A stretch of DNA of 64,000 nt, from positions 62,001 through 126,000 of the forward strand of contig CABZOI010000003.1 in NCBI GenBank assembly GCA_902527245.1, written 5' to 3'. This DNA comes from an uncultured SAR92 cluster bacterium. Lineage in GTDB: Bacteria > Pseudomonadota > Gammaproteobacteria > Pseudomonadales > Porticoccaceae. Under the pieces are notes generated by a model. That model saw only the letters and a list, made by a program, of their open reading frames with translations. It made no database searches and had not been told where the DNA came from. How positions within the stretch are numbered: position 1 is the first letter of the stretch; every line of letters starts with the position of its first letter. Positions 1-64,000 of the stretch are shown one piece after another. The translations under genes were made by a program, and so were the position numbers.

Positions 1-1
1 T

Positions 2-733
2 CTCACCGCATTACCCAAAGATCTTTACATTCCACCTGACGCGCTAGAGGTTATTCTTGAAGCGTTTGAAGGACCCCTTGACTTACTGCTTTATTTAATT
101 CGCAGGCAGAATTTGAATATATTAGAGATTGATGTTGCAGAAATTTCAAGGCAGTACATGGGTTACATCGATCTAATGAAAACGATTCAGCTAGAAGTCG
201 CCTCAGATTATATGGTTATGTCAGCAATGCTTGCTGAAATTAAATCAAGAATGCTACTTCCCAAAAGAACAGAGGAAGATGACGAGGAGGATCCGCGTGC
301 TGAACTCATTCGTCGCCTTCAGGACTATGAAAGATTTAAATCTGCAGCTGAGGATCTTGACGAATTACCAAGGCTGGGTAGAGAGAATCAGACGATTTCA
401 GTGGTTTCACCGATGGAAAAGCCTGAGGTAGGTTATGTCTCGGTAGAGTTGAATGATCTGATTTTGGCTCTATCAGAGGTAATTTCTAGAGCAGAGATGT
501 TTGATTCGCATCAAATTCAGTTTGAAACTTTATCTACCAGAGAGAGAATGACCAGCATCCTAGATAAAGTAAGCGATGGGAAATTTTTCAAATTCGATCA
601 ATTATTTTCAGTTCAAGAAGGAAGACTGGGGGTAGTTGTTACATTTTTAGCAATCATGGAACTCATCAAGGAAAGATTAATCGATGTTGTCCAAAATGAA
701 ACTTTTGGATCGATTCACGTAAGGATAAGGTAG
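2..733 (+). CDS. scpA: Segregation and condensation protein A, 5' truncated by window edge
   Basis: ScpA is the kleisin subunit of the SMC-ScpAB condensin that compacts and segregates the nucleoid. The frame is open from base 2 with no start codon in the window. Upstream of the first internal ATG (113) it reads the family hallmark FEGPLDLLLYLIRRQNLNI, so the gene certainly begins before base 1 and only about 244 residues are visible. The C-terminal winged-helix part (KFFKFDQLFS, then VVVTFLAIMELIKERLI) is intact and ends in TAG at 731-733. The GTG start of scpB lies two bases later, indicating an operon and matched expression of the two partners. Confidence is high; only the N-terminus is unknown. 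Confidence 0.95.
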   Translation, partial: LTALPKDLYIPPDALEVILEAFEGPLDLLLYLIRRQNLNILEIDVAEISRQYMGYIDLMKTIQLEVASDYMVMSAMLAEIKSRMLLPKRTEEDDEEDPRAELIRRLQDYERFKSAAEDLDELPRLGRENQTISVVSPMEKPEVGYVSVELNDLILALSEVISRAEMFDSHQIQFETLSTRERMTSILDKVSDGKFFKFDQLFSVQEGRLGVVVTFLAIMELIKERLIDVVQNETFGSIHVRIR

Positions 734-735
734 TA

Positions 736-1374
736 GTGGACAGTCAGCTATTAAGGCAAATTATCGAAGGTGCAATCATCGTCTCAGAAAAGCCATTGGA
801 TATAGCAAATATTGAGAAGTTGTTTGACGAGGATGATAAACCTGAGAGAGAGGAGATTAGAGCAGCTTTGGATGACATTAGCTCGGAATGTAGAGGCAGG
901 GGTTTTGAATTAGTTCGAGTGGCGAGTGGTTATCGATTTCAGACTAAAGAAAGTTTAGCGAAGTGGGTAAATAGAGTTTGGGAGGCTAAACCTAAAAAGT
1001 TTTCTCGAGCGATGTTAGAGACACTGGCATTAATTGCTTACAGACAGCCAACCACCCGCGGTGACATTGAGTCAGTAAGGGGAGTAAGCGTGAGCTCAGA
1101 TATAATAAAGGTGCTGGAGGAGCGAGGATGGATACGAGTAGTTGGTCATCGGGATGTGCCTGGTAAGCCAGAACTACTTGCGACAACAAAAGCATTTTTA
1201 GATTATTTTAATTTAAAGAAATTGGATCAACTTCCTCCTCTATCTCAGCTCAAAGATTTCGCTGAGGTCGACCCTGTGATGGAGTTATCATTGAATTCTC
1301 ACTCCACTGAAAAACTAGATAGTAAGGCATTATCAGAAGATGGTAACGGAGAACCAGCTGTTAGTGCTGAATAA
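736..1374 (+). CDS. scpB: Segregation and condensation protein B
   Basis: ScpB is the winged-helix partner that dimerises and binds the ScpA linker in the SMC condensin. The 212-residue protein has the expected tandem winged-helix region; the motif AMLETLALIAYRQPTTRGDIESVRG (quoted in part: LALIAYRQPTTRGDIE, about residues 96-111) is diagnostic. The start is GTG at 736, two bases after the scpA stop, with AAGG at 727-730 as Shine-Dalgarno inside scpA. The C-terminal about 30 residues are acidic and serine-rich and probably disordered. rluB follows after 47 nt on the same strand, a common scpA-scpB-rluB arrangement. Confidence 0.94.
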   Translation: MDSQLLRQIIEGAIIVSEKPLDIANIEKLFDEDDKPEREEIRAALDDISSECRGRGFELVRVASGYRFQTKESLAKWVNRVWEAKPKKFSRAMLETLALIAYRQPTTRGDIESVRGVSVSSDIIKVLEERGWIRVVGHRDVPGKPELLATTKAFLDYFNLKKLDQLPPLSQLKDFAEVDPVMELSLNSHSTEKLDSKALSEDGNGEPAVSAE

Positions 1375-1421
1375 TTAGATCAGTTTTTAAGATTGATTTA
1401 TTAAATAGACCATACATTTAA

Positions 1422-2258
1422 ATGGATGAGAAATTACAAAAATTTTTAGCAAATCGAGGCTATGGATCCAGAAGACAAGTTGAGCAATGGATATCAGATG
1501 GAAGAGTAAGACTTAATAATTCAGTTGCTAAGATTGGTGACAGGGTTTCGATCAATGACTCTATATTTTTGGATAACAAAAAAGTTCGATCAAGAGAATT
1601 GGTTGAAACACACATTATTGTTTATAACAAACCAGAGGGATTAATTTCAACGACAAAAGATACAAGAGGCAGACCTCTTGTATTCGATAATCTCCCACCT
1701 CTTAAAAGAGGGAAATGGATTTCAGTTGGTAGATTAGATATTAACACCTCAGGATTAATGCTTTTTACTACGAATGGTGAGCTTGCTAACCGATTGATGC
1801 ATCCTAAATATAGTATAGACCGCAAATATCTTGTAAGAGTTTATGGAAAGGTTGAAAAGAAAAATATTGAAGCTTTAAAAAAGGGTATTTTGATTGGCGA
1901 TGAATACTCTAGGTTCAAGAATATAGAGTATAAAAATGAGGTTCTTAAAGATCAAGTAAGATTAAATAATTGGTTTCAAGTGACTCTTGGTAGTGGGAAG
2001 AATAGGGAAGTTCGGAGTTTGTGGGAATCTCAGGGTTTTGAAGTTAGCAGATTAAAGAGAATTAGTTATGGACCGGTGATCTTACCATCATTTGTGAGGC
2101 CGGGTAATTACTCCTATCTTTCAGAAAAGGAAGTTGCACAACTAGCTAACCTGGTAAATTTAAACATCGCCTTACGCAATGATCTAACTTTGCAAAAGAA
2201 ATCTCAAAGGAATGAACGGCGACTAAGATCCAAAGGTTCTAAGGTAAAAGTTAAATAA
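1422..2258 (+). CDS. rluB: 23S rRNA pseudouridine synthase, RluB/RsuA family
   Basis: Predicted to convert a uridine to pseudouridine in 23S rRNA (U2605 in E. coli numbering for RluB). An N-terminal S4 RNA-binding domain (about residues 2-60, KFLANRGYGSRRQVEQWI) precedes the RsuA/RluB catalytic domain. The motif GRLDINTSGLMLFT contains the catalytic aspartate, about D106. The 278-residue length and the basic, lysine/arginine-rich C-terminal tail fit RluB. Position directly after scpAB also favours RluB over RluE/RluF/RsuA, though the exact target cannot be proved from sequence. Its stop codon abuts the stop codon of the convergent yciK gene with no spacer. Confidence 0.88.
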   Translation: MDEKLQKFLANRGYGSRRQVEQWISDGRVRLNNSVAKIGDRVSINDSIFLDNKKVRSRELVETHIIVYNKPEGLISTTKDTRGRPLVFDNLPPLKRGKWISVGRLDINTSGLMLFTTNGELANRLMHPKYSIDRKYLVRVYGKVEKKNIEALKKGILIGDEYSRFKNIEYKNEVLKDQVRLNNWFQVTLGSGKNREVRSLWESQGFEVSRLKRISYGPVILPSFVRPGNYSYLSEKEVAQLANLVNLNIALRNDLTLQKKSQRNERRLRSKGSKVKVK

Positions 2259-3026
2259 TTAAGGTTTATCTTGAGAATTTAAACTTTGCCCTGATATGCA
2301 ATGACTGTCCGCACTCAAAAGGTAGATGTAAGGTAATATTACTTTTTCTGGGGTCGGCAAATTCCTAGGATTCTCCGCCGGGTACGCTTGTGCTCTCATT
2401 TTTGTTCTGGTGGCACCTGGATTAACTGCATTGAATCTTATTTTTGAGATATTCTCATGCTCCGATGCCCAAATTTGGACAAGAGCCTCCGTAGTAAATT
2501 TTGAAATCGCGTAGGCTCCCCAAAATGCCTTTGCTTTTCGCCCGACACTGGAGCTTGAGTATATTACAGATGCAGACTCAGATTTTTTAAGCACCGGTAT
2601 GAGGCACTGAGTCATCAAAAATTGAGACTTAAAATTTACTTGCATAACTTCATCTAACATCTTTTCAGAGTAGTCATCAAGTGAACTTAGATTTCCTAAA
2701 AGCGATGCATTCAACACAAGACCATCCAATTTGCCGAATTCCTTTTCGATTTTTTTCGTAAGGATTTGAAAATCGTCTTTTTTTGTACCAAGAAAGTCTG
2801 CAGGATATATCAATGGTTCCTTTAATCCCAATTCGAAAATTGATTGATAAAGTTTTTCAAGCTTAGCAATAGATCTTCCACAAATAATAACTGTCGCACC
2901 TAGCTCAGCACATTTCATCGAAAGCGCCGTTCCAATTCCTCCAGTTGATCCAGTGATTAATACTATCTTCTCGTCAAGTAAATTTTTAGCAGGCACGTAG
3001 TTAAAAGGCATTTTATGAAACAACAT
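2259..3026 (-). CDS. yciK: YciK-family short-chain dehydrogenase/reductase
   Basis: A classical SDR oxidoreductase of 255 residues, physiological substrate unknown. Visible features are the NAD(P)-binding TGSTGGIG (residues 25-32), the NAS motif (NASLLG, about 106-111), a catalytic serine in SSSSVG and the YxxxK pair (Y172/K176). The first ATG lies two bases after the upstream phosphatase stop, so the genes are co-transcribed; an alternative start is Met6. The order ubiG - HAD phosphatase - yciK is the one seen in pseudomonads, which is the main reason for the YciK name. The 3' end meets rluB tail to tail with no gap. Confidence 0.82.
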   Translation of the reverse strand: MLFHKMPFNYVPAKNLLDEKIVLITGSTGGIGTALSMKCAELGATVIICGRSIAKLEKLYQSIFELGLKEPLIYPADFLGTKKDDFQILTKKIEKEFGKLDGLVLNASLLGNLSSLDDYSEKMLDEVMQVNFKSQFLMTQCLIPVLKKSESASVIYSSSSVGRKAKAFWGAYAISKFTTEALVQIWASEHENISKIRFNAVNPGATRTKMRAQAYPAENPRNLPTPEKVILPYIYLLSADSHCISGQSLNSQDKP

Positions 3027-3028
3027 TT

Positions 3029-3697
3029 TTAGGGATGCTCTTTATGGAAAATGAAATCAAAGACATTTTCAGGTTTAGAAATTATAATATTAGCTCTCCA
3101 GTCCTCTATGTCCGTGTCCGCTTCCAAATATCCCCACTCAGCGGCGATTGTTGTCATTCCAGCTGCATTGCCGGACTGGATGTCTCTTAAATGATCTCCG
3201 ATGTAGACACAATCACACGGTTTTACTTCAACTTTTTGTGCAGCAAGCGTGAGTGGTTCAGGATCTGGTTTTGGATTCTTCGTATGCTCCGGACAGATTA
3301 TGACGGAGGCCCTCTGATGAAGTTTGAGTTTTTTGAGTAAATGTTCCGTGTACTTAATTGGTTTATTGGTCACAATTCCCCAGGGAATTTTATGCGTCTC
3401 GCAAGCATCTAGCACCAACTCTAGGCCATCAAAAATAGTAGTTTTTACCGCGATATTCTCATAATAAATTTCTAAATATTCTTTTTTTATTGCAGCGAAG
3501 TTTTCATGAGTGGAATCAATTTTGAAAGCTTTTTTTATCAAACCCTCTGATCCATTAGTAACACTACTTCTTATCTCTGATTCGGTGATAAGCGGCTTAT
3601 CATATTTTGAAAGTAAAAGATTCATAGAGAGAATAAAATCTGGTGCTGTATCCAAAAGCGTTCCGTCAAGATCGAATAAAACTGCTTTAAATAACAT
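3029..3697 (-). CDS. HAD-superfamily phosphatase, Gph/MupP type
   Basis: A 222-residue HAD hydrolase. Motif I is FDLDGT with nucleophile D9 and acid D11, motif II is the VTNKP stretch, and motif IV is IGDHLRD. Annotated homologues are called phosphoglycolate phosphatase (Gph). The gene directly between ubiG and yciK in Pseudomonas is MupP, N-acetylmuramic acid 6-phosphate phosphatase of peptidoglycan recycling, so that function is at least as likely here. The two cannot be separated by eye, and no symbol is given. It lies 14 nt after ubiG and 2 nt before yciK, in one minus-strand operon. The Shine-Dalgarno is weak. Confidence 0.82.
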   Translation of the reverse strand: MLFKAVLFDLDGTLLDTAPDFILSMNLLLSKYDKPLITESEIRSSVTNGSEGLIKKAFKIDSTHENFAAIKKEYLEIYYENIAVKTTIFDGLELVLDACETHKIPWGIVTNKPIKYTEHLLKKLKLHQRASVIICPEHTKNPKPDPEPLTLAAQKVEVKPCDCVYIGDHLRDIQSGNAAGMTTIAAEWGYLEADTDIEDWRANIIISKPENVFDFIFHKEHP

Positions 3698-3711
3698 TCG
3701 TTAAACCCAAT

Positions 3712-4449
3712 TTAGATTTTTTTTGCATACACCATATAGTTTATGTCGACATCATTTGAACTGATCGAGAATTTGTCATTAATGGGATTGTATGTTAAAC
3801 CAGACAAGTCAATGACTTCTAAATTTGACTCTCTAAGCCATTGGCATAATTCAGAGGGTTTGATAAGTTTTTCGTATTTATGTGTTCCTTTTGGCAAAAG
3901 ATTCAAGATATATTCACCGCCCAAAATAGCTCCAAGATAGGACTTGATATTTCTGTTAATTGTTGACAGGAAAAGTTCTCCATCAGGCTTTAAAAGGGAG
4001 ACGCAGGATTTGATAATGGACGGTGGATTAGGAACATGCTCAAGCATTTCCATGCAAGTAATGGTATCAAAACTTTCTTTATGGGCTTCAGCGAATGCTT
4101 CAATCGTAGACCTTTCATAATTTATACTTAAATTTGATTCAAGCATATGTAATTTTGCAATCTCCAGCAGTGATTCTGCCATGTCTATCCCAGTTACATC
4201 GGCGCCCCTAAATGCCATAGACTCAGATAGAATTCCAGCACCACAACCTACGTCTAAAAGTTGCTTCTCCGCAACGTTTGTATGCGAATCGATCCAGTTA
4301 GACCGTAAAGGATTTATTTTATGAAGTGATTTAAACTCACCGTTTAGATCCCACCATTTAGAAGCAAGTTGATTAAACTTTTTGATTTCTGTTTCGTCAA
4401 TGTTATTGTTATCAACAGTTTCTTTTTTCATTTTTTTGTAGATATTCAC
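3712..4449 (-). CDS. ubiG: Ubiquinone biosynthesis O-methyltransferase UbiG
   Basis: SAM-dependent methyltransferase that performs both O-methylation steps of ubiquinone synthesis. The N-terminal FNQLASKWWDLNGEFKSLHKINPLR is typical of UbiG (quoted in part: ASKWWDLNGEFKSLHKINP), followed by the SAM motif LLDVGCGAGILSE and the post-motif CMEMLEHVPNP. Length of 245 residues fits. The upstream-most start is GTG at 4449, overlapping the amidohydrolase stop as GTGA; ATG at 4431 (Met7) is an alternative, and neither has a good Shine-Dalgarno. With ispB at 45845 it is the second quinone-pathway gene in the window. Confidence 0.93.
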   Translation of the reverse strand: MNIYKKMKKETVDNNNIDETEIKKFNQLASKWWDLNGEFKSLHKINPLRSNWIDSHTNVAEKQLLDVGCGAGILSESMAFRGADVTGIDMAESLLEIAKLHMLESNLSINYERSTIEAFAEAHKESFDTITCMEMLEHVPNPPSIIKSCVSLLKPDGELFLSTINRNIKSYLGAILGGEYILNLLPKGTHKYEKLIKPSELCQWLRESNLEVIDLSGLTYNPINDKFSISSNDVDINYMVYAKKI

Positions 4450-5729
4450 TCTTTATTGTTTAGCCATCTTTCAACTATGGTATTGACGGTACTTATAGGT
4501 ATTCTGTTTACTGATTGATCTCGCATTAGGTTTTCTCCCTTACTCCAGCTATGACTTATTTTTTTCTCTATTTCAGAAAAAATAATCCTTTCTGGTTGTT
4601 GATCGAGCGACAACCCAAGCATTTGGTCCAAATTAATCGCGATTATATCCGCATCTTTACCTTGCTCTAAGCTACCTATTTGTGACTCCCAACCGAATGC
4701 CCTGGCTCCATTAATAGTTGCCATTCTGATTAGTTGATGTGCAAGTAAATCTGAATCAGGACTTAGATTAATCCTCGCCAAGATTCCAGTTACTTTCATT
4801 AATTCGAATACATCTAACGTGGAAAATTTATTCGTATTCGCAGTTGCAAATGAAAAGTTTGGATTGTTTCCCTCAAGTTGAAAAAGTGTTTTGAAATATT
4901 CATCGGGATATCTTGTTGTCAAAGGTGTATGCAGAACCTTGCAGTTATATCGTTTTAAAGTACAACATAAATCATCAGTTATACTTTCGATTCCACTCAG
5001 TTGAGTTTGCTCGTTAAGAACTCCTGCGCTTTCGAGTGAGTCTACAATAAATTTCACATCAGCATTATTATGAAAGACAATATTAATAGGCATCTCAAGT
5101 TCGTTGGCATACTTTGCAGTGATAGATAATTGTTCACTTTTTACTAAATCATTTTGGTCAATCGAAAAAGCAAATTTTAAGGTTGATAAATCTTTATATT
5201 TGTCTCTTATCGATAGACCAAGTCGAAGATAATCTCCAAATTCTTTTGCGTAGTTGCTCTTTTTATTTTGTAGAACTAAACCTACTTGTAGTTTTATTCC
5301 AATCGATTTTGCTGCTGAAATCATTGCTTCTGGAAATATGACATTATGTCCAAAGCATGTGATACCTTTCCTCACCAGTTCGTGAATTCCAACAACACAA
5401 GCATCAAAGACAAAATTCTCATCTAATATTGAGTCTTGAATAGTTTTTATCGAACCATGTTCTGGAGCCACACTCTCGTTAATTTGGAGAATTTTCAATA
5501 AATTTTGAGTTATTTGTGCATCACAGTTAATAAATCCTGGAAGAAGTAAGTGATTCTGCAAAAACTCCTCTTCTTTTGGATACCAATTCGATTGAATTTC
5601 TTTTGTAGGTCCAATTGCGACGATTCTGCCTTTGTCTATCGCCAAAGAATAATCTTGTAAGACCATATTTTTGGGGATTACTGGAATTACAAATTTACTA
5701 TGAATTATTAAATCAATTTGAGATTTCAT
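4446..5729 (-). CDS. Amidohydrolase-superfamily protein (MtaD/TRZ-ATZ relative) lacking metal ligands
   Basis: The 427-residue protein follows the MtaD/SAH-deaminase fold: LLPGFIN near residue 62-68, GITCFGHNVIFPEA near 122, MATINGARAFGWESQIGSLEQGKDADIIAIN near 336-366 (key parts MATINGARAFG and GSLEQGKDADI). Active members carry an HxH pair after LLPGxIN, a HxxE motif, a later His and an Asp. Here the HxH position reads D70-A-Q72, the HxxE position reads V218-F-H-N221, the third His is about G246, and the GTDG aspartate position is about A297 in FATANTN. All expected metal and catalytic residues are therefore gone, although the reading frame is intact. The same locus in pseudomonads holds an active 5'-methylthioadenosine/SAH deaminase. 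I infer a pseudoenzyme or a decaying gene. It heads the ubiG operon. Confidence 0.8.
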   Translation of the reverse strand: MKSQIDLIIHSKFVIPVIPKNMVLQDYSLAIDKGRIVAIGPTKEIQSNWYPKEEEFLQNHLLLPGFINCDAQITQNLLKILQINESVAPEHGSIKTIQDSILDENFVFDACVVGIHELVRKGITCFGHNVIFPEAMISAAKSIGIKLQVGLVLQNKKSNYAKEFGDYLRLGLSIRDKYKDLSTLKFAFSIDQNDLVKSEQLSITAKYANELEMPINIVFHNNADVKFIVDSLESAGVLNEQTQLSGIESITDDLCCTLKRYNCKVLHTPLTTRYPDEYFKTLFQLEGNNPNFSFATANTNKFSTLDVFELMKVTGILARINLSPDSDLLAHQLIRMATINGARAFGWESQIGSLEQGKDADIIAINLDQMLGLSLDQQPERIIFSEIEKKISHSWSKGENLMRDQSVNRIPISTVNTIVERWLNNKE

Positions 5730-5828
5730 TGTTAAATTTTAGCCTCGTTCTCCAAATTATAGCTTTTTTGTGGTTGTAACTGTCACAAATATTGTTGATG
5801 CATAAAAACACCATATTTCACTAGTTTA

Positions 5829-5837
5829 TGTTAAGAT
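5829..5837 (+). promoter_or_regulatory. Possible extended -10 upstream of gyrA
   Basis: TGTTAAGAT reads as an extended -10 element (TG, one base, TAAGAT) about 90 nt before the gyrA ATG. No convincing -35 lies 16-18 nt upstream. The 200-nt spacer 5730-5929 separates gyrA from the divergent amidohydrolase and must hold both promoters; I see nothing else in it with certainty. Confidence 0.25.
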
Positions 5838-5929
5838 GTTCATTGGAAAACGCGCTCGTTTTAGACACAAAAAACTATAAAAATTAAACGAGTAGAACAG
5901 TGCAAAATTCTCCCGGGGATGAACAGTAA

Positions 5930-8503
5930 ATGTCAGAACTTGCAAAAGAAATTGTACCAGTCAATATCGAAGATGAGTTAAAACAATCGTATCTTGATTA
6001 TGCAATGAGTGTAATTGTGGGCAGGGCGCTGCCAGATGTTCGTGACGGACTTAAGCCTGTCCACAGAAGAGTTTTGTATGCGATGAGCGAACTTGGTAAT
6101 TCATGGAATAAACCGTACAAAAAATCTGCAAGGGTGGTTGGTGATGTAATCGGTAAGTATCATCCTCATGGCGATTCCGCTGTTTATGAAACGATTGTCA
6201 GAATGGCGCAACCATTCTCGCTACGCTACATGCTGGTTGATGGTCAAGGAAACTTTGGTTCTGTTGACGGCGATCGCGCTGCGGCGATGAGGTACACCGA
6301 AATCAGAATGACAAAAATGGCTCATGCGCTGCTGGAAGATCTAGAAAAAGACACAGTCGAATTTAATCCAAATTATGATGAAACAGAATCGATACCGCAA
6401 ACGCTCCCTACAAAAGTACCCAATCTGCTAGTCAATGGTTCATCAGGAATTGCGGTAGGTATGGCAACAAATATCCCTCCGCATAACCTCAAAGAGATTA
6501 TAGAGGGATGTTTGGCTTTGATTGAAAATAGCGAAATTGAGATCGATGAATTAATGCAAATAATACCTGGCCCAGATTTTCCAACAGGTGCGATTATCAA
6601 TGGTAGAGCAGGCATAGTTGAAGCATATAAAACTGGTAGGGGACGAATCTATGTCAGAGCAAAAGCTGATGTGGAGGTGAATGAGCAAACAAATAAAGAA
6701 AGCATAATCGTTACTGAAATTCCATATCAATTAAACAAGTCACGACTTATCGAGAAAATTGCCGAGTTAGTGAAGGATAAAAAGATTGAGGGCATTTCTG
6801 AACTTCGTGATGAGTCAGACAAAGATGGCATGAGAATAGTTATCGAGTTAAGACGCGGAGAAGTAACTGATGTTGTGCTTAATAATCTTTATGCCCAGAC
6901 TCAAATGCAAAGCGTGTTCGGGATAAATATAGTTGCCCTTGTTGATGATCAACCGAAAATATTAAATTTAAAACAGGTCTTGGAGGCGTTTATCCGTCAT
7001 CGACAAGAGGTGGTTACGCGAAGAACACTGTTTCTAATGAGAAAAGCGAGAGACCGAGCTCATAGCTTAGAGGGTTTTGCAGTTGCGCTAGCAAATATCG
7101 ATGAGATCATACAAATTATTAAACAGTCAGCAACGGCTGCAGATGCAAGGGAGAAATTAGTATCCAAAACTTGGTTGCCAGGAGATAACATTTCGAAGAT
7201 GCTAAGTAAACTTGAGCCTGGCATTGCCAGGCCTGAATGGCTTGATGAGAAATATGGATTGAAGAATAAAAAATACAAAATCTCGCCCGAGCAAGCGAAG
7301 GATATTTTAGAGTTAAGATTGAATAGGCTCACGGGTATGGAGCATGAAAAAATAATCGAAGAGTTTCATGAAAAGTTAGAGGAGATTGCGACTTACCAAA
7401 ATATTTTGGGAAATTCGGATGTCTTAATGGATGTTATTAAAACTGAGCTTTTGGAAGTTAAAGAGGAGTTTGGTGATGATAGAAGGACTGAAATTTGCGA
7501 ATCAGCTCACGATTTAACGCTAGAAGATTTAATCACAGAGGAGGAGAGGGTTGTAACAATATCTAATGGAGGATATGCCAAGACTCAACCATTGGATGAT
7601 TATCAGGCTCAAAGAAGGGGTGGAATGGGTAAATCGGCAACAGCTGTGAAAGATGAAGATTTCGTAGAGCATCTATTAATAGCTAGCACGCACTCTACGA
7701 TCTTGTGTTTTACAAATTTAGGTAAAGTTTATTGGCTTAAAGTTTATCAAATCCCATTGGCAAGCAGAAATGCGCGTGGTAGACCAGTCGTTAATTTATT
7801 ACCTCTAGATGAAGAGGAGAGTATTAGCTCAATACTACCTATTGATGAATATTCTGATGATAAATTTATTATTATGTCCACTGCCAATGGCACTATCAAA
7901 AAGACTAATCTTCAAGCATTTTCTAGGCCAAGAAGTGTAGGATTGCGCGCCGTTGATCTTGCTGAGGGTGATTACCTTGTTGGTACCGCAATAGTTGATG
8001 GAACCAAAGATATTATGTTGCTCAGTTCTGAAGGGAAAGCAGTTCGTTTCAAGGAGACCGACGTCCGATCGATGGGAAGAACCGCGAAAGGTGTCAGAGG
8101 CATGCGTCTCGATCCTGAGCACAAAATTATTTCGATGCTTATTCCGAGTGAGGGAGGATTGTTGCTAGCAGTCTGCCAGAATGGTTTTGGTAAAAGAACT
8201 CAATTGAAGGAATTTCCTACAAAAGGTCGAGGCGGTAAAGGGATGATTGCGATCCAAACAAGTGAGAGAAATGGTCCTTTAGTTGGAGCGACTCAGTTAT
8301 TTGCTGGCGATGAAATAATGTTGATTTCAGATCAGGGTACAATGGTGAGGACAAGAGGTGATGAAGTATCCATAGTAGGACGAAATACACAGGGAGTTCT
8401 TATTATTCGTCTGAAAGAAAACGAAAAGTTAGTCAGAATAGCGCGGATATCTGAACCATCTGAAGATGATTCTGAGACTAGCGAAGATGGAACAAATGAT
8501 TGA
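5930..8503 (+). CDS. gyrA: DNA gyrase subunit A
   Basis: Cleavage/religation subunit of DNA gyrase, the type II topoisomerase that introduces negative supercoils. At 857 residues it is close to typical length. The N-terminal winged-helix/tower domain has the catalytic tyrosine Y122 in [10 protein letters not shown]. The quinolone-resistance region reads GDSAVYE, that is S83 (susceptible-type) and E87 (acidic residue kept, Asp in E. coli). The GyrA box is QRRGGMG in the C-terminal beta-pinwheel domain, and the C-terminus is acidic. The stop TGA (8501-8503) is followed immediately by the pheA ATG, with no serC between them as is usual in pseudomonads. Confidence 0.98.
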
Positions 8504-9589
8504 ATGAGTGAAGAAGATCCTTTAAAGGTTATCCGTGAGAAAATTGACAAAGTAGATTTGCAAATTATGAGTTTTGTGAGCAAGCGAGCAAAACTGGCAA
8601 AAGATGTGGCGGCCATAAAGAAGAGACTGGGTGACAAGAACTTCTATCGACCAGAGCGTGAATCGCAGGTCCTCCGAAAAATCATGGAACTCAATGATGG
8701 TACGATAAACAACGAGGATATGGCTGGCTTGTTTCGGCAGATAATGTCTATTTGTTTGTCGCTTGAGCAACCGGTTAAAGTTGCTTATCTCGGTCCAGAG
8801 GGAACTTTTACTCAGGAGGCTGCTTTAAAACATTTTGGCAGCCATGCAACAACGGTGCCTAAGCAGGCCATCGATGAAGTTTTTCGAGAGGTGCTGTCTG
8901 GCGCTTGTCAGTATGGCGTTGTTCCTGTAGAAAATTCCACTGAGGGAGTGATTACGCATACCTTGGATAGCTTTATTGATTCATCGATAAAGATATGTGG
9001 TGAGATTGAGCTTCGCATTCATCATCATTTTATGATTGGCGATAACACAAAGGTCCAGAATATTACGCGTGTATATTCGCATGCACAATCATTGGCTCAA
9101 TGCAGGAAATGGTTGAATTCAAACTTCCCCAATATTGAGAGAGTTGCAGTGGCAAGCAATGGAGATGCCGCAAAAAGAGTTGAAGGAGAATGGAACTCTG
9201 CAGTTATTGCTGGCGACATGTGCAGCGATTTATATAAATTGCAAAAATTGTGGGAAAAAATTGAGGATAGGCCAGACAATTCAACAAGATTCTTGGTAAT
9301 AGGAATGGAAGATATACCATCAAGTGGAGATGATCTTTCTTCTATTGTTGTGTCTGTAAAGAATAAGCCCGGAGCACTCCATGATCTTCTAGAGCCATTT
9401 CAGCGGCACTCAATTGATTTAACCAGGTTGGAGTCAAGACCTTCCAGAAATAGTAAATGGTCATATGTATTTTTTATGGACTTCGTTGGTCATATCGAAC
9501 AACAGTCAGTTAAAAATGTTATTGCTGAAATACAACAACAAGCAGCTGATATAAAAATTCTTGGTTCATATCCAAGAGCCGTTATGTAA
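8504..9589 (+). CDS. pheA: Bifunctional chorismate mutase / prephenate dehydratase (P-protein)
   Basis: Converts chorismate to prephenate and then phenylpyruvate in phenylalanine synthesis. Domain order over 361 residues: AroQ chorismate mutase (about 5-90, with RxKLAxDVAxIKK), prephenate dehydratase (about 93-270, VAYLGPEGTFTQEAA, VPVENSTEGVITHTLD, and the STRFLVIG threonine/phenylalanine motif), then an ACT regulatory domain (about 280-355) with GALHDLLEPF and ESRPSR, the site that binds phenylalanine for feedback inhibition. ATG follows the gyrA stop with zero spacing; ribosomes probably reinitiate or use an AGCGAAGATGG-type site inside gyrA. tyrA-aroA follows after 21 nt. Confidence 0.97.
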   Translation: MSEEDPLKVIREKIDKVDLQIMSFVSKRAKLAKDVAAIKKRLGDKNFYRPERESQVLRKIMELNDGTINNEDMAGLFRQIMSICLSLEQPVKVAYLGPEGTFTQEAALKHFGSHATTVPKQAIDEVFREVLSGACQYGVVPVENSTEGVITHTLDSFIDSSIKICGEIELRIHHHFMIGDNTKVQNITRVYSHAQSLAQCRKWLNSNFPNIERVAVASNGDAAKRVEGEWNSAVIAGDMCSDLYKLQKLWEKIEDRPDNSTRFLVIGMEDIPSSGDDLSSIVVSVKNKPGALHDLLEPFQRHSIDLTRLESRPSRNSKWSYVFFMDFVGHIEQQSVKNVIAEIQQQAADIKILGSYPRAVM

Positions 9590-9610
9590 TCCTCACGATC
9601 GAGCAACATC

Positions 9611-11830
9611 ATGACAAACAAATATAGAGCTGGTGATTCTCAGGTAGATAAGTTGATTGTTTTGGGACTTGGGTTGTTGGGAGCCAGCATATGCGCGGCT
9701 GCAAAAAAATTAGGATTAGCAAATGAAATAATCGGTATTAGCCGAAGGCAGTCGACAATTGAAATAGCTCATGCAAAAGAAATCATTGATAAAAGTGCGG
9801 ATAGCCTGGCCACTTTGGCAGGAAATTTTGGTGAAGACGATCTCCTTGTATTGGCGGTTCCAACTTTAGCGATGAAAAGTGTTTTATCAGAATGTCAGGA
9901 ACACGTGCCTCCTTCTGTCACAATAACTGATGTCGCAAGCGTTAAAACCAAAATCATCGAATTTGCCGAACAAGTGTATGGCGATATACCCAAAAATTTT
10001 GTCCCGGGTCACCCAATCGCTGGATCGGAAAAAAGTGGGATAAATTCGGCGAATCCCGACTTATTTAAAAATCACAAAGTGGTGCTTACCCCTAAGGAAA
10101 TGCCTAGTCAAGGGCATATAAATAAAGTCAGTGAGATTTGGACTAGATTGGGCGCAGATGTAACGTTTATGAACGCTGATGATCATGACAGGATATTTGC
10201 GGCTACAAGTCATCTTCCGCATTACTTGGCATATTCGCTTGTTGATACTCTCTCCAGAGAAAGCAATGCGAATGAAATTTTTGATCATGCGGCTGGAGGG
10301 TTTAAAGATTTTACTCGAATTGCTGGGAGTGATCCCATTATGTGGCATGACATTGCGTTAGCAAATAGTCAGTTTATTTTGGAGATAATGGATAGATACA
10401 TAGCGGATATAACTAAATTGCGGGATGCGATTGAAAAAAAGGATTCTCGTTACTTGTTAGATACCTTCAATCGGTCGCGACTCTTTAAAACAAAAAAAAA
10501 GTATCAAAAAGACAGAAGTATTGATTTTATTTCAAAACCCTGTGGGGAATTGAGAGGTGAAATCACTGTGCCTGGTGATAAATCAGTTTCACATCGATCA
10601 ATTATTTTTGGCTCACTTGCTCAAGGTACATCAGAAATAACAGGTTTTCTTGAGGGTGAAGATAGTTTGGCTACTCTAAATGCATTTAGAGAAATGGGTG
10701 TCCTGATTGAAGGGCCCGAGGATGGGCGTTTAATAATTCATGGGGTTGGGTTACATGGACTAACTGAGCCAGCAAGAGAGTTAGATCTGGGTAATTCTGG
10801 TACATCAATGCGTCTTATGACTGGCTTACTTAGTGCGCAAGAGTTCAAATCTAGGCTTGTAGGCGATGAATCTTTGTCAAGTCGACCAATGCGGCGAGTA
10901 ACTGTGCCGTTATTGGAAATGGGGGCAGACATTCGGACAACGGCTGACGGAACTCCGCCCGTAGAGGTAATTGGTGGTCGTTTATTGAAACCAATAAAAT
11001 ATACACTTCCCATTGCCAGCGCGCAGCTAAAATCAAGTCTAATTCTTGCAGCTATGTACGCTGATGGAGAAAGTGTCATAATCGAACCTGTGATCACCAG
11101 AGATCATACTGAAAGGATGATGACGGCGTTTGGTTGCAATATCTCCGTTGATGACTCCAGTCGGAATATCAAGATCCAAGGTGGTTATCAGCATATCGGA
11201 ACAAGGATAGACATACCTGGTGATATATCCTCAGCTGCATTCTTTATGGTCGCTGCTGCCATTTGTCCAGGCTCTGAAATTAATCTTTTAAATATCGGAA
11301 TAAATCCCACTCGAATAGGCGTCCTAAATATTTTAAAAGAGATGGGTGCTGACATTAAGATAACTAATAGACAAGACAAATTGTGTGAGCCAACTGCGAA
11401 TATTCGCGTACGATACTCGTCTCTAAAAGGAATCGAAATCCCTGAAAATCAAGTTTCCCTGGCAATTGATGAGTTCCCGATAATTTTTGTAGCCGCAGCT
11501 TGTGCAACGGGTGAAACAATACTAAGGGGTGCAGAAGAGTTAAAAGTCAAAGAAAGTGATCGGATAGAGAGTATGGCAAAGGGTTTGAAAATTTTGGGGA
11601 TTGAGACGGATGTCTTTGACGATGGAATTAAAATTATTGGGGGTAAAATTGGCTCAGGGACAGTAAACAGTAATCATGACCACAGAATAGCGATGGCTTT
11701 TTCAGTTGCGGGTTTACGTTCGAGCGGTGCTATTACTATTCAAAATTGTAAAAATATCGCTACTTCTTTTCCTAATTTTATTGATATAGCTAGATCAGTT
11801 GGTATGAAGATCGATCTGGAGTCAAATTGA
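9611..11830 (+). CDS. tyrA-aroA: Fused prephenate dehydrogenase (TyrA) / EPSP synthase (AroA)
   Basis: One 739-residue polypeptide joins two aromatic-pathway enzymes. Residues about 14-300 are a TyrA dehydrogenase with a Rossmann GLGLLGAS and the substrate motif GHPIAGSEKSG. Residues about 310-737 are AroA (3-phosphoshikimate 1-carboxyvinyltransferase), with PGDKSVSHRS, LDLGNSGTSMRLM and the C-terminal DHRIAMAF motif. This fusion is known in Pseudomonas and relatives and is not an assembly artefact: the frame is open throughout and the linker near KKYQKDRSIDF is normal. hisC, often located before it in that group, is absent. The stop overlaps the cmk start as TTGA. Confidence 0.96.
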   Translation: MTNKYRAGDSQVDKLIVLGLGLLGASICAAAKKLGLANEIIGISRRQSTIEIAHAKEIIDKSADSLATLAGNFGEDDLLVLAVPTLAMKSVLSECQEHVPPSVTITDVASVKTKIIEFAEQVYGDIPKNFVPGHPIAGSEKSGINSANPDLFKNHKVVLTPKEMPSQGHINKVSEIWTRLGADVTFMNADDHDRIFAATSHLPHYLAYSLVDTLSRESNANEIFDHAAGGFKDFTRIAGSDPIMWHDIALANSQFILEIMDRYIADITKLRDAIEKKDSRYLLDTFNRSRLFKTKKKYQKDRSIDFISKPCGELRGEITVPGDKSVSHRSIIFGSLAQGTSEITGFLEGEDSLATLNAFREMGVLIEGPEDGRLIIHGVGLHGLTEPARELDLGNSGTSMRLMTGLLSAQEFKSRLVGDESLSSRPMRRVTVPLLEMGADIRTTADGTPPVEVIGGRLLKPIKYTLPIASAQLKSSLILAAMYADGESVIIEPVITRDHTERMMTAFGCNISVDDSSRNIKIQGGYQHIGTRIDIPGDISSAAFFMVAAAICPGSEINLLNIGINPTRIGVLNILKEMGADIKITNRQDKLCEPTANIRVRYSSLKGIEIPENQVSLAIDEFPIIFVAAACATGETILRGAEELKVKESDRIESMAKGLKILGIETDVFDDGIKIIGGKIGSGTVNSNHDHRIAMAFSVAGLRSSGAITIQNCKNIATSFPNFIDIARSVGMKIDLESN

Positions 11831-12492
11831 CAAAGATAATTACACTCGATGGGCCTAGCGGATCTGGCAAAGGCACGGTCGGAAGAGCGTTAGCTATTGA
11901 TTTGGGATTCAATTACCTCGACAGCGGTCTTCTTTATCGTTCACTTGCATTGAATGCATTAATTAATCATCTTGATTTGAATGACGAGTTTGGCATTGCT
12001 GCTACAGTGAATGATGTATCTTTGGAATTTTCGTTGTGTAGTCCTGTTGTCACTCTTAATGGTGCAGATGTTACTGATGAAATTAGAAGTGAGAGAGTTA
12101 GTTTAGCGAGCTCCAAAATTGCAAAATATAGTTTAGTGCGAAAAAGATTAGTCGATTTTCAGCGAAAATTTTCAAGAGGAGATGGTTTGATTGCCGACGG
12201 TAGAGATATGGGAAGTGTAATTTTCCCTTCCGCAGATTTGAAGATATTCTTGACAGCAAGTGTCAAAGTCAGAGCAGTTAGGCGATACAAAGAGTTGATT
12301 GCTAGAGGTGAAAATGTTAGTCTTCGCGACCTCGAAAGGCGCATCGCACTGCGTGATAAGGGCGATAGGGAGAGAAAAGTATCACCTTTGATTGCTGGAG
12401 AAGGAGCGATCGTAATTGATGCGTCTGAGAAGAGTGTAAACGAGGTAAAGAAAGAGATCATACATTATTTCGATTTAATACCGAGTGTATGA
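11827..12492 (+). CDS. cmk: Cytidylate kinase
   Basis: Phosphorylates CMP and dCMP to the diphosphates. The 221-residue protein opens with ITLDGPSGSGKGTVGRALA (P-loop GPSGSGKGT) and carries the DSGLLYR CMP-binding motif, IADGRDMGSVIFP and a C-terminal lid with arginines (RDKGDRERKVSPL). The start is a TTG at 11827-11829 overlapping the aroA stop as TTGA; no nearer ATG would preserve the P-loop, so the TTG is the only reasonable start. rpsA follows after a 132-nt spacer, the normal cmk-rpsA pairing. Confidence 0.96.
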   Translation: MTKIITLDGPSGSGKGTVGRALAIDLGFNYLDSGLLYRSLALNALINHLDLNDEFGIAATVNDVSLEFSLCSPVVTLNGADVTDEIRSERVSLASSKIAKYSLVRKRLVDFQRKFSRGDGLIADGRDMGSVIFPSADLKIFLTASVKVRAVRRYKELIARGENVSLRDLERRIALRDKGDRERKVSPLIAGEGAIVIDASEKSVNEVKKEIIHYFDLIPSV

Positions 12493-12584
12493 TATTTACA
12501 GATCTAATGGTGATAACCAGAGCTAGTCATCTTAGTTCGTTTTTGTAAAGTAGCTGAACTATCTGGGGTTTAGTGTTTAATGCA

Positions 12585-12605
12585 AGTGGTTTTTCTAGAA
12601 CCACT
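12585..12605 (+). promoter_or_regulatory. Hairpin in the rpsA leader
   Basis: A perfect 7-bp inverted repeat, AGTGGTT (12585-12591) and AACCACT (12599-12605), with a 7-nt loop, sits just upstream of the rpsA Shine-Dalgarno. An 8-nt palindrome GGAATTCC (12615-12622) follows and includes the GGA that could serve as ribosome-binding site. In E. coli the rpsA leader folds into hairpins through which S1 represses its own translation; a similar role is inferred here from position only. Confidence 0.45.
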
Positions 12606-12624
12606 CTTACAGTAGGAATTCCAT

Positions 12625-14304
12625 ATGACCGAGAGTTTCCAAGAATTATTTGAAGAAAGTTTGAAATCGATTGAAATGAAGTCGGGCTCAATTGTAACAG
12701 GAACTGTTGTAGACATTGATAAAGACTGGATTACTGTGCATGCAGGTTTGAAGTCTGAGGGAACAATACCGGCGGATCAGTTTTTAAATGACAAGGGAGA
12801 AATTGAGGTAGCCGTTGGCGATGAAGTGAGAGTGTCACTTGAAGCAGTAGAGGACGGCTTCGGAGCAACCAGGCTTTCTAGAGAAAAAGCTAAACGGGCT
12901 GAGGTATGGTTAGAGCTTGAAGAGGCAAATAAATCGAATGAAACTGTGATAGGTGTAATCACCGGAAAGGTAAAAGGTGGATTCACCGTAGAGCTGCGTG
13001 GATTGCGAGCATTTCTACCTGGTTCCCTTGTAGATGTGAGACCTTTGAGAGAAATCTCTCACCTCGAAAATATAGATCTTGAATTCAAGGTTATTAAATT
13101 AGATACAAAAAGAAATAATGTAGTGGTTAGTCGCCGCGCAGTTATGGAAAGTGCAAATTCAACTGATAGAGATGCTTTATTGGAAACTCTAGAGGAAGGT
13201 AACAGCGTGAAAGGTGTCATCAAAAACCTTACTGATTATGGAGCTTTTGTTGACTTAGGAGGCGTAGATGGATTGCTTCACATCACAGATATGTCATGGA
13301 AGCGAATTAAACATCCGTCCGAAATGATTAATATCGGTGATGAAATAGATGTAAAAGTGCTCAAATTTGATAGAGAAAGAAACAGAGTATCTTTGGGTAT
13401 GAAGCAGATGGGTGATGATCCGTGGGGGGACATAAAAGGAAGATACCCTGTTGGCAAAAAGACCAAAGCAAGAATTACCAATTTAACTGACTACGGATGT
13501 TTTGCAGAGTTAGAGGATGGTGTTGAAGGACTTGTTCACGTATCAGAAATGGATTGGACAAACAAGAATGTGCATCCGTCTAAAATTGTTGATTTAGGTC
13601 AAGAGGTAGACGTGATGATCTTAGAGATAGACGAAGAGCGCCGTAGAATATCCCTTGGAATAAAACAATGCTTCTCAAATCCGTGGAGTGACTTTGCAGC
13701 CAAGAAAAATAAGGGTGACAAAGTCTCAGGAACAATTAAAAGTATCACAGACTTTGGAATATTTATTGGTCTCGAAGGCGGTATTGACGGACTAGTTCAT
13801 TTGTCAGATATCTCTTGGCATGATAATGGAGAAGAGTCAGTGAGGAATTATAAGAAAGGTGATGAAGTAGAGACCTCGATTCTAAGCATTGATTCAGAGC
13901 GAGAAAGAATTTCATTAGGAATCAAGCAATTATCTGATGACCCTTTTATGGGTTTCGTAATAGGGAATGAAAAGGGCTCGATAGTGAAGGGTAAAGTCAT
14001 TAGTGTTGATGAAAAAATTGCGACCATATCACTCTCTGAAAATGTTGAAGCCACCCTCAAAGCATCAGAGTTTTCCAGGGACAGTGTTTCTGATTTGAAA
14101 TCTAAATTAAAATTGGATGATGAAGTTGAAGCAAAAATAATAAACGTAGATAAGAAAAATAGAACGATATCACTGTCGATCAAAGCTAAGGATTTATCGG
14201 AAGAGAAAGAAGCAGTTAAGGCTCATAAAAGCAGCGAGTCTGAGTCTCAAGATTCGGGTGCTGCGACGATTGGAGATTTGATAAAGGCTCAGATGGATAA
14301 ATAA
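12625..14304 (+). CDS. rpsA: 30S ribosomal protein S1
   Basis: S1 is the large mRNA-binding protein of the small subunit. The 559-residue product contains six S1 (OB-fold) repeats, recognisable by recurring [22 protein letters not shown]-like cores (for example [53 protein letters not shown]) each ending in RISLGIKQ-like strands. The first two repeats are divergent, as is normal because they bind the ribosome. The last about 25 residues are acidic and serine-rich. It is followed by ihfB, as in most gammaproteobacteria. Confidence 0.98.
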
Positions 14305-14360
14305 ATGGCAATAAGTCTAGAAACAATGACGAGAGATTAAATTTTTGCTACGGTATCGAA

Positions 14361-14639
14361 ATGACTAAGTCAGAGTTAATTGAAAAGATTTCATACAACC
14401 AAGATCAACTTCCGCCAAAAGACGTGGAATTGGCCGTAAGGATGATATTGGATCGTATGGTTAACTCTTTATCAAACAACGAGAGAATAGAAATAAGAGG
14501 CTTTGGGAGTTTTTCACTTCACTACAGAGCGGCTCGAGTGGGTAGAAATCCAAAGACCGGTGCGGCTGTGGATCTTACTGGTAAATACGTACCCCATTTT
14601 AAGCCAGGTAAAGAACTGAGGAAAAGAGTTGATTATTGA
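14361..14639 (+). CDS. ihfB: Integration host factor beta subunit
   Basis: A 92-residue DNABII protein that bends DNA as a heterodimer with IHF-alpha. The start [10 protein letters not shown] and the beta-arm [12 protein letters not shown] with the intercalating proline (RNPKTG) are diagnostic. [14 protein letters not shown] and [14 protein letters not shown] complete the fold. Beta rather than alpha is favoured by the sequence and by its location directly after rpsA. A short spacer (14305-14360) separates it from rpsA, and a probable terminator follows. Confidence 0.97.
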
Positions 14640-14642
14640 TTC

Positions 14643-14666
14643 GCCCTTTCAATATGAAGGCTTTTT
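14643..14666 (+). terminator. Probable intrinsic terminator after ihfB
   Basis: GCC (14643-14645) and TTC (14648-14650) pair with GAA (14656-14658) and GGC (14659-14661) around an AATAT loop with a 2-nt bulge; five T follow (14662-14666). It lies between the convergent ihfB and valS genes and would end the gyrA-to-ihfB transcript. The stem is short, so strength is uncertain. Confidence 0.45.
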
Positions 14667-14674
14667 AGATGCGA

Positions 14675-17527
14675 CTAACACAGCTCAGCAACTCGCTCCT
14701 TTAGTTTTTCGATTTTAGACGACATACCAGATAATTTATCTTTTTCCTTCGAAATAACAAGTGCAGGTGCGTTTTTGAGAAAACTCTCATTTTTTAGTTT
14801 TTTCTCAAGTCCACTGATCTCCTTTGTCAGTTTAGATATCTCTTTTTTAAGTCTTGTAAGTTCTGAATTTACGTCAATATTTCCATCCAAGGGTATGAAT
14901 ATCTCCAATTCCTCAACGACTGCAGTTGCTGACTTTGGAGCATTACTTGCATTTTGTACATATTTTATTTCAGCTACTTTCCCCAACTTACATATATAGG
15001 AATGAATATTCAAAAATCGTTGTTTTGTCTCGTTTGTATTCGGGCAGATGAAAATAGTAATATTTTTTGATGGTTCAATTTTCATATCATTTCTAATGCT
15101 TCTAATTGAGATTACAATCTTCTTGAGCCAGTCGATTTCATTTTCAGACTCCTGACACTTCAAACCTTGATCGGGAGATGGATAATTTTGAAGCATGAGT
15201 GTTCTAGTTGGTGATAGTTGGTCATTAGATTGTGAACGAGACATGTTCTGCCATATTTCTTCCGTAATAAACGGTAAAAACGGATGTGAAATTCTTAGAA
15301 TACTTTCAAGCGTAGAAATTAGAGTGGCATTAATTGATTGCTTTGTTGAATCATCTGTCCCTGCATTTTGTAGATCAATTTTTGATAGTTCCAGGAACCA
15401 GTCACAATATTCATTCCAAATAAAGTCGTAAATAGTCTGTGTTGCGAGATCAAATCTAAAATTATCCAATGCATCGTTTAATTTAATCATCATTTCTTGA
15501 AGAATCGACTCAATCCATTTCTCTGGTAGTGTTTTAAAAGAAGAATCATTGTTAGGCTTAGTTTTTTGACATGTCATTAGGACATATCTTGAAGCATTCC
15601 AAAGCTTGTTGCAGAAATTTCTATATCCCTCAAGCCTTTTCATATCCCAATTGATATCACGTCCAGTTGATGTAAGTGAGCATAGGGTGAATCTAAGGGC
15701 ATCAGTGCCATGTGCTTGAATTCCATTGGGAAACTGTTTTCTTGTTCTGTTTGATATTTTTTCAGCAAATTGTGGTTGCATGAGGTTTTTAGTCCGCTTA
15801 GCTATCAAATCTGAAAGTGAGATTCCATCAATCATATCGAGTGGGTCGAGAATGTTCCCTTTGGCTTTTGACATTTTTTGACCATTTTCATCACGTATTA
15901 GTCCATGGACGTATACTTTATGGAAAGGGATATTGTCACTAGCGGTCCCATTGGGCATTATGTGTTTGGTCATCATTATCATTCGAGCAACCCAGAAAAA
16001 AATAATATCAAAACCAGTTACTAAAACCGAAGTAGGATGATATTTTTGAAGATTGTGGGTTTCTGATGGCCAACCTTGCGTTACAAAAGTCCATAGTGCT
16101 GATGAAAACCAGGTGTCCAGAACGTCATCATCTTGGACTAGCTCAGTTGTTTGGAGATTATACTTTTTTCGAACAGCACTTTCATTTTCTGCAACATAAA
16201 AGTTGCCATCTTTATCATGCCATGAAGGTATCCTGTGACCCCACCAAAGTTGCCGTGAAATACACCAATCTTGTATATTCCTCATCCAGGAAAAATACAT
16301 ATTTTGATATTGAGATGGTATGAAAGATATTTTTTTACTCTGCACTAATTCAATAGCCTCTTCAGCAAGTTTCGCCATACGCACATACCATTGATTAGTA
16401 AGCATTGGTTCGATGATTACACCTCCTCGATCACCGAACGGCAAGACCATATCATGATCCTCAACAGAATGAAGATAGTTTTTTTCATCGAGTGTCTTAA
16501 CGATCTTTTTTCTTGCATCAAATCTATCCAAATTGTGATATTCATCAGGAATGTTGCATTTCATTTCATAATCAGGACTACCATTAGTTTTCATGCACTC
16601 TGGAGTTGACCTAATCTTTCCATCCATTAGAAAAATATTTATCATCGGCAAATTATTTCTTTGTCCGACTTCATAGTCATTAAAATCATGACCGGGAGTT
16701 ATTTTGACGCATCCAGTTCCTTTTTCCATGTCCGCGTGATCATCAGCTATGATTGGGATCTCCCTTCCTGTTAAAGGCAATAAAGCTGTTCCACCGACTA
16801 AATTTTGATACCTCTTATCTTTAGGATTTACCGCGACTGCGGTATCACCTAACAAGGTTTCAGGTCTTGTCGTGCTAACGATAATATGTTTCCGTCCACT
16901 TTTATTTTGTGTTTCTTTATTTAATTCATACTTGATGTTCCACATCTTTCCGCGGACAGGCTTATTTTCAACCTCAAGATCAGAAATTGCAGTATTTAGT
17001 TTGGGATCCCAGTTAACTAATTTTTTTCCTCTGTAGATCAAACCCTCATCATAAAGCTTGACAAAAACTTTTATAACGGCGTCTGAAAATTCGTCATCCA
17101 TAGTGAATCTTTCAGTATCCCAATCTACAGAGTTACCCAATCGGCGCATCTGATTGGTAATAGTGTTACCGGAATGCTTTTTCCATTTCCAAATTTCTTC
17201 GATAAACTTTTCTCTTCCTAATTCATTTTTGGATAAATTCTTTTCAGTGGCTAGTTTTCTTTCTACCACCATTTGTGTAGCGATTCCTGCATGATCAGTA
17301 CCTACTTGCCAAAGAGTGTCTCTGCCTTGCATTCGTGCACGCCTTATTAGGACATCCATTATGCAATGTTGAAGAGCGTGCCCTAAGTGCAGGGTTCCAG
17401 TTACATTGGGAGGAGGGATGACAATACTGTAAGGCTCTCCGGAGCCTTTTGGCCTAAAAAATTTATTTTTTTCCCAAAAGCTGTACCATTTTTCTTCCAG
17501 TTCTTTTGGATTAAATGTTTTATCCAT
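14675..17527 (-). CDS. valS: Valyl-tRNA synthetase
   Basis: Class I aminoacyl-tRNA synthetase charging tRNA-Val. The HIGH motif appears as LHLGHAL near residue 45, the KMSKS motif as KMSKAKGN in the middle of the protein, with an intervening CP1 editing domain (STTRPETLLGDTAVAVNP). An anticodon-binding domain and a C-terminal coiled coil (LTRLKKEISKLTKEISGLEKK, positions about 890-910) complete it. I place the start at the ATG at 17527 (950 residues); a TTG nine bases upstream (17536) would add three residues. It is the last gene of pepA-holC-valS. The KMSKA in place of KMSKS is a common variant. Confidence 0.97.
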   Translation of the reverse strand: MDKTFNPKELEEKWYSFWEKNKFFRPKGSGEPYSIVIPPPNVTGTLHLGHALQHCIMDVLIRRARMQGRDTLWQVGTDHAGIATQMVVERKLATEKNLSKNELGREKFIEEIWKWKKHSGNTITNQMRRLGNSVDWDTERFTMDDEFSDAVIKVFVKLYDEGLIYRGKKLVNWDPKLNTAISDLEVENKPVRGKMWNIKYELNKETQNKSGRKHIIVSTTRPETLLGDTAVAVNPKDKRYQNLVGGTALLPLTGREIPIIADDHADMEKGTGCVKITPGHDFNDYEVGQRNNLPMINIFLMDGKIRSTPECMKTNGSPDYEMKCNIPDEYHNLDRFDARKKIVKTLDEKNYLHSVEDHDMVLPFGDRGGVIIEPMLTNQWYVRMAKLAEEAIELVQSKKISFIPSQYQNMYFSWMRNIQDWCISRQLWWGHRIPSWHDKDGNFYVAENESAVRKKYNLQTTELVQDDDVLDTWFSSALWTFVTQGWPSETHNLQKYHPTSVLVTGFDIIFFWVARMIMMTKHIMPNGTASDNIPFHKVYVHGLIRDENGQKMSKAKGNILDPLDMIDGISLSDLIAKRTKNLMQPQFAEKISNRTRKQFPNGIQAHGTDALRFTLCSLTSTGRDINWDMKRLEGYRNFCNKLWNASRYVLMTCQKTKPNNDSSFKTLPEKWIESILQEMMIKLNDALDNFRFDLATQTIYDFIWNEYCDWFLELSKIDLQNAGTDDSTKQSINATLISTLESILRISHPFLPFITEEIWQNMSRSQSNDQLSPTRTLMLQNYPSPDQGLKCQESENEIDWLKKIVISIRSIRNDMKIEPSKNITIFICPNTNETKQRFLNIHSYICKLGKVAEIKYVQNASNAPKSATAVVEELEIFIPLDGNIDVNSELTRLKKEISKLTKEISGLEKKLKNESFLKNAPALVISKEKDKLSGMSSKIEKLKERVAELC

Positions 17528-17612
17528 ACTTGCCAAAATATAAAAAGTGATTTAGTGCTAATTATAAGGCTTCGTAATTAGACTCGCTACACGCATGCAT
17601 AGTATTTTTGAT

Positions 17613-18038
17613 TTATGAATTAATGACTGTGAGATCCTCAAAGGCAACTTCATATCCAAACCTCTTGTATTGTGTGTAGCTTTTTTGTTTCGCTTTTATA
17701 TTGGTTGGATTTGAGATTATGATTTCTGTTACGCTATCAAAGCGGCTGAACCAGTCACAAGACTTGTCATTTAAATTTATTAGCAGATTTGAGTGACCTA
17801 AAGGTTCTGGTTTATCAGAGATATTAATCAGTTCGCTAGATCGGTTTGTGCTATGCGGTAAGAACGACTCTGGTTCTTGTGTCCATAGAGTATTACTTAT
17901 CTCTTCCTTTATTTCTTCACCGGGAACCAGACATAACACCGGATTTTTTCTCAAGTAATTCGACTTGATAAAATTATAAATAAAGCTGCTAATACAGACT
18001 TCATTATTATTGAATTTTTTGAAATCGATCCTTGTCAA
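17613..18038 (-). CDS. holC: DNA polymerase III chi subunit
   Basis: Chi joins SSB to the clamp-loader complex through psi (HolD). The 141-residue protein is divergent but keeps the typical core LWTQEPESFLPH (family LWTxxPxSFLPH) and its place between pepA and valS, which is the standard HolC locus. C-terminal YTQYKRFGYEVAFEDL also fits (family RxRWRxYRxxG). The start is a TTG at 18036-18038 with a purine-rich AAAGAAAGAA upstream; no ATG is available near the N-terminus. A HolD-like gene lies at 35530-36018 in the same window. Confidence 0.85.
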   Translation of the reverse strand: MTRIDFKKFNNNEVCISSFIYNFIKSNYLRKNPVLCLVPGEEIKEEISNTLWTQEPESFLPHSTNRSSELINISDKPEPLGHSNLLINLNDKSCDWFSRFDSVTEIIISNPTNIKAKQKSYTQYKRFGYEVAFEDLTVINS

Positions 18039-18055
18039 ATTCTTTCTTTGTTTTG

Positions 18056-19495
18056 TTAATTTACTTGAGATCGTAAAAATTCCATCAAGAGTGGAACTGG
18101 CCGGCCCGTTGCACCTTTATTTTTTCCAGAAATCCAAGCTGTGCCAGCGATATCTAAGTGAGCCCATTTATAATCTTTGGTAAACCTCGATAAAAAACAA
18201 CCTGCGGTTATCGTGCCTGCCTCGCCTCCTATGTTTGCTAAATCAGCAAAATTGCTTTTTAATTGCTGATCATATTCCTTCCAGAGTGGCAATTGCCAAA
18301 CCCTGTCGCCACTCGAATTTCCGCAGTTAACCAAAATTTCAGCAAGTTCTTCGCTGTTAGATAACATTCCAGTGGTGAATTTTCCAAGAGCGCCAATTAC
18401 TGCACCAGTAAGTGTGGCTATATCCACAACATACTTTGGCTTAAATCGGTTAGCATAGGTGAGTGCATCGCAAAGTATGAGTCGTCCCTCTGCATCTGTA
18501 TTCAATATCTCAATTGTTATTCCAGACATGCTCTTAATGACATCTCCCGGCTTGGTGGCATTACCGGATGGCATATTCTCCACTGCAGGAATTAGACCAA
18601 CGACATTGATATCCAATGCCGCCTCTGAAAGAGCTGACATGACCCCAAGTACGGATGCGCCACCGCACATATCAAACTTCATTTCATCCATCCCTCTGCC
18701 AGGTTTGAGACTTATTCCGCCTGTATCAAAGGTGACTGCTTTGCCAACAAGAGCAATCGGTTGTTGCATGGTTTTCGATCCGTTATATTCCATAACAATT
18801 AATTTGCTTGGTTGCGCTGAGGCATTTCCCACTGATAATAAAGATAACATTCCAAGATCTTTCATTTCAGACTCCCCTAAAATAGTAGTCTTAATGCATG
18901 TGTTTTCATCAGATAATGACTTTGCTTTTTCTGCGAGAAAAGTGGGCGTGCAAATATTGGCAGGGGTATTTCCTAAATGTCTGCAAAGGTTCATTCCACG
19001 ACCTACCGCCTCTCCATACTTTGTGCATGTTTCTGTATTTGATAATGAGTGACTGTTGAGACACACTAAATCTAGTTTGGATAGCGAAGACTTGCTATTA
19101 CCCTTGAATGAGTAATTTATTTTTAGAATACTTCTAGAAATAATTTCTATCTCCCAAGCTTCATAAGTATCATCAATAACCCAGTGAGCATTTGCTATAT
19201 AAGATTTCAGAATGTTGGATGCTCCCAACTCAATCAGTTTGATTCTATCTTGAATCGAGGATCCGTCCTCTTTGCCCACTAAAATTAATCGCTTTATGTT
19301 TTTTGATGCGTTACGAACAACACACGTAGAAATATTTTTTCCGCTAAAGTCGCCATCCTGGATCATTTTTGTAATAACCCCATTTAGGTTTTTGTCTATG
19401 TGTTTTATAGATTTATTTAGCGTTTTACTGGTAAGAACGACCAGAGCATCTGTTTTGATTTTTTCTATCTCAGTTTGTGAAGTAACAAATTTCAT
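18056..19495 (-). CDS. pepA: Cytosol (leucyl) aminopeptidase PepA
   Basis: M17-family, two-metal hexameric aminopeptidase that removes N-terminal residues; in E. coli it also binds DNA at Xer sites. Metal and catalytic motifs are VGKAVTFDTGGISLKPG, MKFDMCGGASVLG and NTDAEGRLILCDAL. I start it at ATG 19495 because AGGAG (complement of 19501-19505) lies five bases before it; a GTG at 19501 overlaps that Shine-Dalgarno and is unlikely. Length is then 479 residues, close to the family norm. It is divergent from lptF, the usual gammaproteobacterial arrangement. Confidence 0.97.
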   Translation of the reverse strand: MKFVTSQTEIEKIKTDALVVLTSKTLNKSIKHIDKNLNGVITKMIQDGDFSGKNISTCVVRNASKNIKRLILVGKEDGSSIQDRIKLIELGASNILKSYIANAHWVIDDTYEAWEIEIISRSILKINYSFKGNSKSSLSKLDLVCLNSHSLSNTETCTKYGEAVGRGMNLCRHLGNTPANICTPTFLAEKAKSLSDENTCIKTTILGESEMKDLGMLSLLSVGNASAQPSKLIVMEYNGSKTMQQPIALVGKAVTFDTGGISLKPGRGMDEMKFDMCGGASVLGVMSALSEAALDINVVGLIPAVENMPSGNATKPGDVIKSMSGITIEILNTDAEGRLILCDALTYANRFKPKYVVDIATLTGAVIGALGKFTTGMLSNSEELAEILVNCGNSSGDRVWQLPLWKEYDQQLKSNFADLANIGGEAGTITAGCFLSRFTKDYKWAHLDIAGTAWISGKNKGATGRPVPLLMEFLRSQVN

Positions 19496-19572
19496 GAACA
19501 CTCCTAAATGTTAGTCTTTTTCAAAGCATGCTACGATAACAGCTTCCGCTATTAAACGTAAGAATATTTGTC

Positions 19573-20682
19573 GTGACTATAATTTCAAAATACCTTATCC
19601 GTGAAATTACTTTAGTTTCATTATCAATATGCGGGATTTTACTCCTGATATTGCTGAGTGGTCGATTAGTCAAATATCTCTCAACCGCTTTATCAGGGAA
19701 TATAGATCCAGAGATAATATTTGCGGTACTTGGTTATAGAATACCTGGATTTTTAGAGTTAGCGTTCCCCTTGGCTTTTTTGTTAGGGATTCTTCTCACC
19801 TTAGGTCGTTTGTATTCAGAGAATGAAATGAGTATTTTGCATGCGAGTGGAATTTCACTCTGGAAGTTACTTAGGTATATATTTGGTCTTGGATTGCTAT
19901 TTGCTTTCCTCACTGCGACATTGAGTTTATATTTATCACCGATGGGATCATCAAAAGCAGGATTAATTTTGAAAGTCCAAGATCAACGCAGTGATTTAGA
20001 TAAGATAACTGAGAAGAAATTTTACAAATTACCAGGAGACAAAGGTATTGTGTATGCTCAGCGAGTATCTGAAGACGGCGTTCTGAAACGTGTTTTTCTT
20101 TCATTGTCGAACAGCTCAACTAAATCCTCCAATAATAAGTCAGTCATCATTTTGTCAGATGAGGGACGCCAACAAGTCACAGAAAATGATGACAATAAAT
20201 TTTTAGTCCTGAATGATGGATATCGTTTCGTTGGAAATCCTGGAGAATACGATTATGAGATTACATATTTTAGAGACTACGCATCCAAGTTGGATAAGGC
20301 CAATAGTGCAATTACTAATCAAGAGGTAAGTTCATTTTCCACGGCTCAATTGGTCTCAATGAGTACTTCAGAGGCTCGAGCTGAGCTTCAATGGCGTTTA
20401 TCTTTACCTGTAATGATACTAGTTGTAGTATTTCTTGCTGTTTCTCTTAGTAAAACTGCCCCAAGACAAGGTAGATATGTGAGAGTTTTACCTGCGATTC
20501 TGATTTATTTCACGTACTACACAGCACTAAATTACGCTAGCCGATTAATTAGGTTTGATAAGCTTCCGAGCGAGTTCAATCTTTTATATGTACACCTTCT
20601 TTTTGTTATTTTAAGTTTAATACTTTTGCTCAGGCGAGAATTAAAAATCTCAGCTCGTCTGAGTTTGGGAGCAAAAAGTTGA
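19573..20682 (+). CDS. lptF: LPS export ABC transporter permease LptF
   Basis: Inner-membrane permease of the LptB2FGC machine that extracts lipopolysaccharide and passes it to the periplasmic bridge. The 369 residues show the LptF/G plan: three N-terminal membrane segments (about 10-35, 50-80, 95-125), a periplasmic beta-jellyroll (about 130-265), then three more segments. Start motif IISKYLIREITLV and SENEMSILHASGIS are characteristic of LptF. The start is GTG at 19573. The stop overlaps lptG as TTGA. It is divergent from pepA with a 77-nt spacer holding both promoters. Confidence 0.95.
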   Translation: MTIISKYLIREITLVSLSICGILLLILLSGRLVKYLSTALSGNIDPEIIFAVLGYRIPGFLELAFPLAFLLGILLTLGRLYSENEMSILHASGISLWKLLRYIFGLGLLFAFLTATLSLYLSPMGSSKAGLILKVQDQRSDLDKITEKKFYKLPGDKGIVYAQRVSEDGVLKRVFLSLSNSSTKSSNNKSVIILSDEGRQQVTENDDNKFLVLNDGYRFVGNPGEYDYEITYFRDYASKLDKANSAITNQEVSSFSTAQLVSMSTSEARAELQWRLSLPVMILVVVFLAVSLSKTAPRQGRYVRVLPAILIYFTYYTALNYASRLIRFDKLPSEFNLLYVHLLFVILSLILLLRRELKISARLSLGAKS

Positions 20683-21743
20683 AAATTTTCTCTAAGTTAA
20701 TCGCATTAATTATTCTGAAGTCTATATTCGTAACACTTTTTATTTTGGTCGGTCTTGATTCGTTGGCAGAATTGATTGATGAGTCAAAAATAATTAAAAA
20801 TAACTATGGCATTATTAATGTCACTCAATATGTTTTGACAAAAATTCCGTCGAGTATCTCTGAATATTTCCCTTTTGCCGTACTGATAGGCTGCCTGTTT
20901 GGCGTAGGTCAGCTCGCCTCTTCCAATGAGATATTAGTCATTAGGGCAACTGGGGTATCTAAGGTAAAAATTTTTAGTCTTGTATCAATACCCATTTTTT
21001 TTCTATTAGCTTTAGTTCTCGTTGCTGATGAGTATTTGAATCCCTACCTTGATCAAAAGGCGGAGGGGACTAGAGAATTTTTAAGACAAGGATCATCTTT
21101 TCAGACCTCTGTCGATGGACTTTGGATAAATAATGATGACCAGTTTATAAATGTTAATGCTGTATTTCCGGGTGGTATTCTGTATGGAGTCTCTCGTTAC
21201 AAATTTGACTCGGACAGAAAAATCATGAGTGCCAGTTATGCAAGTCGTGCGACTTACAACCAAAAAAGAAAAACTTGGACAGAAGAAAATGTTTCTTTAA
21301 CTAATTTAGACGCCTCGTATACAACGACAGAGAAATATGTAACCAGAAATTGGGAGACAGACCTCACACCCGAACTTTTGACTGTTAATTTTTTGCCACC
21401 AGAATCGTTGGGTATAAAAACCCTACAAAACCATATAGATTTTTTAGAGCAACAGAAAATTAATGCGGAATTATTCCGTCTGGTTTTATTTCAGAAGTTT
21501 TTAAACCCTTTCCTCGTGCTGGCGCTTACGCTCGTGGCCGTTGGGACGGCAATAGGGCCTCTGAGAGACAGCACTATGGGTTACCGTATATTTCTTGGTG
21601 TTACTGGAGGGATATTGTTAAAGCTATTCCAAGATCTGTCGAGTTCCTACATGCTGGTTTATGACTTGCCTGTAATCTATGGAGTTGTCTTACCTATCAT
21701 ATTTTGTTTAGTTTCGGGCGTCCTTCTAATTCGAACTAGATGA
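20679..21743 (+). CDS. lptG: LPS export ABC transporter permease LptG
   Basis: Second permease of the lipopolysaccharide exporter, forming a heterodimer with LptF. It has 354 residues with three membrane segments, a periplasmic domain (about 125-260) and three more membrane segments; EILVIRATGVSKVKIFSL is the coupling-helix region that contacts LptB. Translation starts at a TTG (20679-20681) overlapping the lptF stop, so it is likely translated by reinitiation. The ATPase LptB is not in this window. The 3' end is six bases from the convergent glpK stop. Confidence 0.95.
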   Translation: MKIFSKLIALIILKSIFVTLFILVGLDSLAELIDESKIIKNNYGIINVTQYVLTKIPSSISEYFPFAVLIGCLFGVGQLASSNEILVIRATGVSKVKIFSLVSIPIFFLLALVLVADEYLNPYLDQKAEGTREFLRQGSSFQTSVDGLWINNDDQFINVNAVFPGGILYGVSRYKFDSDRKIMSASYASRATYNQKRKTWTEENVSLTNLDASYTTTEKYVTRNWETDLTPELLTVNFLPPESLGIKTLQNHIDFLEQQKINAELFRLVLFQKFLNPFLVLALTLVAVGTAIGPLRDSTMGYRIFLGVTGGILLKLFQDLSSSYMLVYDLPVIYGVVLPIIFCLVSGVLLIRTR

Positions 21744-21749
21744 CCACAT

Positions 21750-23261
21750 TTAGCTTTTATAATCTGGATTCTTTATTAAGGTATTAACGTGGTTGTGCCA
21801 AGTTGCAATCTTGGAGTTCCTGACAGATTCACACATGTTTCCCGTAAAATGTCGTGACCGTGACCAAGAGCGATAAAATTCATTTTGATTAGGCCATACG
21901 TCGAAATGGCTGCCAGCAATCCAAGCGGCTCCAAGCGCTGTTGTCTCTTGTATCGTTGGGCATTCGATAATCATGTCTAAAATATCTGCTAATCTTTGCA
22001 TCATCCAATTATTACTTGACATGCCACCATCAACTCGCAACGTGATGCTACTCGCATCCTGCCAATCAGCTTTCATTGCCTCCAACAAATCATATGTTTG
22101 GTAACAAACTGCTTCCAGAGCTGCAGTCATCAAGTCCGCATCAGATGAATCTCGCGTTAGCCCAAAAATTGCTCCTCTCACATTTGGATTCCAATATGGA
22201 GCTCCTAAACCAGTGAATGCGGGTACCATGAAAACACTGCTATTTTCATTGGCCTGGGCCGCGAGCAAATCGCTCTCAGATGCACTTTTTATGATTTTGA
22301 GCCCATCACGCAACCATTGGACTGATGTGCCGGCATTGAAAATTGATCCTTCAAGCGCATATTTTTTCTCACCATCCAATTGACTCGCTATGGTTGTGAG
22401 TAGTCTGTTTTTTGAAAATACAGGTTTGTTACCCGTATTTAATAACATAAAACAACCAGTTCCATATGTTGATTTCACCATACCTTTTTTAAAACAGGCT
22501 TGCCCGATTGCAGCTGATTGCTGATCGCCACAAACACCACAGATAGGAATTTTTGTTCCCATGTAGTTTGTTATACCGAATGTATAACCAGAATCATAAA
22601 CTTTTGGTAATATTGATCTAGGCACCCTGAAAATTGAAAGTAATTCATCATCCCAATCTCCCTCAGTAATATTAAACAGCATTGTTCTGGAGGCATTTGT
22701 CGCATCAGTTAAATGAGGGTTTCCACTACATAAATTCCACAAAAGCCAAGTATCAATTGTTCCAAAAGCTAGTTCACCATTGTCTGCTCTTTCTCGGGCC
22801 CCATTTACATTATCTAAAATCCATGCAATTTTTGTTGCGGAGAAGTAAGGATCGATTGTAAGACCTGTCTTATCTCGTATTAGTGAATCATAACCATTTG
22901 CTCTTAGTTCTTTGCAGAGATCCCCAGTTCTTCGATCTTGCCAGACTATTGCGTTGTAAATTGGTTTCCCAGATTTTTTATCCCAAACGACAGCCGTCTC
23001 TCTTTGATTAGTAATTCCTATCGTAGCGATTTCAGACGATAGGATCTCTTTGTTGCGGGCAGCTGATTGAGAGGTCTCTATCACTGTTTGAAGAATTTCA
23101 AGTGCGTCATGTTCTACCCATCCTGATTTCGGAAATATTTGTCTGAATTCTTTTTGGTGGACACTTCTAATTTTGAAACTTGAGTCAAAGATAATTGCTC
23201 GAGATGAAGTGGTCCCCTGATCTATAGAAAGGACATAACTATCTTTCTTTCTATTCGCCAT
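21750..23261 (-). CDS. glpK: Glycerol kinase
   Basis: ATP-dependent kinase making glycerol 3-phosphate. FGGY-family signatures include LSIDQGTTSSRAIIFD at the N-terminus, ITNQRETAVVWD, YGTGCFMLLNTG and the C-terminal ALGAAWIAG stretch. The start is placed at ATG 23261 (503 residues, family norm about 500); a GTG 12 bases upstream is possible. Either start overlaps the end of the upstream RDD gene (stop at 23251), so the two are co-transcribed. No glpD, glpF or glpR lies nearby, so glycerol 3-phosphate may go to phospholipid synthesis as well as catabolism. Confidence 0.96.
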   Translation of the reverse strand: MANRKKDSYVLSIDQGTTSSRAIIFDSSFKIRSVHQKEFRQIFPKSGWVEHDALEILQTVIETSQSAARNKEILSSEIATIGITNQRETAVVWDKKSGKPIYNAIVWQDRRTGDLCKELRANGYDSLIRDKTGLTIDPYFSATKIAWILDNVNGARERADNGELAFGTIDTWLLWNLCSGNPHLTDATNASRTMLFNITEGDWDDELLSIFRVPRSILPKVYDSGYTFGITNYMGTKIPICGVCGDQQSAAIGQACFKKGMVKSTYGTGCFMLLNTGNKPVFSKNRLLTTIASQLDGEKKYALEGSIFNAGTSVQWLRDGLKIIKSASESDLLAAQANENSSVFMVPAFTGLGAPYWNPNVRGAIFGLTRDSSDADLMTAALEAVCYQTYDLLEAMKADWQDASSITLRVDGGMSSNNWMMQRLADILDMIIECPTIQETTALGAAWIAGSHFDVWPNQNEFYRSWSRSRHFTGNMCESVRNSKIATWHNHVNTLIKNPDYKS

Positions 23262-23736
23262 TTTTACTTTCACTCTTTAGTGAACTTAGTATTACTTTTG
23301 TATTTGACAATTCATCTTGCAAACAACTTTTTCGTTTAGAAAAAAAATACCACCAATATCCGAATCCAAGACAAGCAAGAGAGAAAAAAGAAAAAATCAG
23401 CCTACTCAAACATTGTGATCGGGTTACGAGCTCCCCATTGTCTTGTACTAATTTTATATTCCATGCTTTCATTCCAAGTGTTTGTCCTTGTTTTCGCCAA
23501 CAAAAGTAAAAATAGCTACTCAAAGCAAAAATCATTAATGAAACCAACAGAATTTGAAGAGGTAAGTTAAAGCCAAGCCAATGATCGTTTAATCCATATA
23601 CTAGTATTCTTAGGGGTAAGAAAAATATCATTACTACGCCCATAAAAATTCCAAACAATGGAAACAGGTCATAAACGATTGCCATTAGTCTTCGAATTAG
23701 ATTAGCGTTAGGATGGTTTTTTAAAGGGACTGGCAA
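23251..23736 (-). CDS. RDD-family membrane protein
   Basis: A 161-residue integral membrane protein of the RDD family, whose molecular function is mostly unknown (some members affect ion transport or stress tolerance). NLIRRLMAIVYDLFPL carries the Arg and Asp that name the family; hydrophobic segments lie at about 22-45, 58-78 and 110-130, and GQTLGMKAWNIKLVQDNG is the second conserved block. The start is a TTG at 23734-23736 with a strong AGGAG nine to ten bases upstream, the clearest Shine-Dalgarno supporting a non-ATG start in the window. An RDD gene near lptFG is common in gammaproteobacteria. Confidence 0.85.
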   Translation of the reverse strand: MPVPLKNHPNANLIRRLMAIVYDLFPLFGIFMGVVMIFFLPLRILVYGLNDHWLGFNLPLQILLVSLMIFALSSYFYFCWRKQGQTLGMKAWNIKLVQDNGELVTRSQCLSRLIFSFFSLACLGFGYWWYFFSKRKSCLQDELSNTKVILSSLKSESKNGE

Positions 23737-23798
23737 ATCTCTCTCCTGAGATTAAAATAATAATATGAATTAAATATTCAAGGATTCGTCCGAGTATA

Positions 23799-23817
23799 TT
23801 TGGTTACTGAAACCAAA
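23799..23817. repeat. Inverted repeat in the divergent RDD/rlmB promoter region
   Basis: TTTGGTT and AACCAAA form a perfect 7-bp inverted repeat with a 5-nt spacer, 29 nt before the rlmB ATG and between two divergent genes. It could be an operator or an mRNA hairpin. No T-run follows, so it is not an intrinsic terminator. Confidence 0.4.
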
Positions 23818-23845
23818 AGCAAGTGACAACTTTTAGGAGCACATA

Positions 23846-24577
23846 ATGAAGAATTGGATCTATGGTATCAATACTGTGAGTGAAATCATTCAATCTTCGC
23901 CAAAAAGTATTAGTGAGTTTTGTTGTTTAGAGAATTCTAAAAATCCAAGGTTAAATAAACTGTGCTCAATGGCTGAGGATAAAGGAATTACCGTGGATTT
24001 TATTGATATTGGAGAGTTAAATTTAAGAGCTAAGGGAAATCACCAAGGTGTTGCGGTATGTTGTGAAGTGAAAGAAACTCTATCTGAAAGGGATCTTGTA
24101 AGTTTAGTGAAGCAGCACAGTGCAGATAGCTTATTGCTTATCTTGGATGGAATTCATGATCCGCATAATTTTGGTGCTTGTCTTCGCTCTGCCCTTGCAG
24201 CTGGCGCCCATGCGGTTGTTATTCCAAAGGCTAGATCTGTTGGGGTAACACCGGTTGTTAGAAAAGTTGCTTGTGGGGCTGCTGAAATTGTCCCGATCGC
24301 TGTAGTACCTAACCTAAATAGAGTGATAAAAAGATTAAAAGAAGAGGGGATCTGGTTTGTTGGAGCCTCGTCGAATTCCAAAGCTCGACTCTATGATGTT
24401 GACCTCAAGGGACCAGTAGGTATCATTCTTGGTGGTGAGGAGAAAGGTCTTAGGCAATCTACTGAGAGGCATTGTGACATTGTTTGTAAAATACCGATGA
24501 TGAATGAAGTTGAAAGTCTAAATGTTTCGGTTGCAACGGGCATTTATCTCTTTGAAACGTTGAGGCAAAGACTATGA
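23846..24577 (+). CDS. rlmB: 23S rRNA (guanosine-2'-O-)-methyltransferase RlmB
   Basis: SpoU/TrmH-family enzyme that methylates the 2'-O of G2251 in 23S rRNA. At 243 residues it has the N-terminal substrate-binding domain (YGINTVSEII to about residue 80) and the trefoil-knot SPOUT domain with LDGIHDPHNFGACLRSA, ILGGEEKGLR and the C-terminal MMNEVESLNVSVATGIYLFE (core NEVESLNVSVA), which form the SAM-binding knot. ATG 23846 is preceded by AGGAG (TTTTAGGAGCACATAATG context). rnr, its usual neighbour, is absent. Confidence 0.93.
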   Translation: MKNWIYGINTVSEIIQSSPKSISEFCCLENSKNPRLNKLCSMAEDKGITVDFIDIGELNLRAKGNHQGVAVCCEVKETLSERDLVSLVKQHSADSLLLILDGIHDPHNFGACLRSALAAGAHAVVIPKARSVGVTPVVRKVACGAAEIVPIAVVPNLNRVIKRLKEEGIWFVGASSNSKARLYDVDLKGPVGIILGGEEKGLRQSTERHCDIVCKIPMMNEVESLNVSVATGIYLFETLRQRL

Positions 24578-24671
24578 TGCTACTCTTTAACTAAAAAGAA
24601 GACTTTTTGCTGATATTTTTTTTCAAAATTAGATGATAGTATAAAAAGTCACAAGAGGTGTGACATTAAGA

Positions 24672-25232
24672 ATGATTAACAATATAAACATCCCAAATTC
24701 GATAACATGTCTAAGAATTTTCTTCATTCCTATCCTCGCTCTATTAGCGATAAAAGATATGAAAAATACCTTTCTATTTTTTTTGGGATGTTCGTTCCTG
24801 AGTGATGTATTAGATGGCTATTTGGCGCGATTGCTAAATCAGACTTCAGATCTAGGAGCTAAATTGGATAGTGTTGCTGATACGTTGACTTACGCAATGA
24901 TGATATTTGGGTTGTATTCACTTTGGCCTTATCAATACACTGAACACGCAGTGTTTGTCTATGTAGCTATTCTCTGCTATCTGCTGACGATTTTGATCTC
25001 CGCGTTCAAGTTTGGACAGATACCAAGTTATCACACGCTTGGTGCCAAGTTAGCAGCGGTTTTTTTAGCCCCAGCTTATTTTGGCTTGGTCTTATTTGAT
25101 ATCGGTATCTGGTTTAAGTTAGTTGTAGTCTTTTACGCTTTAGTAGCGATAGAGGAACTCATAATAACATTCATACTAAAACGTCCTGAAAAAAACATTA
25201 ATTCTGTATTTGTCTTATTTAGAAGAATATAA
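24672..25232 (+). CDS. CDP-alcohol phosphatidyltransferase, PgsA-like
   Basis: Membrane enzyme that transfers a phosphatidyl group from CDP-diacylglycerol to an alcohol, most likely glycerol 3-phosphate in cardiolipin/phosphatidylglycerol synthesis. The signature DG-x2-AR-x8-G-x3-D-x3-D is complete: DGYLARLLNQTSDLGAKLDSVAD (first half DGYLAR, last aspartates in LDSVAD). Several membrane helices follow. I choose ATG 24672 (186 residues), giving the family-like start MINNINIPNSITCLRIF; GTG 24660 is possible. The paralogue at 33178 is a clearer PssA. Exact acceptor is not provable by eye, so no symbol is given. Confidence 0.82.
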   Translation: MINNINIPNSITCLRIFFIPILALLAIKDMKNTFLFFLGCSFLSDVLDGYLARLLNQTSDLGAKLDSVADTLTYAMMIFGLYSLWPYQYTEHAVFVYVAILCYLLTILISAFKFGQIPSYHTLGAKLAAVFLAPAYFGLVLFDIGIWFKLVVVFYALVAIEELIITFILKRPEKNINSVFVLFRRI

Positions 25233-25250
25233 GTTTTTTTTGTTTTCAAG

Positions 25251-25279
25251 TTGCAACAAAAAAATGAAATCATTACAAT
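25251..25279 (+). promoter_or_regulatory. Candidate sigma-70 promoter of the rpsF operon
   Basis: TTGCAA (25251-25256) and TACAAT (25274-25279) are separated by exactly 17 nt and lie about 95 nt upstream of rpsF. The -10 matches consensus at five of six bases and the -35 at four of six. Transcription would begin near 25286, giving a leader of about 90 nt. Confidence 0.55.
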
Positions 25280-25295
25280 TTCGACCTCTGCGCGC

Positions 25296-25311
25296 GAACG
25301 TTTTGGCGTTC
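25296..25311 (+). promoter_or_regulatory. Hairpin in the rpsF leader
   Basis: GAACG (25296-25300) and CGTTC (25307-25311) form a 5-bp stem with loop TTTTGG. It lies within the predicted leader of the rpsF-rpsR transcript. Many bacteria regulate this operon through an S6:S18-binding leader; I cannot confirm that motif here, so a regulatory role is only a possibility. Confidence 0.3.
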
Positions 25312-25375
25312 TAGCTCCTTGTTTTACTGGCGAACCTGATTCTGCTGGAAAACTAACAACCCATAAGGAGGAAAA

Positions 25376-25864
25376 ATGAGACATTACGAAGTAGTTTTTT
25401 TGGTGCATCCTGATCAGAGTGAACAGGTGCCTGGCATGATCGAGCGATATTCGCAAATTATCACCAAATCCAAAGGGAAAATTCATAGAATTGAAGACTG
25501 GGGACGAAGACACCTAGCTTATCCCATAAATAAAGTACACAAAGCACATTATGCGCTTATGAACATAGAGTGTGATCAGAAACCTTTATCCGAGTTAAAT
25601 GAAAGTTTTCGTTATAACGATGCAGTATTGAGAACCATGGTTATTAAAAGAAAAGGTCCAATAACTGAAGAATCGTCAATTATGCGAGCTGAGAGAAAGG
25701 AAAGAGCGGAGAAGGAAGCGAGAGAAGTAAAAACTGTTTCTTCCGCCGAAAAAAATGAGGCGGTCGAGAAAGCCGAGAATGTGATTGAGCCTGAAACTCC
25801 AGCTGAGAATGGTCTTGTAGAAGGACGATCTGAGGAAAATACACCAACGAAGGTGGAGGAATAA
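25376..25864 (+). CDS. rpsF: 30S ribosomal protein S6, with long charged C-terminal tail
   Basis: S6 binds S18 and 16S rRNA in the platform of the small subunit. Residues 1-100 are canonical ([49 protein letters not shown]). Residues from about 105 to 162 are a low-complexity, Glu/Lys/Ala-rich extension. E. coli S6 has a post-translationally glutamylated tail, but this encoded extension is longer. The start has an excellent Shine-Dalgarno, AAGGAGG, five bases before the ATG. rpsR begins three bases after the stop. Confidence 0.97.
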
Positions 25865-25866
25865 TA

Positions 25867-26094
25867 ATGGCTAAGTTTGTAAGACGCAGAAAGTTCTGTA
25901 AGTTCACTGCTGAAGGAATAAAAGAAATTGATTACAAGGATCTTGATATTCTAAAAGGATTCGTGTCGGAAAGTGGAAAAATTGTACCAAGCCGAATAAC
26001 AGGCACGAAATCTCGTTATCAGAGACAACTATCTGAAGCAATAAAACGCGCGCGTTACATTGCATTGTTGCCATACACAGATAGTCACAAATAA
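25867..26094 (+). CDS. rpsR: 30S ribosomal protein S18
   Basis: Small platform protein that dimerises with S6. The 75-residue sequence [17 protein letters not shown] with [18 protein letters not shown] and [14 protein letters not shown] is unmistakable. It starts Met-Ala, so after Met removal it exposes the N-terminal alanine that RimI acetylates; a rimI gene is at 36015 in this window. It is coupled to rpsF by a two-base spacer. Confidence 0.98.
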
Positions 26095-26103
26095 TCCATT
26101 TTT

Positions 26104-26955
26104 ATGTATTTTTTAGCTTCGTTTGTAATGCGCGGCCGCTTGCACGCATACGTGGTGGCAGCGGTAGGGAATGCTGTGCCTTTCATTTCTCCAGCCACCG
26201 TAGGTTTGGTTTCTCTACGAAAAGGAGTTCTAGAGGGCTCCTTGGTGAGTCTTTGGGGGTTGTTGCCACTTATAGTGGCCTATTATTATGGTAGCTCTGA
26301 TAACTTCTTATCACTTTTGTCTGCAGTTAACCTTTTGAACGTTCTCTTTGTAACCTACATTTTAAGTTTCCGTGGTGATTGGGGAACAACTTTATTCTAC
26401 TTGGTATTTTCGAGCTTTATTTTGATGTCTGGCATATTACTGTTGTTCAAAGGTGATTTTACCTCATTAGTGATTAGAATATCAGAAGCCTTTAAAAACG
26501 TGTCTCAGTCCGGAAATATATCAATAGAGGCACCGTCTGAGCGGACTATATCTGCATTAATGCTGTGGACTTTGGCACTAAATACTTTTATTGGTGTTAT
26601 CATTGCTCGATGGTGGCAAGCATTATTGTATAATCCAGGGGGATTTGGCGAGGAGTTTCAAGGGCTTAAAATAAAAAAAATACCTGCGGTGATAATTGTT
26701 TTATCTTTTTTGGTGTTTAGCGTCTTATTTAGTGATTATTCGTTATGGGCTCAATTGATTTTGTTTCCGATGCTTATAAGCGGAATAGCTTTGCTCCACT
26801 GGATTGTGCGCGATAGAAATTTGGGCAAAGGTGTATTATTTGTTTCCTATTTTGCATTGGTATTTTTCACCCCTTTTGTCGCTGCAATATTTGTATTTCT
26901 GGGAACACTAGATTGTTTTGTTAACCTTAGAGATAAATTAAGTTATCAGTCATAA
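26104..26955 (+). CDS. DUF2232-type polytopic membrane protein
   Basis: A 283-residue very hydrophobic protein with about eight predicted membrane segments and no catalytic motif that I recognise. Location between rpsR and rplI is typical of a DUF2232/YybS-like membrane protein in Pseudomonas-type genomes, and length fits. Function unknown. The visible soluble loop is short (about 135-155, SQSGNISIEAPSERT). ATG 26104 lies nine bases after rpsR; rplI follows after 18 nt, so it belongs to the ribosomal-protein operon. Confidence 0.75.
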   Translation: MYFLASFVMRGRLHAYVVAAVGNAVPFISPATVGLVSLRKGVLEGSLVSLWGLLPLIVAYYYGSSDNFLSLLSAVNLLNVLFVTYILSFRGDWGTTLFYLVFSSFILMSGILLLFKGDFTSLVIRISEAFKNVSQSGNISIEAPSERTISALMLWTLALNTFIGVIIARWWQALLYNPGGFGEEFQGLKIKKIPAVIIVLSFLVFSVLFSDYSLWAQLILFPMLISGIALLHWIVRDRNLGKGVLFVSYFALVFFTPFVAAIFVFLGTLDCFVNLRDKLSYQS

Positions 26956-26976
26956 CATATAGTCAGAGGATTTATG

Positions 26977-27426
26977 ATGGAAGTCATTCTTTTAGAAAAA
27001 ATTGGAAAGCTTGGAGATATTGGTGATACTGTCAAAGTAAAGGCAGGATTTGGTCGAAATTTTTTGGTACCCCATGGGAAGGCAGTTTATGCCACGAAAG
27101 ATAACTTAAAGGCTTTCGAGGAGCGTCGTGCAGATCTAGAAAAACAGGAAGCAGAGAAACTCGCATTGGCAAATAAACGATCTGAGAAAATTGCAGCTCT
27201 TGGAACCATAATAATCAAGGCAGTTGTTGGAGAAGAAGGGAAGTTATTTGGTTCAGTCGGAGTTAGAGAGATCGAGGAGGCGATTAATGCTGCGGGTGGT
27301 GAGGTAAGTAGAAATGAGATTAATCTTCCAGATGGTGCTTACAAGCAAATTGGTGAATTTCTTGTCGATATCCAATTACACTCTGATGTGACTTTATCTG
27401 TGAAGGTGTTAATTGAGCCTGAATAG
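26977..27426 (+). CDS. rplI: 50S ribosomal protein L9
   Basis: Two-domain protein with a long connecting helix, at the base of the L1 stalk. MEVILLEKIGKLGDIGDTVKVKAGFGRNFLVP is the N-terminal rRNA-binding domain (core GDTVKVKAGFGRNFLVP), and the C-terminal domain has GEEGKLFGSVGVREIEEAI. Two consecutive ATGs occur (26974, 26977); I choose the second because AGAGG is seven bases before it and MEVILLEK is the usual start. 149 residues, normal length. Confidence 0.96.
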   Translation: MEVILLEKIGKLGDIGDTVKVKAGFGRNFLVPHGKAVYATKDNLKAFEERRADLEKQEAEKLALANKRSEKIAALGTIIIKAVVGEEGKLFGSVGVREIEEAINAAGGEVSRNEINLPDGAYKQIGEFLVDIQLHSDVTLSVKVLIEPE

Positions 27427-27481
27427 TATTTTATGCTAACTTAGTTGCTTGCTTTGGCCAAGGAAAGCGGTCACCGTCATT

Positions 27482-28924
27482 ATGGATGAATTACTCATAA
27501 AAGAGGCAACAATAAGCCAACCTTTACCTCACTCTGTTGAGGCTGAACAAGCTGTTCTTGGTGGTTTAATGCTTAAAAATGAAGCATTCGAATCAATATC
27601 TGATGTGCTGGTTGAAAAAGATTTTTATAACAAAGATCATCAATTAATTTTTTCTGCCATGGTAACTTTGGCAGATAACGGCCAACCCTTTGATCCCATA
27701 ACATTATCTGAAAACTTACAATCAAAAAATCATTTAGCCACAATTGGTGGAGCCGAGTATTTAGTTGAGTTAACTGAGAACACGCCTAGTGCCGCAAATA
27801 TCAAAGCATACTCACAGATTGTCATTGAAAGGTCTATTGTCAGACAACTTATATTGGCTGCTAGTGAAACAATTCAAAAAGGATTCAATCCTTTAGGTTG
27901 GGATAGCTCTAAACTCCTTGCGCAAGCAGAGAGTAGGTTGCAAGAGATAATTGAGAATAAACCAAAAATTGGTGGCTTTAAGAGTGTAGATTCATTAATA
28001 AAAGAGGCAGTCAACCGGCTCGACGAATTATTCAAAAGTGACTCAGATATTACTGGATTAAGTACTGGTTTTTCAGATCTTGATAAAATGACATCAGGGT
28101 TACAAAACTCTGATCTCGTAATTATCGCTGGCCGACCATCTATGGGAAAAACTGCGTTTGCGATGAACATAGTTGAACATACGGCGTTAAATCAAGATCG
28201 GCCAGTGTTAGTGTTTTCACTTGAAATGCCAGCGAATCAGCTTGTTGTTAGGATGTTATCATCTCTTGGTAAGATAGATCAGACTAGAATGAGATCGGGT
28301 AACCTTCTCGAGGACGACTGGCCAAGGCTCAGCTCAGCAGCTCAAAAACTTAAAAAAGCTTCACTATATATTGATGATACCGCAGGAATATCACCTTTCG
28401 AGATGAAAAATAGGATTAAAAAGTTTATTAGGGAAGAAGTTGAAAGAATTCGTTCAGAATTGCCGAAGGATAGCGATTTGAGTATGGACGAAATTGTTAA
28501 TAAATCTCAACCTAGTTTGATTGTCGTTGATTATTTGCAGTTGATGAATGGTACTAATGCCTCAGAGGGTAGGGTTCAGGAAATTTCTCAAATTTCTCGA
28601 GAGCTCAAAGGGCTGGCTAGAGATTATGAGTGTCCAGTCATCGCTTTATCTCAGTTGAGTAGGAATGTTGAACAAAGGCCCAACAAGCGACCAGTCAATG
28701 CAGATCTGCGAGAATCTGGTGCGATAGAGCAAGATGCAGATGTGGTAACGTTTATATACAGAGACGAGATATACAACGAGGATAGTGCTGACAAAGGAAT
28801 AGCAGAAATTATTATCGGAAAACAGAGAAATGGTCCCGTCGGCACTTGTAGATTGGCATTTATGGGGAAGTACACTCGCTTTGAAAATTTGGCTCGAGAA
28901 TATCAAAGAGATCAAGGGCTCTAA
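27482..28924 (+). CDS. dnaB: Replicative DNA helicase DnaB
   Basis: Hexameric 5'-3' helicase of the replication fork. The N-terminal domain begins LPHSVEAEQAVLGGLML; the RecA-like domain has Walker A GRPSMGKTAFAMNI, Walker B SLIVVDYLQLM and the arginine-finger/H4 region PVIALSQLSRNVEQRPNKRP (core LSQLSRNVEQR). I start it at ATG 27482 (480 residues, near the E. coli 471); a TTG at 27449 would add eleven residues of unusual sequence. The rpsF-rpsR-rplI-dnaB order is conserved in gammaproteobacteria. alr, often next, is replaced by panC. Confidence 0.97.
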   Translation: MDELLIKEATISQPLPHSVEAEQAVLGGLMLKNEAFESISDVLVEKDFYNKDHQLIFSAMVTLADNGQPFDPITLSENLQSKNHLATIGGAEYLVELTENTPSAANIKAYSQIVIERSIVRQLILAASETIQKGFNPLGWDSSKLLAQAESRLQEIIENKPKIGGFKSVDSLIKEAVNRLDELFKSDSDITGLSTGFSDLDKMTSGLQNSDLVIIAGRPSMGKTAFAMNIVEHTALNQDRPVLVFSLEMPANQLVVRMLSSLGKIDQTRMRSGNLLEDDWPRLSSAAQKLKKASLYIDDTAGISPFEMKNRIKKFIREEVERIRSELPKDSDLSMDEIVNKSQPSLIVVDYLQLMNGTNASEGRVQEISQISRELKGLARDYECPVIALSQLSRNVEQRPNKRPVNADLRESGAIEQDADVVTFIYRDEIYNEDSADKGIAEIIIGKQRNGPVGTCRLAFMGKYTRFENLAREYQRDQGL

Positions 28925-28932
28925 TTTCTAAA

Positions 28933-29781
28933 ATGCAAATTTATAATAGTGCAGATGGATTAAGATCGAGTCTAGCAAGCGATAAGTTAGATGGTAAGAA
29001 GATTGCGTTAGTACCTACAATGGGTAATCTGCATGATGGTCATCTCGCACTTATAGAAAAAGCAAAAGAAACTAGTGACGTGGTTGTCTGCTCAATTTTT
29101 GTAAATGCACTTCAGTTCAATTTAAAAGAGGATTGGGAACAATACCCAAGAACATTTGACACTGATTGCGAGAAATTACGTAGCGTTGGCTGTGACTATT
29201 TATTTCATCCTACTGAGACAGAAATGTATCCAAATGGACTAGACACGCAGACGAAAGTTGTCTGTCCATACTTGACTGATGTTTTATGTGGAGCCAGCAG
29301 GCCAGGACATTTTGAGGGTGTTACAACTGTCGTATCCAAGCTTTTAAATATTGTTCAACCCCATGAGGCTGTCTTTGGTGTAAAAGATTATCAGCAATTA
29401 ATCGTCATAAAAAGACTCATAGAGGATTTATGTTTCCCTGTGAAAATAATATCTGCCCCAATTCATCGAGAAATTGATGGTTTGGCAATGAGTTCTAGAA
29501 ATTGGCATATCGAAAGTGACGAGAGACCCAAAGTAATAATATTAAAAGAGGTCATAGATTGGATTGCTGAGAACATTCTAAACGGGAATTTAGATTTTTT
29601 TGATCTTGAGAGTATCGCAATTGAAAGGATCAATAAGCGAGGCTTTGAGGTAGACTATATAACTTGTTGTAATAGTGAAACTCTCGATTTTGCAGCAAAT
29701 GATGATAAAAACATAACCGTTCTTGGTGCCATATACACAAAAAAAGCACGTCTAATCGATAACGTTAGTGTTCAGTTGTAA
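28933..29781 (+). CDS. panC: Pantothenate synthetase
   Basis: ATP-dependent condensation of pantoate and beta-alanine. At 282 residues it carries PTMGNLHDGHL with the two nucleotide-binding histidines H34 and H37, GASRPGHFEGVTTVVSKLLNIVQP (core ASRPGHFEGVTTVVSK), KDYQQL and MSSRN. Two usually conserved positions differ: the proline of SIFVNP is alanine (SIFVNALQF) and the glutamate of FGEKD is valine (FGVKD). Both may be tolerated. It starts eight bases after dnaB; panB is not adjacent, as often found. Confidence 0.93.
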   Translation: MQIYNSADGLRSSLASDKLDGKKIALVPTMGNLHDGHLALIEKAKETSDVVVCSIFVNALQFNLKEDWEQYPRTFDTDCEKLRSVGCDYLFHPTETEMYPNGLDTQTKVVCPYLTDVLCGASRPGHFEGVTTVVSKLLNIVQPHEAVFGVKDYQQLIVIKRLIEDLCFPVKIISAPIHREIDGLAMSSRNWHIESDERPKVIILKEVIDWIAENILNGNLDFFDLESIAIERINKRGFEVDYITCCNSETLDFAANDDKNITVLGAIYTKKARLIDNVSVQL

Positions 29782-29829
29782 CGTTTGATAACTCTAATCT
29801 GAAAACTTATAGCGTGTTACTTTAAATTG

Positions 29830-29858
29830 TTGACTTAAAGGCTTAATTTCTCTACTCT
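29830..29858 (+). promoter_or_regulatory. Candidate sigma-70 promoter of ilvBH
   Basis: TTGACT (29830-29835) and TACTCT (29853-29858) with a 17-nt spacer lie about 190 nt before ilvB. The -35 matches consensus at five of six bases, the -10 at four. A 14-nt perfect palindrome TCTCTTTAAAGAGA (29866-29879) lies at the expected transcription start and might be an operator. Confidence 0.4.
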
Positions 29859-29878
29859 TCATCCGTCTCTTTAAAGAG

Positions 29879-29935
29879 ATGTTAATCCAGAAAGACGTTA
29901 TCAGTGTCACTGGCGCCAAAAACTTGTGGTTATAA
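29879..29935 (+). CDS. Possible branched-chain leader peptide upstream of ilvB
   Basis: An 18-codon frame reads MLIQKDVISVTGAKNLWL and stop. Seven of its 18 residues are Leu, Ile or Val, as in ilv leader peptides that control attenuation. It begins about 15 nt after the predicted start of transcription. Against it: the purine-rich AAAGAG directly touches the ATG, leaving no proper spacing, and I find no GC-rich hairpin plus T-run between it and ilvB. It is recorded as a candidate only. Confidence 0.25.
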   Translation: MLIQKDVISVTGAKNLWL

Positions 29936-30006
29936 CCCATAGCCTAAAGTGAAAGGTAACTTAGATTTTAAGACCTACCGAAGTATATCGCGGCCTCCAT
30001 GACACA

Positions 30007-30035
30007 AATCTTTCTGTAAGATTCTAACCAAGAAT
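30007..30035 (+). promoter_or_regulatory. Two mutually exclusive hairpins before ilvB
   Basis: AATCTT (30007-30012) pairs with AAGATT (30018-30023); ATTCT (30021-30025) pairs with AGAAT (30031-30035). They share bases 30021-30023, so only one can form. The ilvB Shine-Dalgarno AGGTG (30038-30042) follows directly. The stems are AT-rich and weak; a switching role is speculative. Confidence 0.25.
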
Positions 30036-30047
30036 ATAGGTGAATTT

Positions 30048-31784
30048 ATGGAGCATTTATCAGGTGGTGACATATTAATTCGCGCATTACGAGACGCAAA
30101 TGTAAAGTACATTTGGGGCTATCCTGGTGGTGCCGCACTTCATATTTATGACGCAATCTACAGACAAGAGGATGTCGTTCATTTGCTTGTTAGACATGAG
30201 CAGGCAGCTGTGCATGCAGCCGATGGGTTCTCAAGAACGACAGGTGAGGTAGGAACGGCACTAGTTACCTCTGGGCCTGGTGCGACGAATGCTATTACGG
30301 GCATTGCTACAGCATATATGGATTCAATTCCCTTAGTGGTTATATCAGGTCAGGTGCCATCAAGTAAGATAGGACAAGACGCGTTTCAAGAAACTGACAT
30401 GGTGGGAGTATCCCGACCCATTGTGAAACACAGTTTTCTGGTGACTAAAACAGAAGACATTGCTCCTACGATTGCGAAAGCGTATTTTATTGCAAAGAGT
30501 GGTCGTCCTGGTCCTGTGGTTGTTGATATTCCGAAAGATGTTACTGAACCAAATAAGAAAGTTCCGTACCAATTTCCTAAAAAAGTCAAAATGAGATCCT
30601 ACCAACCAGTGAATCGCGGTCATCAAGGTCAAATAAAGCGAGCTATAAAAACACTCATCTCAAGTAAACGGCCTATTATTTATGCAGGAGGGGGTGTAAT
30701 TATTGATAATGCATCGGAACACTTAACCCAGCTTGCACGCAGAGTCAATGCGCCGGTGACCAATACTCTGATGGGTCTGGGGGCTTTTCCTGGAACCGAT
30801 CCTCAGTTTCTCGGAATGCTTGGAATGCATGGGACTTATGAGGCAAACAGTGCAATGCACCACGCGGATGTTGTTTTTGCTGTTGGGGCCAGATTTGATG
30901 ATAGAGTAACTAATGAGATTGATAAGTTCTGCCCTAAAGCAACTATTATTCACATAGACATAGATCCGACCTCAGTTTCAAAAAATATTAGTGCTGATAT
31001 TCCAATAGTGGGACGCTGTTCAACGGTTTTGAAAAGCATGTTGGATTTTATTGATTCCGAGAAATTGAATGTTGAGTCAGATGAATTAGCTAGATGGTGG
31101 GATCAAATTAATGAATGGAGAGATTTACATGGCTTATATACAAAACCACGCTATGAGCCCAGTAAATCGGCAGTAATCAAACCTCAGGACGTCATTAAGG
31201 CTGTCTATGATGTGACCGGTGGAAAAGCAATAGTCACATCGGATGTTGGTCAGCATCAAATGTTTGCCGCGCAGTACTATCTATTTGACAAGCCAAGACA
31301 ATGGATCAATTCAGGAGGTTTAGGAACAATGGGTTTTGGTTTACCTGCGGCTATGGGTGCAAAGTTAGCACAACCTGATAGTGAAGTAGTTTGCATCACG
31401 GGGGAGGGAAGTATTCAAATGTGTATTCAAGAGCTGTCTACTTGTGCGCAACATAATCTACCCGTCAAGATTGTTAATTTGAATAATTCAGCTCTAGGGA
31501 TGGTTCGCCAATGGCAAGATATGCAATATAGTAGTCGGTATGCCCAGAGTCTCTATGAGGATTCACTTCCCGATTTTGTCGCATTATCTGAGGCCTATGG
31601 ACATTTAGGTGTAAAAATAACTCGCTATGAAGATTTGCACTCTGAACTGGAAAAATATTTTGCGTTAAAAGATAGAACGGTTTTTCTTGATATCTGTGTT
31701 GATAAGTCAGAGCACGTTTACCCTATGCAAGTCTCTGGGGGATCAATGCGTGATTTATGGCTCAGTAAAACGGAGAAAACATAA
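30048..31784 (+). CDS. ilvB: Acetolactate synthase large (catalytic) subunit
   Basis: Thiamin-diphosphate enzyme making acetolactate or acetohydroxybutyrate for valine, leucine and isoleucine. The 578 residues show [13 protein letters not shown] with [12 protein letters not shown] (catalytic glutamate in RHEQAA), the FAD-binding middle domain with DDRVTN, and the C-terminal ThDP site [13 protein letters not shown] to [13 protein letters not shown]. The metal-binding GDG reads GEG, a substitution I recall from pseudomonad IlvI proteins. It belongs to the IlvI-like type. The stop overlaps ilvH as TAATG. Confidence 0.96.
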
Positions 31785-32278
31785 TGCGGAGGATAATTTC
31801 AATATTGCTTGAAAATGAGTTCGGTTCTTTATCCCGAGTTGTCGGTTTGTTTTCTCAGCGTGGCTATAACATTGATACGCTTACTGTAGCGCCAACTGAT
31901 GACGAAACACTTTCGAGAATAACACTGACCACAGAAGGTGACGATAAAATGGTAGAGCAAATTGTGAAACAGCTCTATAAATTAATCGACACTTTAAAAG
32001 TTACGGATTTGACTAATGGGTCCCATATCGAGAGAGAGCTCATGCTGGTCAAAATAAAGTCAAAAGATTTATCTGAGCGAGCTGAAATTAAAAGCTGTGT
32101 TGATGTCTTCAGAGGATCAATCGTTGACCTTACCCCGAAAACATATACTATTCAGTTAGTTGGTGATTCTGAGAAGTTAGATGCTTTTCTGCATGCAACA
32201 AACCATTTAGAGGTCGTAGAGGTGGTAAGAAGTGGAGTTTCTGGTATCTCAAGGGGAGATAAATATCTAAAAGTCTAA
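31784..32278 (+). CDS. ilvH: Acetolactate synthase small (regulatory) subunit
   Basis: Regulatory partner that stimulates IlvB and confers valine feedback inhibition. The N-terminal ACT domain is RRIISILLENEFGSLSRVVGLF with RGYNIDTLTVAPT; a C-terminal ACT-like domain follows from about residue 80. 164 residues, normal. The ATG at 31784 shares one base with the ilvB stop, so translation is coupled. ilvC, normally next in gammaproteobacteria, is missing: a phosphatase gene follows after 65 nt. Confidence 0.96.
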   Translation: MRRIISILLENEFGSLSRVVGLFSQRGYNIDTLTVAPTDDETLSRITLTTEGDDKMVEQIVKQLYKLIDTLKVTDLTNGSHIERELMLVKIKSKDLSERAEIKSCVDVFRGSIVDLTPKTYTIQLVGDSEKLDAFLHATNHLEVVEVVRSGVSGISRGDKYLKV

Positions 32279-32343
32279 AATTTTTCAGACCCCATTACAC
32301 ATTTGTTTGAATTATTAAATAAAACCTGTGAAGTGTTTTTTAT

Positions 32344-33129
32344 ATGAGAAAAGCTGATCGCTCACGCTCTATCAAGCTAGATGGAGGTATCAATTTCCGC
32401 GACTTGGGTGGCTACAAAAATATTGAATCAAGAACAGTGCGTTGGAGGAAAATATTTAGAAGCGGTCACCTTGCTGATATTTCTGATAGTGATATCAATG
32501 AGCTTAAACGTTTTGGTTTAACCGAAATCCATGATTTTCGTCGTGACAGTGAACAAATACAGTCTCCAACAGGCGTTCTTCCCTTTAAAATTATCGACGA
32601 TTATCAAATATCGATAGGCGATATTTCAAAGTTTTGGGAATTTTTATCATCTGGAAGGCTCACTTCGGGATCAGCACATGAGCTGGTAGTTAATTCATAT
32701 AGACAGTGTGTTACAGATGTTGTGGCTCCATTTTCAAGATTCCTTAAAGGAATTGCTCGGAATTCAAATAACACTTCACTATTTCATTGTTCTGCAGGAA
32801 AAGATCGAACTGGTATGGCTGCAGCTCTTCTCTTATCTTGTCTAGATGTTCCAAGAGAAACAATTGTTCAAGATTATCTTCTCACACAGAAGTACTACAA
32901 TCCTGAGAAGTTGATAAAGATAATAGAGCGTCATTTACGAGATGCGGATGTCCATTCATGGGAAAGATCATGGCTAATCCCTTATGTTTCTGTTCATGAG
33001 CAAAATATTAATGCTTTTTTGGATTCAATTGATCTGCAATTTGGTTCAATGAAAAATTTCATACAGGGTGAATTAGAGGTTTCCGCTGAAGAGTTGAGTG
33101 AGCTTCAAAATAACTTTTTGGAGGGATGA
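32344..33129 (+). CDS. Tyrosine-phosphatase-like protein (Y_phosphatase3 type)
   Basis: A 261-residue cytosolic protein of the cysteine-based phosphatase superfamily. N-terminal GGINFRDLGGYKN is typical of the family that includes mycobacterial PtpB and Listeria LipA, and the P-loop FHCSAGKDRTG contains nucleophile C149 and R155. The lysine and aspartate of the loop (AGKDRTG) are seen in members that also act on phosphoinositides or other lipids, but the substrate here is unknown. No signal peptide is visible. It sits between ilvH and pssA, a place usually taken by ilvC, and reads in the same direction. Confidence 0.85.
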   Translation: MRKADRSRSIKLDGGINFRDLGGYKNIESRTVRWRKIFRSGHLADISDSDINELKRFGLTEIHDFRRDSEQIQSPTGVLPFKIIDDYQISIGDISKFWEFLSSGRLTSGSAHELVVNSYRQCVTDVVAPFSRFLKGIARNSNNTSLFHCSAGKDRTGMAAALLLSCLDVPRETIVQDYLLTQKYYNPEKLIKIIERHLRDADVHSWERSWLIPYVSVHEQNINAFLDSIDLQFGSMKNFIQGELEVSAEELSELQNNFLEG

Positions 33130-33177
33130 GTTTTAATAGCGTATACTCCAACGCTTTGAACAGGGTAATTAAATAAA

Positions 33178-33951
33178 TTGCGAAAAACTAAAAATAAAAA
33201 AATAATTGAAATCATAAAAAACTCCGATTCAACATCACCAGACAATTTTCGTTCTCGTAGAAAAGGAATTTATTTTCTGCCTAATTTGTTGACAACAGGC
33301 GCACTGTTTGCAGGTTTTTACTCTATTTTGATGAGCTTTGGCGGACATTATCAATCTGCTGTGATAGCACTTTTTGTAGCAATGGTTTTCGATGGGCTTG
33401 ATGGACGCGTTGCAAGATTGACAAATACACAGAGTGAGTTCGGTGTTCAATACGATAGTCTCTCCGATATGGTGTCTTTTGGTATTGCTCCAGCGATTGC
33501 GGCATATGGGTGGGGTGTAAATACTCTTGATCAACTTGGGCTTGCATGCGTTTTTCTTTATGCATCATGCGCTGCATTAAGATTGGCGCGATTCAATGTT
33601 GCGATGGGTAACGCAAAATCTAGTGACTTTACAGGTCTTCCTAGCCCTGTTGCTGCGGCACTTGTGGCTGGATTTATTTGGTCGCTATCAAGCTCTGTCT
33701 CGACACAATGGTTATTTACCTTTGGTGCACTGGTGACCGCGTTAGCTGGGTTATTGATGGTTTCAAATTTTTCTTATCCGAGCTTCAAGGATTTTGATGT
33801 CAAAGGCCGAGTTCCATTTTTAAATATATTTTTTATGGTAATTACTCTTATTATTATTACCATAGATCCAGCAAAGGTTTTGTTTTTGATGGCGCTTGTC
33901 TACTCTGCACTAGGACCTTTAAAGATTTTGAATGGATTACGTTCGAATTGA
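33178..33951 (+). CDS. pssA: CDP-diacylglycerol-serine O-phosphatidyltransferase (type II PssA)
   Basis: Integral membrane enzyme making phosphatidylserine, precursor of phosphatidylethanolamine. The CDP-alcohol signature is DGLDGRVARLTNTQSEFGVQYDSLSD (core DGRVAR then YDSLSD), within about eight membrane segments; the N-terminus is basic and lysine-rich. ILPNLLTTG-like YFLPNLLTTGALFAGF matches PssA rather than PgsA. Start is TTG at 33178 with a distant GGG; no ATG fits. ilv-pssA-leuA linkage is common in gammaproteobacteria. Confidence 0.92.
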   Translation: MRKTKNKKIIEIIKNSDSTSPDNFRSRRKGIYFLPNLLTTGALFAGFYSILMSFGGHYQSAVIALFVAMVFDGLDGRVARLTNTQSEFGVQYDSLSDMVSFGIAPAIAAYGWGVNTLDQLGLACVFLYASCAALRLARFNVAMGNAKSSDFTGLPSPVAAALVAGFIWSLSSSVSTQWLFTFGALVTALAGLLMVSNFSYPSFKDFDVKGRVPFLNIFFMVITLIIITIDPAKVLFLMALVYSALGPLKILNGLRSN

Positions 33952-33974
33952 TTGAGGAAATACGTTAAGAAATT

Positions 33975-35522
33975 ATGTCCTCCGAGAAAGAAAAGTTAAT
34001 TGTTTTCGACACTACTTTGCGTGATGGAGAGCAAAGCCCAGGAGCTTCGATGACAAAGGAGGAGAAGCTTCGGATTGCTAAACTATTAGAGCGGATGAAG
34101 GTCGATGTTATCGAAGCTGGATTCGCGATTTCAAGTCAAGGTGATTTTGAAGCAATTCAATTAATATCTGAGAACGTCCATCAAAGTATAGTATGTAGTC
34201 TCTCAAGAGCAATAACCGCAGATATTCACCGAGCTGGAGAGGCATTAAAAAAAGCAAATGCTGGTAGAATTCATACTTTCATTGCTACCTCACCAATTCA
34301 TATGCAACATAAGTTAAAAATGGAGCCCGATGAAGTCATCCATCAAGCGATCGGAGCTGTCAAGTTAGCGAGAAACCTAATCAATGATGTTGAGTTTTCA
34401 CTCGAAGATGCTAGTAGAAGTGATTTTGAATTTATGTGTCGAGTTACTGAGCAAGTTATAAATGCGGGTGCGAGAACGATTAATTTCCCAGATACGGTAG
34501 GTTACGCTGCTCCTGGAGAATACGGGCAAATTATAAAGAGATTAATTGAAAATGTTCCAAATTCTGATAAGGCTGTATTTAGTGTGCACTGTCATAACGA
34601 TTTGGGTTTGGCAGTTGCTAACAGTCTGAGTGCAGTCAATTTTGGCGCTAGGCAAGTAGAATGCACAATTAATGGCCTTGGTGAGAGAGCAGGAAATGCA
34701 TCTTTAGAGGAGCTGGTTATGGCTCTTAAAACAAGAAGTGATCTATATCCAGTGAATACCGATATTGATGCTTCATATATTGTGCCGATTTCAAAACTTG
34801 TCTCGAGCATAACAGGATTTCCAGTTCAACCAAATAAGGCAATCGTTGGAGCAAACGCATTCGCGCATGAATCGGGCATACATCAAGATGGTGTGCTTAA
34901 GATGAGAGAGACCTATGAAATAATGAAAGCAGAGGATGTAGGTTGGTCAAGGAACAAACTATCATTGGGCAAGCTATCAGGACGTGCAGCATTTACGGCA
35001 AGACTTGCTGAGCTGGATATTATTTTGGATGATAAAAATGAGTTTGAAAACGCTTTTAAAAAATTTAAATCTCTTGCTGATAAAAAGAGAGAAATTTTTG
35101 ATGAAGATTTGCAAACACTTATCTCAGAAATTCAATATGGTGAGGACCAACGATATACATTGGTAGATTTAGAGATTAAATCAAAATTAGGTAAATCTCC
35201 GAATGCTAAAATAATGATCGGGCACGAGGGACAGATTAATGTATCTGAATCACTTGGAGATGGCGCAGTAGACGCCATATTTAATGCGATTGAGAAGTTA
35301 ATTGATAGTGGATCAAAACTTGAAGTATATTCTGTAAACGCGGTTACACAAGGGACTGACTCACAAGGAGAAGTTTCAGTTAGACTTGAAAAAGATGGAA
35401 AAATCGTGAACGGGCAGGGAGCAGACACTGATATCCTTGTTGCAAGTGCAAAAGCATATTTGAATGCAATTAATCTAATGCAGAATCCAGAGAAGGTTCA
35501 TCCTCAACTCGGAGGTATCTAA
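33975..35522 (+). CDS. leuA: 2-isopropylmalate synthase
   Basis: First committed enzyme of leucine synthesis, condensing acetyl-CoA with 2-oxoisovalerate. The 515 residues have [16 protein letters not shown] at the N-terminus (catalytic R and metal D in LRDGEQ), [15 protein letters not shown] with metal-binding Hx[15 protein letters not shown], and a C-terminal regulatory LeuA dimer domain (from about 395, [10 protein letters not shown] and [19 protein letters not shown]) that senses leucine. The start is preceded by a weak site. Downstream genes read on in the same direction after 7 nt. Confidence 0.96.
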
Positions 35523-35529
35523 AAAACTG

Positions 35530-36018
35530 ATGGATTTCAAGCCGTCATATCTCAATTTTTTTGGAATAGTCAATTATGTAGAGAGAGACAGATCTGGTGA
35601 AAAGCAAAAAAAAATTATCCCGAGAGAAACTATCACATATTCTTATCTTCACGATCTGATAATTGTAAGTATTTTTGAAGAGTCGATTTCTGACTCAGAG
35701 AAAAAATTACTAGAGTTAATAGCGAGATCGATCAGGGAGGAGCCACTCGAATTAAAAAAAATTAGTGAAATTAGAGATAATCAAAATCTGTTTAGCCAAG
35801 TAGGAAAATTAATTATTGATAACCAAATCAAAATTTTGATTGGGTTTGGTGAACGTTTGAAGAATGAATACGAGGATTTTATTGATACAGAATTGAGAGA
35901 ATCAAGTTTAGCCATAAACTGTATATTTTTACCCTCGCTAAGAACTATTATTGAAAAACCTGAATTAAAACGCGATATTTGGGAAAAGATAAAATTTCTC
36001 AGAGAGGCCTCGCATTGA
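35530..36018 (+). CDS. Putative DNA polymerase III psi subunit (HolD-like)
   Basis: A 162-residue divergent protein. Three things suggest HolD (psi), which links chi to the clamp loader. First, it directly precedes rimI, the usual HolD position. Second, the N-terminus YLNFFGIVNYVER resembles the psi start where a short motif contacts the clamp loader. Third, the C-terminus LPSLRTIIEKPELKRDIWEKI resembles the psi core (pattern P-x-L-x2-L-x3-P-x2-K-x3-W-x2-I). It is otherwise low in recognisable motifs. The stop overlaps rimI as TTGA. Without a profile search I rate this as probable, not certain. Confidence 0.55.
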   Translation: MDFKPSYLNFFGIVNYVERDRSGEKQKKIIPRETITYSYLHDLIIVSIFEESISDSEKKLLELIARSIREEPLELKKISEIRDNQNLFSQVGKLIIDNQIKILIGFGERLKNEYEDFIDTELRESSLAINCIFLPSLRTIIEKPELKRDIWEKIKFLREASH

Positions 36019-36473
36019 GTCACTCTGAAAGAGATAGTAATTCTTTTTCACTTGAAAAATTAAGAAAGACACACCTACCCATTGTATGGGACATGCAAAA
36101 AAGCGAGACTCTTATTACATGGTCTGAGAGACAATTTGTTGAATCATACGACAATGTTTATGTGCTTCTTAGCGGAAATAAGGAGATAGTTGGCTTTACA
36201 GTAATCCTTGAAAATCCACCGGATGCTGAGATACATAATCTTTTTATTTGTAATGAATTGCGAGGTAGAGGGTTAGGAAAAATCTTATTTAAACAAGCGA
36301 TACAAATGCTAAGTGCTGAGGTTGAAAATTTATATCTCGAAGTAAGTGAGGATAATAATATCGCTATAGCACTCTACAAAAGTTTAGGATTTGAGGAGAT
36401 AGGCGCAAGGAAGAATTACTACAGAAAAGGGTCAACAGCTAGTAATGCAATAATCATGCATCTTTTGATATAG
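36015..36473 (+). CDS. rimI: Ribosomal protein S18 alanine N-acetyltransferase RimI
   Basis: GNAT enzyme that acetylates the N-terminal alanine of S18. The acetyl-CoA loop is NELRGRGLGKILF (pattern RxxGxG), followed by LYLEVSEDNNIAIALYKSLGFEEIGARKNYY (core EVSEDNNIAIALYKSLGF), typical of RimI. I set the start at TTG 36015, overlapping the HolD-like stop as TTGA, with GAGAGG eight to nine bases upstream; this gives about 152 residues. A longer frame from TTG 35979 would run 36 bases into the upstream gene. Its likely substrate is encoded at 25867. Confidence 0.88.
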   Translation: MSHSERDSNSFSLEKLRKTHLPIVWDMQKSETLITWSERQFVESYDNVYVLLSGNKEIVGFTVILENPPDAEIHNLFICNELRGRGLGKILFKQAIQMLSAEVENLYLEVSEDNNIAIALYKSLGFEEIGARKNYYRKGSTASNAIIMHLLI

Positions 36474-36553
36474 AAAAGTCGCTTGTTGAGTCCGTTTTCC
36501 TGGGTTATTCTGATTTGTGTTCGCTTAAATGTGGTTTTTAACTGGGAGTTCTC

Positions 36554-37000
36554 ATGGATATTGAAGTTTTGTATTGGTATTGGATGGTTCTGGGTTTAAT
36601 TCTAATAGTTGCAGAGATTTTTATACCTAGCTTCACAATCCTATGGTTTGGTATCGGAGCAATGCTGGTAGGGATGACAATGCTCGTGGTTGATATCTCA
36701 TTCACAATCCAAGTATTACTCTGGACACTATTTTCGATTACAAGCACCATACTATGGTTTCGCTCGGTCAAACCATACCTTTCATCATTGAAAAAAAATT
36801 CAAAAGATTTTGAGTCTGCTATCGGTGAATTCGGGGTGGTTACAAAATTACCAGCGGGAGAGACATATGGGAAAATAAGGTTTTCGACGCCTATTTTAGA
36901 TAAGGACGAATGGGATTTTAAATGCAATGACGTAATAAAATTAGGCGATAAATTACAAATTCAAGAAATTAACAAAAGTTACCTGCTAGTGTCGAAGTAA
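36554..37000 (+). CDS. NfeD-like membrane protein
   Basis: A short-form NfeD protein of 148 residues: two or three membrane segments (about 8-30, 35-50, 52-70) and a C-terminal OB-fold (about 85-148). These proteins partner with SPFH/stomatin proteins, and here the SPFH gene follows after 19 nt, which supports the call. The ATG at 36554 is preceded by GGGAG (36543-36547). Function is thought to be membrane microdomain quality control; the catalytic serine protease domain of long NfeD is absent. Confidence 0.88.
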   Translation: MDIEVLYWYWMVLGLILIVAEIFIPSFTILWFGIGAMLVGMTMLVVDISFTIQVLLWTLFSITSTILWFRSVKPYLSSLKKNSKDFESAIGEFGVVTKLPAGETYGKIRFSTPILDKDEWDFKCNDVIKLGDKLQIQEINKSYLLVSK

Positions 37001-37019
37001 AAAATATAGGAGATTTATT

Positions 37020-37877
37020 ATGGAGTTTGGAGGTTTGATAGTGGTTTTGGTTATTTTTTTGGTTGTCCTCGTTACTTTATTTCAAGCGGTGAGGATGGTT
37101 CCTCAAGGCTCAAAATGGGTTGTAGAGAGATTAGGTAAATTTCATCGTGCTTTGAGTCCTGGTCTAAATTTGCTAATTCCTTACATTGATAAAGTAGCAT
37201 TTAAAGCGACAACAAAAGATATCGTTTTGGAAATACCGTCTCAGGAGGTAATTACCAAAGATAATGTGGTAATAGTTGCAAATGCGGTTGCATACATCAA
37301 TATATTGAATCCTGAGAAAGCGGTGTACGGAGTAGAAGATTATGAATTAGCAATAAGGACCCTTGTTCAAACTTCGCTTCGATCAATTGTCGGTGAGATG
37401 ACTTTAGATGATGCGCTATCTTCGCGAGATCAAATAAAGGCAAAATTAAAAGCACAAATTTCTGATGATATTGCAGACTGGGGGATAACACTCAAAACTG
37501 TTGAGATTCAAGATATTCAGCCATCAGGAACTATGCAGCAAGCTATGGAGGAGCAAGCAGCTGCCGAAAGACAAAGGCGAGCTACTGTTACTCGAGCAGA
37601 TGGTGAAAAAACAGCAGCTATTTTAGAGGCTGATGGTCGTTTAGAGGCCTCACGAAGAGATGCTGAAGCGAAGGTTGTTCTGGCAGAGGCTACTAAAACT
37701 GCACTTCAGAAGGTGAGTGATGCAGTTCAAGACAAAGAATTGCCGGCTATGTATCTTTTGGGCGAAAAATATGTTGAGGCAGTCAGTGATATGTCCCAAT
37801 CATCCAATTCAAAAATTATTATTCTTCCTTCGGATATTCCCGCTGCAGTTAGGGGGATTATGAATAATTCTAAGTAA
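37020..37877 (+). CDS. SPFH/band-7 (paraslipin, QmcA-like) protein
   Basis: A 285-residue stomatin-family membrane-anchored scaffold. Residues 5-25 form the membrane anchor; the SPFH domain spans about 28-190 with VPQGSKWVVERLGKFHRALSPGLN (core RLGKFHRALSPGLN) and IPSQEVITKDNV, and the alanine/glutamate-rich stretch from about 175 (EEQAAAERQRRA) to 250 is coiled coil. It forms a two-gene unit with nfeD. A likely co-transcribed lipoprotein gene follows 15 nt later. Confidence 0.92.
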   Translation: MEFGGLIVVLVIFLVVLVTLFQAVRMVPQGSKWVVERLGKFHRALSPGLNLLIPYIDKVAFKATTKDIVLEIPSQEVITKDNVVIVANAVAYINILNPEKAVYGVEDYELAIRTLVQTSLRSIVGEMTLDDALSSRDQIKAKLKAQISDDIADWGITLKTVEIQDIQPSGTMQQAMEEQAAAERQRRATVTRADGEKTAAILEADGRLEASRRDAEAKVVLAEATKTALQKVSDAVQDKELPAMYLLGEKYVEAVSDMSQSSNSKIIILPSDIPAAVRGIMNNSK

Positions 37878-37892
37878 AGGGAGGATACTCGA

Positions 37893-38267
37893 ATGAAAAA
37901 ATTGTTTTTATACTTAAACTTATGTTTTGCTATTGGCTGTGCTCAAAACGATCTATCTGATAGAAACGATATTGCCATAATTGATACCAGAGGTGTCGAC
38001 GAGAGCGTTTTTAAAAAAGATTATTTTGAGTGTTCTGATTTTGCAAAAAATATTGATCTCACAGAGAGGACTTTAAAGCAAGGAGCCGTCGCAGGGGCAA
38101 CGGGTGCTGCAGTTGGAGCAATTATTGGTGGTGAGGAGGCTGCTAAAAAAATTGGTGGTTCAGCTGCAGTCTTAAATGCAGTTGAGGCTAATCTGGATGG
38201 TAGAAGCGAACAGGCCAAGATAATTAAAAATTGTCTCAGAGGCCGCGGTTATAAAGTTCTAAATTAA
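37893..38267 (+). CDS. Small glycine-zipper lipoprotein
   Basis: A 124-residue protein with a hydrophobic signal (residues 3-16) ending in FAIGC, a non-ideal lipobox (Ala at -3) that would make Cys16 the lipidated residue. A glycine-zipper segment, AVAGATGAAVGAIIGG (about 65-80), suggests membrane insertion or oligomerisation. Paired cysteines (FECSDF and IIKNCLRGRGYKV) are typical of small outer-membrane glycine-zipper proteins whose role is unknown. ATG 37893 has GGGAGG ten to fifteen bases upstream. Function not assigned. Confidence 0.7.
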   Translation: MKKLFLYLNLCFAIGCAQNDLSDRNDIAIIDTRGVDESVFKKDYFECSDFAKNIDLTERTLKQGAVAGATGAAVGAIIGGEEAAKKIGGSAAVLNAVEANLDGRSEQAKIIKNCLRGRGYKVLN

Positions 38268-38276
38268 CTCGGAGTT

Positions 38277-38631
38277 ATGGTTCCTTCTGAATTCATTAAG
38301 AGAATTTTAGATCAGGGTTATCTATGGGGTTTAGCGGATTCTGAAATGCAGCACGCGTTGGTGGAATCTCTTAAATATAATGAAACATACGTAATGCCAT
38401 TTTGGTCCAAAGAATCGGGGGTTAGCAAAAATATGTACCGATGATTGGCAAGATTACAAACCAGTTAAGATAACTTCTGATTCTTTTTTAGATGATTGGT
38501 TGGTGGGAATGCACAATGATCTGCTACTTATAGGTCTAGATTGGGATACTGACTTAAGCGGGGAAGAGTATGAACCCTTAGATATCCTAGAGTGTATCGA
38601 GGGGTACACGAATGGAGTTTCAGTCGAGTAA
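38277..38631 (+). pseudogene. DUF2750 protein, frameshifted at a run of five G
   Basis: The ATG frame from 38277 reads MVPSEFIKRILDQGYLWGLA ... VMPFWSKESG and then runs off family sequence to a TGA at 38442-38444. From the G-run at 38417-38421 the +1 frame continues LAKICTDDWQDYKP, DSFLDDWLVGMHNDLLLIGL and DWDTDLSGEEYEPLDI to TAA at 38629-38631. Joined by removing one G, the protein is 117 residues and matches DUF2750 end to end (family MPFWS, DDW, FLDxWLxGM, LLxGxxW). Function of the family is unknown. Either the gene is a recent pseudogene, or the base is a sequencing error. Its 3' end overlaps the convergent uvrA by 12 nt. Confidence 0.82.
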
Positions 38632-41439
38632 CCCTAACAAAAATCTTCCAGTATGAGATTGACTATTCTTGGATAATGCTTCGGGAGTGCCTTCCCCGAC
38701 GATTGAGCCACCTCCAGAACCTCCTTCTGGTCCGAGGTCAATAATCCAGTCTGCTGTTTTTATGACATCCAGATTATGCTCTATTACAATAACAGTGTTT
38801 CCATGATCTCGCAGTCTATGTAGCACTTTAAGCAGCTGGTCGATATCTTGGAAGTGTAACCCAGTAGTTGGTTCATCTAAGATGTAAAGCGTTTTACCCG
38901 TGTCTCTCTTCGATAGCTCTTTGGATAATTTTACTCTTTGTGCTTCACCACCGGACAAAGTGGTTGCAGATTGTCCAAGTTTTATATAGGAAAGACCTAC
39001 GTCCATTAAAGTTTTTAGTTTTTTTGAAACTACGGGTACCGCTTCGAAGAATGAATATGCATCCTCAATTGTCATTTGGAGTATCTCATGAATGTTTTTA
39101 CCCTTGTATGTAATATCTAAGGTTTCTCTGTTATATCTTTTACCCTCACAGATATCACAAGGAACATATATATCAGGTAGAAAGTGCATCTCGACTTTGG
39201 TTACACCATCTCCCTGACAGGCCTCACATCTCCCTCCTTTTACATTGAAACTGAATCTCCCGGGCGAATATCCCCGTGATCTAGATTCTTGTGTCGCAGC
39301 AAATAATTCTCTCACAGGGGTGAATATTCCAGTGTATGTCGCTGGATTTGATCTAGGGGTTCTGCCAATAGGACTCTGATTTATGTCGATACACTTATCG
39401 AGCTTATCTAACCCATCTATTAGGTCATGTTCCTCAGATTTTAGAGTCGTCGCTTTGTTGAGAGAAGTCGCTGCAGCCGGAAACAGTGTTCCATTAATTA
39501 GGGTTGATTTTCCAGATCCGGAGACACCAGTCACGCAGGTGAACAAACCAATTGGAATTCTTAGTGAAATATTTTTTAAGTTGTTTCCTCTTGCCCCTGA
39601 AATTTCTAAGTATTTATCATTTGGTGTGTGTCTCTTTTTGGGCACCTCTATTTTTCTTTTTCCTGACAAATAATCACCGGTGATTGACTCTTTATTTTTA
39701 CAGATCACATCTAGCGGGCCTTCAGCGATGATCTGTCCTCCGTGGATTCCTGCGCCAGGTCCAACATCTAAGATATGATCGGCCGCCATAATAGCGTCTT
39801 GATCATGTTCTACAACAATCACGGTATTTCCTAGATCTCTTAATCTTACTAAAGTCCTTAAAAGACGCTCGTTATCTCTTTGATGTAATCCAATTGATGG
39901 CTCGTCCAAGATATACAAAACACCAACAAGTCCAGCACCAATTTGACTAGCCAAACGAATTCTCTGAGCCTCACCTCCCGAAAGTGTTTCAGCACTTCTA
40001 TCTAAGGATAAATAATTTAACCCAACGTCAACTAAAAAATTTAACCTCTCGCGAATTTCTTTTATGATTTTTTCACCTATCTCTCCTTGTCTGCCGGGTA
40101 GTTGTAATGTGTCGAAGTACACCGCAGTATCTGAGACTGGTAACTTAACAATATCCTCGATTCTTTTATCCTCAATGAAGACATTTCTTGCTGACTTTCT
40201 TAATCTTGTACCCTTGCAAGTTGGACAATTGGTGGAAGTCATAAATTTAGTAAGTTCATCTCTCACCGATTGAGATTCTGTTTCCCTAAATCTTCGCTCC
40301 ATATTCGGAATAACACCTTCAAAGCGGTGTTTCCTTCTGAATCTCGTGCCACGATCACTAACATAAAAAAACGCAATTTCTTCATCATCAGTGCCGAATA
40401 AGATTTTATTTTGGTGTAAGTCTGAAAGTTGATTCCAGGGAGTGCTTAAGTCAAATTCAAAATGAGTGGCAAGGGAATTTAAAAGGTTATAATAAAACAA
40501 GTTTCTGCGATCCCAGCCTCTAATTGCTCCTTCTGATATCGATGCTTCTGGGTGTTGAATTACCCTGTTGACGTCAAAATATTGATGAACCCCAAGACCA
40601 TCACACGTTGAGCACGCTCCGCTAGGACTGTTAAATGAGAAAAGTCGAGGCTCGAGTTTATTGACGCTGTAATTGCATACAGGACAGGCAAAATTTGCTG
40701 ACATCAACTTATCAGACTCCTTTGAGTCCATGTCAGCTACTATAACTAAACCCTCTGATAGGGCAATAGCGGTCTCAAGTGACTCTGCTATCCTCAAATT
40801 GTTACTGGGATTAGGTTTGAATCTGTCTACAACCACTTCAATCGTATGTTTTTTATTCTTATCCAATTTTGGTGGTTGCTCTAGATCAACGACGATTCCA
40901 TTGATTCGTGCTCTTAAAAAACCTTGTCTTTTTAAATTATCAAAGACATGGAGATGCTCTCCTTTTTTTTGTTTAATTATTGGTGACAACAGCATTAATC
41001 GAGATTCAGCATCAAGCTCCAGGATTTGATCAACCATTTGACTTACGGTTTGCGCTGATAGTGGAAGACCATGATCAGGACATCTCGGTTCACCTGCTCT
41101 AGCAAAAAGTAACCTTAGGTAATCATATACTTCTGTTATTGTTCCAACAGTCGAACGAGGATTGTGAGACGTTGATTTTTGCTCTATTGATATTGCTGGG
41201 GATAATCCTTCAATATGATCAACATCTGGTTTTTCCATCATTGAAAGAAATTGCCTGGCATAAGTGGAGAGTGATTCGACATACCTCCTCTGTCCTTCTG
41301 CATAAATGGTGTCAAACGCAAGTGATGATTTGCCTGATCCAGATAGTCCAGTGATGACGATCAGTTTGTCTCTAGGCAGATCTAGGTCGATATTTTTGAG
41401 GTTGTGCGTCCTTGCACCCCGGATCTGTATAGTTCCCAT
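38620..41439 (-). CDS. uvrA: Excinuclease ABC subunit A
   Basis: Damage-recognition ATPase of nucleotide excision repair, 939 residues. First ABC module: [25 protein letters not shown] (Walker [10 protein letters not shown]) and a signature [16 protein letters not shown]; second: [12 protein letters not shown] and [17 protein letters not shown]. Zinc fingers are visible as CPVCNYS with CSTCDG, and CEACQGDG with CDICEG. I see no LexA-type box (CTG-N10-CAG) in the upstream 145 nt. It is divergent from an MFS gene and ssb, the usual uvrA/ssb neighbourhood. Confidence 0.98.
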
Positions 41440-41584
41440 AAGCTCTTTCTTTTAAACTACGCGTTTGATCATTTAGCTACGTATTAATCCTGTGCACAGA
41501 CTTAGGTAAGATCTGACAAATTAATTTTAGAACGAAAATCAACCTGCTATTATATCTTATAAATAATTTCTCAGCTTTCCCGAA

Positions 41585-42967
41585 ATGATTACCAGTCGAA
41601 AATCAATAAACAAAAAATTGGTACCACTCGTTATTTCATTTATTTTTGGGTTTAGAATGCTCGGATTATTTATGATAATTCCAGTGCTTGCACTTCAAGA
41701 TGACATTTATTCGAATTTCAATCCATTTTCTTTAGGTATTGCCCTTGGCGCCTACGGATTTACACAAGGAATTTTGCAAATTCCATTTGGCATAATGTCA
41801 GACAAATTTGGACGAAAACGCCTTATTTATCTGGGATTAGTGCTCTTTACGATTGGAAGTATTGTCGCTGCGACAGCGGTTTCGATGGAGCAACTTATTT
41901 TAGGGCGAGCAATTCAGGGCTCAGGGGCCATATCAGGGACATTATTAGCATTATTGGCAGACACGACAGGGGAGAGAAATCGGTCGTCAGCAATGGCGCT
42001 AGTTGGAATGTTTATTGGTATTGCTTTTTTACTCGGTATGACTCTTGGTCCATTGATCACTGAATTCTATGGAATGAAAAGAATTTTTGAATTGACTGCA
42101 TCGCTTGGCATTATCTCGATATTATTGGTTGGAGCCGTTATAGATGAGCCGAAATCAATTACCAAAAATTTGGAGTTTGATATTGAATTGACTTCAATCA
42201 AATCTCTTGTTTTTGATACAAAACTATCTCATCTATATCTAAGTATTTTTATGCTTCATCTTTCTCTGATGAGTTTCTTTTTGATATTACCCGTGATGTT
42301 GACTGAGGATTTAGAGCATTCTCAACAAATTTTACCCATAATTTACTTATTGCTTTTAGGCGGTGGTTTTCTATTTATGCTACCTGCAATGATTTTTTAT
42401 GAAAAGCGAAGTATGCAGCGGCCATTATTTCTAGCTTCTACTTTTAGCTTCGCTGCGATAATGTTTCTAATCCCATATTTGAGCAGTTACGGCTTAATAA
42501 TTACTGCGATTTTTATCTATTTCAGTGTTTTTAATCTTCTGGAAGCGTTATTACCATCGTTGGCAAGTAAGTTAAGTCCGGCAGGGAAGCGAGGTTCTGT
42601 TTTGAGTATATTTTCAACAAGTCAATTTTTCGGAACATTTTGTGGTGGATTATTCGGAGGATATTTTCTGCAAAACTTCGGTACTGAAATGCTAATGTCA
42701 ATTCTGGGTTACCTTGGATTGCTATGGTTTTTGTTCTCGCTCCGATTCCAGAATATTGATTCATTTGTCACGGTAGTTTTGGATGTCAGATCGAAAAAAA
42801 ATAAAGATTTATTAAAAATAATTTCAAAAAAAGATGGGATAGAAGATATACTCTTTACGAATAATAACGCAATAGCTTATGTAAAATTTAGTAGGTCAAA
42901 GCTTGATAAAAAGATCTTTGATGACTTAACGTATTTAGGAGATTTCGATGGCGAGAGGAGTAAATAA
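41585..42967 (+). CDS. Major facilitator superfamily transporter (YajR-like)
   Basis: A 460-residue drug/H+ antiporter-like MFS protein with twelve membrane segments up to about residue 390. The loop motif [16 protein letters not shown] between TM2 and TM3 is the MFS A-motif. The C-terminal about 65 residues ([22 protein letters not shown] to the end) form a soluble ferredoxin-like extension, as in YajR. The substrate is unknown. It is the MFS gene that pseudomonads also carry between uvrA and ssb. The 3' end overlaps ssb by 20 nt, so they are co-transcribed. Confidence 0.85.
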
Positions 42968-43421
42968 AGTTATATTAGTAGGAAATTGTGGGCAGGATCC
43001 TGAGACGAGAGTTATACCCTCCACTGGAGCCTCTGTTACCAATTTGAGTGTAGCAACCTCAGAGTCATGGAAAGACAAAGTGACGGGAGATCAGCAAGAG
43101 CGCACTGAGTGGCATAGAGTTGTGTTTTTCAACAGGTTGGCCGAGATTGCCGGTGAATATGTAAGGAAAGGCTCCAAGCTGTATATTGAGGGCTCTCTGA
43201 GAACGAGAAAATGGCAAGGACAAGATGGTCAAGATAGATATACAACTGAGATAGTGGGCAGTGAAATGCAAATGCTTGATAGCAGAGGGTCAAGTCCGTC
43301 AGGTGAATTCTCAGGATCAAACGATCAAATTAAAAATAATGAATTTTCAAACCAATCCAGCTCAGAGAGCAGCTCGAGAAGTCAAAGTCTTGATGCATTT
43401 GACGATGATATTCCATTTTAA
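42948..43421 (+). CDS. ssb: Single-stranded DNA-binding protein
   Basis: Homotetrameric SSB, 157 residues: OB-fold (1-112, [42 protein letters not shown]) then a serine/asparagine-rich linker (113-150) and the acidic tip DDDIPF, which recruits partner proteins including the chi subunit (holC at 17613). The ATG lies inside the MFS gene, with AGGAG (TTTAGGAGATTTCGATGG context) upstream. Confidence 0.98.
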
Positions 43422-43438
43422 AATCATTGAGGTGTAGT

Positions 43439-43918
43439 ATGCCATTAGAAGTCGGACAAATAGTACCCAAAGGATCTCTAACAATAATGGGTCCGAAGGG
43501 GCCGCAAGTTATCAGCACTGAAGAAATATTTAGTGAGAAAAGTGTTGTTCTCCTTGCCGTTCCTGGTGCTTTTACGCCCACGTGTGCCGTCACGCATTTG
43601 CCGGGCTTTGTAACCAAACTCGATGAATTCACCGCCAAAGGTATAGATACCGTTGCATGTTTAGCGGTCAATGATATTTTTGTAATTGATGCTTGGTCAA
43701 AGGCCTCGAATGCAGAACACATACTCATGCTATCTGATGGAAACGCGGAGTACACGCATGCACTCGACATGGTATTAGACGTATCAGGTTTTGGTATGGG
43801 TCTTCGAAGCCAGAGATATGCGATGATAGTAGATAATCATGAGATCAAATATATAGGTGTTGATCCTGAGGGAGTTGAAAAATCCAGCGCGGATGCTGTG
43901 TTGGCATTTCTAAAGTAA
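43439..43918 (+). CDS. Peroxiredoxin, Prx5/hybrid type
   Basis: Thiol peroxidase reducing H2O2 and organic hydroperoxides. The motif PGAFTPTCAVTHLPGF holds the peroxidatic cysteine C49; the length of 159 residues and the end VEKSSADAVLAFLK fit the Prx5 (AhpE-like/glutaredoxin-linked) class without a fused glutaredoxin domain. A second cysteine is present (CLAVND). I place the start at ATG 43439 because GAGGTG precedes it by four bases; an upstream TTG (43427) is less likely. It lies 17 nt after ssb. Confidence 0.9.
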   Translation: MPLEVGQIVPKGSLTIMGPKGPQVISTEEIFSEKSVVLLAVPGAFTPTCAVTHLPGFVTKLDEFTAKGIDTVACLAVNDIFVIDAWSKASNAEHILMLSDGNAEYTHALDMVLDVSGFGMGLRSQRYAMIVDNHEIKYIGVDPEGVEKSSADAVLAFLK

Positions 43919-43947
43919 CCTTCAATCCAAAATTTGGAATGCGTTTT

Positions 43948-45162
43948 TTATGGAGTATATTTTTCAACTATGATCGTTGAATTTGTTCCACCAAAACCGA
44001 AGCTATTTGACATCACTTTGTTTACTTCTTGAACTTTTCTCTCACGAAGTATAGGCAGATTTTCTGCCTCCGGATCAATATTTTCTATGTTTGCAGATGC
44101 TGCTAAAAATCCATTTTCTAGCATAATTAATGAGAAAATCAGCTCATGAACGCCTGCAGCTCCAAGACTATGACCCGAGAGTGATTTAGTCGAACTAATA
44201 CTTGGACAGCTTTCCCCGAAAACATTTTTAATCGCCTTTAGTTCAGCTAAGTCTCCCACTGGCGTGCTAGTTCCATGCGTATTGATATAATCTATGGGTC
44301 CACTAGTTTCTTGCATCGCCATTTTCATACATCTTTCAGCACCCTCACCTGAGGGTGCTACCATGTCTGCACCATCTGAGGTAGCTCCATAGCCTGTAAT
44401 TTCACAAATTATATGGGCTCCCCTATTAAGCGCATGTTCAAGTTCTTCAACGATCACACATCCACCACCAAGTGAGGGTGCAAATCCGTCTCGATCTATA
44501 TCATAGGCTCTTGATGCACATTCTGGGGTTCCATTATATTTACTTGTCAATGCTCCCATTGCATCAAACATCGCAGCCATCGACCAGTGCATCTCTTCAG
44601 CACCACCAGCCAAGATAATTTTTTGCTTACCTAGTTGTATGAGTTCTCTCGCGTGACCAATGCAATGAGCACTGGTTGCGCACGCTGATGCGATTGAATA
44701 GTTGACTCCCTTAATGCCAAGGGGCGTTGCAATACATGCAGAGACAGTGCTCGCCATTATTTGCGTTACTCTATAAGGTCCAGCTCTCTTTACACTTCGC
44801 GAACGCATGATATCAATAGCCTCAACGAACGACTCTCCCGAGAGTCCTCCCGAGCCCATGACTAATCCAGTATTGATATCCTTAAGCATATCGTCTGTTA
44901 AACCAGCATCCTCAATTGCTCTTATTGCAGAAATGTATCCGTAGGCTGCTGAGTTGCCCATGAATCGCAACGTTTTTCGATCAATGTGATCGGCTACATT
45001 TATATCGATAACTCCGCCCACATGACATTTCAGCCCCATCTCATTGAAGTCTTCTCGATACTTGATGCCTGAATTTCCATTTGTTAGTGAGTCCTTCACG
45101 GTGGTCCTATCATTTCCCAAGCAAGAAACTATCCCTAATCCAGTAATGACTGCACGTTTCAT
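43948..45162 (-). CDS. fabB: 3-oxoacyl-ACP synthase I (FabB)
   Basis: Elongating condensing enzyme needed to extend cis-3-decenoyl-ACP for unsaturated fatty acids. At 404 residues the Cys-His-His triad is visible: C161 in [14 protein letters not shown], His in [13 protein letters not shown] and His in [10 protein letters not shown]. The C-terminal [16 protein letters not shown] is typical. It is 22 nt after fabA on the same strand, the classical fabA-fabB operon, which together with FabA sequence favours FabB over FabF. Confidence 0.97.
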
Positions 45163-45184
45163 TTCTTTTCCTATAATTTATGTT

Positions 45185-45703
45185 TTAAAAATTATCAGTA
45201 TTTTCAAACAAACCAACTTTTAAGTTTTTTGCTGAATATATTTCTCTTCCATCTACTAGGACATTACCATCTGCGATACCCATAACTAATTTTCTTTGAA
45301 TTAGCCGTTTCATATTTAATATGTACGTCACTTTTTTTGCTGACGGAAGAACTTGTCCAAAAAATTTTACTTCACCTGCACCCAAGGCTCGTCCTCGGCC
45401 TGAGTTTCCATTCCATACTAAGAAATATCCAATAAGCTGCCACAGAGCGTCTAAGCCAAGGCATCCTGGCATAACCGGATCACCTTTAAAATGACAGTCA
45501 AAAAACCATAAATCTGGTTTAACATCGAGCTCTGCTTCTATGTAGCCCAAGTTATGAGTGCCACCGCTATTGTTTATCTCTGATATCCTGTCTACCATGA
45601 GCATTGGAGGGGAGGGTAGCTTTGCATTGTCCTCACCGAAAATTGTTCCGTTTGAGACATCTAAAAGTTCTTGTTTTGAGTAAGATGATTTCGGAATATG
45701 CAC
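45185..45703 (-). CDS. fabA: 3-hydroxydecanoyl-ACP dehydratase/isomerase FabA
   Basis: Dehydrates 3-hydroxydecanoyl-ACP and isomerises the trans-2 to cis-3 product, the branch point to unsaturated fatty acids in the anaerobic pathway. The 172-residue hot-dog protein has [23 protein letters not shown] (catalytic H71 and D85, in [20 protein letters not shown]). The spacer 45704-45844 is shared with the divergent ispB and must contain both promoters; I see no clear FadR or FabR site. Confidence 0.97.
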
Positions 45704-45844
45704 AGTATAGTCGTTATTGAGTTAGTAAACTGATGTCGGCCGTATTATATAACAACCCTTTCGATAAAAGAATTATATCGTATATGTTACTCACGACGAA
45801 TGTTTTATTTGCTAGGCAAGGGTCTATGAGAGCGTCAAATAACT

Positions 45845-46798
45845 ATGAATGATTTTTTAAAAGAAGTTACGTCAGAATTCAAACAGGTTAACACTTTGAT
45901 ATTAAAGTGCTTGGAGTCTGACGTTGGTCTTGTGGAAAATATTGGCCAATACATTGTTGATGCAGGTGGGAAAAGGTTACGACCTCTCGTTGTTATTCTC
46001 TCAGCCTTAGCAAATAGCTACAGCGGTTCTAATCATATGAAAATGGCTGCAGTCATTGAATTTATTCACACTGCAACACTGCTTCACGATGATGTTGTTG
46101 ATGTCGCGAGTTTGAGACGGGGGAGAGAAACGGCAAATATACAATGGGGTAACGCGCCGAGTGTTCTAGTGGGTGATTTTTTGTACTCCCGGGCATTTCA
46201 ATTGTTAGTGGAATTAGGTGACATGGAAATTATGGGAATAATGGCTGATGCCACTAATATGATTTCTGAAGGAGAAGTCAAACAAATGGCGAATATAGGA
46301 AATCCAGAGCTTTCAGAAGAAGAGTATTGTGATGTCATATACCGTAAGACCGCAAAGCTTTTTGAAGCAGCCTCTCTTGCAGGTGCGTGTCTAGCAAACA
46401 AAAATCGAGAGCCAATGAAAGGATTTGGAAAACATCTTGGAATGGCATTCCAGATAACGGATGACATTCTTGATTACTTCGGAGATGTCAGCGTAACCGG
46501 CAAAAGTATTGGAGGTGATCTATCAGAGGGGAAAATGACTCTTCCAATTATTTTTGCGAGAGATCACAGCAGTAAAGTGAATGCCACTTTAATTAAAAAT
46601 GCTATCCGTGAAAAAAGCTCAAAATGTTTCGATGCTATTTTGGATGAGGTCAAAAAAAGCGGTGCGCTAAACTATTGCAAAAATAAGGCTGAGATGGAGG
46701 TCATTAAAGCAAAGAAATGCTTAGAAATGGTTTCACCTGGGGCTTACAAGGAATCATTGATTAAACTCGCTGATTACTCATTAACGCGATTATCGTAA
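45845..46798 (+). CDS. ispB: Octaprenyl diphosphate synthase
   Basis: Makes the polyprenyl side chain of ubiquinone. Of 317 residues, the first aspartate-rich motif is LLHDDVVDVASLRRG (DDxxD), the second is ITDDILDYFGD; GGKRLRP and the small-residue FARM region upstream fit long-chain (C40) synthases. No obvious rpl21/rpl27 partners lie adjacent. It supplies the same pathway as ubiG (3712). The exact chain length is not visible from sequence. Confidence 0.92.
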   Translation: MNDFLKEVTSEFKQVNTLILKCLESDVGLVENIGQYIVDAGGKRLRPLVVILSALANSYSGSNHMKMAAVIEFIHTATLLHDDVVDVASLRRGRETANIQWGNAPSVLVGDFLYSRAFQLLVELGDMEIMGIMADATNMISEGEVKQMANIGNPELSEEEYCDVIYRKTAKLFEAASLAGACLANKNREPMKGFGKHLGMAFQITDDILDYFGDVSVTGKSIGGDLSEGKMTLPIIFARDHSSKVNATLIKNAIREKSSKCFDAILDEVKKSGALNYCKNKAEMEVIKAKKCLEMVSPGAYKESLIKLADYSLTRLS

Positions 46799-46918
46799 GA
46801 AAAATTCAGTAAATTCATTTATTAGTTATTTTGTAAACATCGGCTCCTCGATTCTATTTTCTTCACGAATTAAGTCTGTATGCTCTAAGTTTTCTAATTT
46901 TAATATTTACTTAAACTG

Positions 46919-46947
46919 GTTGAAATTAGCAGGTTTAGACCCTACAT
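46919..46947 (+). promoter_or_regulatory. Candidate sigma-32 heat-shock promoter of clpB
   Basis: GTTGAAA (46919-46925) and CCCTACAT (46940-46947) are spaced by 14 nt, close to the consensus CTTGAAA and CCCCATNT with 13-15 nt spacing. It lies 30 nt upstream of the ATG of clpB, a classical sigma-32 target, which supports the assignment. Confidence 0.55.
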
Positions 46948-46977
46948 ATCAGAAGAGAAAAATTTTTAAGGCCGAGA

Positions 46978-49545
46978 ATGAACTTTGAAAAATTAACAAA
47001 TCAACTTCAAAAGTCGATTGGAAATGCCCAATCGATAGCACTAGGACAAGATCATACACAGATAGAACCATGTCATGTGCTACTTGCAATGCTCGACAAT
47101 GTGGAGGGAGGCACTAGTGCGATTTTTGAAAAGGCTGGATTTAAGGTTTCCGAAATCAAGCTAAAGCTGAATGATGAAATTAAAAGTTTACCTAGTTTGA
47201 AATCTCCCTCTGGAGAAATCTCAGTCTCTAGTAGTTTGATAAAAATTTTTAATCTTGCAGATAGATCCGCGCAGAAAAAAAATGATCGTTTTATTTCGAC
47301 CGAGGTTTTCCTTGAAGCGATGATTGATGAGAAAGGGAAAATAACAAATTTGTTATCTAATCTTGGTGATTTAATGGAACTAAGAAAGGTATTAACTGAT
47401 ATTCGTGGAAGCGACACAGTGGATAATCCTAATGTTGAAAATGAAAGACAATCCTTAAGCAAATTTACCATTGATCTCACCGAGAGAGCTGAGCTTGGTA
47501 AATTAGATCCAGTTATTGGTAGAGATGATGAGATTCGCAGAACAATCCAAGTTCTTCAAAGACGAACTAAAAATAATCCTGTTCTTATAGGAGAGCCAGG
47601 TGTTGGGAAGACTGCGATTGCAGAGGGTTTGGCACAGAGAATTGTGAATTCAGAGGTTCCAGATGGTTTGAGAAATAAAAGAGTTCTCACCCTAGATTTA
47701 GGAGCACTATTGGCAGGTGCAAAATTCAGGGGTGATTTTGAAGAAAGACTAAAGTCAGTATTAAAGGAGATATCAAAAGAAAACGGCCGAATTATATTAT
47801 TTATAGATGAAATGCATACATTAGTGGGTGCTGGCAAGGCAGATGGCGCAATGGATGCGGGAAATATGCTGAAGCCTGCTCTCGCAAGGGGAGAGCTTCA
47901 CTGTGTGGGTGCAACGACTTTGAACGAATATCGGCAGTTTGTGGAGAAAGACGCTGCCTTGGAGCGAAGGTTTCAAAAAGTGCTGATTGATGAACCCTCC
48001 AAGGAAGATACGGTCGCAATTTTACGTGGACTCAAAGAACGTTATGAGGTGCATCATGGGGTAGAAATCTCAGATGGTGCAATTATAGCCGCTGCACAAT
48101 TGTCACATAGATATATATCAGATCGACAACTCCCAGATAAAGCGATTGATTTAATTGATGAGGCTGGCAGTCGGATAAGAATGGAGATGGATTCTAAGCC
48201 TGAGCAACTAGACAAGCTCGATAGAAGATTAATTCAATTGAAAATCGAGCTCCAAGCCATGAAAAAAGAGACAGACACTGCCGCAAATAAACGACGACAG
48301 AAACTTGAGGAGCAAATTGATAAATTGGAAAAAGAATTTGCAAACCTCGATGAGATTTGGTCCTCAGAAAAAATCTCTCTTCAAAATATTACTCAAGTAA
48401 AGAGTCAGTTAGAGCAGGCTAAAATGGACTTAGATATGGCGAAGAGATCAGGTGATCTAGAGAGAATGGCAGAGATCCAGTACAGTATTATTCCAAAGCT
48501 CGAGAAAAAAATTGATCATTCGGCATTGCAAAATGAGAAAGATAAAAAGTTATTAAAAAATAAAGTCACAGAAGATGAGATCGCTGAAGTGGTTTCAAAA
48601 TGGACAGGAATACCGTTGTCTAAGATGTTAGAGAGCGAGAAAGATAAATTGATGGACATGGAATCAGCTTTACATCAAAGAGTGGTAGGGCAAAGTGAGG
48701 CAGTGTCCGCAGTTGCAAACTCTATACGGCGATCACGAGCTGGGTTATCAGATCCAACGAAGCCTAATGGATCATTTTTATTTCTGGGTCCGACAGGCGT
48801 TGGAAAGACAGAGTTATGTAAATCCCTAGCAGAGTTTTTATTCGATAGCGAAGATGCACTAATAAGAATAGATATGTCTGAGTTCATGGAAAAACATTCA
48901 GTAGCTAAATTAATAGGTGCGCCTCCCGGCTATGTTGGGTATGAGGAAGGTGGATATCTCACTGAATCTGTGAGGCGAAAACCATATTCGGTGTTGCTAC
49001 TGGATGAAATTGAAAAGGCGCATAGTGATGTTTTCAATTTGCTTTTACAGGTTCTTGATGATGGACGTTTGACTGATAGCCAGGGAAGAACAGTTGACTT
49101 CAAAAATACAGTAATCGTTATGACTTCAAACCTTGGTGCAGATGTGATTCAAATGCTTTCTAAGGATGAGGATTATTCCGTTATGAAGTCTGCTGTAATG
49201 GATGTTGTTAATCTTAATTTCAGGCCGGAATTTATAAATCGAATTGATGAATCTGTAGTTTTTCACTCTTTGGGTGAGGATGCGATTAAACAAATTTCAA
49301 AAATCCAAATTGAGGCGCTGTCCGATCGACTCAAAGAAAAAGAAATGCAAATACGAGTTGACGATAATGTTTTCGGTAAGGTATTGGAAATAGGTTTCGA
49401 TTCGGCATTTGGAGCGAGGCCTTTGAAGAGAGCAATTCAAACTTTAATTGAAAATCCCTTAGCAATTAAAATTCTTGATGGAAAATTTTCTGCTGGAAGT
49501 TCAATTGAATGTAATTTAGAGAATGATGAGATCACTTTCACATGA
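46978..49545 (+). CDS. clpB: ClpB protein disaggregase (HSP104 family)
   Basis: AAA+ chaperone that, with DnaK, dissolves protein aggregates after stress. The 855 residues have the Clp N-domain ([18 protein letters not shown] onward), NBD1 Walker [14 protein letters not shown] and Walker [12 protein letters not shown], a long coiled-coil middle domain (about 405-525) that defines ClpB over ClpA/C, and NBD2 Walker [15 protein letters not shown] with LLDEIEKAH. The pore loop [11 protein letters not shown] is present. Initiation is preceded by AAGG six to nine bases upstream. A candidate sigma-32 promoter precedes it. Confidence 0.98.
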
Positions 49546-49583
49546 TTGCTCGTGATTAATATCATGAAAAAGAAAATTCAGAA

Positions 49584-50066
49584 CTACTTTTTGTCTTGAA
49601 ACTGATCGGGATCCATGAACATTAACTTTACTACTAAAGAATTGTCCAGCGGCTCAGCCGCCATCATTAAGACATTAAGATCATCACCAATTTGCATGCC
49701 ACACGGAATATTGAACAATATACCTCCATTTTCTTGATTTGTAAGTGTGCGTAAATCTTTAAGCTCAGGATCTCTTCTTGCCTCATTCTCAAATTTCTGG
49801 AGCATTATTTTTAGTGCAGCCTCAAAATTTGGAAAATTAAATTGTCCGCGAAATTCACTACGATCTAATTGGAGTTTGATTGGAAGTTTTAGCCCTGTTT
49901 TCTCTGATGTAAGATGCCCTGACGGAACCAATTTGCCTTGTTTTAAATCTTTATAAAGTTTTTTCGCCTCCTCTGGCTTTTGTTGCATAAAGCCTGCAAT
50001 CAAAAGATTGGCTCCAAGATTGAACAGTTTTCTCGAGTCGATATCAAAGCTTTTTTGTTCTGACAT
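49584..50066 (-). CDS. Uncharacterised 160-residue protein downstream of purC
   Basis: I do not recognise this protein. It is 160 residues, soluble, lysine- and leucine-rich, with no signal peptide, membrane segment or catalytic motif. An N-terminal helical part (RKLFNLGANLLIAGFMQQKP) is followed by an alternating strand/helix core (FRGQFNFPNFEAALKIML), and the C-terminus reads VVKLMFMDPDQFQDKK. It lies 13 nt after purC on the same strand and so is probably co-transcribed, and it is convergent with clpB. The spacer to clpB (49546-49583) carries CATGAT/ATCATG repeats but no clear terminator. Confidence 0.75.
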   Translation of the reverse strand: MSEQKSFDIDSRKLFNLGANLLIAGFMQQKPEEAKKLYKDLKQGKLVPSGHLTSEKTGLKLPIKLQLDRSEFRGQFNFPNFEAALKIMLQKFENEARRDPELKDLRTLTNQENGGILFNIPCGMQIGDDLNVLMMAAEPLDNSLVVKLMFMDPDQFQDKK

Positions 50067-50079
50067 ACGATTATTCCAT

Positions 50080-51183
50080 TTATTTAATTAACGCAAAGTT
50101 TTCGTTGAGAGTGTCCAGGATATCCTCTTTTGGATTATCTGAGAGGCTAACTTCGTTTTTGGTTATTTTATTTGCAATACTCAGGTAAGTATCTGATACT
50201 TTTGACATGATTTCTTGAGGTAATTCATTATTTTTTGCAAGTTCATACCTCTCACTCATCCGGTCTTTATTTACGAGGATATCTGGATCTGGGAAATAAT
50301 TTAATAATAATTGCCTAAACACTTCCTTTGAGTTTTCAATGACTTTACCGTTACGGTATTGAGCACCATCCCATATTCTTGAGGAATCAGGTGTTCCTAC
50401 CTCATCCATATAAATTAATTTATCTTCTCCTTCTGAATCCTTGACGTATCCAAACTCAAATTTCGTGTCGACAAAAATTTGATCTAATGTTTCTAATTCA
50501 TCACTTATTAATTTAAAACCATCATGTAAGAGTTTTTCATAAAGATTTATATCTTCATGACTGTTAAATTTAAAGGCTGATAAGTTAGTTTCGATATCTC
50601 GCCTGGAGATATTTACATCGTCTACCTCTGGAACACCCTCTAGTCCTCGTAAGATGCCTTTCGTTGAAGGGGTTATCAGCAGTTGATCTAATTTTTGATC
50701 TTTCTTTAAATTATCATCTAGACGGATGCCGCAAATTTCTCTTTCACCCTTGAGATAGCCTCTCCACATTGATCCTGTTATGTATTGACGGCAGATAGCT
50801 TCAATCATGACCGGCCTTGCTTTTTGAACGATCCAAACGAGCGGATGGGGCACGTCCAATATGTGACTGTCTGCTAAATTATTCGATTTGAAGGCTTTAA
50901 ACCAATGATTAGAGATCGAATTTAGTGCAGCTCCTTTACCGGGAACTCCCTCCATATTGCCTTCACCTCTCCAGATACACTCGAATGCTGAAATCCGATC
51001 ACTGATCACCATTACGGCAAGTTCTGATTGAGCTGGAATGGGATAGCCCTTCTCCTCTATTAATCTTCTACTTTCCTGAGGTGACAACCAGTAAACTGAC
51101 CTCACTTTGCCTGAGTGTACTGGAAGTTCTGTTTTGATAGGTAGGTCATTGCTGTATGCAAGGACTTTATCTGAAAGGTTCAT
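50080..51183 (-). CDS. purC: SAICAR synthase (phosphoribosylaminoimidazole-succinocarboxamide synthase), long form
   Basis: ATP-dependent step 7 of de novo purine synthesis, joining aspartate to CAIR. At about 367 residues it is the long gammaproteobacterial/eukaryote-like form rather than the short 240-residue PurC. Motifs include [12 protein letters not shown] near the N-terminus, [30 protein letters not shown] and the C-terminal metal/substrate region [16 protein letters not shown] use ATG 51183; a frame 51 bases longer (to 51234) is less plausible. Confidence 0.93.
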
Positions 51184-51240
51184 AATCGTTCCGTATGTCT
51201 TGGTTATAAGCAGAGTCGCCTTGAATTCTAACAATTACTT

Positions 51241-51259
51241 TCAACTTTGGTAAAGTTGA
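51241..51259. repeat. Inverted repeat upstream of purC
   Basis: TCAACTT (51241-51247) and AAGTTGA (51253-51259) form a perfect 7-bp inverted repeat with a 5-nt loop, in the 253-nt spacer between the divergent purC and SDR genes. A second imperfect repeat (GTTCAACA with TGTTGAGAAC) follows at about 51264-51289. They could be an operator (for example for a purine-type repressor) or leader hairpins. I cannot match either to a known consensus, and the rest of the spacer shows nothing I can name. Confidence 0.35.
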
Positions 51260-51436
51260 TTTTGTTCAACAATTAAAAGTGTTGAGAACCTTAAAAATCG
51301 TGAGGCTTACAGATAGTTTATCTTTTTTCAAAAAGTTAATATAGGATTGGAACTCCTTTAGTTATAGTAAGAATTTAAAAGTCGAATAGAAAGTTAATAT
51401 TCAAAAAATTTTTCAAATGTAGGGTAAAACAGAATT

Positions 51437-52246
51437 ATGGATGTAACTGGTAAGACAATTCTAATAACAGGCTCTTCCGAGGGTATCGGTGCTGAGTGCG
51501 CAAGGTTATTTTCCAAAAGTGGAGCGAACTTAGTTTTAGTTGCGAGAACCAAGTCAAAGTTGGAGGAAATTGCTGAAGAAATAAGAAATGACTGTAAAGT
51601 GCTCGTGGTGCCTATGGATATTTCAGATACAAGATCTTGCAAAAAATTAATTTCAAAAACTGTTTCAGAGTTCGGTAGCTTAGATATCTTGATAAATAAC
51701 GCTGGAATGCATGAGCGTGGGGATTTTTATAATTTGTCGGTTGATGACATCGGTAAAATGGTGGACGTAAATCTTAGAGCTCCGATGATACTATCTTCAA
51801 TGGCACTACCTCATATGCGCTCAGCAGGTTCTGGTTCAATAGTTATGATTGCATCCTTGGCAGGAATGTCTCCTTTACAAGGAGCCGCTATCTACTCCTC
51901 TACAAAAGCTGGTCTTAGAGCATTTGGCTTTGCATTATATGATGAGCTCAAGGATGCAAATATTCATATTGGAATGGTCTCGCCCGGACCAGTTTCGACA
52001 GGTTTTATACTCAGATCCATCGATGATGTTGAAGATATTGTTTTCTCACAACCAATGAGTACACCTGAGGAGGTTGCAAGAGCAGTAAGTACAGTCATTA
52101 AAGAGCGTAATATAGAAATTGCAATGCCAAAAATAAGTGGTATTTTAGCCACTCTAGCCTATCTTTTTCCTCGCTTGCGAAGAGCGATGAGGCCAAGTTT
52201 GTATGCGAAAGGGAAAAAAAATAAGGAAAAATATCGCCATGGATAG
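51437..52246 (+). CDS. Short-chain dehydrogenase/reductase
   Basis: A 269-residue SDR. TGSSEGIG (about residues 11-18) binds NAD(P), NNAG appears as NNAGMHERG, the catalytic Ser lies in IASLAGMSP and the YxxxK pair in YSSTKAG. The C-terminal about 40 residues are very basic (RLRRAMRPSLYAKGKKNKEKYR; positions about 243-264), longer than in a minimal SDR, and may bind membrane or another protein. Substrate unknown. An alpha/beta hydrolase gene follows after 12 nt, likely a two-gene operon. Confidence 0.85.
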   Translation: MDVTGKTILITGSSEGIGAECARLFSKSGANLVLVARTKSKLEEIAEEIRNDCKVLVVPMDISDTRSCKKLISKTVSEFGSLDILINNAGMHERGDFYNLSVDDIGKMVDVNLRAPMILSSMALPHMRSAGSGSIVMIASLAGMSPLQGAAIYSSTKAGLRAFGFALYDELKDANIHIGMVSPGPVSTGFILRSIDDVEDIVFSQPMSTPEEVARAVSTVIKERNIEIAMPKISGILATLAYLFPRLRRAMRPSLYAKGKKNKEKYRHG

Positions 52247-52258
52247 GTCAAGGCAGAC

Positions 52259-53020
52259 ATGATCTTAAATCATATTGACGATGGGGAAGGACATGTCATT
52301 GTTTTGTTACATGGAATGTTTGGTTCACACACAAATTTAAATAATATTGCTCGCTTTTTGTCTAGTAATTACCGTGTTTTAAACTGTGACCTGAGAAACC
52401 AGGGTGACTCTTTTCACAATGACACTATGGATCTGACTTCCATGGCAAATGATGTAGTGAGATTGCTAGATAAGTTGGACATAAAACAAGCATCAGTGTT
52501 AGGCCACTCTCTTGGTGGAAAAGTAGCGATGCAATTTGCTCTTATGTTCCCGAATCGATGCTCGAAATTAATAATCGCCGACATATCACCTGTTGCGTAT
52601 GCGCCCAGACATGATGTTGTGCTGGATTCATTATTGAATTTATCTGACCTTGATATTGAGAGCAGATCACAAGCGGATAATTTTTTAAAAAAAACAATAG
52701 ATAATGAGGTAATGCGGGCTTTTTTATTGAAGAATTTATCGAGAATTGACGGCGGTAAGTACAAAATAAAAATAAACATGAAAGCTATTAAAGAAAATTA
52801 TTACACTAATTTAGTAGCAGCGCCGTCGGGCGAGCCATATACCGGACCTACTCTTTTCATTAAGGGTGAGACCTCAGCCTATATTCAAGAAAAGCATAAG
52901 ACTTCGATACAGGGTTTATTCCCAAACTCTAGCATCGAGATCATGGGAAAATGTGGACATTGGTTGCACGCAGAGAATCCAAATCTATTCAATCGTTTGG
53001 TATCTGATTTTTTAAATTAG
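52259..53020 (+). CDS. Alpha/beta-fold hydrolase, YbfF-like
   Basis: A 253-residue hydrolase. LLHGMFGSHTN is the oxyanion-hole motif, LGHSLGGKVAMQFA holds the nucleophile serine of GHSLGG, and CGHWLHAENP holds the catalytic histidine; the acid is probably within DISPVAYAP or the later D/E. The order and LGxxxG-type signature fit the YbfF/esterase group with acyl-CoA-like ester substrates, but the true substrate is unknown. Cytosolic: no signal peptide. Confidence 0.85.
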   Translation: MILNHIDDGEGHVIVLLHGMFGSHTNLNNIARFLSSNYRVLNCDLRNQGDSFHNDTMDLTSMANDVVRLLDKLDIKQASVLGHSLGGKVAMQFALMFPNRCSKLIIADISPVAYAPRHDVVLDSLLNLSDLDIESRSQADNFLKKTIDNEVMRAFLLKNLSRIDGGKYKIKINMKAIKENYYTNLVAAPSGEPYTGPTLFIKGETSAYIQEKHKTSIQGLFPNSSIEIMGKCGHWLHAENPNLFNRLVSDFLN

Positions 53021-53080
53021 TAGGATTATTAATTGAATTGTACCGTTGTATAATGTCAAAAGTGAGATGGAATCGAAAAT

Positions 53081-54271
53081 ATGTTTGAAAGACTAAAACC
53101 CGTCCCAATAGACCCGATTCTAGGATTAATGAATTCCTTCAGAGAAGACTCTAGGCATAATAAAATTGATCTTGGAGTGGGCGTTTATCAAGATGATTCC
53201 GGTCAAACCCCAATTATGACATCAGTTAAAAAGGCAGAGTTTCAGCTTCTTGAGGATGAAAATACCAAAACATATCAGGGTATGACAGGAGACAGTGACT
53301 ATAATGATCGTCTCTCTTCTCTTATTTTTGGAGAGGACAATCCTATTTTAAAATCAGGAAGATTTTGCACTTTGCAGGCACCCGGTGGATCAGGTGCACT
53401 CAGGGTTGGAGCTGAGGTCATAGCAAGAACCAAGTCAAGTCCCGCAATTTGGGTTGGAACGCCAACATGGGCAAATCATATACCCATTATGGAAAAAACC
53501 GGATTGAAAATTAATACCTATCCTTATTATGACTTTGAAACTCACACTATTTGCTTTGATGAAATGATCGAAGCCTTAAAGAAGATACCCAAAGATGACA
53601 TTGTATTACTTCATGGATGTTGTCATAACCCAACTGGTGCAGACCTGAGCTCAGACCAATGGAAACAAGTGTGTGCGACTGCTCATAGAAATGGATTCAT
53701 TCCTTTCATTGATATTGCATATCAAGGGTTAGGTAATGGATTAGAAAAGGATGCATATGGGATAAGAGAGTTAGCAAGTCAACTTCCGGAATTAATTGTA
53801 GCTTCATCTTGCTCAAAAAACTTTGGATTATATCGCGAGAGAACTGGTGCTGTATCTTTCATATGTAATGATAGTGATCAAACAAAAATAGTCTTAAGTC
53901 ATGCAATGTCTTCAGCGAGATCACTTTATTCTATGCCTCCAGCGCATGGAGCTCTTTTAGTCTCCTCGGTGCTTGGTGATCCGAAGCTTCGCGAAGAATG
54001 GGAGATTGAATTGGAGTCTGTGAGGTTGAGAATTCAGTTGATGAGGGATTTGTTGTGCGAAAAGTTGCGAGGTAACCAAAAAGGAAAAGATTTTTCTCAT
54101 ATCAAGCATCAGAAAGGAATGTTTTCATTTTTGGGTATATCGTCAGAAGAGGTGGACACTTTGAGAGCGAAGTATGGCGTTTATATGGTAGGGTCTACCC
54201 GTATTAATTTGGCGGGGATAAATATCAATAACATTGATTATTTATCGGAATGTATTCTGAAAGTTATCTAG
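53081..54271 (+). CDS. Aromatic/aspartate aminotransferase (class I PLP)
   Basis: PLP enzyme of the AspC/TyrB family, 396 residues. It transfers amino groups between aspartate or aromatic amino acids and 2-oxoglutarate. DLGVGVYQDDSGQTPI near the start, HNPTGADLS, DIAYQGLGNGLEKDAYGIR (core AYQGLGNGLEKDA) and the Schiff-base lysine K246 in SSCSKNFGLYRERTG are all present. In this window it could perform the last step of phenylalanine and tyrosine synthesis after PheA/TyrA. Aspartate versus aromatic preference cannot be read from sequence. Confidence 0.94.
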   Translation: MFERLKPVPIDPILGLMNSFREDSRHNKIDLGVGVYQDDSGQTPIMTSVKKAEFQLLEDENTKTYQGMTGDSDYNDRLSSLIFGEDNPILKSGRFCTLQAPGGSGALRVGAEVIARTKSSPAIWVGTPTWANHIPIMEKTGLKINTYPYYDFETHTICFDEMIEALKKIPKDDIVLLHGCCHNPTGADLSSDQWKQVCATAHRNGFIPFIDIAYQGLGNGLEKDAYGIRELASQLPELIVASSCSKNFGLYRERTGAVSFICNDSDQTKIVLSHAMSSARSLYSMPPAHGALLVSSVLGDPKLREEWEIELESVRLRIQLMRDLLCEKLRGNQKGKDFSHIKHQKGMFSFLGISSEEVDTLRAKYGVYMVGSTRINLAGININNIDYLSECILKVI

Positions 54272-54765
54272 CTTTGGGCGATTTTTTCTACTAATTTCAA
54301 AGTTGCATCTATCGTTAGGGGTGTTGTATCAACTTTATAATCAAAATACTTCATATACAGCTTCTGTCTTTCTTTAAATAGGCTCGAAAAGCTTTGGCCA
54401 GGTCTTTTAGTTATGCCTCGTGTGGCGAAATTTGTAATTCTTTTCTCAATTTCATTTTGATCAACGTTTAAGAAGATAATTTTTGCTTTTTTTCCTAGGT
54501 GATTCATGCTTTGCTCTGAATAAACCGCACTTCCACCCGTTGCAATAACCTTGTTTTCTATGTTTTCACGAAGAATCACTTTCTCCTCTATCGATCTAAG
54601 CTTTAAGTAACCGTTGACATCAAGGTAGTTTTGTATCGATTGTTTGATCTCATGCTCGATTAATCTATCTGTGTCCACGAACGCGAGATTGAGTTTGTCA
54701 GATAATAGTTTGCCTATGGTGCTTTTTCCGGCTCCTGGCATTCCAATTAAAACTATGCTTTTCAT
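54268..54765 (-). CDS. Shikimate-kinase-family P-loop kinase
   Basis: A 165-residue small-molecule kinase with Walker A GMPGAGKST, the DTD motif (VDTDRLIEHE) and an arginine before EEK (LRSIEEKVI), as in AroK. The shikimate-binding GGG loop, however, is GGS (ATGGSAVY), and the lid reads RPGQSFSSLFKERQKLYMKY, missing the usual RPxL and RxPxY pattern. I recall a distinct subfamily with ATGGSVVY and PGQTLxDLYxER features annotated as shikimate kinase; substrate specificity is not established. It is a weak aroK candidate and no symbol is assigned. Both its stop and the aminotransferase stop use the same palindrome CTAG (54268-54271). Confidence 0.7.
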   Translation of the reverse strand: MKSIVLIGMPGAGKSTIGKLLSDKLNLAFVDTDRLIEHEIKQSIQNYLDVNGYLKLRSIEEKVILRENIENKVIATGGSAVYSEQSMNHLGKKAKIIFLNVDQNEIEKRITNFATRGITKRPGQSFSSLFKERQKLYMKYFDYKVDTTPLTIDATLKLVEKIAQS

Positions 54766-54918
54766 TGCGGTTTATTGTACATGGTGATCATTAATTCTGT
54801 CAGCTCGTATCTAATGAACTCATTTCACATCTCTGACTGAATAATCTTATTCAAAGTTAATACGATTTGATAAACAAGTTGTATACTTGGACGGGTAGAG
54901 TTTTCGATAAACATAGTT

Positions 54919-55800
54919 ATGTCACATTTTAAAAAAATAGGCATTTATGCAAAAAACCGGACATCTAGTGTCATTTCTGCAATAAAGAAGTTAGAAAAAT
55001 CATTGGAGTCTTTTGGTTGTAACATTTTTTTTGAAAAAACATCAGGATTACAACTTGGAATCAAAAGAGATACATTCCTAGAAATTGATTCCTTCTGCGA
55101 TGAGATTGATCTTTGTATTGTGGTTGGAGGGGATGGAAGTATGCTCTCTGCATGTAGGAGAATTGCCCATGCTAATGTGCCTTTGCTCGGTGTGAATCTG
55201 GGACGTCTGGGCTTTCTGACTGATATCTCTCCAAGTGAGATCGATAATCTGATTTTGCCAGTTTTAAGCGGAAATTATAAATCAACAACGCGATTTTTGT
55301 TGGAAGTGTCTGTTCAGAGACAATCAATACAGATTGGTAACGAAATAGCGGTGAACGATATTGCACTTCATCCTGGTATGGCAGTCAAAATGATGAGCTT
55401 TGAATTGAATGTCGATGGTGAATTTGTTTACAGTCAAAGTTCAGATGGTTTAATAGTCGCTTCACCTACCGGCTCGACTGCATATGCGCTTTCTGCTGGA
55501 GGCCCCCTAGTTTATCCAACCTTGAACGCGATCGTTGTAGTGCCAATGAACCCTCATACGCTCAGCAGCAGACCGATAGTTCTTGAGAGTTCTTCGGTGT
55601 TGCAAATTATAGTGAGTGATGTCAACAAGCTAAATCCCGTTATTACTTGCGACGGCCAAACTGATTTAAGCACACATCCTGGTGATCTGATTACGATAAG
55701 TAGACATAAAAATGAAGTTACTCTAATACACCCAAAAGACAGCAATTTTTATGATGCATGTAGATCAAAATTGGGATGGGGCAATAAGTTATCGACATGA
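54919..55800 (+). CDS. nadK: NAD kinase
   Basis: ATP-dependent phosphorylation of NAD to NADP. At 293 residues it has the GGDGS motif (VVGGDGSMLSACRRI), LGRLGFLTD, NDIALHPG, and the SPTGSTAYALSAGGPL active-site loop. The family's conserved HTLSSRPIV (PHTLSSRPIV) is present. The ATGA overlap with the rhomboid gene implies translational coupling. Length equals E. coli NadK (292). Confidence 0.97.
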   Translation: MSHFKKIGIYAKNRTSSVISAIKKLEKSLESFGCNIFFEKTSGLQLGIKRDTFLEIDSFCDEIDLCIVVGGDGSMLSACRRIAHANVPLLGVNLGRLGFLTDISPSEIDNLILPVLSGNYKSTTRFLLEVSVQRQSIQIGNEIAVNDIALHPGMAVKMMSFELNVDGEFVYSQSSDGLIVASPTGSTAYALSAGGPLVYPTLNAIVVVPMNPHTLSSRPIVLESSSVLQIIVSDVNKLNPVITCDGQTDLSTHPGDLITISRHKNEVTLIHPKDSNFYDACRSKLGWGNKLST

Positions 55801-56396
55801 GTAACTCAGATAGTCTTATTTTGTTGCGCCAGAGAATTAAGCAAAGTCCGATTGTATCTTTGCTAATAACCCTCTCTTTTTTGGGTTGGCTTCTAGTAAG
55901 TATCGACTTCATGTTTGCAGTAAGTTTCTTAAGTTTTCAGCCAGAATTTGGGATGGGTTCATTGCGATATATTACACCGATATTTTTACATTTTGGTTTG
56001 ATCCATCTCGCCTTTAACTGTTTATGGCTAGCTTTATTGGGAGAAAAAATTGAGACTCACTTAGGATCTATTCACTTGTTACTCGTTGTCATAGTAACTT
56101 CTATTATTTCCAATTACTCTCAGTTCTATTGGTCAGGATCTTCAAATTTTGGAGGTATGTCGGGTGTTGTCTATGCGCTTCTCGGATATTTGTGGGCAGC
56201 AGCAAGATTCACTAATAATCAAAAATTAAAATTACCAGCAGGTATATTTGGTTTTATGATTGGCTGGTTGTTCCTCTGTATGACACCTATTATTCCATTT
56301 GTTTTTGGCTCTGGCATTGCCAATGCTGCGCATCTGGGAGGGTTATTATCAGGAATGATTTTAGGGTTTATTTTTAGTTTCTTGACAGTGAAGTAG
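55797..56396 (+). CDS. Rhomboid-family intramembrane serine protease (GlpG-like)
   Basis: A 199-residue polytopic membrane protein with six hydrophobic segments. The catalytic dyad is S122 in FGGMSGVVYALLGY (GxSG motif) and H179 in NAAHLGGLLSGMILG. HFGLIHLAFNCLW in the second segment matches the rhomboid HF-x2-HLxxN pattern. Substrates are unknown; in bacteria such proteases may act on membrane-protein fragments. It is translationally coupled to nadK through an ATGA overlap. Confidence 0.9.
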   Translation: MSNSDSLILLRQRIKQSPIVSLLITLSFLGWLLVSIDFMFAVSFLSFQPEFGMGSLRYITPIFLHFGLIHLAFNCLWLALLGEKIETHLGSIHLLLVVIVTSIISNYSQFYWSGSSNFGGMSGVVYALLGYLWAAARFTNNQKLKLPAGIFGFMIGWLFLCMTPIIPFVFGSGIANAAHLGGLLSGMILGFIFSFLTVK

Positions 56397-56421
56397 ATAG
56401 CAATCGTTAGATAAGTGAAAT

Positions 56422-56667
56422 ATGAATGACATAGATTTGATAAAAACTATTACGCCGGATATTTATGAGCGTTTTAAAAAGGCGATTGAAACTGGAAAGT
56501 GGAATGATAGAACTCTGCTGACTGAAGATCAAAAAGCTATCACGCTTCGCGCAATCATCTTATATGAACAAGTTCATCTGCTCGAACATGAGCGAGTAGG
56601 TTTTACTGGTTCTAATAATTGTGGAAAAAAAGCGGCAAGTGACCAGGTTTTGAAGTGGTCTGATTAG
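56422..56667 (+). CDS. yeaC: YeaC-family (DUF1315) protein
   Basis: An 81-residue soluble protein with the DUF1315 pattern: ITPDIYERFKKAIETGKWND followed by LTEDQKAITLRAIILYE, as in E. coli YeaC. Function is unknown. ATG 56422 follows the rhomboid gene by 25 nt and precedes pepN by 41 nt on the same strand. It is too short for other domains, and the C-terminal half is variable. Confidence 0.8.
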   Translation: MNDIDLIKTITPDIYERFKKAIETGKWNDRTLLTEDQKAITLRAIILYEQVHLLEHERVGFTGSNNCGKKAASDQVLKWSD

Positions 56668-56708
56668 TTGGTGACTCACTAAACATAACATTACTTCAGG
56701 AAAAGCAT

Positions 56709-59342
56709 ATGAAAGATGGCAATCCATCAACAATTTATTTAAAAAATTATACTCAATCAAACTTTTTGATTGAGAAAACAGATTTAAAATTTGAGCTAAA
56801 CGATGAAATTTCTTTTGTTACATCAAATTTGGTAGTAAGGAAAAATTTACACGTTCCAAATGTCGATCCTACACTGATGCTTCACGGTAATAAGAACCTC
56901 CAATTATTGTGGATTGAAGTCGATGGTGTAAGACTTGAGGATGACTCATTTCACAAAACTGATACGGATCTCTCAATCCCCAACATGCCAGATTCTTTTG
57001 AACTTTCAATAAAGGTATCGATTAAACCGCAAGAAAATACAACCATGATGGGGTTATATCGTTCCAGGACCATGTTTTGTACTCAGTGTGAGGCAGAAGG
57101 TTTTAGATCTATCACTTATTTCCTGGATAGGCCTGACGTGATGAGTGAGTATACTACAACCATAGTGGCAGATTCTCAGAGGTATCCCATTCTCCTGTCG
57201 AACGGTAATCTGATTGATGAGGGAACTCTCAAAGACGGTAAACATTATGCTATATGGAATGATCCACATAAAAAACCTTCTTATCTTTTTGCATTAGTGG
57301 CAGGCTCTCTAAGTTTTGTTGAAGATTCTTTTAAAACAATGTCAGGAAGAAATGTAGCACTTAAAATATTTGTCGAAGAGAAGGATTTGGATAAATGTAC
57401 ATATGCAATGGATGCTCTTAAAAGATCGATGAGGTGGGATGAAGAGAAATATGGACGGGAATATGATTTAGATATCTTCATGATAGTCGCGGTTGATGAT
57501 TTTAATATGGGTGCAATGGAAAACAAAGGTCTGAATATTTTCAATACTTCAGCAGTTTTGGTTAATCCTGAAATAAGTACTGATGCAGCATTTCAAAGAG
57601 TGGAGGCAATTGTTGCACATGAGTATTTTCATAATTGGTCTGGCAACAGAGTTACATGCAGAGATTGGTTTCAATTGAGCCTTAAAGAAGGCTTCACAGT
57701 ATTCAGAGACGCTCAGTTTTCATCCGATATGAACTCATCGGTGGTAAAACGGATTGAGGATGTAAATTTTCTCAGAGACCATCAGTTTGCAGAAGATTCT
57801 GGTCCAATGGCTCACTCGGTTCAGCCAGATTCTTATATTGAAATCAACAATTTTTACACTGTAACGATCTATGAAAAAGGTGCCGAAGTAGTAGGCATGT
57901 ACCATACTCTCTTGGGGGAGGATAAATTTCGAGAGGCAACAGATCTTTACTTCAACAGGCATGATGGTTCAGCAGCTACTGTTGAGGATTTTGTCGTGGC
58001 GATGGAGGATGTTAGTGGGCGAAATTTAAATCAGTTTAGAAGATGGTATTCTCAAGCAGGTACACCTGTTGTTACTGTTAAATCTCATTATGACGCCGCG
58101 AATAGATCTTATCGTCTTGATTTCAGTCAGAATTGTCCAGATACGCCAAATCAAAAGAATAAGAAGCCATTTTTAATCCCGATAAAGTTGGGACTCGTGT
58201 CACCAGACGGTGAAGATATTGGATTAAATATCGATAGGGAAAATGAAGTTATTTTCGAGTTGTCCGAGATTAATGATTCGATCTCTTTTGACAACATTGA
58301 TTCTCGTCCCGTGCCGTCATTGCTTCGTGGTTTTTCTGCTCCAGTCAAGCTAGTTTATGAATATAGTAAAGAAGAGCTTTCGCATCTCGCATCTCATGAT
58401 TCTGATGGATTCAGTAGATGGGATGCTGGTAACCGTCTCTACAACATGGTTTTGCTTGATTATGTAGATTCGCTCAGTAAAGGACATGAACCACTTAAAG
58501 ACGATTACGTAATTTCAGTTTTTTCCTCGATATTAGATGATCAAACAATCGAGCCTGCCGTAGCTGCACTAATGCTCCAAATACCAAGCGATAAGGCTCT
58601 TTACGGTTTACTAAGCAAGATTGATCCTCATTATGTAAGTAAGGCCAGAAAATTTGCTCGCGTAATGTTAAATGAAGCATTAAATGAAAACATTTATAGT
58701 AAATATAACCAGTTGTGTTTTGATAAGGCATTCTTGCCATCTGCTGAACAGATCGGGGAAAGAAGTTTGAAAAATACGCTTCTTAGCTACATAGTGTTAG
58801 ACAAAAGTAATGGTCTAAAAACAGTTTATGATCAGTTTCAAAGTGCTACTAATATGACCGATAAAACGTCTGCACTTAACCTGTTAATCAATCATGATAA
58901 AGATGACACTTATGCCTCATCAGCGTTAGCAGATTTTTACTGTCAATATAAAAATGAAAATTTAGTCGTTAACCTTTGGCTTCAATTACAGGCTACAAAC
59001 CAACAACCTGGAGGTTTGAGCAGAGTTCAATCGTTGATGGAACATGAGTCGTTTACCATTAAAAATCCTAATAAGGTCAGAAGTTTAATAGGAAGTTTTG
59101 CTTCAGGTAATCATTTCAATTTTCATGACAAATTGGGCACTGGATATGAATTTCTGGGGGAGCAGATTTTAAAACTTAATACCCTGAACCCTCAAGTTGC
59201 GGCGAGATTAGTTACGCCTTTGACTAGGTGGTCTGATTATGAAGAACCATATGCAAATTTGATGAAAAAGCAGTTGAAAGTAATTAAAGCATCCCCGGGT
59301 CTTGTCAGTGATGTTTATGAAGTAGTAACTAAGTCACTCTAA
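56709..59342 (+). CDS. pepN: Aminopeptidase N (PepN)
   Basis: Monozinc M1-family aminopeptidase, 877 residues (E. coli 870). The GAMEN exopeptidase motif is at 268-272 (MGAMENKGLNIFN), and the zinc site is H304-E-x2-H308 (AHEYFHNW) with E327 in SLKEGFTVF. It degrades peptides in the cytosol or at the inner membrane. The large C-terminal domain (about 540-877) is helical and typical. Convergent with the symporter gene, with 17 nt between. Confidence 0.97.
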   Translation: MKDGNPSTIYLKNYTQSNFLIEKTDLKFELNDEISFVTSNLVVRKNLHVPNVDPTLMLHGNKNLQLLWIEVDGVRLEDDSFHKTDTDLSIPNMPDSFELSIKVSIKPQENTTMMGLYRSRTMFCTQCEAEGFRSITYFLDRPDVMSEYTTTIVADSQRYPILLSNGNLIDEGTLKDGKHYAIWNDPHKKPSYLFALVAGSLSFVEDSFKTMSGRNVALKIFVEEKDLDKCTYAMDALKRSMRWDEEKYGREYDLDIFMIVAVDDFNMGAMENKGLNIFNTSAVLVNPEISTDAAFQRVEAIVAHEYFHNWSGNRVTCRDWFQLSLKEGFTVFRDAQFSSDMNSSVVKRIEDVNFLRDHQFAEDSGPMAHSVQPDSYIEINNFYTVTIYEKGAEVVGMYHTLLGEDKFREATDLYFNRHDGSAATVEDFVVAMEDVSGRNLNQFRRWYSQAGTPVVTVKSHYDAANRSYRLDFSQNCPDTPNQKNKKPFLIPIKLGLVSPDGEDIGLNIDRENEVIFELSEINDSISFDNIDSRPVPSLLRGFSAPVKLVYEYSKEELSHLASHDSDGFSRWDAGNRLYNMVLLDYVDSLSKGHEPLKDDYVISVFSSILDDQTIEPAVAALMLQIPSDKALYGLLSKIDPHYVSKARKFARVMLNEALNENIYSKYNQLCFDKAFLPSAEQIGERSLKNTLLSYIVLDKSNGLKTVYDQFQSATNMTDKTSALNLLINHDKDDTYASSALADFYCQYKNENLVVNLWLQLQATNQQPGGLSRVQSLMEHESFTIKNPNKVRSLIGSFASGNHFNFHDKLGTGYEFLGEQILKLNTLNPQVAARLVTPLTRWSDYEEPYANLMKKQLKVIKASPGLVSDVYEVVTKSL

Positions 59343-59359
59343 CTAATTTTATTACCCTA

Positions 59360-61105
59360 TTATGGATTTCTGAGGCTTTTAATTAAAGAAATTACGGATT
59401 CAGGTGGTTTTTTTGAAAAGTTACTTACAACTTTTGCCACGAAAAAGTTCAGGATCATACCAATTAAGCCGATTCCCTCTGGACTAATTCCAAAAAGCCA
59501 GTAGTCATGAGAATTATGTTCTGGAAAGACGAACTTAAAATAAACTATGTATGAAAATGTGAATATTAAGCCGGTTAGCATGCCAGCAATTGCACCTTCT
59601 TTTGTTATTTTTTCTGAGAATATACCCATTAACAGAGCAGGGAAAAGGGATGATGCAGCAAGACCGAATGCGAAGGCTACCACTTGTGCAACAAAAGCTG
59701 GAGGATAAATGCCAAACAATCCCGCCACACAAATAGCAATTGCTGAGGAAATTCTTGCGTATAGCAACTCTTGTCTGTCAGATATTTTTGGCATAAATGT
59801 TTTCTTTAATAAATCATGAGAGATTGCGCTAGAGATAACCAGTAGTAAACCTGCTGCAGTCGATAATGCCGCGGCTACCCCTCCGGCAGCAACTAATGCA
59901 ATGACCCAGCCAGGTAACCCAGCAATCTCCGGATTTGCAAGAACGATGATATCTCTATCGATATAAATTTCATTATTTGAGGTTTCTGAGGGTTTATTTT
60001 CGATCAGACGTTGTCCATGATCACCTTTCTTATCTGTAAAAATTGGTTTTGGCGGTGAAAAAGCACTACCGGGACCATATTGAATGATGCCATCATCATT
60101 CTTGTCTAGCCATGCAATCAAACCAGTATTTTCCCAATTATTTACCCATGCTGGTGTATCTGAGTAAGGCACATCATGCAATGTATCAATGATATTGAGC
60201 CGGGCAAAACTTGCAACAGCAGGTGCTGTTGTGTAAAGAATTGCTATGAAGACAAGTGCATAACCTGCAGATTTTCTTGCGTCTGCTACTTTTGGAACAG
60301 TAAAGAATCTGACGAGAACGTGAGGCAATCCGGCGGTTCCAAACATCAATGCCGCAGTAATTGCGAAAACGTCTATTGATGATTTTACTCCTGATGTATA
60401 TGGAGAAAACCCGAGATCTTGAAGAATATTATCGAGCTTGGTCAGGACAGAGGTGCCTTCAGCTGAGGCAGTGCCAAGTCCTAATTGAGGTATTGGATTA
60501 CCGGTAATCATAATTGAGATAAAAATTGCGGGGACTAAGTAAGCAAAAATGAGTACACAATATTGTGCAACTTGGGTGTAGGTAATACCTTTCATCCCAC
60601 CGAGAACCGCATATATGAATACTATCGCCATTCCGACAATTACACCGGTATTGATATCAACTTCTAAAAATCTTGAAAATACAATTCCGACTCCTCTCAT
60701 TTGACCTGCAACATATGTGAACGAAACAAAGATAAGACAGACCACCGCAACAACTCGGGCTACTCTTGAGTAATATCTCGTTCCTATAAAGTCTGGAACA
60801 GTATATTTTCCAAACTTTCTTAGATAGGGTGCTAAAAGTAGTGCCAAAAGAACATAACCACCGGTCCATCCCATAAGATACACTGATCCGTCACGTCCAA
60901 GAAAAGCAATAATTCCGGCCATTGACAAAAATGAGGCTGCACTCATCCAATCAGCCGCAGTAGCCATCCCATTTACAACTGGATTGACTCCAGAACCTGC
61001 CACGTAAAAATCCTTAGTTGATTTTACTCGTGATGCAATTGCTATGAGAATGTATAAAGCAAAGGAAAGCCCCACGAAAATATAGGTAAGCTCTTGAGTA
61101 CTCAT
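59360..61105 (-). CDS. Sodium:solute symporter, VC_2705/ActP-like
   Basis: A 581-residue SSS-family sodium-coupled carrier with about thirteen membrane segments. FYVAGSGVNPVVNGMATAADWMSAASFL (core GMATAADWMSAASFL) and GMKGITYTQVAQY are typical of acetate/cation symporters. An inserted soluble loop at about 315-385 contains DKNDDGIIQYG, an EF-hand-like acidic stretch that may bind a divalent cation. The preceding DUF4212 gene is the usual small partner of this subfamily. Substrate (acetate or another monocarboxylate) is not certain. Confidence 0.9.
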   Translation of the reverse strand: MSTQELTYIFVGLSFALYILIAIASRVKSTKDFYVAGSGVNPVVNGMATAADWMSAASFLSMAGIIAFLGRDGSVYLMGWTGGYVLLALLLAPYLRKFGKYTVPDFIGTRYYSRVARVVAVVCLIFVSFTYVAGQMRGVGIVFSRFLEVDINTGVIVGMAIVFIYAVLGGMKGITYTQVAQYCVLIFAYLVPAIFISIMITGNPIPQLGLGTASAEGTSVLTKLDNILQDLGFSPYTSGVKSSIDVFAITAALMFGTAGLPHVLVRFFTVPKVADARKSAGYALVFIAILYTTAPAVASFARLNIIDTLHDVPYSDTPAWVNNWENTGLIAWLDKNDDGIIQYGPGSAFSPPKPIFTDKKGDHGQRLIENKPSETSNNEIYIDRDIIVLANPEIAGLPGWVIALVAAGGVAAALSTAAGLLLVISSAISHDLLKKTFMPKISDRQELLYARISSAIAICVAGLFGIYPPAFVAQVVAFAFGLAASSLFPALLMGIFSEKITKEGAIAGMLTGLIFTFSYIVYFKFVFPEHNSHDYWLFGISPEGIGLIGMILNFFVAKVVSNFSKKPPESVISLIKSLRNP

Positions 61106-61398
61106 TACTTAGGGGAGTGATTATCTTTGTTGTATTTTTTATCTAAAATATTCATGCGCCATGAGTAAATGAATATGAGAATGACGAACACATAAATAGA
61201 TCCTTGCTGTGCAAACCAGAAACCCAACTTAAAACCGAAGAATGTAAACTGATCAAGCCAGTCAACAAGGATTATTCCAAAACCAAAAGAAACGCAAAAC
61301 CAAATTACCAAGAGAATTTTTAATAACTTTAAATTCTCTCTCCAGTATGTATTTTGATTCATAGCTTGTTTGCTCGTATTCTTCTCATTAATTTTCAT
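61105..61398 (-). CDS. DUF4212 small symporter partner
   Basis: A small membrane protein of about 97 residues with two membrane segments (about 30-52 and 62-82), TYWRENLKLLKILLVIWFCVSFGFGIIL and WFAQQGSIYVFVILIFIYSW (partial). DUF4212 proteins accompany VC_2705-type sodium:solute symporters, and the symporter starts at its stop codon (TAATG overlap). I start it at ATG 61398 with GAAAG upstream; a TTG at 61410 overlapping the BatD stop as TTGA is the alternative. Confidence 0.85.
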   Translation of the reverse strand: MKINEKNTSKQAMNQNTYWRENLKLLKILLVIWFCVSFGFGIILVDWLDQFTFFGFKLGFWFAQQGSIYVFVILIFIYSWRMNILDKKYNKDNHSPK

Positions 61399-61406
61399 CA
61401 GAACTT

Positions 61407-63137
61407 TCAAATCGGATACAGTGGTTGTAGCGATTTACTTTTATTCTTCTTAGTTTCAATTTTCGTTAGATAAGCTGTTTGAGATGATATATTTTTCTCG
61501 ATAGTATGAAGATCGCTTAATTGAATTTCATTTTCAATATCTCCAAAAAGATGATTATCTAGCAAACCAAATGTAATTAAAAGATCATCATCTTTCAACA
61601 TTTCTGCGATTGATTTTAATGTTATGGGCTGGATATTTGGATACGCAATCTGACCCCACTGTAGTAGGCTATTTCTAACCATTGGCATATCTTTTTTTCG
61701 TATTGCACTCTTGAGTTTCGAAAGTGCTGATTTTAGAGAATCATTTTTTTCGTCATCTGATTTATGGTTATATTTTTCTTTATTAGAAGTCGATTTCACA
61801 GTTATTTTTCGAATCATTAGTACAACAATAAATAGCAGAGAAACATTACTTATAACTAAAAATACGATCAGGGGATTTTTATATATTGATCCATCAGAAA
61901 TTGTTTGACTTAAAAAATCACTGTCATTCTCCGAAAGTGGTATTTCTTCCAATGAGTCATCCAGATTTATTTTATTATCTGCTTTAACCGCTATCATTTG
62001 ACTTGGTAGAGTCGTTGTTCGCTGGCTATTGCTTTCTGTGTCCCACCAATCGACCCTGAGCTCAGGGATTAACAAAGTTCCAGCTGCATTTGGCACGATT
62101 GCGAAAACCTCTGTTCGTTTGGCAAGAAGACCTTCAGCTGATATTTCTTGATTGATTTGAGGTTGATCAGGATACACTCGTAGATTTTCAATATTTTCGA
62201 TATTAGTTGGCGGTATTTGAGCCGAGGTGTTACCTGATGCTTTAATCACAATTGTCCGTGTAATTGGCTCCCCAACGGTTGCATCATTAAAGTTTTCACT
62301 CCATCGCTGTGAAATTTCAACATTTTTGCTGGGAAGCCAATTAATCGCTGTACTCTCTGATGGGATATCTAAAACATTAATTGACAACAACTGCGTGTCT
62401 CTAATGACCTGATTTCCTCGATTGTTAAACAAACTAAATTGATTTCTTGGATCGATTTCATATGCAGAGAATCTAAGTTTTGGAATCTTCAGTTCACCAG
62501 GATTTTTTGGGTATATTGCGTATTTAATCTCTAGAGCAAGATAGTTTCTTCCGTTCAAAACTTTTTGATAGTTGGTATCTGACAATCTGTATGTTTCGGC
62601 ATTTGGTATTTGGAGACCAGTGATAGAGTAGTCTTGGAGATTAACAGCGGTAAAAAGTCGAATAGTCAGAATTATTTGTTGATTCACGTAAACTGATTTA
62701 TTGTCTACCTCAGTTTCAGTAAAGATTATCTGATCACCTGGATTAAAGATCTTCGAATTATTAGCATTACGAACGTCCACTGTAATTTCATCAGTTTTCT
62801 CACCTCTGAAGGAAATCGAGGGTATTTTGAGTTTTCCTGATAACTTTGGTCTTAAAGTTAAAGTCCAGGTTGTTGAGGATTTGGTCTGTCCATTGATAGA
62901 GCTAAAACTTTGTTGTCTGTTGTTCCCCAAAATCTCGAAATCTTTGGATAGACCAGCTGTATCTGGCTCACCACTAAAAACTTGCTTGTCTAGGATCAAC
63001 TCGAGTTTTAGTGTCTCATTTACATTGATCGATGATCTATCGATTTTTGCTTTAAACTCTGCGTTTGCGAGAGAGCTATGTAAGATGAATACAAAAGTGC
63101 ATATAAGAAATTTATTTATTTTCATTTTTTGCCTCAT
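61407..63137 (-). CDS. BatD-like membrane protein
   Basis: A 576-residue protein with a signal peptide (about residues 6-27, FLICTFVFILHSSLANA), a long beta-rich periplasmic part (about 28-400), one membrane helix near 425-443 (YKNPLIVFLVISNVSLLFIVV), and a cytosolic tail. This matches BatD of the Bat (Bacteroides aerotolerance) operon, where it partners BatA/BatB VWA proteins and a MoxR ATPase. Function is thought to be in envelope stress or a metal-related chaperone complex, not settled. The start ATG 63137 is five bases after the upstream Bat gene; Met5 is an alternative. Confidence 0.85.
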   Translation of the reverse strand: MRQKMKINKFLICTFVFILHSSLANAEFKAKIDRSSINVNETLKLELILDKQVFSGEPDTAGLSKDFEILGNNRQQSFSSINGQTKSSTTWTLTLRPKLSGKLKIPSISFRGEKTDEITVDVRNANNSKIFNPGDQIIFTETEVDNKSVYVNQQIILTIRLFTAVNLQDYSITGLQIPNAETYRLSDTNYQKVLNGRNYLALEIKYAIYPKNPGELKIPKLRFSAYEIDPRNQFSLFNNRGNQVIRDTQLLSINVLDIPSESTAINWLPSKNVEISQRWSENFNDATVGEPITRTIVIKASGNTSAQIPPTNIENIENLRVYPDQPQINQEISAEGLLAKRTEVFAIVPNAAGTLLIPELRVDWWDTESNSQRTTTLPSQMIAVKADNKINLDDSLEEIPLSENDSDFLSQTISDGSIYKNPLIVFLVISNVSLLFIVVLMIRKITVKSTSNKEKYNHKSDDEKNDSLKSALSKLKSAIRKKDMPMVRNSLLQWGQIAYPNIQPITLKSIAEMLKDDDLLITFGLLDNHLFGDIENEIQLSDLHTIEKNISSQTAYLTKIETKKNKSKSLQPLYPI

Positions 63138-63142
63138 GCGTA

Positions 63143-64000
63143 TTAAATTCTGCTAGTAGTATCCGGTTGACTTTTATCTCTATACCGCTGAATTTTTTGA
63201 TACCTAAATTTATTTCGCAGAAGACCGCCTGGATCGTCAGGAATTTTACGGAGCATTTGCTCAATCTCTTGATCTTCTCTCTCTGAGGAATTGGACTCTT
63301 CAGTTAGTTGTTTTTGTTGAGACTGATTATCCTCGGTTTGTTCATTTGATTGAACGTTTTCTGTTTTTTCAAATGGTTCATCCTCAAGATTTTGATCGTC
63401 TTGTGAGAATTGATTAGTCTTATTTTCTGACTGATTATTAGTTTCGTTATTACTTTCTGATGCTATCTGATTATTAGTTGTTTGTTCAGCTGAATTAGAT
63501 TCATCCTGATTATTCGACTCATTTTCTTGACCGCTTGTTGAATCTTTTGTGTCATTTTGAGAGGTATTTTCTTGATCGCTTTCACTTCCGGATTGATTGG
63601 CTTCTTGATTCTGATTCTGTCTATTTTTAAGATTTTCAACTAGTTGCTTGTTGAACAGAGCGTCATCCATCATTGGATCGATTTTTAATGCGGTGTCATA
63701 TGATTCGATGGCCTTATCTAACTCACCCATTCTTGCGAAACTATTACCTTGATTATAGAAACCAGTAGATGTTGAATCATTTGTGAAAAGATCAAGTGCT
63801 TGATCGAAGCTCCCCGCTTTGTAAGCGGCACTTGCTTTCCAATTTTCATTTTTGAATAACTGTTTGGCTTTTTCATAATCTTCATTAGACATCGCATTTT
63901 TCGCCTGCTGATCCTTAGTTGTCCAGAGATCAATCCACTCAAACGCATTCGTAGTCTGTGAGTTAAAAACGAGTGGACCTGCAACAATGCATATAATTAC
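63143..64000 (-). CDS. BatB/BatC-type TPR protein, 5' truncated by window edge
   Basis: The frame is open to the window end (first visible codon at 63998-64000); 285 residues are visible. The N-terminal part, VIICIVAGPLVFNS, is a membrane helix like the end of the VWA domain of BatB, followed by LWTTKDQQAKNAM and three TPR units (AKQLFKNENWKASAAYKAG, FDQALDLFTND, FYNQGNSFARMGELDKAIES). A low-complexity Gln/Asn/Ser/Glu-rich linker of about 115 residues precedes the conserved IPDDPGGLLRNKFRYQ, typical of Bat TPR proteins. An internal ATG at 63892 is not the start. The VWA part lies beyond 64000. Confidence 0.85.
   Translation of the reverse strand, partial: VIICIVAGPLVFNSQTTNAFEWIDLWTTKDQQAKNAMSNEDYEKAKQLFKNENWKASAAYKAGSFDQALDLFTNDSTSTGFYNQGNSFARMGELDKAIESYDTALKIDPMMDDALFNKQLVENLKNRQNQNQEANQSGSESDQENTSQNDTKDSTSGQENESNNQDESNSAEQTTNNQIASESNNETNNQSENKTNQFSQDDQNLEDEPFEKTENVQSNEQTEDNQSQQKQLTEESNSSEREDQEIEQMLRKIPDDPGGLLRNKFRYQKIQRYRDKSQPDTTSRI

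Follow-up and report, generated by a model that had tools for sequence, protein, structure and literature searches.

A demetallated MtaD orthologue heading the ubiG operon of a SAR92 cluster bacterium is probably a constrained, recurrent single-copy pseudoenzyme

INTRODUCTION

In Pseudomonas aeruginosa, 5'-methylthioadenosine (MTA) is deaminated to methylthioinosine, and phosphorolysis follows (PMC6302742). Structures are available for MtaD of this organism (4dyk, 4gbd) and for a homologue from C. violaceum (4f0r, 4f0s), both of which bind Zn and deaminate MTA. Non-catalytic proteins of related fold are also on record, in that the P. aeruginosa ATCase needs an inactive homologue of dihydroorotase (PMC7053772). 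Gene duplication is the origin usually given for pseudoenzymes (PMC6549527).

Here we analyze an mtaD gene from an uncultured SAR92 cluster bacterium of the family Porticoccaceae, located in a 64,000-nucleotide stretch of DNA that we refer to as the window. We compare it with its orthologues in the family and beyond, and ask what may keep a deaminase scaffold in place once its active site is gone.

RESULTS

The locus and its conservation. The mtaD reading frame runs from 5729 to 4446 on the minus strand, opens with ATG, and continues for 427 codons with no internal stop. It stands first before ubiG-mupP-yciK, its place at the head of the ubiG operon having been recognized in the initial annotation, and it diverges from gyrA (Table 1). 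The same order, gyrA|mtaD>ubiG, is found in family members with enough flanking sequence, which identifies the window gene as an orthologue by synteny. Elsewhere in the window, a single 739-aa frame on the plus strand (9611-11830) reads by eye, in translation, as a fusion of TyrA (prephenate dehydrogenase) and AroA (EPSP synthase); fusions of the TyrA-AroA type occur in pseudomonads.

Table 1. Features of the window and demetallated lineages of the comparison
Feature	Position or members	Strand	Basis or remark
Demetallated MtaD orthologue (TRZ/ATZ / MTA-SAH deaminase family), 427 aa	4446..5729	minus	ORF, profile, alignment, predicted fold
ubiG (ubiquinone O-methyltransferase), immediately 3' of mtaD	3712..4449	minus	GTG/ATG start at or just beyond the mtaD stop
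mupP/gph-type HAD phosphatase, ubiG operon	3029..3697	minus	position and reading of translation
yciK-type short-chain dehydrogenase, ubiG operon	2259..3026	minus	position and reading of translation
gyrA, divergent neighbour upstream of mtaD, anchor of the syntenic locus	5930..8503	plus	
HxH metal site (after first barrel strand), now D70-A71-Q72	5514..5522	minus	alignment with intact orthologues
HxxE (metal His and catalytic Glu), now V218-F-H-N221	5067..5078	minus	alignment with intact orthologues
Third active-site His, now G246	4992..4994	minus	alignment with intact orthologues
Metal/catalytic Asp, now A297	4839..4841	minus	alignment with intact orthologues
C-terminal scaffold motif kept, MATINGARAFG...IGSLEQGKDADII	4635..4724	minus	
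Clade A, demetallated	window, L009		
Clade B, demetallated	L042, L064, L070, L071, L072		
Clade C, demetallated	L036, L093, L095, L096, L098, L100		
Clade D, demetallated	L058, L066, L077, L078		
Clade E, demetallated	L085, L089		
f13, demetallated	G635, G656, G694, G732		
f15, demetallated	G589		
f165, demetallated	G274, G482 (loci L275, L274)		genomes of 1.0-1.1 Mb; another family of the class; gyrA|mtaD>ubiG locus

A family member without its active site. The best profile for the window protein was NF006549/PRK09045, which matched over the full length (residues 2-424 out of 427) with 218.5 bits, well short of the curated equivalog cut-off of 540 bits. The closest solved structures were the MTA/adenosine deaminases 4dyk/4gbd (P. 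aeruginosa), 4dzh, and 4f0r/4f0s, together with 3lnp. These matches bear out the earlier description of a full-length protein of the MtaD/SAH-deaminase family. Alignment with intact orthologues showed that none of the family's defining sites, HxH, HxxE, the third His, and the catalytic Asp, is present; all five metal and catalytic positions are lost at the residues that had been proposed (DAQ, V218/N221, G246, and A297). No other placement of these motifs was found in the window protein. The C-terminal stretch said to be preserved, MATINGARAFG...IGSLEQGKDADI, is indeed unbroken.

The AlphaFold model of the protein (pLDDT 87.9, pTM 0.90) has the amidohydrolase barrel and sandwich at full length and aligns with 4dyk over 419 residues (Z 49.6, rmsd 2.7), with the lowest confidence in the region of the active-site lid, at about residues 80-100. 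The fold is thus predicted to be intact. We then scored the 118 positions at which conservation reaches ≥95% among 81 intact members of the family. The window protein retains 5 of the 48 that lie in active-site loops, a set that we drew from motif positions rather than from coordinates, against 46 of the 70 elsewhere (Fisher p = 1.3e-9), so that its losses are concentrated in the active site and are not random. It is the most diverged copy and carries a deletion of ~10 residues near residue 226. Coding periodicity is retained (GC1/2/3 of 0.44/0.31/0.27), and synonymous codon use is genome-like, as in a working gene. A second intact mtaD was not found in this genome, whose remaining amidohydrolases are distant.

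Recurrence of the loss. Among ~106 Porticoccaceae orthologues, taken mostly from incomplete metagenome-assembled genomes and with start codons chosen mechanically, 19 have lost the metal site (clades A to E in Table 1). All of the ~106 that have enough flank share the locus gyrA<-|mtaD>ubiG>mupP>yciK. L009, from the only congener of the window organism with the gene, is 40% identical to the window protein; it lacks HxH, the His of HxxE, and the third His, and it keeps the Asp and the Glu. The order in which ligands were lost varies: HxH remains in some members of clades B and C, clades C, D, and E retain the third His, and L009 retains the Asp. One otherwise intact-looking MtaD (L023:1411-2754, genome G011) has a change of the HxxE metal His to Asn as its sole loss, together with an altered GTDG-APNC loop, and it is possibly a candidate for a first step in active-site loss. 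We also note that one bin (G101) contains two different intact mtaD-ubiG loci (L052, L068), which reflects either a mixed bin or a real duplication.

A FastTree phylogeny of MtaD itself groups all of the degenerate g1/g11 copies on long branches; we therefore counted losses from the neighbouring genes, whose tree indicates at least three within Porticoccaceae. A single ancestral loss in the family was rejected, as constraining the degenerate rows together gave a p-AU of 0.00013. Three further demetallated lineages (f13, f15, and f165) were identified outside Porticoccaceae at the equivalent locus, by a class- and order-level screen that covered low-scoring full-length matches at intermediate scores only and is not a census. 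Intact members are present as well in f13 (G048) and f15 (G695). A search of genome contigs with the window protein as the sole query returned nothing.

Selection on demetallated copies. We estimated ω by codon maximum likelihood with our own implementation of a GY94-type model (F3x4). The values were 0.194, 0.236, 0.185, and 0.203 for clades B, C, D, and E, respectively, and 0.170 for f13; the f165 pair gave 0.048 at a high, saturated dS. Neutrality (ω = 1) was rejected in each of these groups, with p from 5e-15 to 3e-90, and NG86 pairs were concordant (0.14-0.26 at dS of 0.1-1.5). Across a tree-wide dS of 1.2-2.5, clades B to D were free of stops. For clades C and D, ω is close to that of the neighbouring mupP (0.219 and 0.204). 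Intact clades have ω of 0.064-0.134, and the degenerate values are 2-3 times as high, which indicates that constraint is partly relaxed. Clade B has a uniform ω along the protein, and clades C and D come close to this; in intact clades, by contrast, constraint is tightest in the barrel. These codon-substitution estimates show that purifying selection maintains demetallated orthologues in several independent lineages.

For the window copy itself, the comparison available is with L009, and because synonymous change between the two is saturated, ω = 1 could be rejected only for their joint path (p = 1e-43). The initial annotation had offered either a constrained non-catalytic role or very recent relaxation, to be decided by dN/dS and by the residue pattern in relatives. 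The former is supported by ω of 0.17-0.24 and uninterrupted frames in related demetallated copies, far from what simple decay would give, and by the 19 Porticoccaceae orthologues without the metal site. Recent relaxation does not account for the wider pattern, in which changed residues are common to whole clades and L009 too has lost ligands; at most it may apply to the window's own branch.

Metabolic context. Absence of mtnA had been taken as a sign that the MTA salvage step might have been dropped in this lineage. Lineage-specific mtnA loss was ruled out as a cause, because the gene is missing nearly family-wide: it scored over the cut-off in 1 of 112 Porticoccaceae genomes and is absent also where MtaD is intact. 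Degeneration is accompanied by the absence of a full-length nucleoside phosphorylase of the MtiP/MtnP type (PF01048), found in none of the 19 degenerate genomes, where G127 and G131 gave weak partial matches in a 188-aa frame; many intact genomes, however, lack one too. Two other candidate causes proved uninformative, loss of spermidine synthesis because SpeD is rare across the family, and replaced SAH removal because AhcY is nearly universal, including in the window's genome.

Loss of the gene and its junction with ubiG. Three genomes have no mtaD between gyrA and ubiG; in G005 and G111 it is cleanly deleted so that gyrA adjoins ubiG, and G070 also lacks it. In G072 (L253) an internal deletion leaves ~74 N-terminal and ~62 C-terminal residues. 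The gene of G103 (L104) is frameshifted and ~95% identical to an intact relative; this frameshift could be an assembly error. In degenerate members, the mtaD-ubiG junction ranges from overlap to a gap of >30 bp (start calls are approximate), and this variability rules out a conserved translational coupling of the two genes.

DISCUSSION

The window gene probably encodes a constrained non-catalytic protein, one instance of a recurrent single-copy pseudoenzyme. Its catalytic motifs are absent while the fold, by prediction, is retained, and purifying selection acts on the demetallated protein in clades B to E, f13, and f165. Since the catalytic metal can probably no longer be held, MTA/SAH deamination by the family mechanism is very unlikely, judging from the aligned residues. 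Selection preserves the protein in the lineages where it can be tested, and a second, non-enzymatic job is therefore probable.

Other readings have to be weighed against this one. The frame might be translated for the operon's sake only, averting polarity on ubiG, with a product that need merely fold harmlessly. The position of mtaD at the head of the ubiG operon family-wide favours this reading, as does constraint that is even along the protein, which fold-only selection would predict. Sister lineages have nevertheless deleted mtaD cleanly, so the operon has no need of the frame, and this weakens an account by polarity only; the junction is not conserved, and an ω of ~0.2 is more than frame-keeping demands. 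We consider this explanation unlikely. Slow decay, with the gene on its way to becoming a pseudogene and its frame open by chance or because the decay is recent, is quite improbable. The elevated dN/dS of the degenerate clades, the real losses in the family, and the strong divergence of the window copy would all be in keeping with it, but rejection of ω = 1 in every degenerate clade largely refutes it for the sister clades, among which B to D have stayed free of stops, and the window copy has kept the periodicity and codon use of a coding gene.

Two further readings give the emptied barrel a ligand or a reaction. In clade D, 56% of the conserved positions in active-site loops are retained, among them SNLKL-type residues and the Glu of HxxE, as might be expected of a sensor or sink to which MTA, SAH, or some other nucleoside would bind without turnover. 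With so few loop positions kept in the window protein and with loops that are not conserved across lineages, such ligand binding is highly improbable here. New catalysis would fit the residues held in common within clades; clade D, for instance, has RIRLHE together with GTE, and clade C has GSGGF(S/T)RD. No polar cluster is common to the lineages, however, and the operon hints at no substrate, and we give this reading very little credence.

Returning to a constrained non-catalytic protein, we propose that MtaD may have an older second role as a folded protein, and that this role alone would have been kept where deamination became dispensable. The active-site loops differ among lineages, so there is no shared new site to indicate the function. 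Our guess, by analogy with the inactive dihydroorotase homologue of the P. aeruginosa ATCase, is that MtaD may lend structural or regulatory support to what the adjacent operon encodes, with UbiG as the likeliest partner; UbiG comes first to mind because ubiG lies directly downstream of mtaD in 52 of 76 named gamma- and betaproteobacterial relatives (raw count); from gene adjacency, such a partnership would still be rather doubtful. Some genomes drop mtaD yet keep ubiG, and the role is therefore not universal. More broadly, and tentatively, MtaD across Gammaproteobacteria might have a conserved function that is independent of catalysis and linked to the ubiG operon, and so to ubiquinone synthesis, with at least six lineages having lost the activity and kept that function, the pseudoenzyme being made in place without duplication.

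An active site lost in place several times over, from a protein that selection goes on preserving, amounts to a natural experiment that separates catalysis from other functions. The pattern suggests a hidden second role of MtaD, which might explain its frequent adjacency to ubiG, and it implies that some marine genes annotated as 'TRZ/ATZ family hydrolase' are not hydrolases. A literature search for a non-catalytic MtaD found nothing; most subscription journals were outside this search, and earlier reports are possible.

The window protein shares its fold over the whole length with P. aeruginosa MtaD and the C. violaceum homologue (Z 48.9-49.6; 23-24% identity), along with a common family profile. 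Unlike these zinc-dependent deaminases, it has no metal ligand at all, and most of the pocket is gone. In this it resembles pseudoenzymes generally, in which conserved catalytic residues are lost while fold and constraint are retained (PMC10211241). The nearest parallel is the pseudo-dihydroorotase of the P. aeruginosa ATCase (PMC7053772), likewise a bacterial amidohydrolase-fold protein that is non-catalytic and still needed, in that case as an assembly partner. That protein has a known partner in ATCase, whereas for the MtaD pseudoenzyme a putative partner, UbiG, is suggested by conserved gene adjacency. The two also differ in that the MtaD loss struck a single-copy orthologue several times, with no active second copy found in the window's genome. 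Compared with the duplication-born pseudoenzymes that are usually described (PMC6549527), MtaD represents repeated conversion in place at one syntenic locus.
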